Assembly: GCF_000280925.3 (NCBI RefSeq)
Contig: NZ_CP012109.1
Location: 2,624,501-2,688,500 of the forward strand
Length of the DNA stretch: 64,000 nt
Reading direction: 5' to 3'
Origin: Myxococcus hansupus
GTDB taxonomy: Bacteria > Myxococcota > Myxococcia > Myxococcales > Myxococcaceae
Shown here: positions 1 to 64,000 of the stretch, piece by piece
How positions within the stretch are numbered: position 1 is the stretch's first letter
Layout of the letters: each line of letters opens with the position of its first letter
Translations under genes and position numbers: made by a program
Notes under the pieces: generated by a model
The model's input: the letters and a program-made list of their open reading frames with translations, nothing else
The model's database searches: none
Told to the model about the DNA's origin: nothing

Positions 1-179
1 AGCTCGATGCCGTTGAGGTACGGCATCATGAAGTCCGTCAGGACGACCTGGAAGCCCACCTCGCGCGCGGCCACCGCCGGGTCACTGTGCGTGACGACGT
101 CGTAACCCTCGGTCTGGAGGATGCGGGACAGAGCGGCCAGGATGAGGACGTCGTCGTCCACGACGAGGATGCGATCCAT
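1..179 (-). CDS. Response regulator receiver domain protein (partial, runs off left edge)
   Basis: The first 59 codons of a minus-strand gene are visible; the rest lies outside the window. The protein opens with MDRILVVDDD, which gives the acidic pocket of a CheY-like receiver at residues 8-10. The phospho-acceptor region reads VVLTDFMMP, with the aspartate near residue 49, and is followed by the usual LNGIE. The start is an ATG with a GGAGG ribosome site about ten bases upstream (positions 190-194). The output domain is not visible, so it could be a single-domain regulator, a DNA-binding regulator or a hybrid-kinase part. It is divergent from the dapB-like gene. Confidence 0.85.
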   Translation of the reverse strand, partial: MDRILVVDDDVLILAALSRILQTEGYDVVTHSDPAVAAREVGFQVVLTDFMMPYLNGIE

Positions 180-215
180 GCCGAAGGTGCCTCCAGGACA
201 GCGTGCCTGTACAGC

Positions 216-244
216 TTTATACACGCTGGTAGCAGGCCCCAAAA
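216..244 (-). promoter_or_regulatory. Candidate sigma-70 type promoter for the response regulator
   Basis: On the minus strand a TATAAA -10 element (positions 221-216) sits 17 bases downstream of TTTTGG (244-239). It would start transcription about 30 bases before the response-regulator ATG. The -10 is good and the -35 is poor. The 237-base gap between this gene and the divergent reductase gene otherwise shows only a weak plus-strand candidate (TTGCCT at 332, TTATGG at 355, spacer 17). Confidence 0.3.
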
Positions 245-416
245 GACCCCCAGGGCCTCCAGTGGGCTTCTAAGTCTTGGAAATCCTTGGAGGTTCTCCC
301 ATTCGGGAAGAGTGGTAGAACCACGTCACGCTTGCCTGCCCGCCAAGGTGTGATTTATGGTGCGCGGCAACGCTGAACTGTAGCGCTAACCCCTTGGAAT
401 CGTGGAGCAATCTCCG

Positions 417-1418
417 ATGGCAAAAGCCCCGGAAGGGCCCGTGCCGGTGGTGGTGATGGGGCTGGGGTTCATCGGTCAGGAAATCGCCCGGGCCGCCATG
501 TCCTCGCCGGAGGTGGAACTCGTCGGCGCGGTGGACGTGCAATCCAGCCTGGTGGGTCGTCCCCTGAGTGACGTCCTGGGCGGTCCTGCCCCCCGCATCA
601 CGGTGGTGGACTCGTTGGAGCAGGCGGTGGGCAAGCGCAAGGGCGTGGTCGTCCTGCATGCCACCACCTCACGGCTGCCGAAGGTCATCGACCAGATTCT
701 GGACGCGGTGAAGCGCGGCCTGCCGGTGGCCAGCACGTGTGAGGAACTGGCCTTTCCGCACCTGAAGTACCCGGAGCTGGCGGACCAGCTCGACGCCGCC
801 GCGCAGAAGGCGGGCGTGGCGGTGGTGGGCACGGGCGTCAATCCGGGCTTCGTGATGGACCGGCTGGTGGCGGCCGCGGGTCAGGTGTGCGGTCCTGTCC
901 GGCGCGCGACGGTGACGCGCGTGGTGGACGCCCGGACCCGCCGTGAAGCGCTCCAGCGCAAGGTGGGCGCGGGGCTGACCGAGGACGAGTTCTTCGAGCT
1001 GGTGGACAGTGAGCAACTGGGCCATGTCGGCCTTGTAGAGTCGGCGGCGCTCGCGGCCCTCGGCCTGGGGCTGGATTGCGACGACTTCGAAGAAGAAGTA
1101 GCCCCCGTGTTCGCCGAGGAGGACATCTCCGGCGGCGCGTTCCCGGTCCGGAAGGGGCGGGTGGCTGGCATGTTCCAGTCCGTGGTGGGGTTGGAGGACG
1201 GACAGGAACGGGTGCGGCTGGAGTTGACCATCGCGGTGGGGGCGGACGAGCCCAAGGACCGTATCGAAATCGACGCTGACCCGAAGCTGGTGTTGGAAAT
1301 CCCGGGGGGAGTGGCGGGCGACCGGGCCACCGCGAATGCGCTGGTGAATGCCGCGCCACGCTTGACGGCCGCTGAAGCTGGGCTCCTCACGGTGCTCGAG
1401 CTTCCGGCCGGACGCTAG
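417..1418 (+). CDS. DapB-like NAD(P)-dependent dehydrogenase (dihydrodipicolinate reductase / diaminopentanoate dehydrogenase superfamily)
   Basis: The 333-residue protein begins with a Rossmann dinucleotide fold: the GxGxxG motif is GLGFIG at residues 15-20. The overall pattern (ELVGAVDV, then a VVLHATTS segment, then VVGTGVNPGFVMD) is that of the DapB N-terminal superfamily found in 2,4-diaminopentanoate dehydrogenase-like enzymes. True DapB enzymes are shorter, about 270 residues, so lysine biosynthesis is not implied and the substrate is unknown. The ATG at 417 was chosen over a GTG at 402 because GTGGAG then sits as a ribosome site nine bases upstream. The gene is 14 bases from the next one and likely co-transcribed with the acyl dehydratase genes, which hints at a role in amino-acid or acyl-chain catabolism. 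Confidence 0.75.
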   Translation: MAKAPEGPVPVVVMGLGFIGQEIARAAMSSPEVELVGAVDVQSSLVGRPLSDVLGGPAPRITVVDSLEQAVGKRKGVVVLHATTSRLPKVIDQILDAVKRGLPVASTCEELAFPHLKYPELADQLDAAAQKAGVAVVGTGVNPGFVMDRLVAAAGQVCGPVRRATVTRVVDARTRREALQRKVGAGLTEDEFFELVDSEQLGHVGLVESAALAALGLGLDCDDFEEEVAPVFAEEDISGGAFPVRKGRVAGMFQSVVGLEDGQERVRLELTIAVGADEPKDRIEIDADPKLVLEIPGGVAGDRATANALVNAAPRLTAAEAGLLTVLELPAGR

Positions 1419-1432
1419 AGTCAGGAGAGGAA

Positions 1433-1882
1433 ATGCTGGACAAGAACGCGATCGGCCGCGCCTCGCCGCCGACGCTGAACGAGGTCGAAAAGGGCGCCAT
1501 CCGTCGGTTCGCGGAGGCCATCGGGGACTACAATCCCATCTACTACGATGAGGAGTATGCCCGGGCGTCGGGGTACCCCACCATCATCGCGCCCCCCACG
1601 TTCCCCGCGTCCTTCCACTCGGCGGCGGACCTGCGGGAGCTGCTGGGCGTGGGCATCAAGAGCCTGCTCCACGCGGAGCAGGGCTTCGACTACGAGCGGC
1701 CCATCTTCGCGGGAGACCGCATCTACGTTTCCACACGCGTGTCGGACGTCTTCGAGCGCCCGGGCATGTCCGGGAAGATGGACATCGCGGTCATCGAGGA
1801 CGAAGGCCGTGACGAGGAAGGCAACCTCGTGTTTCGCGCCCGCCGGACGCTGGTGGTCCGCGCCGCCAAGGAGACCCCGTGA
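1433..1882 (+). CDS. MaoC N-terminal-type (FAS1-like) dehydratase subunit
   Basis: This 149-residue protein has the HotDog fold signature of the FAS1-like / MaoC_dehydrat_N family. It contains a GDYNPIYYDEEYAR segment near residues 32-45 and an APPTFPASF segment typical of the HadA/HadC subunits of mycobacterial hydroxyacyl dehydratases. Those enzymes act as heterodimers with a MaoC subunit, and the next gene encodes exactly such a partner, overlapping by one base (TGATG). The pair therefore probably dehydrates or hydrates a 3-hydroxyacyl/enoyl-CoA or -ACP substrate in the cytoplasm. A strong ribosome site (AGGAGAGGAA) precedes the ATG. Confidence 0.85.
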   Translation: MLDKNAIGRASPPTLNEVEKGAIRRFAEAIGDYNPIYYDEEYARASGYPTIIAPPTFPASFHSAADLRELLGVGIKSLLHAEQGFDYERPIFAGDRIYVSTRVSDVFERPGMSGKMDIAVIEDEGRDEEGNLVFRARRTLVVRAAKETP

Positions 1883-2559
1883 TGCCCGCGCGCAAGCTGT
1901 ACTTCGAAGCCATCCGCGTCGGGGACGAGCTTCCCGCGCTGGCCAAGGCGCCCGTCGACCGCGTCCAGTTGTCGCGCTACGCGGGCGCCTCGGGTGACTT
2001 CAACCCCGTCCACGTCGACGAGCTCTACGCCAAGAGCGTGGGCATGCCGAGCGTGTACGCCCCGGGCATGCTCGTCATGGGCATGCTCGGCCAGCTCATC
2101 AGCGACTGGGCGCGCGGCGGGCAGATGCGCCGCTACAACGTGCGCTTCATCAAGATGGTGTGGCCGGGTGACACCGTCGTCTGCAAGGGCCGCGTGAGCG
2201 ACCGGCACGGCTCGGGTGGCCGCTACTTCGTCGAAATCGACCTCTGGGCGGAGAACCAGAAGGGCGAACTGGTGATGAAGGGCTCCTCGCAGATCCAGCT
2301 CTTCTACTCGCTGGAGGACGAGAACCGGCAGCGCTCCGGCCAGTCCCCCATCATGGTGGAAGTGCCGCGCGAGAGCCTGAGCAACGCCAGCGCCAATGCC
2401 GCGGCGCCCGCGGGGACGTCCGGCGTCGCCGCCCCCGGCGCGGAGGACGAGGACTCGGATGAGCGCCTCCCTGGCGTCTCGTCCAAGAAGACGGTTCCCC
2501 GGGAAAAGCCGGCGGCCAAGACAGCCTCGCTTCCCACTGCGAAGAAGGCGAAGAAGTAG
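1882..2559 (+). CDS. MaoC-like (R)-specific enoyl hydratase/dehydratase subunit with Ala/Lys-rich tail
   Basis: The first 140 or so residues form a MaoC HotDog domain. The catalytic hydratase motif appears as SGDFNPVHVDELYA, in which the Asp and His are the expected active-site residues, followed by YAPGMLVMGMLGQL. The remaining roughly 70 residues are a low-complexity tail rich in Ala, Pro and Glu ending in a lysine-rich segment (KTASLPTAKKAKK), which is not part of the enzyme family and resembles a disordered or histone-like tail. It starts at an ATG overlapping the previous stop, and with that product likely forms a HadAB/HadBC-type heterodimer. Confidence 0.85.
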   Translation: MPARKLYFEAIRVGDELPALAKAPVDRVQLSRYAGASGDFNPVHVDELYAKSVGMPSVYAPGMLVMGMLGQLISDWARGGQMRRYNVRFIKMVWPGDTVVCKGRVSDRHGSGGRYFVEIDLWAENQKGELVMKGSSQIQLFYSLEDENRQRSGQSPIMVEVPRESLSNASANAAAPAGTSGVAAPGAEDEDSDERLPGVSSKKTVPREKPAAKTASLPTAKKAKK

Positions 2560-2727
2560 CCAGACGCACCGCGTCCTGAGTGGCGGTTGTGACCGCCGCT
2601 CAACGCGAGGTGTCATTCGGGGTTGACTCAAAAATCAGTCGCCGCCACACTTCCTGCGTCTCAACGCGCCGCTGACCTCAACCTTTTTCAACCAGGGTGG
2701 GCAGCGAGCCGTCACGCAGGAGTGGCC

Positions 2728-4572
<1,845 letters not shown>

Positions 4573-4617
4573 TTCGAAGTCCGCGCCCCGCTGAAGGGCG
4601 GGGCGCCTGAAGCGCCA

Positions 4618-4651
4618 AAGGCCACCCGGGCTGTCCGCCCTGGGTGGCCTT
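4618..4651. terminator. Bidirectional intrinsic terminator between acyl-CoA dehydrogenase and exbD-like genes
   Basis: The inverted repeat AAGGCCACCCGGG / CCCTGGGTGGCCTT forms a GC-rich stem of about 13 pairs around a short loop. It has T residues following on the plus strand and A residues before it. It lies between two convergent genes, where it can end transcription from both sides. Confidence 0.7.
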
Positions 4652-4673
4652 CGTGTTTCCAGACCGCGAGCGG

Positions 4674-5123
4674 CTATTCGCCTTCGCGCACGCCGATGGC
4701 GAGCTGGGCGAGCCCGGCCTTCTTGGCCAGCTCCATCACCTGCACCACGGTGCCGTGGGGCACGCCTTCGTCCGCCTGGACGATGACCACCGTCTCCTCG
4801 TCCTTCTGCTTGGCCTCGTCGAAGGCCTGCTGCAGCTCCTCCTGCGACACGACGTTGCCGGCGAGCATGAAGCGGCCGTCCGCGAGCACCGCCACGGACA
4901 AATCCGTGGTGCGCGCGGTGACGTCCGCGGCGCCGCCCTTGGGCAGGTTCACCTTGAGGCCCGCCTTGGCGCCGCCGCCCGGTCCCTGCTGGACAATGAC
5001 GGAGCTGGTCACCATGAAGATGATGAGCAGCACCAGGAAGATGTCGGTGAGCGGGGTGATGTTGATTTCAGCGAAGACGCCTTCCTCGCCGTCATCGCCG
5101 CCCGGTGTCTTGCCCATGGCCAT
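4674..5123 (-). CDS. ExbD/TolR family biopolymer transport protein
   Basis: This 149-residue protein has the single N-terminal membrane anchor of ExbD/TolR. The segment INITPLTDIFLVLLIIFMV (about residues 20-38) contains the conserved Asp within the helix that couples to the proton channel, followed by a periplasmic domain ending in VQADEGVPHGTVVQVMELAKKAG. With the ExbB/TolQ-like protein encoded just upstream (18 bases), it would form a proton-driven motor in the inner membrane that energises TonB- or Tol-like partners. No TonB or Pal gene is nearby, so the partner is unknown. A GGAG ribosome site precedes the ATG. Confidence 0.9.
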   Translation of the reverse strand: MAMGKTPGGDDGEEGVFAEINITPLTDIFLVLLIIFMVTSSVIVQQGPGGGAKAGLKVNLPKGGAADVTARTTDLSVAVLADGRFMLAGNVVSQEELQQAFDEAKQKDEETVVIVQADEGVPHGTVVQVMELAKKAGLAQLAIGVREGE

Positions 5124-5141
5124 GGTGTGTTCTCCTGGGGC

Positions 5142-5870
5142 TCAGGCGGGCTGGGCGTCCGCGCGCGTGGCGCTGGCGGCCTGGGGTTCGGGCGGCGTCT
5201 GCGGGGGCTCGACGGGGGGCAGGCCGGCGGCCCGCTCCTTGAGCAGCTCGACGAACTCGTCGCCAAGCAAGCGCAGCTCCACCAGCACGCGCGACAGGCG
5301 GGCCTGGAAGTAGTTGTAGAAGACCATCGCCTGCACGGCGACGAGGATGCCCACGGCGGTGGCCACGAGCGCCTCCGAGATGCCCGTCATCACCGCCGAG
5401 CTGCCGCCCGTGCCGCCCGCTTCCACGTCCAGGCCCAGGTCCTTGAAGGAGCGCATGATGCCGGCGACGGTGCCGAAGAGGCCGACGAAGGGGGTAATCG
5501 AGCCGATGGTGGCGAGGATCCAGAGGTAGCGGCGCAGCTTGAGGGCCACCTGGGCGCGTTCGCGCTCCACGGCGGCCTCGATGCCCGTGCCCCCGGCGAG
5601 GCGGGAGCGCTCCAGCCGGTCGAACCCGGCCAGGAAGATGTCGGCGGCCACCGCGTCAGACCGCTCGGCGGCGGTGCGGGCGGCCGTGACGTCGCCGCGC
5701 AGCAGGTGTTTGTTCACTGTCTCACCCAAGGCGCGCGAGCGCTCGCCCACGCCCCAGAGCGCGATGATGCGCTCGACGGCGACAATCAGCGCCGCGACCG
5801 AGGCGAAGAGCAGCATGGCGAGGGTGACGCCACCGATGCGAAGGTAATGAAGGATGTCGTTCAGGCTCAT
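5142..5870 (-). CDS. ExbB/TolQ/MotA family proton channel protein
   Basis: The 242-residue protein shows the three-helix topology of the ExbB/TolQ family: one helix near residues 12-33, a large cytoplasmic loop, then a helix pair. The second helix reads LATIGSITPFVGLFGTVAGI and the third AVGILVAVQAMVFYNYF. The TPFVGLFGTV signature is diagnostic. The tail is proline-rich. The ATG at 5870 (MSLNDILHYL) begins just before the first helix; a longer reading adds about 100 residues of unsupported sequence. It is transcribed ahead of the exbD-like gene and divergently from the lipoprotein gene 43 bases away. Confidence 0.9.
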   Translation of the reverse strand: MSLNDILHYLRIGGVTLAMLLFASVAALIVAVERIIALWGVGERSRALGETVNKHLLRGDVTAARTAAERSDAVAADIFLAGFDRLERSRLAGGTGIEAAVERERAQVALKLRRYLWILATIGSITPFVGLFGTVAGIMRSFKDLGLDVEAGGTGGSSAVMTGISEALVATAVGILVAVQAMVFYNYFQARLSRVLVELRLLGDEFVELLKERAAGLPPVEPPQTPPEPQAASATRADAQPA

Positions 5871-5913
5871 TGGTGGGTGACCGGGCAGGGCGGCATGGCC
5901 CAGACTAGGAGAT

Positions 5914-6750
5914 ATGAACCGCGCAGCCGCCGCAATCTTCCTGGTAGTGCTCTGTTCGGGTTGCCCCAAGCGAATCGAGTTCGGTCCCGAAGGGGAACTC
6001 ACGGACGCGGACACCGTGTACCAACGCGTCGTGAAGAACCAGGAGAACGTCGTCACGTTGGAGGGTGACGCGAAGCTTCGCGCCGAGCTCCCCGAGCAGA
6101 GTGGCACGTTGAGCATGTTCGTCGCCGTCACCCGGCCGGCCATGCTGCACCTGGAGACGTTCGACTTCTTCAACAGGCCGCTCGCCTCCCTGACGTCCGA
6201 CGGGCAGCGGTTCGGCCTGTATCAAGCGGACACGAACACCTGGTACCAGGGACCCGCGAGCCCGGCGAACGTGTCCCGCTTCCTGCCCGTCATGCTGCCA
6301 GGCGAGGAGCTGGTGCCCATCATGCTCGGGCAGGTGCCGCTCATTCCCCCGGAGCGGATGACGCTGGAGCTGGACCGCAAGAAGGGCGTCTACGTGCTGA
6401 CGCTGTTCCGGGGCAAGGCGACCCAGATTCTGCACGTTCACACCAAGTACCTGCGGGTGATGAAGAGCATGGTGCGGGGCATCCCGGGCTACGACCTGGG
6501 CTTCGATGACTTCCTGAAGCAGGGGGACCTCATCTTCCCGGGCCGGGTGGAGCTGGATGCGAAGCAGGCGAAGACGAAGCTCCAGGTTCGCTACCAGCAG
6601 ATCAAACTCAACGCGCGGCCGGACCTGACCCTCTATGAAATCGCGCCGCCCGAAGGCGCACGGGTAGTGGAGGTGGACGCATCCGGCAGGGAGCAGCCTC
6701 CCGGGGGGGCGGGATCCGGGTCGGCCGCGCCCCTGGCGCCGGGTTCCTGA
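5914..6750 (+). CDS. Outer-membrane-type lipoprotein, DUF4292/LolB-like fold
   Basis: The 278-residue product starts with a lipoprotein signal whose lipobox is LCSGC, placing the acylated cysteine at residue 17. The mature part alternates beta-strand-like segments (VVTLEGDAKLRAEL, GTLSMFVAVTRPAMLHLETFD, LTSDGQRFGLYQADTNTWYQG) that resemble the LolA/LolB-like lipid-carrier fold of DUF4292 proteins. The C-terminus is Gly/Pro/Ser-rich. A role in carrying lipids or lipoproteins in the envelope is inferred from fold resemblance only. A short AGGAGAT ribosome site precedes the ATG. Confidence 0.75.
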   Translation: MNRAAAAIFLVVLCSGCPKRIEFGPEGELTDADTVYQRVVKNQENVVTLEGDAKLRAELPEQSGTLSMFVAVTRPAMLHLETFDFFNRPLASLTSDGQRFGLYQADTNTWYQGPASPANVSRFLPVMLPGEELVPIMLGQVPLIPPERMTLELDRKKGVYVLTLFRGKATQILHVHTKYLRVMKSMVRGIPGYDLGFDDFLKQGDLIFPGRVELDAKQAKTKLQVRYQQIKLNARPDLTLYEIAPPEGARVVEVDASGREQPPGGAGSGSAAPLAPGS

Positions 6751-6811
6751 CCGGCCAGGCGCGGAAGAAGCGGCGCACGCTGCCGAGACAGTCTAGAGTG
6801 CGCGCCACGAC

Positions 6812-7570
6812 ATGGCACAGATCAAGCTTGGAGAATTGCTGATCAAGGCGAACGTGCTTCAGGAGAGCCAGCTCAAGGCCGCGCTCGCCGAACAGGCGAA
6901 GTGGGGCGGCAAGCTCGGCGAAATCCTGGTTCGGATGAGCCTCGTTTCGGAGGACATCCTGGTACGCGCCTTGTCCAAGCAGCTCGGGATGCCGGCGGTG
7001 AACCTGGACGCGGTGCAGATGGTGCAGCCGCACGTGAAGGCGAAGATTCCGGCGCAGACGGCGCGGGATTTCTCCGTGCTGCCGCTCCAACTGCGAGACG
7101 ACGGCAAGTCGCTCGTGGTGGCGATGGCGGATCCGCTCAACGTGCGCATGCTGGACGAGCTGCGCGCCGTCTCCAAGTGCCGGATCATCCCCAACGTCGC
7201 GGGCCGCACCTCGATTGCCCGCGCCTTCGCCCGCATCTACGAGCAGAACCACGAGCTGGAGGACGCCGACACCAACTTCAAGGTGGTGGACGCCCAGGGC
7301 CGCACGGTGGTGAAGAACCTCAAGGACCTGGATCCGGCCGCCGCCGCGGCGACCGCGCCCCGGCCCCCGCCTGCTCCCGCCCGGCCCCCGCCCCCTCCGG
7401 AGGCCCCGGCGGCCCGTGCTCCGGCGCCGTCCGGCACGCCCGCGGAGCTGCTTCGCAGCGTGGAAGAGGTGCAGCGCAAGGAAGTCGCCGCCCTCAAGGC
7501 GATGGTGGAGCTGCTCATCGAGAAGGGCGTGTTCAGCCGCGAGGAGTACCTCGCGAAGGTCAAGCGGTAG
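6812..7570 (+). CDS. Stand-alone MshEN (GspE/PilB N-terminal) domain protein, candidate c-di-GMP receptor
   Basis: The N-terminal part of this 252-residue protein is an MshEN domain with no ATPase attached. The two 24-residue motifs are visible back to back: KLGELLIKANVLQESQLK... and KLGEILVRMSLVSEDILV..., separated by the five-residue spacer AKWGG exactly as in c-di-GMP-binding MshE. In both, the first Arg is replaced by Lys and the tenth-position Gly by Asn or Ser, so binding may be weakened. Then come the second alpha/beta subdomain (to about residue 140), a Pro/Ala-rich linker (about 175-205) and a helical C-terminal tail ELLIEKGVFSREEYLAKVKR. The next gene is a paralogue. Confidence 0.8.
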   Translation: MAQIKLGELLIKANVLQESQLKAALAEQAKWGGKLGEILVRMSLVSEDILVRALSKQLGMPAVNLDAVQMVQPHVKAKIPAQTARDFSVLPLQLRDDGKSLVVAMADPLNVRMLDELRAVSKCRIIPNVAGRTSIARAFARIYEQNHELEDADTNFKVVDAQGRTVVKNLKDLDPAAAAATAPRPPPAPARPPPPPEAPAARAPAPSGTPAELLRSVEEVQRKEVAALKAMVELLIEKGVFSREEYLAKVKR

Positions 7571-7576
7571 CCCTCC

Positions 7577-8596
7577 ATGCGCAAGAAGATTGGTGAACTG
7601 CTCGTCGAGGCTGGCGTCGTGACGGAGGAGCAGGTCCGCGTCGCGCTGGGGCGCAAGAGCGTCTACGGGAGCCAGCGACTGGGTGAGGTGCTGGTGGAGC
7701 AGGGGTTGTGTACGCCCACGCACATTGCCCGGGCGTTGTCCGCCCAGCACGCGCTGCCTTTCGTCGAACTGCCCGAGGAGTTTCCGTCCTCCGTCGTGGG
7801 GCTGGTGTCCGCGGACTTCCAGTCCGAGCACCGCATCGTGCCCTTCCGAGTGGAGATGGAAGGCCGCAGCGAGCGCATCCACGTCGCGGTGGATGACCCG
7901 GGCGACGTGACGCTCGTGGACGAGCTGCGCTTCCAGCTCCAGAAGCAGATGCGTGTCTTCGTCGCGGCCTCGGATGACCTGGATGCCGCGCTCGCGCGCG
8001 TCCGGGGCGAGCCGCTGGACATCGTGGAAGCCGTGGCCCTGGACGAGGACGAGGGTGTCCCGCCTCCTCCCGTGGCCGCTGACGCCGCTCCGCTCGAATG
8101 GGATTTTCCGGAGGCTCCGAAGCCCGTGCCCAAGTCCGTCCCGCCTGCTCCGCCGCCCGCCGCCCGTCCCCCCGCGTTTCGAGGCTCGGCTTCGCCGCCG
8201 CCACCGCCACCGGAGGCCACGGATGGGGAGCCCGGCGCGGACGCGCTGGATGATTTGCTCGGCCGAAAGGGCGCCGCCCCCGTGCGTCCGCCTCCGCCGC
8301 CCCCTCCCGACGCGGACGGTGACGCGGGCGAGGGCAAGCCGCGGGTGCCGGTGGTGGTGTTCGGCGGCGCCGCGCAGGGCTCGAGGCCTTCGGTGCCACT
8401 CACGCCGACGCCGCAGTTCTCCGACGAGGACCTGGCCGTCCTCGACGACATCGAGCGCATCTCGCGCGGCGAGGACGCCGAGCTCGACACGGAGAAGGTG
8501 AAGCCGGCCCGCATGGTCGCCAGCCTCATCCGCCTGCTCATCCGCAAGGGCGTCATCCAGGAGTCCGAATTCCTGGAGGAGCTGGCCCAGAAGTGA
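7577..8596 (+). CDS. Second MshEN-domain protein with long proline-rich linker
   Basis: This 339-residue paralogue of the upstream protein has the same build. An MshEN domain ([16 protein letters not shown]..., then [18 protein letters not shown]...) is followed by a globular half (to about residue 150), a linker of some 120 residues packed with prolines, and a helical tail ending [19 protein letters not shown] that matches the tail of the neighbour. Here the second motif keeps the canonical Arg and Gly, and the spacer is six rather than five residues. There are no Walker motifs, so it cannot be a secretion ATPase itself. It lies six bases after its paralogue and overlaps the OppD start. Confidence 0.8.
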
Positions 8597-9609
8597 TGGC
8601 CGCCGGGCCACCCGCGGGCGAGGAGCTGTTGCTCGACGTCCGCGGGCTCACCACGGAGCTCGCGTTGGAGACGGGCCCCGTGAGGGCCGTGGACGACGTG
8701 TCCTTCGCGTTGCCTCCCGGAGGAACGCTGGGGGTGGTGGGGGAGAGTGGTTGCGGCAAGAGCCTCACGGCGTTGTCGCTGCTGCGCCTGGCGCCCGAGC
8801 CTCCGGTGCGTGTCGTGGGCGGCGAGGTGCGCTTCCAGGGACGGGACTTGCTGAAGCTGTCCGAGCCAGAGCTGCGCCAGGTGCGCGGCCGGCGGGCGGC
8901 GATGATCTTCCAGGAGCCGATGACGTCGCTCAACCCGGTCTTCACCGTGGGCGAGCAGATCGCCGAGGGCGTGCGCTTGCACCTGGGCGCCTCGCGCGCC
9001 CAGGCCCGGGAGCGCGCGGTGGAGATGCTGCGGCAGGTGGGCATTCCCGCCCCGGGCGAGCGCGTGGATGCCTATCCCCACCAGCTTTCGGGCGGCATGC
9101 GGCAGCGGGTGATGATCGCCATGGCGCTGGCGTGTGATCCGGCGCTGCTCATCGCGGACGAGCCCACCACCGCGCTGGACGTCACCATCCAGGCGCAGAT
9201 TCTGGATCTGCTCGCCAGACTCCAGGCGGAGCGCGGCATGGCGGTGCTGCTCATCACCCACGACCTGGGCGTGGTGGCGGAGAGCTGCGACGCGGTGGTG
9301 GTGATGTACGCGGGCCGCGTGGTGGAGCGCGCGCCGGTGCAGGCCCTGTTCTCCCGGCCCGCGCATCCGTACACGGCCGGGCTCCTCCGCTCGATTCCGT
9401 CGAGGCGCGGCGCTTCGGGGGCGGGCGCCCGGGAGCGGCTGCGCACCATTCCGGGCATGGTGCCGTCATTGCGGAAGCTGCCGGTGGGCTGTGCGTTCCG
9501 GGAGCGCTGCGACCGTGCGCAGGACATCTGCGCGCGGGTGACGCCGGCGCTGACGGCCCCTCGAGAAGGACAGTGGGCGGCCTGTCACAACCCGGTGCCC
9601 GTGCCATGA
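8596..9609 (+). CDS. Oligopeptide/dipeptide ABC transporter ATP-binding protein (OppD/DppD type)
   Basis: The 337-residue ATPase has Walker A GESGCGKS near residue 50, the ABC signature LSGGMRQRV, Walker [13 protein letters not shown] and the C-terminal oligopeptide-transporter domain containing [11 protein letters not shown] and a cysteine-bearing segment ([14 protein letters not shown]). That C-terminal domain with clustered cysteines is typical of OppD/DppD and often binds an Fe-S cluster. It should power peptide or nickel-type import with the OppF protein encoded next. No permease or binding protein lies in the window, so the pair must use partners encoded elsewhere. Its ATG overlaps the upstream stop codon. 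Confidence 0.92.
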
Positions 9610-10658
9610 GCACGACCCCGTTGCTCCAGGTGGACGGCGTGAAGGTTCACTTCCCCGTGCGCGGTGGCGTGCTGGGCCGGGTTCGCGGCGCGGTGAAGGC
9701 CGTGGACGGCGTGAGCTTCGACGTGTCTCGTGGGGAGACGCTGGGGCTGGTGGGGGAGAGTGGCTGCGGCAAGAGCACCCTGGGCCGAGCGGTGTTGCGC
9801 CTGGTGGAGCCCACGGCGGGCTCGGTCCGCTTCGACGGCCGCGAGCTCACCGGGCTGTCGCAGCGTGAGCTCCAGCCGCTGCGTCAGCGGATGCAGTTCG
9901 TCTTCCAGGACCCCTACGCTTCGCTCAATCCCCGGTTGACGGTGCGGGAGATTCTGGAGGAGCCCTTCGCCATCCACGGACTGGCGCGAGGGCCAGGGGA
10001 GCGGGCGCGCGAGGTGGCGGCGCTGATGGACGCCATGGGGCTGCCGCGCGAGGCGTTGGAGCGGCTCCCCCACGAGTTCTCGGGAGGGCAGCGGCAGCGC
10101 ATCGGCATCGCGCGGGCGCTGGCCCTGCGGCCCGACCTGGTGGTGGCGGACGAGCCCATCAGCGCGCTGGACGTGTCCGTGCAGGCGCAAATCGTCAACC
10201 TGCTGGTGGACCTGCAACGCGAGCGCGGCCTCACGTACGTCTTCATCGCCCACGACCTGAACATCGTCGAGTACGTCTCCACGCGCGTGGCAGTGATGTA
10301 CCTGGGGCGCATCGTCGAATTGGCGCCCTCGGCCGCGCTCTACCGTCAGCCGCGCCATCCCTACACCCAGGCGTTGCTGTCCGCGGTTCCCGTGGCGGAG
10401 CCCGGGCACCAGCGCACGCGGCTGCTGGTGCCGGGCGAGCCGCCGTCCCCGCTGGCCCCGCCGCCGGGATGCACCTTCCATCCACGCTGTCCTCATGCGA
10501 TGGAGCGTTGTCGGCGAGAAGTCCCTCCGTCCTATCCTCTGGGCGGTGGGCACTTCGCGGCCTGTTTCCTGGCGGAGCCCGATGCACGTGAGGCCCCGTC
10601 CGACGCAGCCCCAGGAGGAAGCACCGGTGTTCTGGCTCAGCCATCATCACCCGGATGA
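9606..10658 (+). CDS. Oligopeptide/dipeptide ABC transporter ATP-binding protein (OppF/DppF type)
   Basis: The 350-residue partner ATPase shows Walker [11 protein letters not shown], a [11 protein letters not shown]-loop region, the signature [15 protein letters not shown], Walker [13 protein letters not shown] and the C-terminal [15 protein letters not shown] plus [14 protein letters not shown] segment. These are the hallmarks of OppF. The ATG overlaps the OppD stop by four bases, so the two are translationally coupled and should form a heterodimeric nucleotide-binding unit at the inner membrane. Confidence 0.92.
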
Positions 10659-11034
10659 GTACAACCGCACGTACCTGTTCGGCGGCGTGCGCGTCTGCGC
10701 GCGCTGCCTGGGGACCTACCCGGTGATGCTGGCCGCGATGGTGGCGCAGTTCGCCCTTCGCGCGCCGCTTCACGGGTCGCTGGACGTCCCGGTGGTGTTG
10801 GGGCTCACGGTGCCAGCGCTGGCGGACTGGGCGCTGGGCCGCTTCCGGCCGGCGGCTGGCTCCAACGTGGTGCGGACGTCGACGGGGATTTTGTTGGGAC
10901 TGGCGCTCGGCCGCTCCCTTTACGTGCATTTGCAGCAGCCACTGCCGGCCGTGCTGCTGGCGCAGGGCGCGCTCGTGACAGCGGTGGCCGTCCCTGTCAT
11001 TCTCGCCACTTATCAAAGACCGCGCCCGGGATAG
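10627..11034 (+). CDS. DUF2085-family small membrane protein
   Basis: The protein begins with a [18 protein letters not shown] segment followed by [10 protein letters not shown], the conserved His/Cys region of DUF2085 proteins. Three or four hydrophobic helices follow, at about [44 protein letters not shown] and [19 protein letters not shown] chose the GTG at 10627 because AGGAGG lies eight bases upstream; an ATG at 10582 would add 15 residues. Either start overlaps the 3' end of the OppF gene. The function of the family is unknown; the CxxC pair could bind a metal. Confidence 0.7.
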
Positions 11035-11116
11035 ACCCTGGCGGCCCGTGGCCCGTTAACACGGCACGGTGGGTGGAGCGGGCCGGGCGAGGGTGGCTCC
11101 AAGGAGAGTTGGGGGA

Positions 11117-11749
11117 GTGTTGGGACCGGAAACCTCAGACGAGCGGCTGATGCTCGCCTTCCAGGCGGGGGAGCCGCGCGCGTTCGAGGCGCTGGTGCGC
11201 AAGCACCGGACGCCGGTGTTCAACTTCATCCTTCGCTTCACCGGGCACCGGGCCCGGGCGGAGGACGTGCTGCAGGAGACGTGGCTGAAGGTGGTTCGGA
11301 ACGCGGGCGAATACACGCCCAAGGCGAAGTTCACGACCTGGCTCTACACGATTGCGAGGAACCTCTGCGTGGACAGCGCGCGCAAAGAGAGCTACCGCCA
11401 GGCGTCTTCCCTGGACGCCCCGTCACCGGGTTCGGAACGGGACGAGGCGCGCCCCCTGGGCGACGGGCTCCCCGACGCGGGCGCCAGTCCCGAGCGCGGC
11501 GCCTACAACGCCCGCTTGCGTCCCATGCTGGAGCGCGCGCTGGCGGCGCTTCCGGAAGAGCAACGCGAGGTCTTCACCTTGCGTGAGTACAGCGGCATCC
11601 CCTTCAAGGACATCGCGGAGGTGACGGGCGTGTCCGAGAACACGGTGAAGAGCCGCATGCGTTACGCACTCGAGGGGCTGCGCCGCCGCCTGGCGGAGAT
11701 GGGCGTGGACGGCGACCTCGCCGAGGACGGAAGGACGGTGGTGGGATGA
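11117..11749 (+). CDS. ECF-subfamily RNA polymerase sigma factor
   Basis: The 210-residue protein has sigma region 2 (AFEALVRKHRTPVFNFILRF ... RAEDVLQETWLKVVRN ... FTTWLYTIARNLCVDSAR) and region 4 (LPEEQREVFTLREYSGIPFKDIAEVTG followed by SENTVKSRMRYALEGLR). A loop of about 50 residues rich in Pro, Gly and acidic residues separates them, longer than usual. It should direct RNA polymerase to promoters held off by the anti-sigma factor encoded downstream with an ATGA overlap. The GTG start fits an AAGGAG ten bases upstream; a TTG immediately after it is the alternative. Confidence 0.9.
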   Translation: MLGPETSDERLMLAFQAGEPRAFEALVRKHRTPVFNFILRFTGHRARAEDVLQETWLKVVRNAGEYTPKAKFTTWLYTIARNLCVDSARKESYRQASSLDAPSPGSERDEARPLGDGLPDAGASPERGAYNARLRPMLERALAALPEEQREVFTLREYSGIPFKDIAEVTGVSENTVKSRMRYALEGLRRRLAEMGVDGDLAEDGRTVVG

Positions 11750-13170
11750 ATCCTCAGAACGCGCACGCGCACGAGGACCGGTTGCTCGACTTCGCCTACG
11801 GCGAGCTGCCCGTGCCCGAAGCCCGTCTCGTCGAGGCACACCTGGAGGGCTGTGCCCGCTGCTCGCAGGCCCTGGATGAAATCCGCGGCGTGCGTGCCAC
11901 CATGTCCCAACTGTCCGTGGAGTCCGCGCCGGACGCGGGGCTGGAGTCGCTGATGGCGTACGCCCAGCAGGCCGCGCGACGCGCCGCCGCGGGGCCCGAG
12001 CCGAAGCCGAGCCGCTGGCGCCGCTGGCTGTTGCCGGTGGTGGGGCTGGCCTCCGTCAGCACCCTGGGCATCGTGACGTTTCAGGCCCGCTCGCCCGAGC
12101 TCACCCAGCCGGATTTGCGCGCGGCCGAGGTGCAGTCGCCATGGGCCGCGAAGGACTCCGCGCCAGCTCCTGCGGCGCCCGTCGCGCCGGCCCCGACCGC
12201 CGCCGCACCCGCTCCGGTGCCTCCTCCCTCGGGGGTGAAGGTTCCCGCGGAGTTGATGGCCTCCGCGCCGGAGTGGGATGGCGACAAGGCCCAGAAGCCG
12301 TCCGGGCCCAGCAAGAACGCGCGAATGGCGGACCTGGGGGGGCAGGAGCGCCTGCGCGCGGACGATTGGGCCAACGCGGGAAGTGGTGGCGGCCTGGGCA
12401 AGCGGGGGAGCCAGGAGAGCGCCAGCAAATCGAAGTATGCGCCGTCCACGAGCGCCCGGGCTCGCGCGGAGGCGCCCGCGCCCGCGCCCGCCTCGAAGCT
12501 CGCGCTCTCGGAAGGTGCGGCTCATGACGACGAGGAGTCCCTCGTCATGGCGGAGCGGCGCGTGCCGGACTCCCAAGCCCCCATGAACGTGCCTCCGCGG
12601 GACTCGCTCCGGGTGGGGATGTCTCGGGCTGAGAAGAAGACCGCTGCCGCCGATGACTTCGCGGACAGGGATGCGCCCGCCGCCATGGCGAAGGCCGAGG
12701 CCGAGGTCGCGCCTCCGCCTCCGCCCAAGGGCCAGCCACTTGGTGAACCCGCGCCGGGCGCACCGTCGGAGGTGGCGGCCATTGGCTCCCCGCAGGGTGC
12801 CTCCGCCCCCGTGATGCGCAAGGAGCAGTCCGTCCCGGCGCAGTCCGCTGCCCGGCCATCGAAAGCGTCCGTGACGGTGTTGTCACAGGAGGCGAGGGTG
12901 GCTTCCCAGGCGGGAGACCGTTCCCAGGAGGCCGGGCTGATCCGCGCGGCGCTGGCGGCGGGGGCTTCCGGATCCGAGCGGTTGGATTTGTTGAACCGCC
13001 TGTGTGAGGCTGAGTTCGCCCTGGGTATGTATTCAGCGGGCGTCGAGACGTGTAACCTCGTGATACATGAAGCCCCCGGCTCGAGCGCCGCCAGCGCGGC
13101 CCGCCGGCGGCTCACGCGTGAGTCGGAGCGACGTCTCGCGCCTACGGAGCGCGGTAACCCCCCGAAATAG
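11746..13170 (+). CDS. Zinc-finger anti-sigma factor with large periplasmic domain
   Basis: Residues 1-80 form a cytoplasmic zinc-binding anti-sigma (ZAS) domain with the HxxxCxxC motif at His32, Cys36 and Cys39. A single membrane helix (WLLPVVGLASVSTLGIVTF) lies near residues 91-109. The remaining roughly 360 residues are outside the cytoplasm, Ala/Pro-rich and disordered-looking, and end in a TPR-like helical segment (LIRAALAAGASGSERLDLL then SAGVETCNLVIHEAPGSSAA). It overlaps the sigma gene and should hold that sigma at the membrane until an envelope signal arrives. The Tad-like cluster begins 96 bases downstream. Confidence 0.85.
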   Translation: MNPQNAHAHEDRLLDFAYGELPVPEARLVEAHLEGCARCSQALDEIRGVRATMSQLSVESAPDAGLESLMAYAQQAARRAAAGPEPKPSRWRRWLLPVVGLASVSTLGIVTFQARSPELTQPDLRAAEVQSPWAAKDSAPAPAAPVAPAPTAAAPAPVPPPSGVKVPAELMASAPEWDGDKAQKPSGPSKNARMADLGGQERLRADDWANAGSGGGLGKRGSQESASKSKYAPSTSARARAEAPAPAPASKLALSEGAAHDDEESLVMAERRVPDSQAPMNVPPRDSLRVGMSRAEKKTAAADDFADRDAPAAMAKAEAEVAPPPPPKGQPLGEPAPGAPSEVAAIGSPQGASAPVMRKEQSVPAQSAARPSKASVTVLSQEARVASQAGDRSQEAGLIRAALAAGASGSERLDLLNRLCEAEFALGMYSAGVETCNLVIHEAPGSSAASAARRRLTRESERRLAPTERGNPPK

Positions 13171-13266
13171 CTGTCGGTGCTTTCTCAGGAAATGGGAGAG
13201 AACGTAGGCGCAGGTCTGTCCATTTGACCGATGCGCTTCCGACACCTGTCCCGGGATAATGGCTTC

Positions 13267-14256
13267 ATGGGACAGGAAGCACATGAGCCGGGGACGCAGG
13301 GGGCGTCTCGCCGGCAATCGGGTCAAGCCGCGGTCGAAGCGGCGATGATCATGCCGCTCGCCGTCTTCATGACGCTGGGGATCATCCAGCTCACGATGAT
13401 GCAGCACGCGAAGCTCATGACGGAGTACGCCGCCTACCAGGCCGCGCGTGCCGGCATCGTGTGGAACGGCAACAACGAGCGCATGCACGACGCCGCCATC
13501 GTGGCGCTGCTTCCCACCATGGGACGCACGGACGACATCGTCGAACTGGGGAAGACGTTCATCATCCACCAGCTCTACGACTCCGGCATGCGCACGTTGA
13601 ACTTCGGCGGTGGCCGCGTGCCCCGGACGGTCAACGGGTCCAACCTGTTCGGCGTCATCCGGGTGGACACCATCAGTCCCGCGTACTTCACGCCCATCGA
13701 CTCGATGTGGAAGCTGCGCAGCGGCTACAACTGGCAGGAGCTGGATTTCGACGGCGCGGACTCCTTTCCGGAGGTTCCGTCGCTCGAAAACCACATCCGC
13801 AAGTTCTTCAACCTGCCCGAGCCGGACGACGCGGAGCTGGTGTTCCGCAAGTCCACGCGTCTCACCATCCGCCTTCGCTACTGGTACCAACTGCGGGTGC
13901 CCTTCGCGAACTCCATCATCTTCTACTCCTGGTTCGCTTCGAACGCGGGCATGGCGCTGCGAGGCGCCATCGACCGAAGCACCGTGGATCCGCGCGCGAA
14001 CATGATGAACCGCCGCGGCAACCTCACCCCGTTGCTCGCGGGGGCCCGCGGTATCGAGCACGAGATGGGATACGACTCCGTCTATCCGCTCGAGATGACC
14101 GTGCTCTGGATGCTCGCCAACGGCAGCATCCCCATCGTTTCGAATCTGGCCGGCAAGCGGTATTTCATGCCGCTGACGGCCACCTACAGCATGCGCATGC
14201 AGTCCAACTTCCACCGCAAGTGGATCATGCATCTGAACCCCGACTGGGGTCTGTAA
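13267..14256 (+). CDS. TadE-like large pseudopilin (Tad/Kil-type system)
   Basis: The 329-residue protein begins with a basic leader and a type IVb prepilin-like cleavage motif, RRQSGQAAVEAAM. If cleaved after Gly, Glu falls at +5, as in TadE/TadF pseudopilins; a hydrophobic helix (IMPLAVFMTLGIIQLTMM) follows. The rest, about 270 residues, is a large folded domain of unknown structure, much longer than classical TadE. The ATG at 13267 is used; an in-frame ATG at 13231 would add 12 residues. A GATAAT sits just upstream at 13255. It heads a run of same-strand pilus genes to 27,042 and would be a minor pilin or tip component. Confidence 0.75.
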   Translation: MGQEAHEPGTQGASRRQSGQAAVEAAMIMPLAVFMTLGIIQLTMMQHAKLMTEYAAYQAARAGIVWNGNNERMHDAAIVALLPTMGRTDDIVELGKTFIIHQLYDSGMRTLNFGGGRVPRTVNGSNLFGVIRVDTISPAYFTPIDSMWKLRSGYNWQELDFDGADSFPEVPSLENHIRKFFNLPEPDDAELVFRKSTRLTIRLRYWYQLRVPFANSIIFYSWFASNAGMALRGAIDRSTVDPRANMMNRRGNLTPLLAGARGIEHEMGYDSVYPLEMTVLWMLANGSIPIVSNLAGKRYFMPLTATYSMRMQSNFHRKWIMHLNPDWGL

Positions 14257-14277
14257 GAGGAAGAGGACTCCCGACCC

Positions 14278-15867
14278 ATGTTCACCCGGACCCTCCGACA
14301 GAGTTTCCGCCGCCAGGAAGGCCAGGCGTTGGTGCTGGCCGCCCTGATGGTGTTGATCATGTCCATCGCCGTGTTGACCACCGTCAACATCGGCCACACG
14401 GTGCATGAGCGCATCCGCCTTCAGAACACGGCGGACTCAGCGTCGTACTCCATGGCCGCCATGGAGGCGCGCGCGTTCAATTTCTACGCGTATGCCAACC
14501 GCACGCAGGTGTCTCACTACGTGTCGGCGATGATGTGGCAGTCGCTGCTGTCGCTCATCTACTCCGCTGAGGCCTTCCTCACGGACATCTACGGCTTCAT
14601 GCGCACGTTGAATCCGTGCGCGGGCAAGACGAGCAATCTCTTCTGGAAGATAGCCTGTCCCATTCTCGAAAACGTCATTCCGTACGTGAGTGCCGTCATC
14701 AAGGCCATTGGCCGGATCATGACCGCGTACAGAAACATGTTCTTGAGACCCATCCAGCAGGTCATCCGCTCCGCCAACCCGGACCGGATCATCGGTGAAT
14801 GGATCATCCCTGCGCACCGTGTGTTGAACGGCGTCATGTACTTCGCGTCGCAGGCGGTGATGATGTCCGCGTCCACGCACGTGACGCAGACCACCCAGAC
14901 GGTCATCGACGACAACGACAGCAACATCTCCTCGCTGGCCAGTCAGCTCGCGACGGGTATCTACAGCCAGTGTCTCTTCAGCCAGGCGCACAACCCGCAC
15001 GCGGGTGGCAAGCCGCTGACGCCGAACACCTGGAAGAACCCCTTCGGCGCGCTGGACGTGACGAAGAAGGCCGCCAATGACCCCATCGCTCGCGCCAAGC
15101 GCTCCATGGGTGGCATCTCCAACGCCACGCGCTACGCGTGTGACGCCACCGGCGGCGCCTGCCCCCAGGGCTTCATCACCAGCCGTCGCATGGGTGACCT
15201 GCTGCCGCTGCCGGACATGCTCGGCTTCATGCGGGACTTCTTCAACGGCGGCGTCGACATCCCCGGCATCTTCGAGTTCGGCAAGATTGGCCAGACGCGC
15301 ATGCTGTCCGCGACCTTCCCCAACGCCAACGTCCTCCGGGCGGGGCGGGGTCCCGGCCAGGATGGCCGCAACTACATCCGCGACTGGAACGACAACCTCA
15401 GCCCGTGGGGCATGACGGCGCAGGGTGACAACATCGGCTCGGACGACCCGTACTGGCTCAAGTTCGGCCCCGCGGAGATCGACGTGGGCGTGGGCAAGGC
15501 GGACAACCCGGTGTCGTGCACCAAGAACGACGACTACTGGAAGTGCTTCGGCGACAACCGCAAGGGCAAGGGTGACAACAACACCGCCAAGCTGCCCTAC
15601 CGCCACATGACGAAGACGAGCATCTGGGCGCTCAACGACACGGACAGTGGTCGCACCCGTGGCGGTCTGCACTGGCGCGTGAACTACACGAACAACTCGG
15701 AGCGTTGGCAGGGCCACGTGCGGCCGAGCGGCCCGAGGGTGAAGTGGGTCTGCACCGCTCGCGCATCTGCGTGCTGGAACTGGCGTTCATCTGCTGGGCC
15801 CGCACGGATGTCTTCGCGGCCAACGTCCGGCCCGTGCAGGACGGTCACCACCCCTGGGGCGGTCTGA
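14278..15867 (+). CDS. TadG-like large pseudopilin, 5' part of a frameshifted gene
   Basis: The N-terminus RRQEGQALVLAALMVLIMSIAV is the TadG-type signal/anchor, with Leu instead of Glu at +5. The soluble domain begins RLQNTADSASYSMAAMEARA, typical of Tad-like/TadG proteins. The correct frame runs to about position 15,731. Beyond that this frame gives an Arg/Ser/Ala-rich stretch that ends at 15867, while a convincing continuation appears in another frame to 16361. One missing base would explain it; the CCC run at 15732-15734 is the simplest site. The intact protein would be about 694 residues. This is either a sequencing error or a real mutation that would inactivate a structural pilin-like component. 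Confidence 0.75.
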   Translation: MFTRTLRQSFRRQEGQALVLAALMVLIMSIAVLTTVNIGHTVHERIRLQNTADSASYSMAAMEARAFNFYAYANRTQVSHYVSAMMWQSLLSLIYSAEAFLTDIYGFMRTLNPCAGKTSNLFWKIACPILENVIPYVSAVIKAIGRIMTAYRNMFLRPIQQVIRSANPDRIIGEWIIPAHRVLNGVMYFASQAVMMSASTHVTQTTQTVIDDNDSNISSLASQLATGIYSQCLFSQAHNPHAGGKPLTPNTWKNPFGALDVTKKAANDPIARAKRSMGGISNATRYACDATGGACPQGFITSRRMGDLLPLPDMLGFMRDFFNGGVDIPGIFEFGKIGQTRMLSATFPNANVLRAGRGPGQDGRNYIRDWNDNLSPWGMTAQGDNIGSDDPYWLKFGPAEIDVGVGKADNPVSCTKNDDYWKCFGDNRKGKGDNNTAKLPYRHMTKTSIWALNDTDSGRTRGGLHWRVNYTNNSERWQGHVRPSGPRVKWVCTARASACWNWRSSAGPARMSSRPTSGPCRTVTTPGAV

Positions 15868-16361
15868 CGCCGTTCATGCACTTCGAGCCCGGTCAGCTCG
15901 GCGCCGTGTGCAACCCGACGGCGAACGCGTCCATGTCCAACCCGGCCCGCCGCCAGGCGGACTTCAACCAGCCCACCGCCTGGGTGGCGTTGAACAAGGA
16001 CCCGGAGCAGGTCGTGAACCGTGACAACAAGGACGGCACGGGCACCAACGCACCCGCGCTCCTGAACGACGAAGGCAAGGTGAAGTTCGCCTTCACGCCC
16101 GACTCGGAGGGCCTGGAGATGCTCAACAACCGGAAGAAGTTCCTCGGCCTGGTGGAAGGCCTGAACGTCATCTCCCGCGGTCAGTCCTACTACCACCGGC
16201 CGGGCAACTGGGCGGAGCAGCCGAACTTCTTCAATCCCTACTGGCGCCCGCGTCTGGCGTCCGTGTTCCAGGGCCGTCACTCGCTGCCGAAGATTGGTGA
16301 GATGATGGATGCGCTGCCCGGTCCGCTCCAGGGCATCGCCCCGAAGATCATCACGCACTGA
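15735..16361 (+). CDS. TadG-like large pseudopilin, 3' part of the frameshifted gene
   Basis: This frame continues the upstream protein without a plausible start codon of its own. It reads EGEVGLHRSRICVLELAFIC and goes on through VFAANVRPVQDGHHPWGG, GRRHSLPKIG-like and IAPKIITH segments, with codon use like its neighbours. There is no ribosome site or membrane anchor at its beginning. It ends eight bases before the next TadE-like gene, as expected for the true end of a 14278-16361 gene. Read it as the C-terminal third of one protein rather than a separate gene. Confidence 0.65.
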   Translation, partial: EGEVGLHRSRICVLELAFICWARTDVFAANVRPVQDGHHPWGGLTPFMHFEPGQLGAVCNPTANASMSNPARRQADFNQPTAWVALNKDPEQVVNRDNKDGTGTNAPALLNDEGKVKFAFTPDSEGLEMLNNRKKFLGLVEGLNVISRGQSYYHRPGNWAEQPNFFNPYWRPRLASVFQGRHSLPKIGEMMDALPGPLQGIAPKIITH

Positions 16362-16369
16362 GGACTGCC

Positions 16370-17563
16370 ATGCGCGCCCGTCACCACTTGCGTTCACGCT
16401 CACGAGGTGCCGCCACGGTCGAGTTCGCTCTCTCCGTGCCGCTCCTCGTGACGATCCTGATGTTCAGCATGTACCTCACGGAGTTGGTGAGGGCGAAGCT
16501 CAAGCTCCAGGAGGCGGCGCGCTACGCCGTCTGGGAGATGACCAGCTACGCGCTCTCCGACTTCGCGAACGGCCGGCATGACGATGCCTTCGAGGACGCC
16601 CGCCAGGAGGCGCACGACGAGTTCGTCGAGCGCTACAAGGACATGGACTCGGTGGAGCCCAACGGCCCGGGTGGGAACTTCATCGCCCGCTTCACGGACG
16701 TGCAGGCGACCATCACCAACAAGGAGATCGCGCTCCTCGAGAGCGGGATGCTCAGTCGCCCGAGCACCAGCGAAGGAGGCGGGCTGGCAGGCGCCATCCT
16801 TGGCCCCTTGAACAACGGCATGGGATGGGTGTTGAACCAGTGGGGTTTCAACAACAAGGGCTGGGTCGAGTCCGAAGTCCAGATGACCTACCAGAACACC
16901 ATCCTGCCCACGAGCTACCTCGACGAGAGTGGAGGTCGCGGCGGCTTTTTCAAGGAAAACATGATGGGCGGCCGTGACCTGGGCAGCATGACGCTCAAGT
17001 CCAAGTACTCCATGTACGCCAACGGCTGGCACATGCCGGACGGCGGCGACGCCATCATCCGTGGCCGCCGCGCGGGTCAGCACACCGGTGGTGACCTGAA
17101 CCAGCCCCACGGCCTCTACCGTCAGGTGGACCGCATGGTGTACCTGGGCTTCGCCTCCACGCTGGACAGCCTGGGCATTGGCGCCATCCTGGATGTCGTC
17201 GCCTCGGTGCTCCCCAACTTCCTGGGCACCTTCGTGGTGGCGCGCAACTACGGCGTGGGCAACTCGCAGAAGGGTGACTGCACGGGTCTGGCCCAGTACG
17301 ACGCGAAGGCGAGCAGCGGCCTGCACGTCATGCACAAGCGCCGCTTCGAGCTGACCGACCACGAGCGTCCGAACTGCTTCGACACCGCGCCGTTCCGCGA
17401 CGAGATGACGTACAACGACAGCAACTACATCAAGGTCTTCAACGCGCGCGGCGAGTACTACATGGGTTGCAAGCGGGCCATGGCCGACGACCCGACCGAC
17501 CCGGATGCCCGGCCGGAGTCCACGCGGAATGATGAGCAAGACCAGAAGATTCCTTGCGAGTAG
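16370..17563 (+). CDS. TadE-like large pseudopilin
   Basis: The 397-residue product begins with a basic leader, then the motif SRGAATVEFALSVPLLVTIL. Cleavage after Gly puts Glu at +5, the recognition residue for type IVb prepilin peptidases, and the helix VPLLVTILMFSMYL follows. The segment KLQEAARYAVWEMTSYAL right after the helix is typical of TadE proteins. The remaining 340 residues form a large extracytoplasmic domain of unknown fold, including a Cys-containing end (GDCTGLAQYD, RPNCFDTAPF, YMGCKRAM). It would be exported as a minor pilin with the other two large pseudopilins. Confidence 0.8.
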   Translation: MRARHHLRSRSRGAATVEFALSVPLLVTILMFSMYLTELVRAKLKLQEAARYAVWEMTSYALSDFANGRHDDAFEDARQEAHDEFVERYKDMDSVEPNGPGGNFIARFTDVQATITNKEIALLESGMLSRPSTSEGGGLAGAILGPLNNGMGWVLNQWGFNNKGWVESEVQMTYQNTILPTSYLDESGGRGGFFKENMMGGRDLGSMTLKSKYSMYANGWHMPDGGDAIIRGRRAGQHTGGDLNQPHGLYRQVDRMVYLGFASTLDSLGIGAILDVVASVLPNFLGTFVVARNYGVGNSQKGDCTGLAQYDAKASSGLHVMHKRRFELTDHERPNCFDTAPFRDEMTYNDSNYIKVFNARGEYYMGCKRAMADDPTDPDARPESTRNDEQDQKIPCE

Positions 17564-18338
17564 TGTGAACGGGGTCCGGGTGGGCCTCCTGTGCGCGGTG
17601 CTGGCCTCCGGGCCGGTGGCCGCCGAGCAGGAGCTGCCCATCTACCCGGGCACCCTCCACACGCGCATTGGCAACGACCTCGTGATTGGCGGGGAGTACT
17701 ACCGCCTCGCGTACTTCACGACGCCTGACCCCATGGACAAGGTGGCGCTCTACTTCGCCAAGAAGTGGCAGGAAGAGGGCTACCCCACCGTGGTGGAAGG
17801 GGACATGAAGGACGAGGGCGTGGTGTCCGCGCTCTACACCCGCGAGGGCCTTCAGCGCGGCGTCGTGCTGCGCAAGCACCTGGGCAAGACGGTGGGCTTC
17901 ACCGTGCTGCGCGACCTCTGGGTGCGGCCGCCCAAGAAGCCGGCGCCCGGCCTGATTTCGCTCGAGGGCGCGCTGTACAGCCAGGACCTCTCCACGCGGG
18001 ATGACCCGGGCGGCTCCCAGAGCCGCACCACCCTGGTGACGGGGGAGCTGACGAAGGTGCAGCAGCAGGTGAACGCGGAGCTGGAGAAGCGGGGGTATGC
18101 CCCGGTGCGCCACTCCGCGCTGAAGGTGGGCGGCGGCACGCAGTTGACCATGGAGCACGCGCGCAAGGGTGAGCAGGTGGTGACGACGCTGTCGCCCGCG
18201 GAAGAGGGTGTCACCGCGGTGGTCCAGATGTGGATTGGCTCGGACCGCCCGGACGCGGTGCCCAACGACGATGCCGTCCGTCAGAGCCGCCAGGCCTGGG
18301 AGAAGGACCAGTCGCAGAAGCAGGAGGGCGCCAAGTGA
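17529..18338 (+). CDS. Exported protein of unknown function in the Tad-like cluster
   Basis: The 269-residue protein has a clear signal peptide (VGLLCAVLASGPVAAEQ, cleavage expected after VAA near residue 33). The mature part begins ELPIYPGTLHTRIGNDLVIGGEYYRLAYF and has two similar-sized halves, each with an alpha/beta look. I recognise no family. The ATG at 17529 follows GGAG by ten bases; a second ATG comes right after it. The start lies inside the 3' end of the TadE-like gene (35-base overlap), and the next gene overlaps its stop, so it is tightly coupled to the pilus genes and probably serves the same envelope machine. Confidence 0.75.
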   Translation: MMSKTRRFLASSVNGVRVGLLCAVLASGPVAAEQELPIYPGTLHTRIGNDLVIGGEYYRLAYFTTPDPMDKVALYFAKKWQEEGYPTVVEGDMKDEGVVSALYTREGLQRGVVLRKHLGKTVGFTVLRDLWVRPPKKPAPGLISLEGALYSQDLSTRDDPGGSQSRTTLVTGELTKVQQQVNAELEKRGYAPVRHSALKVGGGTQLTMEHARKGEQVVTTLSPAEEGVTAVVQMWIGSDRPDAVPNDDAVRQSRQAWEKDQSQKQEGAK

Positions 18339-19144
18339 GGACCCTGTTGGTGGTGGCCGCGGTGGTGCTCGCACTGCCCACGCGGGCGGATGCGAATCCG
18401 GCGCGTGAGCTGGTGCAGCACATGTCCCGAGGCGCCCGGCCAGCCCGCATGGGCGACTGGGTGACGTACCGCTTCAACGGCGGTGGCACGCGTGTGTACT
18501 ACTGGCGCCTGGCCGTGGTGGGCGAGGAGAAGGACAAAGAAGGCCGGGACGCGGTGTGGGTGGAGATGGAGGCGGGGACGCACCCGGCCATGAAGTCGCC
18601 GCTCTCGCAGATGCGCATGCTGGTGGCGCGCGAGGGCGACGAGATTCGCTACGACGCCATCTCCCGGCTCTACATCGGCACCGGTTTCAACCCGCCGCAG
18701 GAGTACTCGGACGAGGCGCTCGAGCAGGTGGTGAAGAAGCAGCAGGCGGAAGCGGAGAAGGACAAGAACGCGCCGCCGGAGAAGCCCGCCAAATTGCCTC
18801 AGGGCGTGAAGCCCGTGACGCGTTCGGGCAAGGAAACGCGGTTGATGACGCTCGCCGGGACGTTGCCAGCCGTCCCGGTCGAGGTCGTCCTGAAGAACAC
18901 CGTCATCAAGCGGATGTGGCTCAGCCGCGAGATTCCGTTGCTCAACCTGGCGAAGATTGAGATTCCGGGCATCGGCCACGCCATGGAAGTGGCGGAGTAC
19001 GGCATCGACGCCAAGCCCCGCATGCGCATCCCCGCTCCAGACGCTCCGAAGATCAAGCTGGAGTACGCGGATGCTATACTCGATGACCTGCCCGGCGACG
19101 CGGAGTCCGCGCACGGACACGACACCTCTGAGGATTCGCCGTGA
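18335..19144 (+). CDS. Exported protein of unknown function in the Tad-like cluster
   Basis: The GTG at 18335 overlaps the upstream stop and follows an AGGAGG ribosome site. The first residues, RTLLVVAAVVLALPTRADA, are a signal peptide. The mature protein of about 250 residues has strand-rich segments (GDWVTYRFNGGGTRVYYWRLAV, DAVWVEMEAGTHPAMKSPLS) and a charged, probably helical stretch of Lys/Glu around residues 130-155. The family is not recognised. Its position between pseudopilin genes and a small pilin gene, with overlaps at both ends, suggests a periplasmic accessory role. Confidence 0.75.
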   Translation: MRTLLVVAAVVLALPTRADANPARELVQHMSRGARPARMGDWVTYRFNGGGTRVYYWRLAVVGEEKDKEGRDAVWVEMEAGTHPAMKSPLSQMRMLVAREGDEIRYDAISRLYIGTGFNPPQEYSDEALEQVVKKQQAEAEKDKNAPPEKPAKLPQGVKPVTRSGKETRLMTLAGTLPAVPVEVVLKNTVIKRMWLSREIPLLNLAKIEIPGIGHAMEVAEYGIDAKPRMRIPAPDAPKIKLEYADAILDDLPGDAESAHGHDTSEDSP

Positions 19145-19368
19145 ACCACCCGAAGACGCTGCGTTCCCGCGCCCGTAACCGTCGCGGGCAGGCCATGCTG
19201 GAGTACTCGCTCCTGAACTGGATTCTCGTCGTCGCGCTCATCATCGGCGCGTCGGTGAAGGTCAACTGGTCCGAGGACCGTCAGTCCAACGTCATCGACC
19301 TGTTCATGGAGGCGTACCAGATTTATTACGACTCCTTCTACTTCGTGCTGAACCTGCCGTTCCCGTGA
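19141..19368 (+). CDS. Small Flp/TadE-like type IVb pilin
   Basis: This 75-residue protein has the compact layout of a Flp pilin: a basic leader, the cleavage motif RRGQAMLEYSLLNW and a hydrophobic helix (WILVVALIIGASVKVNW). Cleavage after Gly leaves Glu at +5 and Tyr at +6, the Glu-Tyr pair that marks Flp-type type IVb pilins. Unlike the three other pseudopilins in the cluster it has only about 35 residues after the helix, so it is the best candidate here for a fibre-forming subunit. The GTG start overlaps the previous stop, and the next GTG overlaps its own stop. Confidence 0.75.
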   Translation: MNHPKTLRSRARNRRGQAMLEYSLLNWILVVALIIGASVKVNWSEDRQSNVIDLFMEAYQIYYDSFYFVLNLPFP

Positions 19369-20111
19369 CGGCGCGCAGTGAGGTGGGGCAGCCGTCCCCA
19401 CTGGGCCTGCGGCTGGTCCACGCCGCCTTGTTCCTCGCCTTCGCCGCTGGCGTGGGCGTGGTGTCCGTTCCCGAGTGGACGCACCTGGGCAGCGCGCTGG
19501 CGCAGCCCTTCCACGCGGGCGCCGCGCCTCGCTGGCTGGTCCTGATGGGCTCGGTGCTCGCCGCGGTGGGCACCGTGCGTCTGGCCTGGGAGCTGCTCCG
19601 TGGCCGGTCCGCGCCCTTGTGGGCTTCCGGCGTCATCCTGCTGGGCGTCATGAGCACGCTCGCGGGAGGCCGTCCCCAAGGGTTGGAGCAGTCCCGTGCC
19701 GAAGTGACGGCGAACCTCGACCTGCTGCGCGTGGCCCGGCGCGTCCACTTGCAGATGGTGCACGAGCTCCAGTCCCACGGAGAGACGCCGCAGGCGCAGG
19801 ACGTGTGGCGCACCGCCCTGGCGCAGGCGGGCGCGGACCAGGTTCGCGTCCACACGCGCACGTTCCAATCGCTGCATCCCCAGATTGCCTGGATGCCCTC
19901 CGAAAGCGCCGTGCCGGAGCCGCTCGTCCCCGGACAGTTGGCCGTCCATGTGACGTCGGATGGCGTGGGCTTCAGCGTGCGGCTCGTGGGGTTGGAGCAG
20001 GGCAGGCCCGTGCTCCTGAAGGACGACCAGGGCGCGACACTCGTCCTGCGCGGCCTCTACAACCCGGACCTGCCGCCCCCCACGCCACCGCAGGTTCCGC
20101 CCACTCCCTGA
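19365..20111 (+). CDS. Membrane protein of unknown function in the Tad-like cluster
   Basis: The 248-residue protein starts at a GTG overlapping the pilin stop. Three hydrophobic segments lie in the first 100 residues: LVHAALFLAFAAGVGVVSV, WLVLMGSVLAAVGTVRLAW and LWASGVILLGVMSTLAGG. An extracytoplasmic domain of about 140 residues and a Pro-rich end (PPPTPPQVPPTP) follow. No known family was recognised. A helical segment (RAEVTANLDLLRVARRVHLQMVHEL) follows the last membrane pass, as in pilus-assembly anchor proteins. Its role is inferred only from location. Confidence 0.7.
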   Translation: MTARSEVGQPSPLGLRLVHAALFLAFAAGVGVVSVPEWTHLGSALAQPFHAGAAPRWLVLMGSVLAAVGTVRLAWELLRGRSAPLWASGVILLGVMSTLAGGRPQGLEQSRAEVTANLDLLRVARRVHLQMVHELQSHGETPQAQDVWRTALAQAGADQVRVHTRTFQSLHPQIAWMPSESAVPEPLVPGQLAVHVTSDGVGFSVRLVGLEQGRPVLLKDDQGATLVLRGLYNPDLPPPTPPQVPPTP

Positions 20112-20227
20112 CACCCCGCGGAATCACCAGGGTTGCTGGTGACCCGAGACTCAGCCAGTCTCGTCCGACCTCATGACGCGGTAGGCCCGGCCGGCGGGCC
20201 CGCCCTGAATTGATGAAGGAGCGCGAA

Positions 20228-20971
20228 ATGGCGCATGCGGCATGGAAGTGGGCGGTTGTCGCGGCGGCGGTGGGAGCGGGAATCCTGGCGTGCACGGGCG
20301 ACGACGATGACGGCGGTGGGAATCGGCCGCCGCCCTCCAACGAGTTCGATGCGGGCGTGAACGAGTTCCGTCCCGGCCTGGGCGAGGACGACGGCGAGCC
20401 GGTGGGCACGCCGTTCAACCTGCCCACGGGCATCAGCTACGCCGGGACGCTGCGCGGCGCGAGCGAGTTCACCGGCGAGTGCGAGAACGCCGGCACGGAG
20501 TCCCAGGGCAGCGGGGCCTACGTCCGGGTCTGCGTGCCGCTCCGCAATGACACGGGTGGGCCCGTGGAGGTGACATTCCCCCCGGGCATCGTCGTCGTGT
20601 CCACCTCCGAGGGCCGCAACCAGAACGGCTTGCTGATCGAGCGTTCCATCATCACGGTGCCGCCCACGCCTCCAGGTCCTGGCGGCCGGGACGACGCGGG
20701 CACCCCGGATGGTGGGGTGGAGGAGAACGCCTTCATCGTTCCGCTGTACATGTACTGCCTGAACGAGGAGCGTGACCCGTCCAACCCGTACATCACCTAC
20801 GAGGTCGGCCCCATCACCTCGGATGCCGCGCTCCAGGAGCTGCTGCGCCTGCTGGACGGAAAGCGCATCGACACACCGGAGAAGGTCAGCGTGGTGCAGG
20901 ACGCCCTCTACAGCATCACCGAGGGGCGCGGCCTGACGACGCCGGACCGCGAGGCCATCAACCGCCTCTGA
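20228..20971 (+). CDS. Putative lipoprotein of the Tad-like cluster
   Basis: The 247-residue product starts at the ATG at 20228, preceded by AAGGAG six bases upstream. A signal peptide (KWAVVAAAVGAGILAC) ends in a lipobox with the cysteine at residue 21, followed by an acidic TGDDDDGG run. The mature part contains VRVCVPLRNDTGGPVEVTFPPGIVV and a late helical region (LQELLRLLDGKRIDTPEKVSVVQ). No family was recognised. It lies 116 bases after the previous gene and just upstream of the internal promoter for cpaB. Confidence 0.75.
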   Translation: MAHAAWKWAVVAAAVGAGILACTGDDDDGGGNRPPPSNEFDAGVNEFRPGLGEDDGEPVGTPFNLPTGISYAGTLRGASEFTGECENAGTESQGSGAYVRVCVPLRNDTGGPVEVTFPPGIVVVSTSEGRNQNGLLIERSIITVPPTPPGPGGRDDAGTPDGGVEENAFIVPLYMYCLNEERDPSNPYITYEVGPITSDAALQELLRLLDGKRIDTPEKVSVVQDALYSITEGRGLTTPDREAINRL

Positions 20972-21030
20972 CGCGGCACGGCGTGAGTCCCCGGATTGCG
21001 CGCGATACAGAGTTGTCGCGAGAGGTGGTT

Positions 21031-21060
21031 TTGACACCCGGTGTATCGCACGGCTAACAT
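21031..21060 (+). promoter_or_regulatory. Candidate sigma-70 promoter ahead of cpaB-tadB-tadC
   Basis: TTGACA at 21031-21036 is a perfect -35 consensus and is followed after 18 bases by TAACAT at 21055-21060. Predicted transcription would begin near 21067, leaving a leader of about 108 bases before the cpaB ATG. It would let the assembly-platform genes and the FHA genes be expressed independently of the pseudopilin genes upstream. Confidence 0.55.
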
Positions 21061-21174
21061 CGCGCGCCATCCGCAGATTGCATTGCACTGTATTCCAACA
21101 CCCGCTCTGGACTCCACTTCGGACTCCATCATCGCCGCCGAACGGCTCCCCCCCGTTCTGGAGGTTTCTGAACC

Positions 21175-21990
21175 ATGCTGAAGGGCAAGACTCCGCTCGT
21201 CGTCGCGCTTGTGCTGGGCCTGTTGGCCGGTGTCATCGCGTATTCCGCCATCAAGAAGAAGGAGGCGGACGTCCGCCGCGGATGGAACCTGGTGCCCGTT
21301 GTCGTGGCGGCGCAGGACGTCCCTGAAGGCACGGTCATCACCTTCGAGATGATCTCGCAGCGCTCCGTGCCGGAGCAGTTCGTGACGTCGTCCGTCGTGC
21401 GTCCGGACTCCGCGTCCTACATCGTCAACCAGAAGGTGCTGGTGGCGCTGCAGGCGGGTGACCCGCTGCTGTGGAGCCAGTTCGAGACGACCAAGGCCGC
21501 CGAGCGCCTGTCGTCGAAGGTGCAGAAGAAGGCCCGCGCCATCACCATCGAGGCGAAGAACACCACGTCCGTGGGCGGCTGGATTCGCCCCAACGACCAC
21601 GTGGACGTGATTGGCACCTTCCGCGATCCGCAGACGGACGAGAACGTCGCCGTGACGCTGCTCCAGAACGTCATCGTGGTGGCCACCGGCAAGATCACCG
21701 GCACCACCAACGTGAACCTCATCCCGGAGAACCAGCGCGAGTACAACAACATCTCGCTGATGGTGCTGCCGGAAGAGGCCGAAATCCTGGTGCTCGCCAC
21801 GGAGCTCGGTCAGTTGACGCTCAGCCTCCGCAACGAGGACGACGTGGACCTCATCGAGGAGCGCGGCCGTGCCACCATCAGCACGCTGCTCTCCGGTGAG
21901 CGCACCCGCGTGCTGGAGCAGAAGCGCCGGGAGATCATCCAGATCATCAAGGGCGGTGCCGAGCGGGCCGCAGGCGCCGGCGCGCCGTGA
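21175..21990 (+). CDS. cpaB: Flp pilus assembly protein CpaB (RcpC)
   Basis: The 271-residue protein has an N-terminal membrane helix (PLVVALVLGLLAGVIAYSAI), then the SAF-like domain of CpaB: VPVVVAAQDVPEGTVITFEMISQRSVP. The RcpC/CpaB signature comes next, including a GDPLLWSQFE segment and SVGGWIRPNDHVDVIGTF. CpaB is a periplasmic part of Tad secretion machines, thought to link platform and secretin. A GGAGG site lies upstream. It is the first gene after the internal promoter. Confidence 0.92.
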   Translation: MLKGKTPLVVALVLGLLAGVIAYSAIKKKEADVRRGWNLVPVVVAAQDVPEGTVITFEMISQRSVPEQFVTSSVVRPDSASYIVNQKVLVALQAGDPLLWSQFETTKAAERLSSKVQKKARAITIEAKNTTSVGGWIRPNDHVDVIGTFRDPQTDENVAVTLLQNVIVVATGKITGTTNVNLIPENQREYNNISLMVLPEEAEILVLATELGQLTLSLRNEDDVDLIEERGRATISTLLSGERTRVLEQKRREIIQIIKGGAERAAGAGAP

Positions 21991-22031
21991 TGGCGTGCGT
22001 CGTCCACCCTCGCTCATAGGGAAGCGCGCAC

Positions 22032-22877
22032 ATGCTTGCAGGAATCGTCCTCCTCCTCGTCACCGGCTCGGTCTTCTTCTTCAGCCTGGTGATCTTCAGC
22101 GTCCTTTCGAAGGCGTATGAGCAGTACCAGGAACGCTACGTCGCCAAGTCGATGAACGACTTGAGCGACATGTTCCTCTTCATCGACCCACGCCAGATGT
22201 TGATCCTCAACATCGCGTGCATGTGCTTGTTGGGGATCCTGTCGTACATCATCTTCAACCCCATCCTCGCGGTGGTGGCCACGGTGTTCGGCTTCTTCCT
22301 GCCGATGCTGATGGTCAAGCACTACCGGAAGCGGCGCATCAAGAAGTTCAACGTGCAGCTCGTGGACGCGCTGCAGGCCATGGCCAACGCGTTCAAGGCC
22401 GGTCTCACGTTCCCGCAGGCCATCGAGCACGTGGCCCGCGAGGCGCTGCCGCCGCTGTCCCAGGAGTTCGGGCTCTTCGTGAAGGAAGTGAAGCTCGGTG
22501 TTCCGCTGGAGGAGGCGCTCATCAACATGGGCCGCCGCGTGGGCAGTGACGACCTGGAGTTGGTCGTCGTGTCCACCAACATCGCCCGTCAGCTCGGCGG
22601 CAACATGGCCGAGATGTTCGAGACGATCTCCACGGTGATCCGCGAGCGCTTCCGCCTCGAGGGCAAGATCGACGCGCTCACCTCTCAGGGCAAGCTGCAG
22701 GGGTGGATCGTCGCGGCGATGCCCGCCGTGCTCGGCATGGTGCTCAACTACATGCGGCCCGACCTGATGGAGCCGATGATGAACCACATCTTCGGTTGGA
22801 TCCTCGTGGTCATCATCGCCATCATGGAAGTGATGGGCATCCTCATCATCCGGCGCATCGTCAACATCGATATCTGA
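22032..22877 (+). CDS. tadB: Tad inner-membrane platform protein TadB (T2SF domain)
   Basis: This 281-residue protein has hydrophobic helices at both ends and a central type II secretion F domain (KKFNVQLVDALQAMANAFKAG ... EHVAREALPPLSQEFG ... NMAEMFETISTVIRERFRLEG). The order matches TadB: N-terminal helices, T2SF domain, and two C-terminal helices (GWIVAAMPAVLGMVLNYM and ILVVIIAIMEVMGILII). It would form the inner-membrane platform with TadC and receive motion from a TadA-type ATPase that is not encoded in this window. Confidence 0.92.
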   Translation: MLAGIVLLLVTGSVFFFSLVIFSVLSKAYEQYQERYVAKSMNDLSDMFLFIDPRQMLILNIACMCLLGILSYIIFNPILAVVATVFGFFLPMLMVKHYRKRRIKKFNVQLVDALQAMANAFKAGLTFPQAIEHVAREALPPLSQEFGLFVKEVKLGVPLEEALINMGRRVGSDDLELVVVSTNIARQLGGNMAEMFETISTVIRERFRLEGKIDALTSQGKLQGWIVAAMPAVLGMVLNYMRPDLMEPMMNHIFGWILVVIIAIMEVMGILIIRRIVNIDI

Positions 22878-22887
22878 GAGGTGCACC

Positions 22888-23778
22888 GTGGACGATGTCC
22901 TGACGCCAATGTTGATCGGCAGCTCGGCGCTCCTCTTCGCGGGGGCGGTGGGCTTCCTCGGGCTCGGGCTGTACCAGACGATGCTTGAGCGGTTCCTCAC
23001 GGAGGTCCGTGACGAGTCGACGGGCGGCATGAAGGGTTTCGGCTCGGTGGCCATCCGCCGCCTGGGCTCGATGAACCGCCGCTTCATGTGGCCGGGCTAC
23101 GAGGCCAAGGCGCGCCGCAACCTCATCAAGGCCGGCGAGCCGCAGATGTACAAGCCCGAGGACATCATGGCGCTGCAGGAAGTCAGCGCCGTGGTGGGCC
23201 TCCTCATGGGGCTCATCCTGCTCAACGGCTTTGGTGTGAGCCTGGTGTGGTCGCCGCTGTTCCTGCTCTTCGGCATGTACTACCCGCTGATGTGGCTGAA
23301 CGATCAGGTGAAGAAGCGCCACCTGCTCATCAGCCGCGCGCTGCCCTACAGCCTCGACCTGCTGACGCTGTCCGTCGAAGCCGGTCTGGACTTCACGGCG
23401 GCCCTGGCCAAGGTGGTGGAGAAGGGCAAGGCGGGCCCGCTGCGCGAGGAGCTGCAGCTCGTCCTCAAGCAGTTGAAGATGGGCAAGACGCGTGAAGAGG
23501 GTCTCAAGAGCATGATTGTTCGCGTGGACCTGCCGCCGCTGACGACGTTCGTCACGGCGCTCATCCAGGCGGACAAGATGGGCACCAGCTTGGGCAAGGT
23601 GCTGCGCATCCAGTCCACGCAGATGCGCATCGACCGCACCCAGCGCGCGGAGAAGCTCGCGGGTGAGGCGCCGGTGAAGATGCTCTTCCCGCTCATCGCC
23701 TGCATCTTCCCGACGGTGTTCATGGTGCTGTTCGGGCCCATCGTGTTCCAGTTCATGTTCGGAAACATCTCGGGGTAG
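22888..23778 (+). CDS. tadC: Tad inner-membrane platform protein TadC (T2SF domain)
   Basis: The 296-residue protein pairs with TadB. It has N-terminal helices (LLFAGAVGFLGLGLYQTML, then VVGLLMGLILLNGFGVSLVW), a T2SF domain (LPYSLDLLTLSVEAGLDFTAA ... LADKMGTSLG-like) and a final helix (LIACIFPTVFMVLFGPIVFQF). The SLDLLTLSVEAGLDF segment is the TadC signature. The GTG start has GAGAGGTG just upstream and lies 10 bases after tadB. Confidence 0.92.
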   Translation: MDDVLTPMLIGSSALLFAGAVGFLGLGLYQTMLERFLTEVRDESTGGMKGFGSVAIRRLGSMNRRFMWPGYEAKARRNLIKAGEPQMYKPEDIMALQEVSAVVGLLMGLILLNGFGVSLVWSPLFLLFGMYYPLMWLNDQVKKRHLLISRALPYSLDLLTLSVEAGLDFTAALAKVVEKGKAGPLREELQLVLKQLKMGKTREEGLKSMIVRVDLPPLTTFVTALIQADKMGTSLGKVLRIQSTQMRIDRTQRAEKLAGEAPVKMLFPLIACIFPTVFMVLFGPIVFQFMFGNISG

Positions 23779-23784
23779 TGCCCC

Positions 23785-25260
23785 GTGCCCATCCTCCTGA
23801 CCATCACCCAGGGGCTCCAGCAGGGGCGGGAGCTCGTCTTCGAGCAGGCCGAGGTGAACATCGGCCGCACGTCGGAGAACGACCTGGTGCTGCATGACCA
23901 TGGCGTGTCGCGAAGGCACGCCCGCATCGTGCTCCGCGACGAGAAGTACTTCGTCGCGGACATGGGCAGCTCCAACGGCACCGTGCTCAACGGGGCCTTG
24001 CTGCCCGGTGAGCAGCAGCTTCGGGATGGCGACAAGATTGGCGTGGGCCCGGTGGAGTTCACCTTCGTCTGGGTGCCCCCGGACAGCGACGAGGACGCCA
24101 CCCGGCCCATTCGCCGGGGCGACCCCGTTCCCGTCGACCCGGACGCCACGCGGCCCATCCGCCTGAACGACCCGATTCCCGCCGAGAGCGGCATCGTGCT
24201 GCCGGATGGATACCCCACCGCGCCGCAGCCCCTCGTGGCGCCGGTGCGTCCGGGGTCCGCGGCCCCGGCGCGGTCGACCACCGCGTCCGTGGCGAAGGTG
24301 GAGTCAGGCGAGGCCCCGACGGCGGCGGAGCGCGCCCGTCAGCGCCGCGAGCTTTCGAGCACCCAGGCGGGCCGGTTGCGCCTGTGGTGGGGACAGCTTT
24401 CCCTGCCGGCGCGGTTGGGTGTGAGCGCGCTCGGCGGCGGCATGGTGTTGGCGCTCGTGGGCCTCCTGGCCTCGTTCTTCATGCCGAGGGGAGACGGTCG
24501 GCCCTCGGGCGCGGAGCCGGAGGACCTGGGCTTCGAGGTGATCGCGGACTCGTTCGGGCTGGGCGAGGGCGTGACGTGGGAGAACCCGGACCACAAGTCC
24601 TTCGCGTTCCAGTTCGTCACCCCCACGCGGGCGGTGGCGGTGGTGCACTACATGGCCCGTGGCATCTCCAAGGAGGAGGTGTCGCTGGTCCTGAACGGCG
24701 TGGACCTGGGCTGGGTGCCTCCGGACGTGAGCATGGCCACGGAGCGCGAGCTGGAGCAGATTCTCCCGCCCGCGGTGCTGCGGCGGGGCGAGCTCAACTC
24801 CATCGTCTTCGACAACGTGCGCAACCCGCCCGGGCAGGAGACGTGGCGGGTGTGGAACCTGCGGCTGGAGATCATTCCCGTGCCGGAGCTTCCGCAGGAA
24901 GAGCTGCTGGCCAAGGCGCGCCAGTACGTCACGGCGGGAGCCCGCTTCTACGAGTCGCGCGACGTCGGGGCGGAGAATCTCTTCAAGGCGTGGCAGCAGT
25001 ACCGTTTCGCGTGGGTGACGCTGGAGGCACTGGACACGAAGCCGGACATCTACCAGGACGTGCGCTTCCAGCTCGCTCAGGTGTCAGGCGAGCTCGACCA
25101 TAAGTGCAGCCAGTTGATGCTCGATTTTCAGCGGAGCGTTCAGTACCGGAATGCGCGGACCGCCCGTGCCGCGTTGCAGGAAATGGGTCGGCGCTTCCCT
25201 ACGGCCGAGCATCGCTGCCACAATCTAGGTTTGCAGTTGGCTTACGAGCACGAGCTGTAG
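23785..25260 (+). CDS. FHA-domain membrane protein of the Tad-like cluster
   Basis: Residues 1-95 are a forkhead-associated phosphothreonine-binding domain with the conserved GRTSEND, SRRHARI and SSNGTVLNG motifs. A Pro/Ala/Thr-rich linker of about 110 residues, rich in DATRPIR repeats, leads to one membrane helix near residues 213-233 (VSALGGGMVLALVGLLASFFM). A C-terminal domain of roughly 250 residues contains strands and helices (NLFKAWQQYRFAWVTLEAL, RTARAALQEMGRRFP). FHA proteins accompany many secretion systems and read Thr phosphorylation. The linker threonines (DATRP) could be kinase targets. The GTG start lacks a strong ribosome site, so coupling to tadC is likely. Confidence 0.85.
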   Translation: MPILLTITQGLQQGRELVFEQAEVNIGRTSENDLVLHDHGVSRRHARIVLRDEKYFVADMGSSNGTVLNGALLPGEQQLRDGDKIGVGPVEFTFVWVPPDSDEDATRPIRRGDPVPVDPDATRPIRLNDPIPAESGIVLPDGYPTAPQPLVAPVRPGSAAPARSTTASVAKVESGEAPTAAERARQRRELSSTQAGRLRLWWGQLSLPARLGVSALGGGMVLALVGLLASFFMPRGDGRPSGAEPEDLGFEVIADSFGLGEGVTWENPDHKSFAFQFVTPTRAVAVVHYMARGISKEEVSLVLNGVDLGWVPPDVSMATERELEQILPPAVLRRGELNSIVFDNVRNPPGQETWRVWNLRLEIIPVPELPQEELLAKARQYVTAGARFYESRDVGAENLFKAWQQYRFAWVTLEALDTKPDIYQDVRFQLAQVSGELDHKCSQLMLDFQRSVQYRNARTARAALQEMGRRFPTAEHRCHNLGLQLAYEHEL

Positions 25261-25296
25261 GCGCGTGCTCCCTTCGTCAGGAAGTCGGTGATTCGC

Positions 25297-27042
25297 ATGT
25301 CCAACGGTTCCCCTCCGGCACGCCGCAGGCCTCCGTCCGGGGCACCTTCGGGTGGGACCGGGTCCCGTCCCGCCGCGCGCAGGACGGCCGCCCGGCCCGC
25401 GCCCGCCCCGGTCTCCTCCGCTCCCCGGCTCATTTGCGTCGCAGGCCCCAAGAACGGCGAGGAGTTTGCCCTGTCCGAGGACGAGTACGTCATCGGTCGA
25501 GCGACCGATAACGCCATTTGCATCCCCGACACCTCCGTGTCCCGCAAGCACGTCGCCGTGCGCAAGAGCGGCACGGGCTGGACGGTGAGCGACCTGGGCT
25601 CGGGCAACGGCACGCTCGTCAACGGCGACGTCATCAACGACGAGACGCCGCTGTCCAACGGTGACGTCATCACGCTGGGCGACACGGAGCTTCGCTTCGA
25701 GGACGTGGCCAACTCCACGATGATGGTGGGGGCACCCGCGCCGGCTCCTGGCCCGCGTCCGCGTCCGGGGGCGTCCGGTGCCCGTGGCGCGATTCCGGCC
25801 CGTCCCGGGCCTCGGGGCGAAGGGGGGCGCGTGCGCAGCTCCCGGCATGCGGCCGCCGCCGCGCCCACGCCGGAAGAGCTGAAGAAGAAGAAGATCATCA
25901 AGCTGGCCGCGGTGGGCGTCGTCGTCCTCCTGTTCGCGGGTCTGGGCCTGGTCCGGATGAACGTCCAGCAGCAGCAGGCGGTGGCGGCCGAGGAGGCGCG
26001 GCAGGGCAAGTCCCGCCGCGAGATGCTCGGCAGCCTCTTCCAGGACGCGAAGAACCTGGTCCGCGAGGGCAAGTGGGTGGAGGCGAAGGCCAAGCTGGAG
26101 GAGCTCCAGACCGAGGCGCCCGACTACCCGGGCGTGGCCGACTACCTGGGCCATGCCGCGCGCGAGATTCCCATCCAGGAGAAGCTGACGGGCGCGCGCG
26201 CGGCGCTGGCGAAGAAGGAGCTGGGCAAGGCCAGCGGGCTGCTGGGGAGCACCGGCGAGAGCCAGTTCCTCTACGAGCAGGTCAACGCGGCGAAGCGCGA
26301 GCTGTTCGAGGCCGCGGACACCCGCACCCGCGAGGCCCGGAAGCTGCTCGACGAGAACCAGCTCGACATGGCGAAGGCCATCACCGACGACGTGCTGGTG
26401 GCCTTCCCGGAGCACCGGGACGCGAAGCTCATCAACGAGCAGGCGGCGCAGGCCATCATCGTCCGTGACACGCCTCGGCCGGTGGTGCAGGGGCCGGCGC
26501 CCAAGCCGTGGGAGCCCGCCGTGGACCGCTTCCGCGACGGTGACATGTCCGGCGCGGTGGCCATCCTCAATGCGTGCATGGCGCGCACGCCGCAGTGCAA
26601 GAAGGTGCTCGGTCAGGTGACGGAGTTCGGCAACCTGTACAAGCGCCTGGAGGACCTGGATGCCAAGGGTCTGTCCAAGTTGATGAACCTGGACAAGGAG
26701 ATCACCGGCGGGCGTCCGAGCAAGATGGCGCGCAACGCGGGCACCCGCGCGGCCACCATCTTCTACAAGGGCGCCACCGCGGCGAAGGCGTCGGGGCAGT
26801 GGAGCCGCGCCATGGACTACTCGCGCAAGGCGCTCCAGGCCGACCCGGGCCACACCGGCGCCACCAACATCATCAGCGAGCTCCGGACGAAGGCGAAGGA
26901 CGTCTACCTCCAGGCCTACTCCTTGAAGGACGGCAGCCCCGAGGAGGCCCTGCCCAAGTTCAAGGACGTGGTGGCGATGACGCCGCCCGACGACGAGTAC
27001 CACGACAAGGCGAAGACCTGGGTCGAGAAGCTGTCGCGATGA
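25297..27042 (+). CDS. FHA-domain protein with helical repeat region, Tad-like cluster
   Basis: The 581-residue protein has a basic, Pro-rich N-terminal stretch, then an FHA domain near residues 45-140 (IGRATDN, SRKHVAV, GSGNGTLVNG). A low-complexity linker and a membrane helix (IIKLAAVGVVVLLFAGLGLV) near 205 follow. The last 350 residues are helical, TPR-like repeats (AKAKLEELQTEAPDYPGVADYL, ARKLLDENQLDMAKAI, WSRAMDYSRKALQADPGH). With its upstream neighbour it forms an FHA pair, possibly linking Ser/Thr kinases to the Tad machine. The ATG at 25297 fits AGGAAG 12 bases upstream better than a GTG at 25288. Confidence 0.85.
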   Translation: MSNGSPPARRRPPSGAPSGGTGSRPAARRTAARPAPAPVSSAPRLICVAGPKNGEEFALSEDEYVIGRATDNAICIPDTSVSRKHVAVRKSGTGWTVSDLGSGNGTLVNGDVINDETPLSNGDVITLGDTELRFEDVANSTMMVGAPAPAPGPRPRPGASGARGAIPARPGPRGEGGRVRSSRHAAAAAPTPEELKKKKIIKLAAVGVVVLLFAGLGLVRMNVQQQQAVAAEEARQGKSRREMLGSLFQDAKNLVREGKWVEAKAKLEELQTEAPDYPGVADYLGHAAREIPIQEKLTGARAALAKKELGKASGLLGSTGESQFLYEQVNAAKRELFEAADTRTREARKLLDENQLDMAKAITDDVLVAFPEHRDAKLINEQAAQAIIVRDTPRPVVQGPAPKPWEPAVDRFRDGDMSGAVAILNACMARTPQCKKVLGQVTEFGNLYKRLEDLDAKGLSKLMNLDKEITGGRPSKMARNAGTRAATIFYKGATAAKASGQWSRAMDYSRKALQADPGHTGATNIISELRTKAKDVYLQAYSLKDGSPEEALPKFKDVVAMTPPDDEYHDKAKTWVEKLSR

Positions 27043-28754
27043 CCCGGCGCAAGGCAGGAGGTGGCACCTTGCCGCCCACGGGGCTGCAAGGTGATTTGTT
27101 CGGCGGTGGCGCCTCCCGTCCGCGCGCTGCGACGTCCGAGCCGCAGGTGGCGGCTTCCAAGAAGCCGCCACCGTCGCCGCCCGATGCGGACGGCACCTCC
27201 TTGCTGGGCCCCATGGAGGGGGCGCCTCCGCCGCCTCCCAAGCCCGAGCGCGTGGTGCTGTCGGTGGGCGAGCTCACCCGGCAGCTCAAGCAGACGCTGG
27301 AGTCGCGCTTCGCCCGCGTCATCGTCCGCGGTGAGGTGACGGGCTTTCGCGGGCCGAACGCGCGAGGCCACTGGTACTTCGCGCTGAAGGACTCCGGGGC
27401 TTCCATTGACGCGAAGGTGTGGGCCTCCATGGCGGCCCGGCTTCGCTTCGCGCTGCGCGACGGCATGGAGGTGCTGGCCGAAAGCAGCGTGGACCTCTAC
27501 GAGCCGCAGGGGCGCTACAGCCTCATCGTCAACCGGCTGGAGCCCGTGGGGGAGGGCGCGCTCGCGCTCGCCTTCGAGCAGCTCAAGGAGCGGCTGGCGC
27601 AAGAAGGGCTCATCGGGCCCGGGCGGGTGCGTCCGCCCAGGCCGCTGCCGTTCCTGCCCCAGCGCATTGGCGTGGTGACGAGCCGCACGGGCGCGGCGCT
27701 CCAGGACTTCCTCCGCGTGCTGCACTCGCGCAACCCGCGGCAGAGCGTGCTGGTGGCGGATGCCCGCGTGCAGGGCGAGGGCTCCGCGGTCGAGGTGGCT
27801 CGCGCCATTCAGCGCCTGTCGCGCACGGACGTGGACGTCATCGTGGTGACGCGAGGCGGTGGCTCGGTGGAGGACCTCTGGACCTTCAACGAGGAGCTGG
27901 TGGCCCGCGCCATCTTCGCCTCGCCGGTGCCGGTGGTGTCGGCCATTGGCCACGAAATCGACTTCACCATCGCGGACTTCGTCGCGGACCTGCGCTCGCC
28001 CACGCCCAGCGCCGCGGCGGAGCGCCTGGCGCCCGTGCTGGCCGACCTGGAGCTGACGCTGGCCACCCAGGCGGGCCGGCTGCGGCGCGCCATGGAACGC
28101 CGGGTGCTGGAGCTGCGCGAGGAGCAAGGGCAGCTCGCGTCGCTGCTGGAGGACCCGCGGCGGGCCATCAATCATCAGCGGCTGCACCTGTCGGAGCAGG
28201 TGGAGTCGATGATGCGCGTGCTGCGGCCGTCGGTGCGTGGACACCGGGAGGGCCTCCGGGCGTTGACGGAGCGGCTCCAGCGCGCGCGTCCCCAGGCCCG
28301 CCTGGGCGAGCAGCGCGCGCACCTGTTGAAGCTGGCCATGCGGTTGTCGGAGGCGGTGCGCTCCGGCGTGGCGGAGCGGCAAGGCGCGTTGGCCTCGGCC
28401 CGGCTGGTGTTGGAGCGGGCGTCACCGGCGGCCCAGGTGTCGCGCGAGCACGCCCGGTTGGCCGCACAACGGTCGCGGCTGCTGGCGCTCCAACAAGGGG
28501 CCCTGGCGGATGCACAGAGGCGGTTTCAGCGTCTGGAGGGACGGCTGGACGCGATGAGTCCGTTGAAGGTGATGTCGCGCGGCTATTCGGTGGTGTTCCG
28601 CCAACGCGACGGCGCGGTGGTCCGCACGGGCGCGGATGTCCAGGTGGGAGAGCGCCTGGGGCTGAAGCTCGCGTCGAATGGCGCGAAGACGCTGGGAGGA
28701 TGTGAAGAAATCGAAGCCACCGTCACGGCGGTGAAAGGGCCGGTGGACTGCTGA
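27039..28754 (+). CDS. xseA: Exodeoxyribonuclease VII large subunit
   Basis: The 571-residue protein has the XseA order: an OB-fold domain (LSVGELTRQLKQTLESRFARVIVRGEVTG, HWYFALKD), then the catalytic region with RIGVVTSRTGAALQD and VDVIVVTRGGGSVEDLWTFNEE, then AIGHEIDFTIADFVADLRSPTPSAAAE. A long coiled-coil follows, and the C-terminal MSRGYSVVFR segment is diagnostic. About 70 Pro/Ala-rich residues precede the OB fold, making it longer than the usual 450 residues. It degrades single-stranded DNA with XseB. The ATG overlaps the FHA gene stop. Confidence 0.95.
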   Translation: MTRRKAGGGTLPPTGLQGDLFGGGASRPRAATSEPQVAASKKPPPSPPDADGTSLLGPMEGAPPPPPKPERVVLSVGELTRQLKQTLESRFARVIVRGEVTGFRGPNARGHWYFALKDSGASIDAKVWASMAARLRFALRDGMEVLAESSVDLYEPQGRYSLIVNRLEPVGEGALALAFEQLKERLAQEGLIGPGRVRPPRPLPFLPQRIGVVTSRTGAALQDFLRVLHSRNPRQSVLVADARVQGEGSAVEVARAIQRLSRTDVDVIVVTRGGGSVEDLWTFNEELVARAIFASPVPVVSAIGHEIDFTIADFVADLRSPTPSAAAERLAPVLADLELTLATQAGRLRRAMERRVLELREEQGQLASLLEDPRRAINHQRLHLSEQVESMMRVLRPSVRGHREGLRALTERLQRARPQARLGEQRAHLLKLAMRLSEAVRSGVAERQGALASARLVLERASPAAQVSREHARLAAQRSRLLALQQGALADAQRRFQRLEGRLDAMSPLKVMSRGYSVVFRQRDGAVVRTGADVQVGERLGLKLASNGAKTLGGCEEIEATVTAVKGPVDC

Positions 28755-28772
28755 CGGGCCACCCTCTAGAGT
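28744..28772 (+). promoter_or_regulatory. Weak candidate promoter before xseB
   Basis: TGGACT (28744-28749) and TAGAGT (28767-28772) are separated by 17 bases, overlapping the end of xseA. The TAGAGT resembles several other elements found just upstream of genes in this window. It could supply extra xseB and downstream isoprenoid gene expression. Confidence 0.25.
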
Positions 28773-28796
28773 CCCGCGCCCCACACGGGGAGGTGG

Positions 28797-29150
28797 ATGG
28801 CAGTGGCGAAGTCGGACAAGGCGCCCAAGGCGGACAAGGTGGCGGAGGCCGAGGTTCCCGAGCAGTACGGGGATGTGGTCTCCCGGCTCGAGGAGACGGT
28901 GGGACGTCTGGAGAGTGGAAATCTCTCTCTGGAGGACTCGCTCAAGGCCTTCGAGGAAGGCATCCGGCTGGTTCGCCGGGGTGAGAAGCTCCTGACCGAG
29001 GCGGAGCAGCGCATCGAGCAGCTCCTGCTGGATGAGGATGGCAAGGACGTGGTCGCCCCGCTGGCGGCGTCGGCACGTCCGGCGGCGGCCCCCGCGGCCC
29101 CTCGCGCTCCGGCCCCCCGTCCGCCCCCGGAGGATGACGTCCCGTTCTAG
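28797..29150 (+). CDS. xseB: Exodeoxyribonuclease VII small subunit
   Basis: The product, about 117 residues, carries the XseB helical hairpin: [20 protein letters not shown], then [20 protein letters not shown] and [19 protein letters not shown]. It has an extra Ala/Pro-rich tail of some 35 residues. The ATG at 28797 sits only three bases after GGGGAGG, so the GTG at 28803, in the same frame, has the better spacing and may be the true start. It pairs with XseA encoded directly upstream, as in most bacteria. Confidence 0.92.
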
Positions 29151-29175
29151 GTGGCTCGGGCGCGTCCATGCCGGC

Positions 29176-29556
29176 ATGTCGAAGCCGAAAATCACCATTG
29201 TCGATGATGACCGCGACACGCGGGAGCTGCTGGCGGCGGCCCTGGAGGACGAGGGCTTTGCCGTCACCATGGCAGCCAACGGCCTGCGGCTCATCGCCTC
29301 GCTCCAACTGCACCGGCCGCACGCCATCCTCCTGGACGTGAACATGTCCTGGATTGACGGCTTCGAGCTGTGCCGGGCGGTGAAGAAGAACGAGCAGTTC
29401 CGGGACATCCCCGTCATCTTCATCAGTGGACGCGGTGAGCCCGAGGACAAGCGGCACGGCATGGAAGTCGGCGCCGCGGATTATTTCGTCAAGCCGCTGG
29501 ACATGGACAAGCTCGTCAGCCGCATCCGCGAGCTCGTGCCCGCGGAGATTCCGTAA
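29176..29556 (+). CDS. Single-domain response regulator (CheY-like)
   Basis: The 126-residue protein is a complete receiver with no output domain. It has the acidic pocket DDD at 10-12, the phospho-acceptor Asp54 (AILLDVNMS), the switch Ser in IFISGRG and the Lys in DYFVKPLD. The sequence after Asp reads NMSWIDGFE rather than the usual MMPxxDGxE, a small deviation. The ATG lacks a strong ribosome site. It is embedded between xseB and ispA; its kinase is not obvious here, although a hybrid kinase lies 6 kb away. Confidence 0.88.
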
Positions 29557-29573
29557 GAGGGGTTCGGACGCAC

Positions 29574-30467
29574 TTGGCAACGTTTCAACTGGACACCTTC
29601 CTGGCCGCCCAGCAGGCGCGCGTCGAGGCCCTGCTGAACGAGCGGATGAACCGGCTCGGTCCCGCGGGCACGCCGCCGAGGCTCGCGGAGGCCATGCACT
29701 ACTCCCTGATGGCCGGAGGCAAGCGCCTTCGCCCGGTGCTCTGCCTGGCCTTCGCCGACATCGTGGCCCGCGAGAGCACCGTGTCCGCGGTGGCGGGGGA
29801 TGCCGCGTGCGCGCTGGAGTACGTGCACACCTATTCGCTGGTGCATGACGACCTGCCGGCGATGGACAACGACGACTACCGCCGGGGCCGGCTCACCAAC
29901 CACAAGGTGTACGGCGAGCCCATGGCCATCCTCGCGGGCGACGCGCTGCTGACGGAGGCTTTCACGCTGGTGGCCAGTGGCCCGGAGGCCGCTCGCGCCG
30001 CGCTCTGCCGCGAGCTGGCGGTGGCGGCCGGGGCCGCGGGCATGGTGGGCGGTCAGGTCCTGGACATCGCGGAGGACCGTCCGGCCGCGCTCGACTACCT
30101 CCTCCGGCTGCACCGCATGAAGACGGGCGCCCTCATCCGCGCGGCGTGCCGCATGGGTGTGCTGGCCGGCGGCGGGGACGCGGATGCGTTGGCTCGCGCC
30201 GCGGCCTACGGCGAAGCGGTGGGGCTGGCCTTCCAGATTGCCGACGACGTGCTGGACGTGACGGCCACCGCGGAGCAACTGGGCAAGCCCGCGGGCGCGG
30301 ACGCGGCGGCGGGTCGTTTCACCTTTCCGGCGGTGGTGGGCCTGGAGGCGTCCCGGAAGCTCGCGAAAGAGAAGGTGTCCGAGGCCATCGCGGCCGTGCG
30401 TCCCCTGGAGGGCGAGGACGGACCGCTCGCGGCGCTGGCACGCTACACGGTGGAGCGGCAGTCCTGA
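29574..30467 (+). CDS. ispA: Polyprenyl (farnesyl/geranylgeranyl) diphosphate synthase
   Basis: This 297-residue trans-prenyltransferase has the first aspartate-rich motif as DDLPAMD, the second as DDVLD, and the GGKRLRP motif that binds the phosphate of isopentenyl diphosphate. It condenses isopentenyl and allylic diphosphates in isoprenoid synthesis; product length cannot be read reliably, but the spacing matches bacterial IspA. The TTG start is preceded by GAGGGG about 11 bases away. It sits one base before dxs (TGATG), which supplies the precursor pathway. Confidence 0.92.
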   Translation: MATFQLDTFLAAQQARVEALLNERMNRLGPAGTPPRLAEAMHYSLMAGGKRLRPVLCLAFADIVARESTVSAVAGDAACALEYVHTYSLVHDDLPAMDNDDYRRGRLTNHKVYGEPMAILAGDALLTEAFTLVASGPEAARAALCRELAVAAGAAGMVGGQVLDIAEDRPAALDYLLRLHRMKTGALIRAACRMGVLAGGGDADALARAAAYGEAVGLAFQIADDVLDVTATAEQLGKPAGADAAAGRFTFPAVVGLEASRKLAKEKVSEAIAAVRPLEGEDGPLAALARYTVERQS

Positions 30468-32218
30468 TGTCGCAGTTGCTGGCACGCATCGGCTCGCCCT
30501 CGGATGTCCGCGCGCTCCCCGAGGAGGACCTGCCGCGCCTGTGCCAGGAGCTTCGCGAGGACATCATCTCCATCTGCGGCAGCGTGGGAGGCCACCTGGG
30601 GGCCTCCCTGGGCGCGGTGGAGCTCATCGTCGCGCTGCACCGGGTGTTCCATTCGCCGGGCGACGCGCTGCTCTTCGACGTGGGCCACCAGGCGTACGCG
30701 CACAAGCTCCTCACGGGGCGGCGTGAGCGGATGCACACGTTGCGGCACGCGGGGGGCATCGCGCCCTTCCTGGACCCTCGGGAGAGTCCGCACGATGCGC
30801 TGCTGGCGGGCCATTCGTGCACGGCGGTGTCCGCGGCCCTGGGGGTCCTGGAGGGCCGGAGGATGATGGGGCACCGGGGCCACGTGGTGGCGGTGCTGGG
30901 CGACGGCGGCCTCACCGGCGGCCTCACGTTCGAGGGCCTCAACAACGCGGGCGGCGGCCACCTGCCGCTGGTCGTCGTGCTCAACGACAACCAGATGTCC
31001 ATCAGCGCCAACGTGGGCGCCATTCCCTCCCTGCTGCGGACCCGCGAGGCGCGGGGCTTCTTCGAGGGCCTGGGCTTCACGTACCTGGGCCCGGTGGATG
31101 GGCATGACCTGGGCGCGTTGATTCACGCGCTGCGCGAGGCTCGGGCTTCCTCCCGGCCGGTGGTGGTGCACGCGCTGACGCTGAAGGGGAAGGGGTTTCC
31201 GCCAGCGGAGGCCGACGCGCAGACGCGCGGTCACGCGATGGGGCCGTACGAGTGGCGCGATGGAAAGCTGGTGCGCTCGCGCGGTGGCCAGCGGACCTTC
31301 AGCGAGGCCTTCGCGGCGGTGCTGGAAGACGCCATGGCGAGCGACCCGCGCGTGGTGACGGTGACGCCGGCTATGTTGGAGGGCTCGGCGCTCAACGCGC
31401 TCAAGGCGCGCTTCCCGGACCGCGTGCACGACGTGGGCATCGCCGAGCAGCACGCGGTGACCTTCAGCGCGGGGTTGGCCGCCGCGGGCGCGCGTCCGGT
31501 GTGCTGCATCTACTCGACGTTCCTTCAGCGCGCGTACGACCAGATCATCCACGACGTGTGTCTGCCGGGACTGCCCGTCGTCTTCGCGGTGGACCGCGCG
31601 GGGCTCGTGGGCGCTGACGGCGCCACCCACCAGGGGACGTATGACGTGGCGTCGCTGCGGGCGATGCCGGACCTCCACCTGTGGTCCCCCGTGGTGGGCG
31701 AGGACCTGGCTCCCATGTTGGACACGGCCCTGGCGGCGCCGCATCCCTCCGTCATCCGGTTCCCGCGGGGCACGTTGCCGGCGCTGCCTCCGGATGCCCA
31801 GGCGGGAGGGGCGCCGCTGCAAGGGGCGCGTTGGCTCCTGCGGGCGGAGTCGCCCCGGTTGACGCTGGTGACGCTGGGCCCGCTGGGAATCGCCGCGCTG
31901 GACGCCGCGCGAGGCGAGCCGGGGTGGAGCGTGCTGGACGCGCGCCGGGCCTCGCCGCTGGATGAGGCCGCGTTGCTGGAGGCCGGCCGCGCCGGGCCCG
32001 TGGTGGTGGCGGAAGAGGGCACGACGCGCGGTGGATTGGGCAGCGCGGTGCTGGAGCTCTTCGCGGCTCACGGCGTGATGACTCGCGTGCGCCTGGTGGG
32101 CATGCCCGATGCGTTCGTGCCCCATGGCGACGCCCGCGTGCAGCGCGCGGAGCTGGGGTTGGACGCGGAGGGGCTGCGTCGCGCGGGGCGGGCGTTGCTG
32201 GAAGGGAGCGCGCGGTGA
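30467..32218 (+). CDS. dxs: 1-deoxy-D-xylulose-5-phosphate synthase
   Basis: The 583-residue enzyme makes DXP from pyruvate and glyceraldehyde-3-phosphate, the first step of the MEP pathway, with thiamine diphosphate as cofactor. Seen directly: the GGHLGASLGAVEL segment with the catalytic histidine, the FDVGHQAYAHKLLTGR motif, the GDG...LNNAG cofactor site, DGHD, and the DVGIAEQHAVTFSAGLA segment with the catalytic Glu. It is somewhat shorter than the usual 620 residues. It overlaps ispA by one base and tlyA by four, so this is one translationally coupled unit. Confidence 0.96.
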   Translation: MSQLLARIGSPSDVRALPEEDLPRLCQELREDIISICGSVGGHLGASLGAVELIVALHRVFHSPGDALLFDVGHQAYAHKLLTGRRERMHTLRHAGGIAPFLDPRESPHDALLAGHSCTAVSAALGVLEGRRMMGHRGHVVAVLGDGGLTGGLTFEGLNNAGGGHLPLVVVLNDNQMSISANVGAIPSLLRTREARGFFEGLGFTYLGPVDGHDLGALIHALREARASSRPVVVHALTLKGKGFPPAEADAQTRGHAMGPYEWRDGKLVRSRGGQRTFSEAFAAVLEDAMASDPRVVTVTPAMLEGSALNALKARFPDRVHDVGIAEQHAVTFSAGLAAAGARPVCCIYSTFLQRAYDQIIHDVCLPGLPVVFAVDRAGLVGADGATHQGTYDVASLRAMPDLHLWSPVVGEDLAPMLDTALAAPHPSVIRFPRGTLPALPPDAQAGGAPLQGARWLLRAESPRLTLVTLGPLGIAALDAARGEPGWSVLDARRASPLDEAALLEAGRAGPVVVAEEGTTRGGLGSAVLELFAAHGVMTRVRLVGMPDAFVPHGDARVQRAELGLDAEGLRRAGRALLEGSAR

Positions 32219-32955
32219 AGCCTCGCAAGGAGCGGCTGGACGTGTTGGTGGTGGAGCGCGGGCTGGCGGAGTCGCGCACCAAGGCCCAGGCGCTCATCCT
32301 GGCCGGCCAGGTCGTCGTCGATGACCAGCGCGTGGACAAGCCCGGCACGCTGATTCCGCAAGAGGCGGAGCTTCGCCTCAAGGGCGAGGTGATGCCCTAC
32401 GTGTCTCGGGGTGGGCTCAAGCTGAAGGGCGCAATCGACCACTTCGAGCTCGACGTGCGGGGCAAGGTGGCCGCGGACATCGGAGCCAGCACGGGTGGCT
32501 TCACCGACTGCCTGCTCCAGCACGGCGCGGTCCGCGTGCATGCCATCGACGTGGGCTACGGACAGCTTCACGAGAAGCTGCGCACGGACGCCCGGGTGCG
32601 TTCGCGCGAGCGGGTGAATGCGCGCTACCTCACGGAAGAGGACCTGCCGGAGAAGGTCGGCGTTGTCGTCATCGACGTGAGCTTCATCTCCCTCACGCAG
32701 GTGCTGCCGTCGGTGCTGACGTACCTGGAGCCGGGCGGGCTGCTGGTGGCGCTGGTGAAGCCGCAGTTCGAGGTGGGGCCGGACCGGGTGGGGAAGGGCG
32801 GCGTCGTGCGGGACGTGGCCGCGCGTCAGGACGCCATCGACACGGTGACGGCGTTCGTTCGCGAGCAGGGCCTGGAGGTGCTCGGGCTGATGGACTCGAC
32901 GGTGCCCGGGCCCGCTGGAAACGTGGAAGCGCTCCTCGTCGCCAGCAGGCCCTGA
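32215..32955 (+). CDS. tlyA: TlyA-family rRNA (cytidine-2'-O)-methyltransferase
   Basis: The 246-residue protein begins with an S4 RNA-binding domain (RLDVLVVERGLAESRTKAQA), then the FtsJ-like methyltransferase fold with the SAM-binding segment ADIGASTGGFTDCLLQ and VVVIDVSFISLTQVLP. This is the TlyA type, which methylates 16S and 23S rRNA and is often annotated as a hemolysin. The GTG start overlaps the dxs stop. It converges on the next gene with 24 bases between. Confidence 0.92.
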   Translation: MKPRKERLDVLVVERGLAESRTKAQALILAGQVVVDDQRVDKPGTLIPQEAELRLKGEVMPYVSRGGLKLKGAIDHFELDVRGKVAADIGASTGGFTDCLLQHGAVRVHAIDVGYGQLHEKLRTDARVRSRERVNARYLTEEDLPEKVGVVVIDVSFISLTQVLPSVLTYLEPGGLLVALVKPQFEVGPDRVGKGGVVRDVAARQDAIDTVTAFVREQGLEVLGLMDSTVPGPAGNVEALLVASRP

Positions 32956-32979
32956 GCTTTCAGCCGGTGCCCACGCGGG

Positions 32980-34581
32980 CTACGGCCGGTAGCGGCGGTA
33001 CTCGGACAGCGCCAGCGTCTGCACGACGTCGAAGCCGGTGCGAATCCACAGCCGCCCCTCCGGGTCGATGGAGCCGCCCAGGCTGCCCACCACCTGGTGG
33101 CGGAACAGCTCGCGCGCCTCGCCGTTGCCGGTCTGGTCCACGGCGACGATTTCGTTGGGCAGTGGGAATGGGTTGTCAGCGCGTCGCTCGGTCGCGTTGA
33201 GCAGGAAGAGTTCGGGCGAGTTGGGCCGGCGAAGCACCTGGAGGACGTTCAGCGCGCCATTCGCGTCGATGGAGCGGTTGTCCCGGTTGCGAATCTGGCC
33301 GGACGCGTCGAGGAACCACACGCGCTTCTGGCCCACCGCGACGAGGCGCGAGGCGCCCGGGTGGTAGAGGATGTGCGCGAGCGGCACCGGCAGCGCGGGG
33401 CTGGTCCACTGGAGTCGTGTTCCCTCGCACTCGTCCTGGGTGGCGGAGCAGGAGATGACCTGCGACTGCTCCGAGCCCAACTGGAGGCCCAGGTAGAGCG
33501 TGCTGCCCGTGTCGTTGAACGCGCCCAGCGGGAGGCGCTCGTTGCGGGCGAAGGTCCGCAGCCTGAAGGCCGCGCGCGCCGTGCCCCCCGCGCCCTGTTC
33601 ACCCGTCTCTCCCGCGTACAGCTCGGTGACGGTGACGTCCGTGCGTGAGGCATCCGGGCCCGTGCCCAGGGACGCGATGAGAATCAGGCCGTCCGCGCGC
33701 ACCAGCGGCGGCGCGATGACGCTCTCCAGCGTGGTGGGGGCGTAGAGCCACTTGACCTCGGCGACGCTCTCCGACGTGCCGTTGGGGTTGTGGGACAGCC
33801 GGCGCACCTCGTCGATGCGGTTGACGATGATGGCGTCGCCACCGGGCAGCACCGTGAGCTGCGTGGGGCCGATGTCCGTCGTCGTCCGCGCGGTGATTTG
33901 CATCTGCGCGTCGATGGCGAAGGCGCCCACGTTGGGCGTCCACACCCAGCGCTTGCCGCTGACGGGGTTGCGCTCGGTGATGACCGTCTCGGGGTTGCAG
34001 GTAATCGGCATCCCGACGGTGTGCGTCACGTTGCCACTGAGGTCCACGCGGTACATCGTGGAGATCTCCGTGGAGGGGACGCCGCAGCCGATGAAGCTCG
34101 GGTTGGCGGTGGTCCCATCGATGACGAAGTGGTCGGTGACGACCTGGCCCGCGTTCTGCGGCTCTACGATGCGCCGCTGCACGGGGAAGTAGCTGACGGG
34201 CGCGGGCTGGGAGTTGTTGGTGCGTCCGTCCGAGCACACGGCCACCGCGTTCAGCGACAGGTTCGCGGCCAGTCCCACGGTGGCGTAGGGGATGTCATTG
34301 CGCTCCAGCCGCAGCGTCATGGTGCCGCCGCTGTGCGGGAAGGTCCGGAGAATCGTCTCCCGGTCCCGGACATTGAGCGTGGAGCTGCCCTCGCAGCCGG
34401 ACACGGTGACGATGACGTCCAGGTGGGTGTCCGAGATGATGCTCGCGGGGACCGTCAGGGCGACTTGCGGGGGATCCGGCGTGGGAGGGGGCGGTTCGCT
34501 GCCACCACAGGCTGCGGCCAGGCTGCTGGCGACAAGGAAGGCAGGGCGCCATGCGCGCCGCGTCAGGGAGGGGAGGGCCAT
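32980..34581 (-). CDS. Putative lipoprotein, beta-rich, unknown function
   Basis: The 533-residue protein starts with a signal peptide (FLVASSLAAACGG), with a lipobox cysteine near residue 24, followed by a Pro-rich stretch. The mature protein is strand-rich with repeated motifs such as QLTVLPGGDAIIVNR, VRADGLILIASLG and VVGSLGGSIDPEGRLWIRTG, which look like beta-propeller blades. No family could be named with confidence. The ATG at 34581 is chosen because the signal peptide starts there; a longer reading frame upstream has no support. It may be an outer-membrane or surface lipoprotein. Confidence 0.75.
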   Translation of the reverse strand: MALPSLTRRAWRPAFLVASSLAAACGGSEPPPPTPDPPQVALTVPASIISDTHLDVIVTVSGCEGSSTLNVRDRETILRTFPHSGGTMTLRLERNDIPYATVGLAANLSLNAVAVCSDGRTNNSQPAPVSYFPVQRRIVEPQNAGQVVTDHFVIDGTTANPSFIGCGVPSTEISTMYRVDLSGNVTHTVGMPITCNPETVITERNPVSGKRWVWTPNVGAFAIDAQMQITARTTTDIGPTQLTVLPGGDAIIVNRIDEVRRLSHNPNGTSESVAEVKWLYAPTTLESVIAPPLVRADGLILIASLGTGPDASRTDVTVTELYAGETGEQGAGGTARAAFRLRTFARNERLPLGAFNDTGSTLYLGLQLGSEQSQVISCSATQDECEGTRLQWTSPALPVPLAHILYHPGASRLVAVGQKRVWFLDASGQIRNRDNRSIDANGALNVLQVLRRPNSPELFLLNATERRADNPFPLPNEIVAVDQTGNGEARELFRHQVVGSLGGSIDPEGRLWIRTGFDVVQTLALSEYRRYRP

Positions 34582-35064
34582 GATGGCCCCGGACTCTATC
34601 CCGTACGGCCGGTCCCGGGCAGCCGCGGCCATCAGGCTCTCCGGGCGGCCCTGACTGGGGGGCTCGCGGCCCGGGTCCGGAACGTCCCCCAAGGCTCGCG
34701 GGCTGTGGTACTCCCCGCCGCGCCGCTGGGACCTCACTTCGGTGGGCGGCGTCACAGGCACAGGGCGCCAGGGAGTTGCAACTGCAGCCTGGGTGGCGCC
34801 TGATGGGTGGCAGGGCGGGCGGACGTGGCTCGTGGGCAGTAGGGAAGAGACGTCCATCGTGTACGCTCCGCGCCGGGCCGGCTTCGGGGCGATTGGCACC
34901 GAGTAGGCCACATCCTCCCACCCATGCCCGCCGTTCTGGCCCCAGGGCGTGTTCAGCGGCATGATCGGGATCCGAACCATGAACTCTTTCGCACGCAGCG
35001 GGTATTTGCGGCCTCTCAACCCGGGGCCAGGTCGCCAGGGCTGGGGTTCACCGTGAGAGTCGAG
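34582..35064. other. Intergenic region between divergent lipoprotein and hybrid kinase genes
   Basis: The 483 bases carry no gene I can support. Both neighbours are transcribed outward, so their promoters should be here, but no clear -35/-10 pair was found. On the minus strand a reading frame starting at an ATG near 34,980 has a high third-position GC for about 40 codons, which could be an upstream peptide. It then loses this bias, so I left it out. The plus-strand frame upstream of 35065 is open but also looks non-coding. Confidence 0.5.
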
Positions 35065-44066: not shown

Positions 44067-44695
44067 AGCAGCGCTTCGTTGCCGCGGCCCTGGTGGGGCT
44101 GCTGGCGGGGTGTGTCACCACGCCGCCGACCGCCGTCGCGGACCCGCCGCCGTCGCTCCCCGACGAGCACGCCGAGCACTCCTACCGGAAGATCCTGGCG
44201 CGCTACAGCGACAGCCGTGAAGTCTACGACGGCTTCGATACCCGCCTGTTCGCGGCGGTGACGCTGCAGACGGTGCCCTTCCGCGAGGCGCGTGTGCACC
44301 GCCAGGCGGCCTTCCAGCAACTGCCCGCGCCGAAGGTGGAGCAGTTGATCGCGGAGGAGCGCGAGAAGGCCACGCAGAGCCATGAGTTCTTCATGGGCGT
44401 GCACTTCAACGACGCGGCCTACGCGGACTTTGACTACAAGCACACCATCTGGCGCCTGGCGCTGGTGACACCGGCCGGCGAGGTGACGCCTTCGCGCATC
44501 CGCAGGCTGGGCCGCGTGAATCTGCAGACGCGGGCGTACTACCCCTACACGTCGATTTTCTGGGTCGGCTGGGAGGTGCAGTTCCCCACCCAGATGTCCG
44601 ACGGACGGCCTGTCATCCCGCCCGGCACGGAGAAGGTGACGTTCCGCATGGCGTCGTCCCTGGGCAAGGCGGAGATGACGGTGAGCGCGCAGTAA
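44063..44695 (+). CDS. Lipoprotein of unknown function
   Basis: The 210-residue protein has a lipoprotein signal (FVAAALVGLLAGC) with the acylated Cys at residue 17, followed by a Pro-rich spacer. The mature domain, about 160 residues, contains SYRKILARYSDSREVYDGFDT, VEQLIAEEREKATQSHEFFM, YKHTIWRLALVTPAGEV and TSIFWVGWEVQFPTQM. I recognise no family. The GTG start overlaps the pyrE stop. It converges on the LOG-family gene with 12 bases between. Confidence 0.8.
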   Translation: MKQRFVAAALVGLLAGCVTTPPTAVADPPPSLPDEHAEHSYRKILARYSDSREVYDGFDTRLFAAVTLQTVPFREARVHRQAAFQQLPAPKVEQLIAEEREKATQSHEFFMGVHFNDAAYADFDYKHTIWRLALVTPAGEVTPSRIRRLGRVNLQTRAYYPYTSIFWVGWEVQFPTQMSDGRPVIPPGTEKVTFRMASSLGKAEMTVSAQ

Positions 44696-44707
44696 CGCGC
44701 GCCCCGC

Positions 44708-45301
44708 TCACGTCTGGCTGGTTCGCTTCAGCCACTTCTGCACGGTCGGCATGGTTGGCCCGGCCAGGAGCCGGTCCACCAGCGCCGCGGGCGAGTCACT
44801 CACTGCGAAGGGGACGGCCTGCTCCACGGGGACGAAGCCTTCCTCCGCGTGGTGCCGGGCCATGGCCAGCAGCGGCTGGAAGAAGCCACGCGTGTCCAGC
44901 AGTCCCATGGGCTTCTGGTGCAGGCCCAACTGCGCCCACGTCACGATTTCGAAGAGCTCATCCAGCGTGCCGTAGCCACCGGGCAGCGCGATGAAGGCGT
45001 CCGAGCGCTTCTCCATCAGCGCCTTGCGCTCGTGCATGGAGTCCACGGAGTGCAGCTCCGTCAGGCCGCGGTGGGCCAGCTCCTTCGCGCCCAGGAAGCC
45101 GGGCAGCACGCCCACCACCGTGCCTCCGGCGGCCAGCGCCGCGTCGGCCACCGCGCCCATGAGCCCCACGCTGGCGCCGCCATAGACGAGCGTCAGCCCC
45201 CGGCGCGCCAGCTCGGTGCCCATGTGCGTGGCGGCTTCCAGGTACTCCGGGCGGGCCCCAGGCCGGGAGCCGCAGAACACGCAGACACTTCGAACTTCCA
45301 T
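44708..45301 (-). CDS. LOG-family protein (nucleoside 5'-monophosphate phosphoribohydrolase-like)
   Basis: The 197-residue protein is a LOG (lysine decarboxylase-like) family member. The Rossmann-like start is RSVCVFCGSRPGARPEYLEA, then LTLVYGGASVGLMGAVADA, and the diagnostic PGGYGTLDE motif lies in the middle. Such enzymes hydrolyse nucleoside monophosphates to base plus ribose 5-phosphate; despite frequent annotation as lysine decarboxylase they lack that activity. The ATG has GGAGG eight bases upstream, located in the end of the rhomboid gene, which is almost contiguous. Confidence 0.88.
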   Translation of the reverse strand: MEVRSVCVFCGSRPGARPEYLEAATHMGTELARRGLTLVYGGASVGLMGAVADAALAAGGTVVGVLPGFLGAKELAHRGLTELHSVDSMHERKALMEKRSDAFIALPGGYGTLDELFEIVTWAQLGLHQKPMGLLDTRGFFQPLLAMARHHAEEGFVPVEQAVPFAVSDSPAALVDRLLAGPTMPTVQKWLKRTSQT

Positions 45302-45302
45302 G

Positions 45303-46034
45303 TCAAAAGCCTCCACGCCGTTCCGGGTGGGCCGCGTAGAGGGCCACCACCAGCGTGATGAAAAGAATGATGGGCAGGGCGCGGGCGTACACCTGTCGGC
45401 CCATGCGCAGGGCCAGGCCACACGGCAGCCCGAAGAGGAACCCGCCCAGGTGCCCCGCCCAGCTCACGAACGGTAGCAGGCTGAGGACGGCGACTTGTGC
45501 CAACCAGATGAACAAGTCCCGGCGGCCCTCGCGCGTGGCGACGGGCAGCATGGCGCCGGCCCACCCGAGAATCATTCCGGACGCGCCGACGGTGGGCACG
45601 TCGAAGTCGAAAATCAGCGAGAAGGCGGACGCGCCCAGGGCCGTGACGAGCGACAACCCCAGGAAGCGAAGGCTGCCGATGCCTCGCTCCAGCGTGAAGC
45701 CCAGCGTCACCACCACCGACATGTTGAAGAGCAGGTGGATGGCGCCGCCGTGCTCCAACACCGCGCCGAGCAGTCGCCAGTACTGGCCGGCCTGGACGGC
45801 GGGGCCGTACAGCGCCAGGGGCGGCAGGACGATGCTCCCGGAGGGGCTGGACACCCGCATCGAGATGGCGAGGAGCTGCTCGGCCAGGAACATGCCCACC
45901 GCGCCGGCGATGATGACGTAACACACCCAGGGCCGGGGCAGCGGCGGGCCCGGGACGGACTGTCGCGGACCCGGGCCGTCAGCGCCAGGGCCGGAGGGTG
46001 GGGCATCGAGGATGCGGCGCGGGCGCGAGGACAT
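45303..46034 (-). CDS. Rhomboid-family intramembrane serine protease
   Basis: This 243-residue polytopic protein has the rhomboid active sites: the serine in VGASGMILGWAG (GASG), and the histidine in SWAGHLGGFLFG. The HGGAIHLLFNMSVV segment provides the conserved His/Asn helix. About six or seven membrane helices span it. It should cut transmembrane substrates within the inner membrane; the substrate is not known. It runs with nadB upstream (6 bases) and the LOG gene downstream. Confidence 0.88.
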   Translation of the reverse strand: MSSRPRRILDAPPSGPGADGPGPRQSVPGPPLPRPWVCYVIIAGAVGMFLAEQLLAISMRVSSPSGSIVLPPLALYGPAVQAGQYWRLLGAVLEHGGAIHLLFNMSVVVTLGFTLERGIGSLRFLGLSLVTALGASAFSLIFDFDVPTVGASGMILGWAGAMLPVATREGRRDLFIWLAQVAVLSLLPFVSWAGHLGGFLFGLPCGLALRMGRQVYARALPIILFITLVVALYAAHPERRGGF

Positions 46035-46040
46035 GAGCGC

Positions 46041-47630
46041 TCAAGGCTCCCGGGAGACGACGGTGTCCCGCAGCCAGCGGTGGTCGTCCGTGTGAGGGTA
46101 GTCCAGCGTGTAGTGGAGGCCGCGGCTCTCCTTGCGGCGGCTGGCGCAGTCGACGATGAGGTAGGCCACGTCGGCGATGTTGCGCAGCTCGATGACGTCG
46201 CGAGTCACCTTGAAGCGCCAGTAGTAGTCGCGAATCTCCTCGCGCAGCAGCTCCAGCCGCCGGCGCGCGCGCATCAGCCGCTTGTCCGTCCGGACGATGC
46301 CCACGTAGTTCCACATGAGCCGGCGAATCTCGTCCCAGTTGTGGGTGACGACGACGCTCTCGTCGGACTCCACCGCGCTGCCGGAGTCCCACGCGGGCGG
46401 GTCCTCGGCCGGGACGGGCTGGGTGCGGACCTCCTCGGCGGCCACCTGGACGGCCCGCTGGCCGAACACGAGCCCCTCCAGCAACGAGTTGGACGCGAGC
46501 CGGTTCGCGCCGTGCAGGCCCGTGCACGTGACTTCACCAATGGCGTACAGGCCGGGCACGTTGGTGCGTCCTTCCAAATCCGTGACGACGCCGCCGCACA
46601 TGTAATGCGCCGCGGGCACCACGGGGATGGGCTGCACGGCCATGTCGATGTTGAAGGCCTTGCACGTGGCGTAGATGTTGGGGAAGCGCTCGGCGAGGAA
46701 GGCGCGGCCCAGGTGCGTCATGTCCAGATAGACGCAGTCGTCACCGGTGCGCTTCATCTCCGCGTCGATGGCGCGCGCCACCACGTCGCGCGGGGCGAGC
46801 GCGCCCATGGGGTGGTAGCGCTCCATGAACGACGCGCCGTTCTTGAGCTTCAGCTTGCCGCCTTCGCCGCGCAGCGCCTCGCTGATGAGGAAGCTCTTGG
46901 CCTCCGGGTGGTACAGGCAGGTGGGGTGGAACTGGTAGAACTCCATGTTCGCCACCTTCGCGCCCGCCCGGTACGCCATGGCCACGCCGTCACCGGTGGC
47001 CACGTCCGGATTGGACGTGTACAGGTACACCTTGCCCGCGCCGCCCGTGGCCAGCACCGTCACCTTGGCCAGGAAGCGCTCGATGATGCCGTCCTCCATC
47101 AGCGCGTAGACCCCCAGACAGCGGCTGACGCCGTGCGAGGGGAGCTTGCGGTCCTGGATGAGGTCGATGGCGGCTGTGTGCGGGAAGAAGGTGATGTTGG
47201 GCACCTCGTCGCATGCGGCGAGCAGCGCCCGCTGCACCTCGCGGCCGGTGATGTCGCCCGAATGGATGATGCGGCGGGCGGAGTGGCCGCCTTCTCGGGT
47301 GAGGTCGAACTCGCCGGTGGTGCGGCGGTTGAAGTCCGCGCCCAGGTCCACCAGCTCCTTCACCCGGGCGGGGCCTTCCTTCACGGTGACTTCCACGGCG
47401 TCCTGGTGGCACAGCCCCGCACCCGCCACCAGGGTGTCCTCGATGTGCGCCTCGAACGTGTCGGACGGCGCGAGCACACTGGCGATGCCACCCTGGGCAT
47501 ACGCGGTGTTGCTCTCGAACCGGTCACGCTTGGTGAGGATGGCCACCGTGCCGTGCCGGGCCGCCTGGAGGGCGAACGAGAGACCCGCTACGCCGCCGCC
47601 CAAGACGAGGAAATCGAACCGATGGGGCAT
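46041..47630 (-). CDS. nadB: L-aspartate oxidase
   Basis: The 529-residue flavoprotein oxidises L-aspartate to iminoaspartate, the first step of de novo NAD synthesis. The FAD site LVLGGGVAGLSFALQAA near the start, SNTAYAQGGIASVLAPSD, EGGHSARRIIHSGDITG, MEFYQFHPTCLYHP and GLHGANRLASNSLLEGLVFG are all NadB/FrdA signatures. ATG at 47630 was chosen because it starts right at the FAD-binding strand. No nadA or nadC is adjacent; the following genes, rhomboid and LOG, are co-oriented. Confidence 0.95.
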   Translation of the reverse strand: MPHRFDFLVLGGGVAGLSFALQAARHGTVAILTKRDRFESNTAYAQGGIASVLAPSDTFEAHIEDTLVAGAGLCHQDAVEVTVKEGPARVKELVDLGADFNRRTTGEFDLTREGGHSARRIIHSGDITGREVQRALLAACDEVPNITFFPHTAAIDLIQDRKLPSHGVSRCLGVYALMEDGIIERFLAKVTVLATGGAGKVYLYTSNPDVATGDGVAMAYRAGAKVANMEFYQFHPTCLYHPEAKSFLISEALRGEGGKLKLKNGASFMERYHPMGALAPRDVVARAIDAEMKRTGDDCVYLDMTHLGRAFLAERFPNIYATCKAFNIDMAVQPIPVVPAAHYMCGGVVTDLEGRTNVPGLYAIGEVTCTGLHGANRLASNSLLEGLVFGQRAVQVAAEEVRTQPVPAEDPPAWDSGSAVESDESVVVTHNWDEIRRLMWNYVGIVRTDKRLMRARRRLELLREEIRDYYWRFKVTRDVIELRNIADVAYLIVDCASRRKESRGLHYTLDYPHTDDHRWLRDTVVSREP

Positions 47631-47638
47631 GGTGAGCA

Positions 47639-47667
47639 GCCTTAGCGACTGTAAGTGCTGGAAACAA
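47639..47667 (-). promoter_or_regulatory. Candidate promoter for nadB
   Basis: On the minus strand TTGTTT (47667-47662) and TAAGGC (47644-47639) are separated by 17 bases, ending about nine bases before the nadB ATG. Only half of each consensus is matched. It would give a very short leader. Confidence 0.3.
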
Positions 47668-47676
47668 GGCGTTTTC

Positions 47677-47705
47677 TTGAGGACTTTCCCGTGGATGTCT
47701 AAGGT
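47677..47705 (+). promoter_or_regulatory. Candidate promoter for the lytic transglycosylase gene
   Basis: TTGAGG (47677-47682) and TAAGGT (47700-47705) are spaced 17 bases apart. Initiation near 47,712 would lie a few bases before the ATG at 47719, and downstream of the alternative ATG at 47695, which supports the shorter protein start. It lies back to back with the nadB candidate. Confidence 0.4.
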
Positions 47706-47718
47706 TCGTGGGGCCGAT

Positions 47719-48405
47719 ATGCGTGCTCCTTCCACGTTCCTCGCCGCCGTGCTGCTGACCCTGCCCTTGTCGGCGGGGGCGGATGCCATCTTCCGGTACG
47801 TCGAGAAGGACGGGACCATCATCTACACGAACGTCCAGCCCACGGGTTCCAAGCGGGCGAAGACGCTGAAGGGCACGTTCACCCAGGCGCCCACGAAGAA
47901 CGCGCCGGTGGTGGGCCGCAAGCGGACGCCGCCGGAGTTGGATCCGCACATCACCGCCGCGGCGCTGCGCTACCGCATCCCCCCGGCGCTGGTGCGGGCC
48001 ATCATGCACACCGAGAGCAACTTCAACCGGAACGCGCTCAGCCACAAGGGCGCCAGCGGGTTGATGCAGCTCATGCCGGCCACGGCCTCGGACATGTATG
48101 TGAAGGACATCTTCGACGAGCGCGACAACATCGAGGGCGGGGTGCGCTACCTGCGCGTGCTCGCCAACATGTTCGACGGCGACATGGTGAAGATGATTGC
48201 CGCGTACAACGCGGGCCCCGAAGCGGTGAAGCGCTACGGCGGCAAGGTGCCCCCCTACGAGGAAACGCAGGGGTACGTGCGCAAGGTGCTCAAGCTCTAC
48301 TACCACTACAAGGAGCGCGAGCGGCCCGTCGAGGACGGACCCCGCGACCCCACATCCCAGAATGACGACGCGCGCGAAGGGGCGGGGGGAGACGAGCCCC
48401 GCTGA
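47719..48405 (+). CDS. Lytic transglycosylase (SLT/Slt70-like) with N-terminal DUF4124
   Basis: The 228-residue protein has a signal peptide (FLAAVLLTLPLSAGADA), a DUF4124-like strand segment (IFRYVEKDGTIIYTN) and a C-terminal SLT domain. In that domain the catalytic Glu99 is in AIMHTESNFN, followed by SHKGASGLMQLMPATA and MIAAYNAGPEAVKRYGG. It cleaves peptidoglycan to 1,6-anhydro products in the periplasm. The ATG at 47719 is preferred over 47695 because of the signal peptide and promoter. Its end overlaps the next gene by 44 bases. Confidence 0.9.
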   Translation: MRAPSTFLAAVLLTLPLSAGADAIFRYVEKDGTIIYTNVQPTGSKRAKTLKGTFTQAPTKNAPVVGRKRTPPELDPHITAAALRYRIPPALVRAIMHTESNFNRNALSHKGASGLMQLMPATASDMYVKDIFDERDNIEGGVRYLRVLANMFDGDMVKMIAAYNAGPEAVKRYGGKVPPYEETQGYVRKVLKLYYHYKERERPVEDGPRDPTSQNDDAREGAGGDEPR

Positions 48406-50332
48406 TGACGAGTTCCTCCAGCAGATCTCCCGCGGTGGCGAGCTGTTGGCCTCAGGCCAGGTCCACGAGGCCCAGCCCTTCCTGGAGCGTGCCCACCAGC
48501 TCCAGCCCCGGATGGAGAAGGCCCAGAACCTCCTGGGCCTCTGCTACTTCAAGCTGGGCCTGTTCGACCGGGCGGCCGAGCTGTACGAGATGCTGGTGCG
48601 GGACAACCCGGTGGACCCGACGCTGCGGGTCAACCTGGGATTGGTGTACCTGAAGACGAGCGCGCTCCAGCGCGCCGCCCGCGAGTTCGAGACGGCCACC
48701 GACCTGGCCCCCGAGCACCAGAAGGCGCAGAACTACCTGGGGCTCACGCTGGCGCAGATGGGCGAGTACGGCCGCGCGCGTGAGCACTTCCTGCTCGCGG
48801 GCAGCGATGTGATGGCGGAGAAGATGTCGCGCGCCATCGCGGGAGAGGCCTATTCGAAGCCGGCTCCGCCCGCGCAGGGGAAGGGGCGGGGGGGCATGGA
48901 AGGCGCTGCCGTTCCGTCTCGCGCCGTGGTGAGCCCGCCGCCCGCGCCGCCTGCGCCTGAGCAGGAGGAAGAAGAAATTCGCTTCGCTGAGGACGAGGGT
49001 CCCAGCGCGTTGACGGACGCTTCGGCGGAGGGGGAGCAGGAGGCGCCTCCAGAGGCGGCCTTCGATGAGACGTCCGCGGCCGTGGCGGCGAGCGCTCCGC
49101 CGTCGCCTGTGCCGCTGACGAAGCTTCAGCTTCGCCGGGTGCCCGCGGAGGCGCTCGTCTCTGCTTCGGCGCGGGATGCCGCTACGGTCCACGGTGGAGT
49201 GGCGGAGTCGTCTGCTGCTCCGATTCGAGGCACGGGTGATGCGTCAGGCTCTGGCCGCGATGGTGCTGGCTACACTCACGACGCCGTGGCGACGCGAGGC
49301 GGCGTAGCCTCGGATGCGCGAGGCGCGGCAGCCCATACGCCTGATGCTGTGGCCGCGCGAGGCGGGGCTGCCTTGGAGGCACGTGGCGCGGCAGCTTCTG
49401 TGGATGCTGTTGCGACGCGAGGCGGCGCAGCCCCGGATGCGCGTGGCGCAGCAGCTTCTGCGGATGCTGTGGCCGCGCGAGGCGGCGCAGCTTCGGAGGC
49501 GCGTGGCGCGGCAGCCCATGGGCCTGATGCTGTGACGGCGCGAGGCGGCGCTGCTTCGGCGGGGGACACCACCGAGCCTCGAGGTGCGGCCGCCCAGTCA
49601 CATGACGCGGCGGATGCGCGAAGCGGAGCCGCCACCGGCCGGGACGCCGCGGAATCGCGAGGCGCTCCAGCCTTGGCGCACGCCACGGAGGAGGTCTCCC
49701 TGGCCCGACTCGCCGCGTCGGTCGTTCTGACGAGCGCGGACGCGTCTGAGATCTTCCACGCGGGCCCGGATGGTTTCACCGTGGCGGTCGACGGAGAGCT
49801 CCTCACGCGCCTGGATGGACTGGTGGCCCTGGGAGGCCAGCTCACCTTCCAGCCGGAGATGAAGCGATTCCGGGGCCGCGCGACGGACAAGTCCTTCGGG
49901 GATGGCGCGACGCGGATGGTGCGCGCTCGCGGCAAGGGCATCCTGTACCTGACGCCGGGCGCGGCCCGGACCTTCCTGTCTGTGGACCTGGGCGATGACT
50001 CCGCCTACTTCCGCGACGAGTGCGTCTTCGCCTTCGAGGAAGCGGTGATGTTCGAGAACGGCCGCGTGCCGTCGGACATCGCGCCAGACCTGGACCTGGT
50101 GCACCTGCGAGGGCAGGGGCGGGTGTTGCTGAGCCTCCCCGGGCCCCTGCGGTCGGTGGCGGTGCGCCAGGACCAGCCGGTGACCGTCCCATTGGCGCAC
50201 CTGGTGGGCTGGCAGGGAAACCTCACGCCACGCATGGTTCCTCTGCTCCAGGCGCCCACCGGTGAGACGCTCCGGGCGGGCGTGGAACTGGGCGGTGAAG
50301 GTTTTGCCCTCATCGCCCTCGCGGTCCGATAG
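48362..50332 (+). CDS. TPR protein with Ala/Gly-rich tandem repeats and C-terminal AIM24-like domain
   Basis: The 656-residue protein has three sections. Residues 15-155 are four or so TPRs (MEKAQNLLGLCYFKLGLFDRA, TLRVNLGLVYLKTSALQRA, AQNYLGLTLAQMGEYGRA). About 150 residues of acidic/Pro-rich linker follow, then a block of six imperfect repeats such as DAVAARGGAALEARGAAASV (residues 307-440). The final 200 residues match the AIM24 family in pattern: strands such as GKGILYLTPGAARTFLSV, then VHLRGQGRVLLSLPGPL, then LAHLVGWQGNLTPRMVPL. The role is unknown. The start overlaps the transglycosylase gene. Confidence 0.75.
   Translation: MTTRAKGRGETSPADDEFLQQISRGGELLASGQVHEAQPFLERAHQLQPRMEKAQNLLGLCYFKLGLFDRAAELYEMLVRDNPVDPTLRVNLGLVYLKTSALQRAAREFETATDLAPEHQKAQNYLGLTLAQMGEYGRAREHFLLAGSDVMAEKMSRAIAGEAYSKPAPPAQGKGRGGMEGAAVPSRAVVSPPPAPPAPEQEEEEIRFAEDEGPSALTDASAEGEQEAPPEAAFDETSAAVAASAPPSPVPLTKLQLRRVPAEALVSASARDAATVHGGVAESSAAPIRGTGDASGSGRDGAGYTHDAVATRGGVASDARGAAAHTPDAVAARGGAALEARGAAASVDAVATRGGAAPDARGAAASADAVAARGGAASEARGAAAHGPDAVTARGGAASAGDTTEPRGAAAQSHDAADARSGAATGRDAAESRGAPALAHATEEVSLARLAASVVLTSADASEIFHAGPDGFTVAVDGELLTRLDGLVALGGQLTFQPEMKRFRGRATDKSFGDGATRMVRARGKGILYLTPGAARTFLSVDLGDDSAYFRDECVFAFEEAVMFENGRVPSDIAPDLDLVHLRGQGRVLLSLPGPLRSVAVRQDQPVTVPLAHLVGWQGNLTPRMVPLLQAPTGETLRAGVELGGEGFALIALAVR
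49280..49681 (+). repeat. In-frame tandem repeats of 60-63 bp (six units)
   Basis: Inside the TPR/AIM24 gene, four close copies of 63, 60, 60 and 63 bases begin with a GAT/GAC GC-GTG codon run for DAV and encode DAVA(A/T)RGG...ARGAAA. Two looser copies of 78 bases follow (DAVTARGGAASAG..., DAADARSGAATGR...). Unit lengths are multiples of three, so copy number can change without breaking the frame. The encoded segment is disordered and alternates Arg/Gly and Ala. Confidence 0.8.
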
Positions 50333-50344
50333 AAGGGGCCCGCC

Positions 50345-51034
50345 ATGGCCATGGACCGAGCGGCGCGGAAACAGCGGAAGCGTGAGGAGCGCGCCAGGAA
50401 GCGCGCGGCGCGCAAGCCCAGTGTGCTGGTGCAGGAGTTCTGGAACCTGCCCAACATGCTCACCCTGGGGCGCATCCTCATCATCCCGCTGTTCGTGTGG
50501 CTGACGTACGACGCGGACCCGCTCAACTCGCTGTTGGCGGGGCTCGTCTTCGCGGTGGCCGCCATCACCGACGTGGTGGACGGCTACCTGGCGCGCAAGT
50601 GGAACCTCATCACCGTGGTCGGCAAGTTCATGGACCCGCTGGCCGACAAGCTCATCGCCATGGCGGCACTGGTGATGATGGTGCGGCTGGGGCGCATCGC
50701 GGCCTGGGTCGTCATCGTGCTGCTGGCGCGCGAACTCATCGTCAGCGGCCTGCGCACCATCGCCGCCAGCGAGGGCATGGTCATCGCCGCCGGCCAGGAG
50801 GGGAAGTGGAAGACCTCCCTCCAACTGGTGGGCATCATCTCCCTGTGCGTGCACTACGTGCATCCCCTGGAGATGGGCAGCTTCTCCGTGCCGGTGGACT
50901 ACAACCTCGTGGGCCAGGTGCTCGTCTACCTGTCGGGTGCCTTCTCGGTCTGGAGCGCGGTGGTCTACTTCCGGGCATTCCTGGCCATGCTCGCGAAGAG
51001 AGGGGGCGAGCCAGCCCCCGCGAAAAGTGTTTGA
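50345..51034 (+). CDS. pgsA: CDP-diacylglycerol-glycerol-3-phosphate 3-phosphatidyltransferase
   Basis: The 229-residue membrane enzyme makes phosphatidylglycerol phosphate. The CDP-alcohol phosphotransferase motif DG(x)2AR(x)8G(x)3D(x)3D is visible as VVDGYLARKWNLITVVGKFM followed by DPLADK. Five or six membrane helices follow, and PNMLTLGRILIIPLF at the start is typical of PgsA. The first 30 residues are very basic and not part of the family core. The last codons overlap the -35 of the tRNA promoter. Confidence 0.93.
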   Translation: MAMDRAARKQRKREERARKRAARKPSVLVQEFWNLPNMLTLGRILIIPLFVWLTYDADPLNSLLAGLVFAVAAITDVVDGYLARKWNLITVVGKFMDPLADKLIAMAALVMMVRLGRIAAWVVIVLLARELIVSGLRTIAASEGMVIAAGQEGKWKTSLQLVGIISLCVHYVHPLEMGSFSVPVDYNLVGQVLVYLSGAFSVWSAVVYFRAFLAMLAKRGGEPAPAKSV

Positions 51035-51059
51035 CGGGTCCGGATGGGCTCTGTATACC
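51031..51059 (+). promoter_or_regulatory. Sigma-70 promoter for tandem tRNA-Gly genes
   Basis: TTGACG (51031-51036) and TATACC (51054-51059) are spaced exactly 17 bases. The -35 overlaps the pgsA stop codon. Initiation near 51,066 would leave about 50 bases before the first mature tRNA. This is one of the best promoter matches in the window. Confidence 0.7.
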
Positions 51060-51115
51060 CCACCTCACTTTCGGCCCGGCGGTCACACGGCGGTGACGAA
51101 GGTGTGGCACCTGAT

Positions 51116-51190
51116 GCGGGAATAGCTCAGCGGTAGAGCATCGCCTTGCCAAGGCGAGGGTCGAGGGTTCAAATCCCTTTTCCCGCTCCA
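51116..51190 (+). tRNA. tRNA-Gly (anticodon GCC)
   Basis: The 75-base sequence folds as a tRNA. The acceptor arm GCGGGAA pairs with TTCCCGC, the D arm holds AGCGGTA, and the anticodon arm CGCCT-TGCCAA-GGCG has GCC for glycine. The T arm is GAGGG-TTCAAAT-CCCTT, and CCA is encoded. It is identical to the second copy 126 bases away. Confidence 0.97.
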
Positions 51191-51196
51191 AAATCG

Positions 51197-51224
51197 GGCC
51201 CTCTGGGAAACCAGAGGGCCTTTT
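51197..51224 (+). terminator. Intrinsic terminator after first tRNA-Gly
   Basis: GGCCCTCTGG-GAAA-CCAGAGGGCC is a perfect 10-pair stem with a GNRA-type loop, followed by TTTT. It lies seven bases after the CCA end and before the second tRNA, so read-through or a second promoter must supply that copy. Confidence 0.85.
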
Positions 51225-51241
51225 AGTTTGAAGGGTCTCAC

Positions 51242-51316
51242 GCGGGAATAGCTCAGCGGTAGAGCATCGCCTTGCCAAGGCGAGGGTCGAGGGTTCAAAT
51301 CCCTTTTCCCGCTCCA
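51242..51316 (+). tRNA. tRNA-Gly (anticodon GCC), second identical copy
   Basis: This 75-base gene is identical to the first copy in every base, including the GCC anticodon and the encoded CCA. Both are followed by nearly identical hairpins, so the pair is a tandem duplication of a tRNA-plus-terminator unit of 126 bases. I saw no good promoter in the 50 bases between them. Confidence 0.97.
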
Positions 51317-51323
51317 AAAAGAA

Positions 51324-51352
51324 GGCCCTCTGGGAAACCAGGGGGCCTTTTT
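51324..51352 (+). terminator. Intrinsic terminator after second tRNA-Gly
   Basis: GGCCCTCTGG-GAAA-CCAGGGGGCC forms the same stem as the first terminator with one G-U pair, followed by TTTTT. It isolates the tRNA pair from the O-antigen genes downstream. Confidence 0.85.
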
Positions 51353-51496
51353 GCTTTTCAGGTCAGGGCCGGATCATCGCCTCGGTCGCCGGGTTGCTTC
51401 ACATGCGAGCAACCTCCCGGGCACGCTGTGAGAGTGGGGCCGAGGGCGCCGGGCGTCCTCGCAACAGTCGAAGGCCCTGCTATAGAAGGCCCCCTC

Positions 51497-52279
51497 ATGA
51501 TTCGCCTGGTTCGTGAACTGTATCAATACCGGGGCTTGCTCCTCAGCCTCGTCCAGCGGGAACTGAAAGCGCGGTATCGCGGCTCGTTCCTGGGGTTCTT
51601 GTGGACGTTCCTGAACCCGACGCTCCACATGCTGGTGTACGTGCTGTTGTTCACCGTGGTGATGCGGCAGAACATCCCGAACTTCCCGTTCTTCATGTTT
51701 ACGGGCCTGCTTCCGTGGATCTGGTTCTCCACGTCCCTGGCGAGCGGTGCCAGCTCCATCAGCGACCGGCGAGATCTGCTGACCAAGGTCCGCTTCCCCG
51801 CCCAAGTGCTGCCGACGACGGTGGTGGTGACGAACCTCTGCAACTTCGTCCTCTCCCTGCCGCTGATGCTGGGGCTGGGTATGGCCTACGGGCAGTGGCC
51901 CACCTGGCATGTCGTCATGTTCCCGGTGGTGGTGCTCATCCAGCTCACCTTCACGCTGGCGCTGGCGTACATCCTGGCCGCCATCAACGTGACGTTCCGG
52001 GACCTTCAGCACATCGTGAGCAACCTGCTGACGCTGTGGTTCTTCGCCTCGCCCGTGCTGTACCCGTTCTCCACCATCCAGGATGAGCAGGCCCGCATGC
52101 TGATGACGGCGCTCAATCCCATGGTCAGCTTCATGTCGTCTTACCAGGCCATCTTCTACGAGCACCGGTTCCCGGATGCGGGGCCGCTGATGGCGTTGGC
52201 GGCGATCTCCGTGGTGCTGTTGTGGGGCGCCTCGTCCATCTTCGAATCCCGCCGCGAAGAGTTCGCGGAGTCCATCTGA
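51497..52279 (+). CDS. wzm: O-antigen ABC transporter permease Wzm (RfbA)
   Basis: The 260-residue integral membrane protein has six helices, and its N-terminus (IRLVRELYQYRGLLLSLVQR) and the LKARYRGSFLGFLWTFLNP motif are typical of ABC-2-type polysaccharide exporters. With Wzt it exports lipid-linked O-antigen chains across the inner membrane. The ATG at 51497 is supported because longer readings would overlap the tRNA gene. A TATAGA with TG just ahead lies at 51481-51486, but no matching -35 was found. It was described in M. xanthus as rfbA. Confidence 0.93.
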   Translation: MIRLVRELYQYRGLLLSLVQRELKARYRGSFLGFLWTFLNPTLHMLVYVLLFTVVMRQNIPNFPFFMFTGLLPWIWFSTSLASGASSISDRRDLLTKVRFPAQVLPTTVVVTNLCNFVLSLPLMLGLGMAYGQWPTWHVVMFPVVVLIQLTFTLALAYILAAINVTFRDLQHIVSNLLTLWFFASPVLYPFSTIQDEQARMLMTALNPMVSFMSSYQAIFYEHRFPDAGPLMALAAISVVLLWGASSIFESRREEFAESI

Positions 52280-52287
52280 GCGTCGGC

Positions 52288-53601
52288 ATGACTGAATCCA
52301 CAGACGCCATCATCCTGAAGGACGTCGTGAAGAGCTTCCGGAAGCGGACCATCCGGGGCGAGTACACGACATTCAAATCCGAGCTGCTGCGCTGGCTGCG
52401 GGGCAAGCGCCAGGCGCGTGACGCGTCGCTCATCACCGCGCTGCGGGGCATCAACCTCACCATCCCCAAGGGGAAGACGGTGGGCGTCATCGGGCGAAAC
52501 GGCTCGGGGAAGAGCACGCTGCTCAAGCTCATCACCGGCATCTACACGCCCACGTCCGGCTCGTTGGAGATCAACGGCCGCATCTCCGCGTTGCTGGACC
52601 TGGGGGCGGGCTTCCACCCGGACTTCTCCGGCCGGGAGAACATCCTCATCAACGGCATCATCCTGGGGATGACGCGCGCCGAGGTCCGGGCGCGGATGGC
52701 GGACATCATCGCCTTCAGCGAGCTGGGAGAGTTCATCGACGAGCCGGTGCGCACGTACTCCAGCGGCATGTACATGCGCCTGGCGTTCGCGGTGGCCACG
52801 CACGTGGACCCGGACATCCTCATCATCGACGAAATCCTCGCCGTGGGTGACGAGCACTTCAGCAAGAAGAGCCTCGCCAAGATGATGGACTTCAAGCACC
52901 AGGGGAAGACCATCGTCCTGGTGACGCACGACCTGGGCACGGTGGAGCGTTGGTGTGACGTGGCCGCGTGGATCGACGGGGGTTACATCCGCCGCGTGGG
53001 CAAGCCGTCCGAGATTGCCGCGGAGTACCGCGAGGCGATCTCCCTGGCGGAAGCCCAGTCCGCCGCCTTCACGCCGCCGGCGCTCTCCGAAGGAGGCGGG
53101 GCGCTGCCGCAGGTGCCCACCGTGGCGCTGCCCACGGAGGGCCCGGTGCGCGTCCATGGCGTGAGCTTGCTCGACGCGCACGGCGCGCCCGTGGACGTCG
53201 TGTCTCCCGAGCAGGGCCTGGAGGTCCGCGCGGCCTTCGCGGTGGACGGGGCCTGTGAGGACGTGGACTTCGAGGTCCGGCTCCAGTCGGCGGATGGGCG
53301 GACCTTGTATGAGACGAGCACCCGCCGGGAGGCGGTGGCGCTCGCGCGCATGCCCTCGCAAGGCGTGCTGCGCTTCGTGGTCGAGCGCCTGGGCGTGCTC
53401 GGCGGCGACTTCGTGGTGACGGTGACGGCCCGTGCCGGAAAGGGGATCTCCTCGGCGCGCTGTGCGTTCCGGGTGGTGTCCACCTCGGAGGACGAGGGCG
53501 TCTTCCGGCCGCCGCACCGGTGGTTGGTGGAAGCCAGTGCCGGGGCCGAAGTGGGCGTCGCGTTCGCACCGGGTGCATCCCCGCGCGTGGAGGTGGGATG
53601 A
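52288..53601 (+). CDS. wzt: O-antigen ABC transporter ATP-binding protein Wzt (RfbB)
   Basis: The 437-residue protein has an ATPase domain (residues 1-260) with Walker A GRNGSGKSTLLKL, signature YSSGMYMRLAFAVA and Walker B ILIIDEILAVGDE. A C-terminal beta-sandwich (about 290-430) follows, which in Wzt proteins binds the modified non-reducing end of the O-antigen before export. The segment VVSPEQGLEVRAAFAVDGA begins that sandwich. It starts eight bases after wzm. This architecture predicts chain-length control by a terminal modification, so a methyl- or similar transferase is expected; the methyltransferase-like fusion downstream fits. Confidence 0.93.
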   Translation: MTESTDAIILKDVVKSFRKRTIRGEYTTFKSELLRWLRGKRQARDASLITALRGINLTIPKGKTVGVIGRNGSGKSTLLKLITGIYTPTSGSLEINGRISALLDLGAGFHPDFSGRENILINGIILGMTRAEVRARMADIIAFSELGEFIDEPVRTYSSGMYMRLAFAVATHVDPDILIIDEILAVGDEHFSKKSLAKMMDFKHQGKTIVLVTHDLGTVERWCDVAAWIDGGYIRRVGKPSEIAAEYREAISLAEAQSAAFTPPALSEGGGALPQVPTVALPTEGPVRVHGVSLLDAHGAPVDVVSPEQGLEVRAAFAVDGACEDVDFEVRLQSADGRTLYETSTRREAVALARMPSQGVLRFVVERLGVLGGDFVVTVTARAGKGISSARCAFRVVSTSEDEGVFRPPHRWLVEASAGAEVGVAFAPGASPRVEVG

Positions 53602-53642
53602 GGGCCGGGGCGCGGAGCAGAACCCACGGGGAAGGGTGAGCC

Positions 53643-56600
53643 ATGTGGCAGAAGTGGGCTGAGGCGTCCCAGGGGCCCGAGTCGGCGCCAGGGCCGGGGG
53701 ACTTCGCGCAGATGGTGGCTGTCCTCCGCAAGGTGCTGGAGGAGCGGCGGCCGTGCCTGCCCGAGCAGTGCGACGAGCGCAGTGCCCTGGAGGGCGCGTT
53801 GCGGCTCGCGACAGAACAGCTCCACCGTGCGCTCCCCGAGGGCGGGCAGGGGATGTCCTCGCTCCAGGAGGCGGCGCGGCTGGCGGACCCGTCTGAGTTC
53901 TCCATCCCCGCCTCGCACCGGACGCGCGGCGGCACGCTGGTGACGACGGCGAAGCGCGCCTTCGTCAACGGGCTGGAACCCTTTCACGTCGAGACGCTGC
54001 GGCCGCAAGGCCAGTTCAACCGCGCGCTGGTGCGGGTGCTGGAGCACCTGACGGTCCACCGCGCGTTGGGGCTGCGCGAGGATTTGTCGGCGTGGGCCGT
54101 GTCGCAGTTGGAGCCGCTGGCGGTGCCCACCCGTTGGAAGGTGGGCTCGCATCGCGGACGTGTGGCGGGGGCGCTGGTGGGCTTCGCCAAGCGGGGCTAC
54201 CTCTTCACGCTGGGGCCTGTGCTCGAGGCGGTCCTCGAGGGGCAGGCCCAGTGGAACCTGGCCATGGTGGAGGCCCTCCGTGCCGCGGCGGCGAATCAGG
54301 CGCCGTCGGAGGCCGAGGCCCTGCGCATCGTGGCCGAGGTCGAGGCGCTGCGTGAGCCCCAGGCCGGGCGCGCGCTCCCGGGGGCTCTGCGGGCCACCCA
54401 GCCCTTGTGGGGCGAGGTGCTGCGCCGCCAGGGCCGGTTCAACGCGGAGTCCGTGCTCGCGCTCGCGAACCTGCTGGGGACGCGGACCGCGCCGCCTCAG
54501 CCTCCCTCGCTGGCGGACTACCCCGCCTGGTGCGCGGCGCGTGAGCCCTCGCGCATCGAGGCCGTCCGTGCCGCGCTGGCGGACCTGGCGACGGGGCCTC
54601 GGGTGTCGCTGATCACGCCCGTCCACGACACGCCCGAGGCCTTCCTCCGCGCGTGCATCGCCTCCGTGAAAGCCCAGCTCCATCCCGAGTGGGAGTGGGT
54701 GCTGGTGGATGACGCCAACACGGCGCCGCACGTGTCCCGCCTCCTCCGGGAAGCGGCGGAGGGTGAGCCTCGCATCAAGATCATCACCGCGCCCGTCCGT
54801 GGGGGCGCCGTTCAGGCCACCCAGATGGGGCTCGAGGCCGCGCGGGGGGAGTTCGTCGGGTTCCTCGACGCGGGCGACACCCTGTCGCCGCACGCGCTGG
54901 GCGAGGTGGCGCTGGCGCTCGGCGCGCAGCCCGACCTGGACATCCTCTACACGGACGAGGACCGACTGGATGAGGAGGGCCGCCGCCTGGCGCCTTTCTT
55001 CAAGCCGGACTGGTCGCCGGACCTGCTGCGCTCGGTGGACTATGTCCGCCACTTCCTCGTCGTCCGCCGCGCGCTGCTGACGCAGGTGGGTGGGTTGCGA
55101 GAGGGGTTCGACGGCGCGCAGGGATATGACCTGATGTTCCGGCTGAGCGAGGTCACCTCCCGCATCGGCCACGTGCCCGAGCCGCTGTACCATGCGCGGT
55201 GGCGCACCGATTCCGACGCCGAGCAGGCCCGCGCCACGGCCGCTGGCCAGCGCGCGTTGACGGAGCACCTGTCCCGGAAGGGAGAGGAGGCGGAGGTCTC
55301 GAGCCCTGGCCCTTCGCGGTACCGTGTCCGCTATCCGGTCCGGGGGACGCCGAAGGTCTCCATCATCGTGCCCTTCAAGGACCGGCCGGACCTGCTGCGC
55401 ACGTTGGTGGACAGCCTGCTGGCGCACACGCGCTATCCCCACTTCGAGGTGCTGCTCGTCTCCAACAACAGCACGCGGCCGGAGACCTTCGCGTTGTTGG
55501 AGCAGTGGGTGGACCCGCGGTTGGTGAAGCTGACGTGGGACCATCCTTTCAACTACCCGGCCATCAACAACTGGGCGGCGAAGCAGGCCACGGGCGAGCT
55601 GCTGCTCTTCCTCAACAACGACATGGAGGTCGTGGACCCCGACTGGCTGGGCGAACTGGTGTCCCAGGCGCAGCGGCCCGAGGTGGGCGCGGTGGGCTGC
55701 AAGCTGCTCTTCCCCGAAGGGACGGTGCAGCACGCGGGCGTGGTGGTGGGGATGACGGGCTTCGCGGGTCACCCGTTCTGGCGCTTGCCGGACGGCCCCA
55801 TCCAGACGCCCTTCGGGCACACGGAGTGGACGCGCAACTGGCTGTCCGTCACCAGCGCGTGTGTCATCCTGCGGCGGGACATCTTCGAGTCCCTCCAGGG
55901 CTTCGACGAGCGTTTCCAGGTGTGTGGCAGCGACGTGGACCTGGGCCTGCGGGTGAACGCGCGGGGGCTGCGGGTCCTCAGCACCAGCCACACGCGGCTC
56001 ATCCACCATGAGTCCGCCAGCCGGCGCGCGGACGCCATTCCAGAGGCGGACTACTGGCTGTCGTACGCCGCCTACCGGCCCTGGCTGGGGCCCAAGGGTG
56101 ACCCCTACTACAGCCCGCACCTCACGCTGACCTCCACGGACTGTGGGCTGCGCCGCCACCCGGAAGATGGCGAGCAGCTCGCGGTGCGGACGCTCGGGCG
56201 CGACGTGCCGAGCGCGCGGGATGCCCGGAGTGAGCAGCGGGCCCGGTCGCAGCGGCACCTCATCGAGCACCTGGATGCGTGGGACTTCACGCCGGAGCAG
56301 GCCCAGGCCGCGCGCGAGTCGGCGCCCCAGGCGCTGTCAGCGCTGCGCGCGAAGGGGAGGGTGGAGACGGCCACCTGGTTCGTGCCCGCCTTCGGCCACG
56401 TGTACGCGGGCATCCACACCATCTTCCGCTTCGCGGACTTGATGCAGCGCCGCCACGGCGTGCGCAGCGACTTCGTCATCTACGACCAGCCGAACACGCG
56501 GCCCGGTGACATCGAGGCGCGGGTGGCCTCCATCTGTCCAAGCGCGGTGGGGGCGGTGCGGGTGCTGCGCCGGCCGGAAGACGTGGCGGAGCTGCCCGCG

Positions 56601-57404
56601 GTTGACCTCGCGCTGGCCACGGCGTGGACCTCCGCCTATCGCGTGTTGCACCACCCCCGGGCCGGCGTCCGCGGCTATTTCGTCCAGGATTACGAGCCGC
56701 TCTTCCACGCGGCGGGAACGCCTTCCGCGTTGGCGGAGCAGACGTATGGCCTGGGCTTCTACGGCATCTTCAACACCCCGGGCCTGTACGAGCACGTGGT
56801 GGGGCTGCATGGGATGGACGGCGTCTGGTTCGAGCCTGCCGTGGATGCGACGGTGTTTCATGCGCGCCGGCCACCGCGCCAGGGTCCTGTGCGTGTGTTC
56901 TTCTATGGACGCCCGGGCAATGAGCGCAATGGCTTCGAGCTGGGGCTGGCGGCGCTCGCGCGTCTGAAGCGGGAGTTGGGGCCGGCGGTGGAGGTGCTCG
57001 CGGCGGGTGCGGAGTGGGACCCCGAGGCGTATGGCGTGCGAGGCCTTGTCACCAATCTGGGAATGTTGCCGGCGGAACGGACGGCCGCGCTGTACCGTGA
57101 ATGCGACGTCGGGTTGTGTTTCATGTTTACCCGGCACCCGTCGTATCTGCCGCTGGAGATGATGGCCTGCGGGGTGACGGTCGTGACGAATGACAACCCG
57201 ACGAATCGGTGGCTGTTGACGCATGGTGAAAACTGCCTGCTTGCCGAGCCGACCCCGAGTGGCGTACTGGCCCGTCTGCGTGACGCCGTTTCGGATGGCG
57301 CGCTCCGCAGTCGCATCGGAGCGAACGCTGCGGCGCGGGTCCGCCGGACGACGTGGGAGGCGGAGGTGGACCGGGTCATGGCGAGCCTGCTGACCGCGGG
57401 TTGA
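53643..57404 (+). CDS. wbgA: Giant three-domain O-antigen glycosyltransferase WbgA (RfbC)
   Basis: The 1253-residue protein is the third gene of the rfbABC locus. After about 310 N-terminal residues of unclear fold come two GT-A (family 2) domains and one GT-B-like domain. The first starts at residue 321 (VSLITPVHDTPEAF, with ILYTDEDRLDEEG); the second at 572 (VSIIVPFKDRPDLL, LLFLNNDMEVVDPDW, AGVVVGMTGFAGHPF); the GT-B-like domain starts near 909 (TATWFVPAFGHVYAGIHTIF, then CDVGLCFMFTRHPSYLPLEM). Three active sites on one chain suggest that it builds a repeat of several sugars. The name rfbC/wbgA is from M. xanthus. Confidence 0.9.
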   Translation: MWQKWAEASQGPESAPGPGDFAQMVAVLRKVLEERRPCLPEQCDERSALEGALRLATEQLHRALPEGGQGMSSLQEAARLADPSEFSIPASHRTRGGTLVTTAKRAFVNGLEPFHVETLRPQGQFNRALVRVLEHLTVHRALGLREDLSAWAVSQLEPLAVPTRWKVGSHRGRVAGALVGFAKRGYLFTLGPVLEAVLEGQAQWNLAMVEALRAAAANQAPSEAEALRIVAEVEALREPQAGRALPGALRATQPLWGEVLRRQGRFNAESVLALANLLGTRTAPPQPPSLADYPAWCAAREPSRIEAVRAALADLATGPRVSLITPVHDTPEAFLRACIASVKAQLHPEWEWVLVDDANTAPHVSRLLREAAEGEPRIKIITAPVRGGAVQATQMGLEAARGEFVGFLDAGDTLSPHALGEVALALGAQPDLDILYTDEDRLDEEGRRLAPFFKPDWSPDLLRSVDYVRHFLVVRRALLTQVGGLREGFDGAQGYDLMFRLSEVTSRIGHVPEPLYHARWRTDSDAEQARATAAGQRALTEHLSRKGEEAEVSSPGPSRYRVRYPVRGTPKVSIIVPFKDRPDLLRTLVDSLLAHTRYPHFEVLLVSNNSTRPETFALLEQWVDPRLVKLTWDHPFNYPAINNWAAKQATGELLLFLNNDMEVVDPDWLGELVSQAQRPEVGAVGCKLLFPEGTVQHAGVVVGMTGFAGHPFWRLPDGPIQTPFGHTEWTRNWLSVTSACVILRRDIFESLQGFDERFQVCGSDVDLGLRVNARGLRVLSTSHTRLIHHESASRRADAIPEADYWLSYAAYRPWLGPKGDPYYSPHLTLTSTDCGLRRHPEDGEQLAVRTLGRDVPSARDARSEQRARSQRHLIEHLDAWDFTPEQAQAARESAPQALSALRAKGRVETATWFVPAFGHVYAGIHTIFRFADLMQRRHGVRSDFVIYDQPNTRPGDIEARVASICPSAVGAVRVLRRPEDVAELPAVDLALATAWTSAYRVLHHPRAGVRGYFVQDYEPLFHAAGTPSALAEQTYGLGFYGIFNTPGLYEHVVGLHGMDGVWFEPAVDATVFHARRPPRQGPVRVFFYGRPGNERNGFELGLAALARLKRELGPAVEVLAAGAEWDPEAYGVRGLVTNLGMLPAERTAALYRECDVGLCFMFTRHPSYLPLEMMACGVTVVTNDNPTNRWLLTHGENCLLAEPTPSGVLARLRDAVSDGALRSRIGANAAARVRRTTWEAEVDRVMASLLTAG

Positions 57405-57507
57405 ACTTGGGCGTCAGGACTTCGTTCTAGGGTCGCGCCATCTGGAAGAGCCGCGCTGGCGGTTGAACATTGGCCCAGGGGGGCCGCAGCAGAAGGAACG
57501 CTCCACC

Positions 57508-59562
57508 ATGCGGGATGACACTCCACTTCAAATCGTGCTGCCGTCAGAGCCGGGCGCTCCGAATCAGCCGCTGGTGGAAGATGCGGCGAGCAGCCAGTAC
57601 TGGAAGGCCACGAGCGGCTACACCTACCGCGAGATGGTCCGGACGCGGCAAGAGGCGGGCAACCAGGGCTACGTCCAGCAAGAGGTGCTGCTCACGAAGT
57701 TGATGCAGACCGAGCAGCGCGCGCTCGGACGCCCTCTGGAGGTTCTCGAGTTCGGCTGCGGGTTCGGGCGTCATGCCGCCTACCTGGCGTCGCTCGAAGG
57801 CGTCCGTTACCACGGCTACGATTTCTCCGAAGCGATGATGGAGCCGCTGCGGCACGCGCCACCCGTGGGCCTGACGCCCGTGGATGAGCGGCTCTTCTGT
57901 GGTCCGGATGCGCTGAAGTCGGTGGGAGACAGGACGTTCGACGTCGTTTTCACCGTCTCCGTCCTGATTCACAACCCGCCGGAGCGCCTGCCCGACTTGC
58001 TGAACACGCTGGGCCAGCTCGTGCGGCCTGACGGTTTGCTGTGCCTCGTCGAGAACCAGCTCGTTCCTTTTGGAATCTGGGAGAACGGTTGGCACCAGGG
58101 CTGCTGGCTGCACCCGTACGCGGACCTGACGCCCACCGGGTGGGACCTGCACCATGTCGGCGGCGCGCTGGCGACGCATGACCTCTATATTTTCAAGCGC
58201 AACACCGCCCAGACGCGTCGTTTCTTCCAGCTCAAGTCCGTTGAGCAGCCAAGAGACGAGAGCCAGGCGGTCGCGCTGGAGACGCTGCACGTCCAGTCGC
58301 TCCCGCGGCTGCGTGCGTGGACGGAGCATGCGGGTGAGGCGCTCCGGGCAGGGGATGGCTTGTCCGGGATGCGGCTCTCGGAGTTGACGGAGCGCTTGAC
58401 GGTCGAGGTGAAGCGGTCGGAACGCCGTCAGCGGTTGTTGTCTCTCTCGGACGAGCTGGTTCGACTCCGCGCCGAGCCTCCCGCGGTTGTCCAGGCGCCC
58501 CCCGCCACACCCAGCCCGCGATATGGAAACGACGCCGTGCCGGAGGCGGTCGTCGTCGATGCTCCGCTGGATACGACGTGGGCACACGTCGATCCTCGGT
58601 TCTCCCGAGTGGTGCATCTCTTCCACCAGGAGTGGTACGGCATTCGCGCGGCTTCGGGTTATGCCCCGGGGCACAAGATTGGCATTACCGCGAACCGCCC
58701 GCTCACCGCGGAGGACCACCGGCGCATCGTCGAAACCTGCGAGACGCTGGGGGCGAGGTCCGTCATCTTCCAGGGCTTCTCGCCCAATGCCCTGGAAGTC
58801 ATGCACATGCTTCGTCGTGTGTTCGGCAGCACGCTCAAGTTGTGCTGCGTCTGGCACGGCTCGACGGCCCAGTTCCACTTCGATTTCGAACTCGAAACGT
58901 TCAGCCGGCTCCTGGCGCTCCGGGAGCAGGGGCTGCTGGATGCCGTGGCCTGCGTCAAGCCAGAGATGCATCTGATGTCACCTCTTTTGTTCCAGGAGGT
59001 GCTCCTCAATCTCCCTCCCCGCATCGCGCCTCCAGACCGCCGTCATCGGGCTGCATTGGCGCGAGCCGCCTTCGTGCCCACCCCCAACAACTGGTGGAAG
59101 AACTTCTACTCGAACGTCTTCGTCGCGGCGTCGTTGCCGTCCCTGGAGCGGGTCTATGTCACCAGCCCGTTCACGACCCGGCCGGAGCTGCCCCTGCGGG
59201 CGTCTGTCATCAACGTCGGGCCGCTCAAGCGCGCTGAGCTGTTCAATCTCATCCGAGAGACGGATGTCGTCCTCAACGTGACGCTCGCTGAGTGTCAGCC
59301 GATGACCGCATTGGAGGGGCTTGCTCACGGTGTGGCGTGTCTGACGGGGCCGTTGTCCCTGGGTGTCTTGGACGAACACCCCTATCAGCGATTGGTCCAG
59401 ATTGCGGGCACCGGATCGCTCGGGCAGATTCGCTCCGCGTTGGAGCAAGTCATCCGCCTCCAGGAGCATTCGCCAGAGGAGCATGCGCAGATGCTTGAGG
59501 ACTACACCCGCACGCTCTGTGAGCACGCGATCAATCGCTATCTTGAGTTCGCACAGCCATGA
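57508..59562 (+). CDS. SAM-dependent methyltransferase / glycosyltransferase fusion in the O-antigen cluster
   Basis: The 684-residue protein has an N-terminal class I methyltransferase fold (about residues 50-230) with VLEFGCGFGRHAAYLASLEG as the SAM motif and VVFTVSVLIHNPPERLPDLL as the later segment. A helical linker (240-340) follows. The last 300 residues resemble a GT-B glycosyltransferase (VDPRFSRVVHLFHQEWYGIR, LFNLIRETDVVLNVTLAECQ, TALEGLAHGVACLTGP). It starts at the ATG with AAGGAA upstream. It could cap O-antigen chains by adding a methylated sugar. The sugar is unknown. Confidence 0.75.
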   Translation: MRDDTPLQIVLPSEPGAPNQPLVEDAASSQYWKATSGYTYREMVRTRQEAGNQGYVQQEVLLTKLMQTEQRALGRPLEVLEFGCGFGRHAAYLASLEGVRYHGYDFSEAMMEPLRHAPPVGLTPVDERLFCGPDALKSVGDRTFDVVFTVSVLIHNPPERLPDLLNTLGQLVRPDGLLCLVENQLVPFGIWENGWHQGCWLHPYADLTPTGWDLHHVGGALATHDLYIFKRNTAQTRRFFQLKSVEQPRDESQAVALETLHVQSLPRLRAWTEHAGEALRAGDGLSGMRLSELTERLTVEVKRSERRQRLLSLSDELVRLRAEPPAVVQAPPATPSPRYGNDAVPEAVVVDAPLDTTWAHVDPRFSRVVHLFHQEWYGIRAASGYAPGHKIGITANRPLTAEDHRRIVETCETLGARSVIFQGFSPNALEVMHMLRRVFGSTLKLCCVWHGSTAQFHFDFELETFSRLLALREQGLLDAVACVKPEMHLMSPLLFQEVLLNLPPRIAPPDRRHRAALARAAFVPTPNNWWKNFYSNVFVAASLPSLERVYVTSPFTTRPELPLRASVINVGPLKRAELFNLIRETDVVLNVTLAECQPMTALEGLAHGVACLTGPLSLGVLDEHPYQRLVQIAGTGSLGQIRSALEQVIRLQEHSPEEHAQMLEDYTRTLCEHAINRYLEFAQP

Positions 59563-61901
59563 GCACGACCCGCGTTTGTCTCGTCACCGATGAGCTCTAC
59601 CCCTTCACCCCGGGGGGAATCGGCCGCGTCGTACACAACCTCATCATGGACTCGCAGCGCCAGGGCTCGAAAGTCGAGTTCCATGTCCTGATGCCTGCGA
59701 CGGTCCCCGTTCAGAAGGCTCAAGTGGAGCTCTTCTTCGGTGGAGGCGTGAAGGCACATCTGTGCCACTTTCGTGAGCCGCACCAGTCGGCCGCCGATGC
59801 GCACGGTCTCTATCCGCCCACCTCGGCGTTTCGTGACTCGCGCTGGCACGGTGAGTCGTTGGAGTTGATGCGCTACCTGAAGGCGCGAGAAGCGGAGGGG
59901 CTGCACTTCGACGTCATCGAGTTCGCGGACTTCCGTGGCTGGGCCTTCGCGACACTGCAGGAAAAGCATCTGGGCCTGGCGTTCGCGCAGAGCACCATCT
60001 CGGTCCGGCTCCACTCGAGCTACGGCACCATCATGCATCACGAGCCCAACACCCTCGAGGTGGAGAACCTGGGCCGCTTCGAAATCGAGCGGAAGTCATT
60101 GCTCGACGCGGATCTCGTGGTGGGGCACCTGCCGAGCATCGTCGAGTTCAACCGGCGCTTCTATGGCTTCGACGATGCCTGGCTGCGGAAGGTGAGGGTC
60201 GAGTTTCCGCCCGTGGTCATGGACCCTCCGGCGGAGGCGTCATCGCTCACGGACATCCCTTCGACCCGGCGCAACCTGGTGTTCGTCACCAAGATTCAGC
60301 ACTTCAAGCAGCCGGACGTTTTCGTCCGGGGGGCTGTCCTGCTGATGCGCACGTGGCCAGCGTATGAGGGTAAAGCCATCCTGGCGTGTCATGCCTTCGA
60401 CCTCGATTTCCTCGCCGAGGTCAAAGCGCTCATTCCGCCGGACCTGGAGGACCGCTTCGTTTTCATGAAGCCGGGGCCCGACCGTGACGCTTACATCCGC
60501 GCGGGCGTGGTCGTCATCACCTCGAGTTACGAGTCCCTGAACCTGACGGCCTACGAGGCTTCTGTCGCGGGCGCTCGGCTCGTGCTCAATTCGGCGTGTC
60601 TGGCCTTTGGGGATGAAAGTCCCTTCGTCGACGGAGTCCACTGCCACAAGTATGATGGCGGCTTGGATTCGTTGGCGGCGGCGATGCGCAAAGCGCTGGA
60701 TGGACCCGCGCTGTCCCCCGTTCGATGGAGCGTGGACAGGCCTTATTGGGAGCGGAACGTGCGGGATGCCCCGCCTGGCCGCGCGGCGCAAAGCCCGCTG
60801 GTCAGCGTGGTTGTCATCAACCATGACCAAGGCATCTTTCTCCCGATTGCGCTTCAGGGCATTGCCGCCAGCACCTATCCCGAGGTGGAAGTCATCATCG
60901 TGGATGATGGCTCGACGAGCGCATTCGACATGCAGGTGCTGCAGCGCCTGGAGCGGTCCTCGGCGGAAGGGCCGGGGCTCAGCGTCGTCCGCTCTCCGAT
61001 TCATCGGGGGCTCGCGGGGGCGCGGAACCTGGGCAGCCGCGCCGCTCGTGGCGCGTACGTCCTGTTCCTGGAGTCGGACGAGAGCGTGTCGCCCGGGTTC
61101 ATTCAGCACGCGGTCTCCGCACTGGAGTCGCGACCGGAGTTCGCCGGGGTGGTTCCGACCGGAGGAAGCTTTCACTCCAGTGAGGAGCTGGCCAACCGCG
61201 AGTTCAAGGGATTCATGACGTATCTGGGCGACTGCCCGAGTTACGCATTGGTCGCCAACTACGTCGCGGCGCCCACGGCGCTTCTGCGCCGCTCCCTCTT
61301 GACGCAACAGGGCTACAACGAGGCCCTGTCAGGCTATGCGGATTGGGATTTCTTCTTGCGGCTCGTGCAGGGAGGACACCGTTTTCTGGTGACGAACCAG
61401 GTCCACGCCTTCTCCCGGCGACGACACGAAAGCGCCCACCGCGCGGCACCGCCTCGGCAGCACTTTCGTCGGCTCGTGCGGATGTTCGAAGGACTGCCCG
61501 CGCCGCTGCATCCATCGACGCGACTCTTCGCGATGCTGGCGCATTCACGGGAGGCCATGATGGATCCCCTGGGCGCGCTCGAGAGCCAGCCGGCGCAGCC
61601 TGTGCCAGGCGCCGCCGCGGCGCTGGAGTCCGCGCAGGTCCTCTCCGCCGCGGCACGTCCTCTCCGCTATGACGTGGTGGACATGATGAACGCGGCATTG
61701 AAGCGGCTGCCGCTCGTACACCCATTCCTCAAGCAATCTGTCACGAGCACCTCCAGCCCCGCGGGTGGTGAGCCGGGCGTCGCGCAGCCAGGCGAGGCGC
61801 TGCCGCTTCGCTATGCGCTCGTTGACCGTGCGAACGTGCTTGTCAAACGAGTGCCCCTCCTTCACCGAGCGCTCAAACAGACGGTCAGCCGACTGACCTG
61901 A
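59559..61901 (+). CDS. Bifunctional GT4/GT2 glycosyltransferase fusion with C-terminal repeats
   Basis: The 780-residue protein begins with a GT-B fold (VCLVTDELYPFTPGGIGRVV, LRSSYGTIMHHEPN-like, VVVITSSYESLNLTAYEASV) up to about residue 400. It continues with a GT-A family-2 domain from about 412 (VSVVVINHDQGIFLPIALQG, then IIVDDGSTSAFDMQVLQRLE; GARNLGSRAARGAYVLFLES). The last 80 residues contain two copies of an amphipathic motif (residues 702-728 and 750-776). The ATG overlaps the upstream stop. Two transferase active sites on one chain again suggest sequential sugar addition in O-antigen assembly. Confidence 0.8.
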   Translation: MSTTRVCLVTDELYPFTPGGIGRVVHNLIMDSQRQGSKVEFHVLMPATVPVQKAQVELFFGGGVKAHLCHFREPHQSAADAHGLYPPTSAFRDSRWHGESLELMRYLKAREAEGLHFDVIEFADFRGWAFATLQEKHLGLAFAQSTISVRLHSSYGTIMHHEPNTLEVENLGRFEIERKSLLDADLVVGHLPSIVEFNRRFYGFDDAWLRKVRVEFPPVVMDPPAEASSLTDIPSTRRNLVFVTKIQHFKQPDVFVRGAVLLMRTWPAYEGKAILACHAFDLDFLAEVKALIPPDLEDRFVFMKPGPDRDAYIRAGVVVITSSYESLNLTAYEASVAGARLVLNSACLAFGDESPFVDGVHCHKYDGGLDSLAAAMRKALDGPALSPVRWSVDRPYWERNVRDAPPGRAAQSPLVSVVVINHDQGIFLPIALQGIAASTYPEVEVIIVDDGSTSAFDMQVLQRLERSSAEGPGLSVVRSPIHRGLAGARNLGSRAARGAYVLFLESDESVSPGFIQHAVSALESRPEFAGVVPTGGSFHSSEELANREFKGFMTYLGDCPSYALVANYVAAPTALLRRSLLTQQGYNEALSGYADWDFFLRLVQGGHRFLVTNQVHAFSRRRHESAHRAAPPRQHFRRLVRMFEGLPAPLHPSTRLFAMLAHSREAMMDPLGALESQPAQPVPGAAAALESAQVLSAAARPLRYDVVDMMNAALKRLPLVHPFLKQSVTSTSSPAGGEPGVAQPGEALPLRYALVDRANVLVKRVPLLHRALKQTVSRLT
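61662..61886 (+). repeat. Two copies of a 27-residue amphipathic motif at the glycosyltransferase C-terminus
   Basis: Positions 61662-61742 and 61806-61886 encode similar helices, with LRY...VD..N...KR.P..H..LKQ in common. They are separated by a 21-residue Ser/Gly/Pro spacer. The same pattern appears on the opposite strand in the fragment at the right edge of the window (63819-63899). Confidence 0.7.
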
Positions 61902-62006
61902 GCGCCCGTGGATTCAAGCCGGTGGGCCCGTGGCTGAGGATGGGATGCGTGTGGGCGGGGCTCCTTCACACGTCATCCCAGGCGGCGTCTTCCTCGACGC
62001 CCCCCT

Positions 62007-62035
62007 TTGAGTCCGGGAGCATGCCGGGATAGACA
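62007..62035 (+). promoter_or_regulatory. Candidate promoter for the polytopic membrane protein gene
   Basis: TTGAGT (62007-62012) and TAGACA (62030-62035) are spaced 17 bases apart. Transcription would begin near 62,042 and leave about 19 bases of leader with a GGGAG ribosome site. It is a moderate match in a 159-base gap that otherwise shows nothing. Confidence 0.4.
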
Positions 62036-62060
62036 GGCCGCTTGAGCCGGGAGCGGTCTC

Positions 62061-63719
62061 ATGGACATTGCAGGAGATTCCAAGTTGAACGATGGCGGCA
62101 AAGACAGGGGCGGCTCGATGCCCGCCTGGATGAAATGGGCGTGGATGGTTGCTGGGCTGGTGCCAATTGTCGCCATGTCCGGCTGGACCGCCAGTCTCCT
62201 GCGCCGCATGGTGGACGTGGGCATGCAGGAGGACGCCATGATCGGCATGCGCCACCTGCGCAACCTCCTTGACGGGAAGGGCCTTGTCTACAATCCGGGA
62301 GAAGGCGTCGTCGGCGTCACCGACCCTTTGTTCTGGTTGGGCTCCGCGCTCTTTCATGTGCCTGGGAAGTTCCTGGGGGCCTCCGATCTCATCGTGAGCC
62401 ACTACGCCTACGTCTGGGGCGTGGTGGTGGTCGCGTTGGTGCTCCTTGCGACGTTGGGCAAGGGGGCTCGGATGCCTTTGGCCGCGGGCATGGGCGCCTT
62501 GCTCTTCGCCTATTTTGTCGCGCCCCTCCGCTTCATGTTCCTGGGCCTCGAGGGGCCCTTCCTCTTGCTGTCCGTAGGGGTGCTGGGGTGGCTGTATCGC
62601 CGTGCAACCCCCACGGTCTTCTATGCCGCCGCGGCCTTTCTTTCGTGGAATCGCCCGGAGGTCGCCATCGCCGCGCTCCCGCTCCTGGTGTTCTTCTCCC
62701 TGTTCAGGGTGCGGGAGCACGGATGGGTTCGCGCGCTGGGGCCCGTTGTCGTTGGCGGCGCGGTGTTTCCGCTCACCTTGTGGCTGCTGACGGGGTCTCC
62801 GATTGTCCAGACCATCGTCGCCAAGTCCTACTTTGGTGCGCGGATTTCCCTGTCTCAAATGTTGATGGGGCTGGGCGGACGACTGGAGCAGATCAGTTCC
62901 TTCCTGGAGAAGGGACAGCATTCCGCGCTCCTGCTGACGGTGATTGTGACCGCAATCGCCGCCCATGACTTCGTTCGCTTTCTTGTCTCGAAGCCGAAGT
63001 CGGCGCCTTCCGCGGCGTTGCTCTATTCGATGTTCTGTGTGGCATACACCGGGTTCATCATTCTCGTTCCGAACCTCTGGGAGTGGTACATCACCAATTG
63101 GCTGGGGTTCGTCCTGGTGCTCCTGGCAGGCCGTTTCGCGGCACTGGTGGATGTCGCCACGCTCCGAAGCCCACGCTTCCAGTTGACGACTGTTGTCGCC
63201 GTGCTCGTCGGAGTCGCCATCCTTGTCAGGCCGCAACAGCCCGTCCGGCGAGCGCTGACGACGAGCCTCCACACGTGGCTGAAGCAGGAGAACGAGTTCC
63301 GGGGGCGCTTGGGCCGCGAGCTCGCGACGGAGTGGAATGCGAAGTCGGTCTGGATGGAGGCGGTTGGGTGGCAGGGGTACTACAACTCGGCTCGCGTCTT
63401 TGACGAAGTGGGCCTGGTTGACCGCGACACCCTGGCCCTCGCGAAGAAGTTCAAGTGCCGCTATTTCGTCGCGGCGCTCCTCGAGTTGAAGCCGCAGTTC
63501 ATCGTCAAGCGGCGCTTCGAGGTCGAGCAGAATCGATTGATGCTTTCGCCAAAGAGTTGCCCAGGCGCTCCGTTGTTTGAGTCGGATGCTGACCGGGCGT
63601 TGTTCTTCCAGCACTATGAGCTGGTTCGTGAGTACAACACGGAGATTCCCGACCTCTTTGGCGAGTACTCGTACCTGAACCTCTACCGGCTTCGGGAGTC
63701 GCCCTTGACGCAGGGGTGA
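62061..63719 (+). CDS. Polytopic membrane protein, possible GT-C-type glycosyltransferase
   Basis: The 552-residue protein has roughly ten hydrophobic helices (WAWMVAGLVPIVAMSGW, YAYVWGVVVVALVLLATLG, LAAGMGALLFAYFVAPLRF, TVFYAAAAFLSWNRPEVAIA, LTTVVAVLVGVAILV). A C-terminal soluble domain of about 130 residues contains VWMEAVGWQGYYNSARVFDE and DLFGEYSYLNLYRLRES. The layout, with an acidic periplasmic loop after the first helix (DVGMQEDAMIG) and an extracytoplasmic C-terminus, resembles GT-C transferases of the ArnT/PMT kind. The function is not certain. It ends 18 bases before a convergent gene. Confidence 0.7.
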   Translation: MDIAGDSKLNDGGKDRGGSMPAWMKWAWMVAGLVPIVAMSGWTASLLRRMVDVGMQEDAMIGMRHLRNLLDGKGLVYNPGEGVVGVTDPLFWLGSALFHVPGKFLGASDLIVSHYAYVWGVVVVALVLLATLGKGARMPLAAGMGALLFAYFVAPLRFMFLGLEGPFLLLSVGVLGWLYRRATPTVFYAAAAFLSWNRPEVAIAALPLLVFFSLFRVREHGWVRALGPVVVGGAVFPLTLWLLTGSPIVQTIVAKSYFGARISLSQMLMGLGGRLEQISSFLEKGQHSALLLTVIVTAIAAHDFVRFLVSKPKSAPSAALLYSMFCVAYTGFIILVPNLWEWYITNWLGFVLVLLAGRFAALVDVATLRSPRFQLTTVVAVLVGVAILVRPQQPVRRALTTSLHTWLKQENEFRGRLGRELATEWNAKSVWMEAVGWQGYYNSARVFDEVGLVDRDTLALAKKFKCRYFVAALLELKPQFIVKRRFEVEQNRLMLSPKSCPGAPLFESDADRALFFQHYELVREYNTEIPDLFGEYSYLNLYRLRESPLTQG

Positions 63720-63737
63720 AGGGCGTAGGGGCCGTCG

Positions 63738-64000
63738 TCAACGACGGCGGCCAAGCAGTCGCTCCAGGACTTGTTGCCGCAGCGGTCGCGAATCGTCTTC
63801 CGCGCCCGCTGCCCACGCCACCGCCCGCCGCACGGTGCCGTGGACCGCGTCGAACCGCTTGAGGGTGCTGTTGACCCGATTCGCCACCTGACTCATCAGG
63901 GGAGGCGCGGCGGCGCGAAGGTGGGTTTCCTGCCGCTGGGCGCGGCCGAGCTGCATGCGCAGCGCCCGGTCCGGGCTCCGTGGCAGCGTCGGGTGTTTCT
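63738..64000 (-). CDS. 3' end of a convergent gene, possibly a glycosyltransferase (partial)
   Basis: The reading frame is open at the right edge and stops at 63738, giving 87 visible residues of the C-terminus. They are rich in Arg, Ala and Gln, and carry the motif MSQVANRVNSTLKRFDAVHG followed by TVRRAV (positions 63899-63819). This motif matches the C-terminal repeat of the 59559 glycosyltransferase. The catalytic part lies outside the window, so the role is a guess from that resemblance and from the cluster. Confidence 0.6.
   Translation of the reverse strand, partial: KHPTLPRSPDRALRMQLGRAQRQETHLRAAAPPLMSQVANRVNSTLKRFDAVHGTVRRAVAWAAGAEDDSRPLRQQVLERLLGRRR

Follow-up and report, generated by a model that had tools for sequence, protein, structure and literature searches.

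Genes of the locus and the broken frame

The window, which is the whole stretch of 64,000 nucleotides of Myxococcus hansupus DNA that was analysed, contains on its forward strand the following features:

13231 to 14256, forward strand: TadE-like minor pilin in the kilM4 position (PF07811, E 8.7e-12)
14278 to 15867, forward strand: predicted kilN4 orthologue as assembled (Pfam Tad, PF13400, residues 15-58, E 5.4e-8)
15732 to 15735, forward strand: break, at a C run with one base less than its counterpart in the nearest relative (DNA alignments)
15736 to 16361, forward strand: continuation of kilN4 (about 207 residues, C-terminus ...PKIITH) in another frame (frame of the relatives)
16370 to 17563, forward strand: TadE-like minor pilin in the kilL4 position (PF07811, E 3.1e-7)
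19141 to 19368, forward strand: small Flp-type pilin of 75 aa in the kilK position (RRGQAMLEYSLLNWILVVALIIG, judged by eye)
21175 to 21990, forward strand: CpaB/KilB (TIGR03177, E 2.1e-57)
22032 to 22877, forward strand: inner-membrane platform protein of the KilG/KilH pair (T2SSF)
22888 to 23778, forward strand: inner-membrane platform protein of the KilG/KilH pair (T2SSF)
23785 to 25260, forward strand: FHA-domain protein, putative cluster member by position
25288 to 27042, forward strand: FHA-domain protein, putative last cluster gene by position

On the basis of the gene order, the locus is identified as kil cluster II and the broken gene as the orthologue of kilN4, whose predicted product is a large minor pilin at the tip (Tip4) of the Kil pilus, a Tad-type pilus with which Myxococcus kills its prey on contact. 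The gene lies between the kilM4 and kilL4 positions, with the counterparts of kilK, kilB and kilG/kilH in the same cluster; two genes without Pfam match separate the kilL4 and kilK positions, and two further genes stand between the Flp-type pilin and CpaB. In all 17 loci that include cluster context, the gene is directly preceded by a kilM4-like gene and directly followed by a kilL4-like gene. The orthology is based on this arrangement and on the strain AM003 (L010) of M. xanthus, in which the order is the same and the protein is 94% identical to that of the nearest relative (L008), rather than on a direct alignment with mxan_4659 of DK1622. The TadG-like N-terminal domain scored 33.5 bits with PF13400, against a cut-off of 22.3, and an NCBIfam search of the three pseudopilins gave no match. 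An AlphaFold model of the intact protein of a relative (19 rows) had a pLDDT of 38 and a pTM of 0.29, too poor to place the distal domain.

As assembled, the ATG at 14278 opens a frame of 529 aa with its stop at 15867, in which 486 native residues are followed by 43 out-of-frame residues. The frame departs from the native reading at the CCC in 15732-15734. The native continuation lies in another frame, within an ORF of 218 aa with a TTG start (15705-16361), and ends at 16361, 8 bases ahead of the next ATG (16370). The protein of an intact relative aligned with the window in two pieces, residues 1-488 at 99% and residues 484-694 at 97% identity, and because both pieces match so closely the agreement of the downstream frame is not due to chance. 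When the DNA was aligned with that of L008, the sole gap in the gene was at the C run, which is one base shorter in the window; the alignment used to show the run length comprises the window and eight other stretches, three of them belonging to the free-standing paralogue described below.

These data confirm what an earlier sequence-only reading of the locus had observed. It had placed a frameshift near 15,731 in a large TadG-like gene, and the frame is indeed left at 15732-15735 and taken up again in a continuation to 16361. Its placement of the break at the CCC in 15732-15734 agrees with the letters, the Arg/Ser-rich nonsense that it described past the break is seen after residue 486 of the frame from 14278, and the one missing C that it proposed corresponds to the additional base in the run of L008 and to an intact protein spanning to residue 694. 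Its assignment to a TadG-like protein of a Tad/Kil machine was also correct, and is sharpened here to kilN4 of kil cluster II.

Related genomes and other KilN-like genes

Within the genus, 26 further genomes were searched; each of them has a full-length copy of the gene, and four have a second one. All 30 copies were single open frames without stops, of 688-933 aa (the frame may begin upstream of the start), and the two-frame arrangement was conserved in none of them (0/30). A further 19 loci, a set that partly overlaps the 26 genomes, all read through in one frame. In 18 of these 19 loci, two of which represent the free-standing paralogue, the frame measured 656-699 aa, and in the remote locus L026 it measured 544 aa; the long C-terminal part that the relatives have at 656-699 aa is split over two frames in the window. 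Orthologues ending at the same stop and followed by a separate gene, which the sequence-only reading had named as evidence against its frameshift, were looked for in these relatives and not seen. A search of a plasmid collection with the intact protein gave no match.

The part of the gene after the break still looks selected as a protein. Against L008, dN/dS was 0.016 before the break and 0.068 after it. For the 3' part against three further relatives, dN/dS was 0.138-0.157 with the window and 0.136-0.169 with the intact L008. With these three as outgroups, the changes on the branch leading to the window were polarised. After the break 4 were nonsynonymous, where neutrality would give about 32, and 10 were synonymous; before it, 1 was nonsynonymous and 15 were synonymous (3 and 10 codons unresolved). 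The rise from 1/15 to 4/10 across the break was not significant (Fisher 0.16). Since the downstream part is constrained, any real break would have to be recent.

An intact, free-standing paralogue of kilN4, about 75% identical, is located outside the window at G000:C1:755862-757949 (L002, L041), G000 being the genome of M. hansupus. A second kilN4-like gene occurs in 5 of 27 genomes of the genus, M. hansupus included. The paralogue stands alone in 5/5: when 15 proteins of the cluster served as queries, none but KilN4 itself had a match in the surrounding 9-14 kb. Four genes neighbouring the M. hansupus copy recur beside it in all four other genomes, in the same syntenic place. A tree was made from 18 of the 19 loci, to which the 5' part of kilN4 from the window and five copies taken from G000, G010 and G025 were added. 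In it, the five paralogue copies formed one clade (support 100/100), sister to kilN4 of the same species group (86/88). They are intact, of 692-698 aa, and constrained, with dN/dS values of 0.13-0.25 in the five pairs computed, and their conservation profile, which peaks in the first 100 residues, resembles that between kilN4 orthologues of similar identity. The paralogue could supply an alternative head for Tip4. The minor pilins KilN1-4 of M. xanthus are described as drawn from three-gene clusters (PMC12075869), and the word "orphan" is absent from the main text of that paper, the only one to deal with the protein among those that a literature search for KilN4 listed.

Five more KilN-like genes (L003-L007) are located in the M. 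hansupus genome at approximately G000:C1 7.69, 7.76, 7.22, 5.25 and 8.19 Mb. A KilM4-like gene adjoins each of them (5/5), and a KilL4-like match was found in two, within the short loci examined. In the BNCN01 records (L008, L012), titled Comamonas sp. KCTC 72670, the DNA of the kil cluster shares 92% identity with the window across 11.4 kb. Their source genome (G014) was placed in the same genus as M. hansupus, and the Comamonas label looks wrong.

Origin of the break

The genome of M. hansupus (CP012109) was obtained by PacBio RSII sequencing with P6C4 chemistry at 138x coverage, and assembled with HGAP (SMRT Analysis v2.0) and Quiver (PMC4765838); the main text of that paper nowhere mentions "Illumina". 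For Streptomyces albus SM254, sequenced with the same P6C4 chemistry at 262x and assembled with HGAP v3 and repeated Quiver passes, Illumina data served to fix 205 leftover indels in 7,170,504 bp, nearly all of them in G/C homopolymers (PMC4832174). Scaled from that genome, the rate gives approximately 271 indels in the M. hansupus genome, 1.8 in the 64-kb window and 6.2 in the approximately 217 kb aligned with the comparison genome G001. The break in kilN4 likewise amounts to an indel of one base at a G/C run, and the assembly is a long-read-only one made with P6C4 chemistry. The genome of M. macrosporus (G010, CP022203) was likewise obtained by PacBio/HGAP, and its authors reported possible frameshifts and dropped the genes concerned from the annotation (PMC5629066).

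A census of broken genes was carried out on M. hansupus and the comparison genomes G001, G010 and G025. It covered 400 kb around the window, compared with all three, and 400 kb elsewhere, compared with G025 and G010 (800 kb in total). A break was counted only if one short gap explained it in the DNA, if it was private to one genome, and if it was located at 20-80% of the gene length. Four genes were broken privately in M. hansupus, in each case by one base too few within or next to a G/C run; their lengths in the relatives are 2178, 457, 694 (kilN4) and 441 aa. The breaks in the genes of 2178, 457 and 694 aa were seen against all three relatives, and that in the gene of 441 aa was found with G025, G010 having the base too. 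In DNA alignments of kilN4, the one-gap rule held with G001 and G025 and failed with G010 (three gaps). By the same rule, no gene was broken privately in G001, G010 or G025. The first 120 kb of the G001 contig gave no long alignment to the M. hansupus stretch.

Outside the window, the other three broken genes (2178, 457 and 441 aa) lie at approximately G000:C1 2825157, 2720280 and 809556, and their breaks may be consensus errors of this kind as well.

With the largest denominators, the counts were 4/265 in M. hansupus versus 0/518 in G025 and G010 together (Fisher p 0.013), and without kilN4 itself 3/264 versus 0/518 (p 0.038). If one doubtful control locus was counted as a break, p was 0.047; with two or three such loci (2 or 3/518), p was 0.19-0.24 and significance was lost. 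Before this rule was applied, the two-frame hits located at 20-80% of the gene length were as follows for each query set:

M. hansupus (G000), region 1, queries G001, G025 and G010: 3/109, 6/126, 4/119
M. hansupus (G000), region 2, queries G025 and G010: 1/107, 0/139
G001: 0/111, 1/106, 1/106
G025: 0/123, 1/102, 1/138; region 2: 0/104, 0/109
G010: 2/124, 1/105, 2/142; region 2: 0/129, 1/109

Two frames, one of 754 aa (G025 the odd one) and one of 346 aa (differing in G025 and G010), were left out, as by eye they were gene boundaries at which the ORF caller had overrun a start. Also left out were a gene of 938 aa with several gaps (G010 the odd one) and several unclear cases, of 290 and 663 aa in G000, of 979, 283 and approximately 251-253 aa in G010, and of 664 aa in the start region of G001. 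Hits at 10-20% and 80-90% of gene length were excluded as mostly uncertain gene ends, an exclusion that favours the interpretation as sequencing error: clean single-base differences occur there in the controls too (e.g. 755 and 322 aa in G010, 456 aa in G001, 654 and 359 aa in G025). Two cases in the start regions of G000 (805 and 494 aa) were excluded under the same length rule. The census supports a sequencing error but cannot carry this conclusion alone, and the chemistry and the published error type weigh more.

The sequence-only reading had offered two explanations, an error in the sequence or the loss of an important component of the machine by this strain. The former is supported here; the latter was rated less likely, and the loss would probably not disable the machine. 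A real, recent deletion of one base would truncate KilN4 and leave Tip4 without its distal part, while the other tips would sustain the pilus and the prey range would perhaps be narrower. The assembly as deposited does show the break, and M. hansupus is a laboratory-maintained isolate that was first met as a plate contaminant (PMC4765838). Such a loss would probably be tolerable, because in M. xanthus the deletion of single tips is mild and because six other KilN-like genes with open frames are present in the M. hansupus genome: in M. xanthus no single-tip deletion was defective on agar, and the defects were partial and restricted to liquid, Tip4 outperforming the other tips on the prey that were tested (PMC12075869). 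In one published prey assay, the bacteria taken by M. hansupus were E. coli, P. aeruginosa, S. boydii and S. aureus; it failed on K. pneumoniae and V. cholerae, which were taken by all four compared strains (PMC12211065). Such a restricted range could agree with Tip4 having really been lost but does not point to it specifically: the preys not taken can be explained in many other ways, and B. subtilis, on which M. hansupus also failed, was not taken by 3/4 of the compared strains either (PMC12211065). Against a real deletion stand the lack of decay in the sequence past the break and the presence of the same type of break elsewhere in the genome, no commoner than the published residual error rate gives. 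A real loss of kilN4 in M. hansupus is, on balance, unlikely. Still more improbable is the proposal that KilN heads are interchangeable, so that the free-standing paralogue docks on the KilL4/KilM4 base and, with kilN4 truly broken here, replaces it and changes the prey range.

Two further explanations take the two frames as functional. The frames meet at a short C run, at which programmed ribosomal frameshifting or transcriptional slippage might join them. The relatives, in contrast, encode the protein in one frame (30/30 copies and 19/19 loci) with no conserved two-frame layout, and the C run here has only three bases, which is short for slippage; the probability of such a mechanism is very small. 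The other explanation, a shorter pseudopilin followed by a separate gene with its own start, could point to the ORF with a TTG start at 15705. That arrangement is absent in all the relatives examined, and the TTG with approximately the first nine codons of this ORF falls in a stretch that is conserved in the upstream frame (as aligned for 18 of the 19 loci, with kilN4 of the window represented by its 5' part), which leaves this explanation a negligible chance. Both were rejected, no examined relative having such an arrangement.

We infer, with a probability of about 0.85, that the break at 15732-15735 is a residual sequencing error. This conclusion is supported by the PacBio-only consensus, the position at a G/C run, the three further breaks of the same type and the constrained downstream sequence, as well as by the intact gene in the relatives and the lack of any second indel in the alignment with L008. 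In the living strain, kilN4 would most likely be intact and encode about 694 residues, and the Quiver consensus of this genome of 69% GC would have called one base too few in the C run. Weighing against an error are the small number of genes behind the excess of breaks, four with kilN4 among them, and the slightly greater nonsynonymous change after than before the break. In addition, M. macrosporus (G010) was sequenced by PacBio/HGAP and yet showed no private clean break at 20-80% of gene length, so the method need not leave breaks in a sample of this size.

If the break is an error, the deposited genome wrongly implies the loss of a predation gene. At the published rate, approximately 270 such indels may stand in CP012109, and claims of gene loss made from this assembly therefore need read support. 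If it is real, M. hansupus would be a natural Tip4-defective strain for prey-range testing.

Comparison with known systems

The break resembles the errors of the Streptomyces albus SM254 assembly in the chemistry and polisher, in the high GC content and in being a one-base indel at a G/C run. The HGAP version and the coverage differ between the two assemblies, and the errors of SM254 were demonstrated with Illumina reads, whereas the break in M. hansupus is known from the assembly alone.

In M. xanthus, kil cluster II comprises up to 14 genes, mxan_4648-4661, including KilB, KilG and KilH, with KilK as mxan_4655, KilL4 as mxan_4658, KilN4 as mxan_4659 and KilM4 as mxan_4660 (PMC8460266; PMC12075869). 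The cluster of the window likewise contains an Flp pilin and CpaB/KilB, together with a pair of platform proteins. Its genes are spaced as mxan_4655, 4658, 4659 and 4660 are, two genes parting kilL4 from kilK, and 14 ORFs chosen by us from 11746 to 27042 fit mxan_4661-4648. FHA proteins are named for cluster I in these papers, and the two FHA genes of the window are assigned to cluster II only by their position. With kilN4 counted, M. hansupus may have up to six tip loci, compared with four reported for M. xanthus. KilN4 of M. xanthus bears the distal domain of the Tip4 complex (PMC12075869). The gene of the window resembles it in its Tad/TadG-type N-terminus and long C-terminal part, and differs from it in this assembly by a frame that is broken after residue 486.
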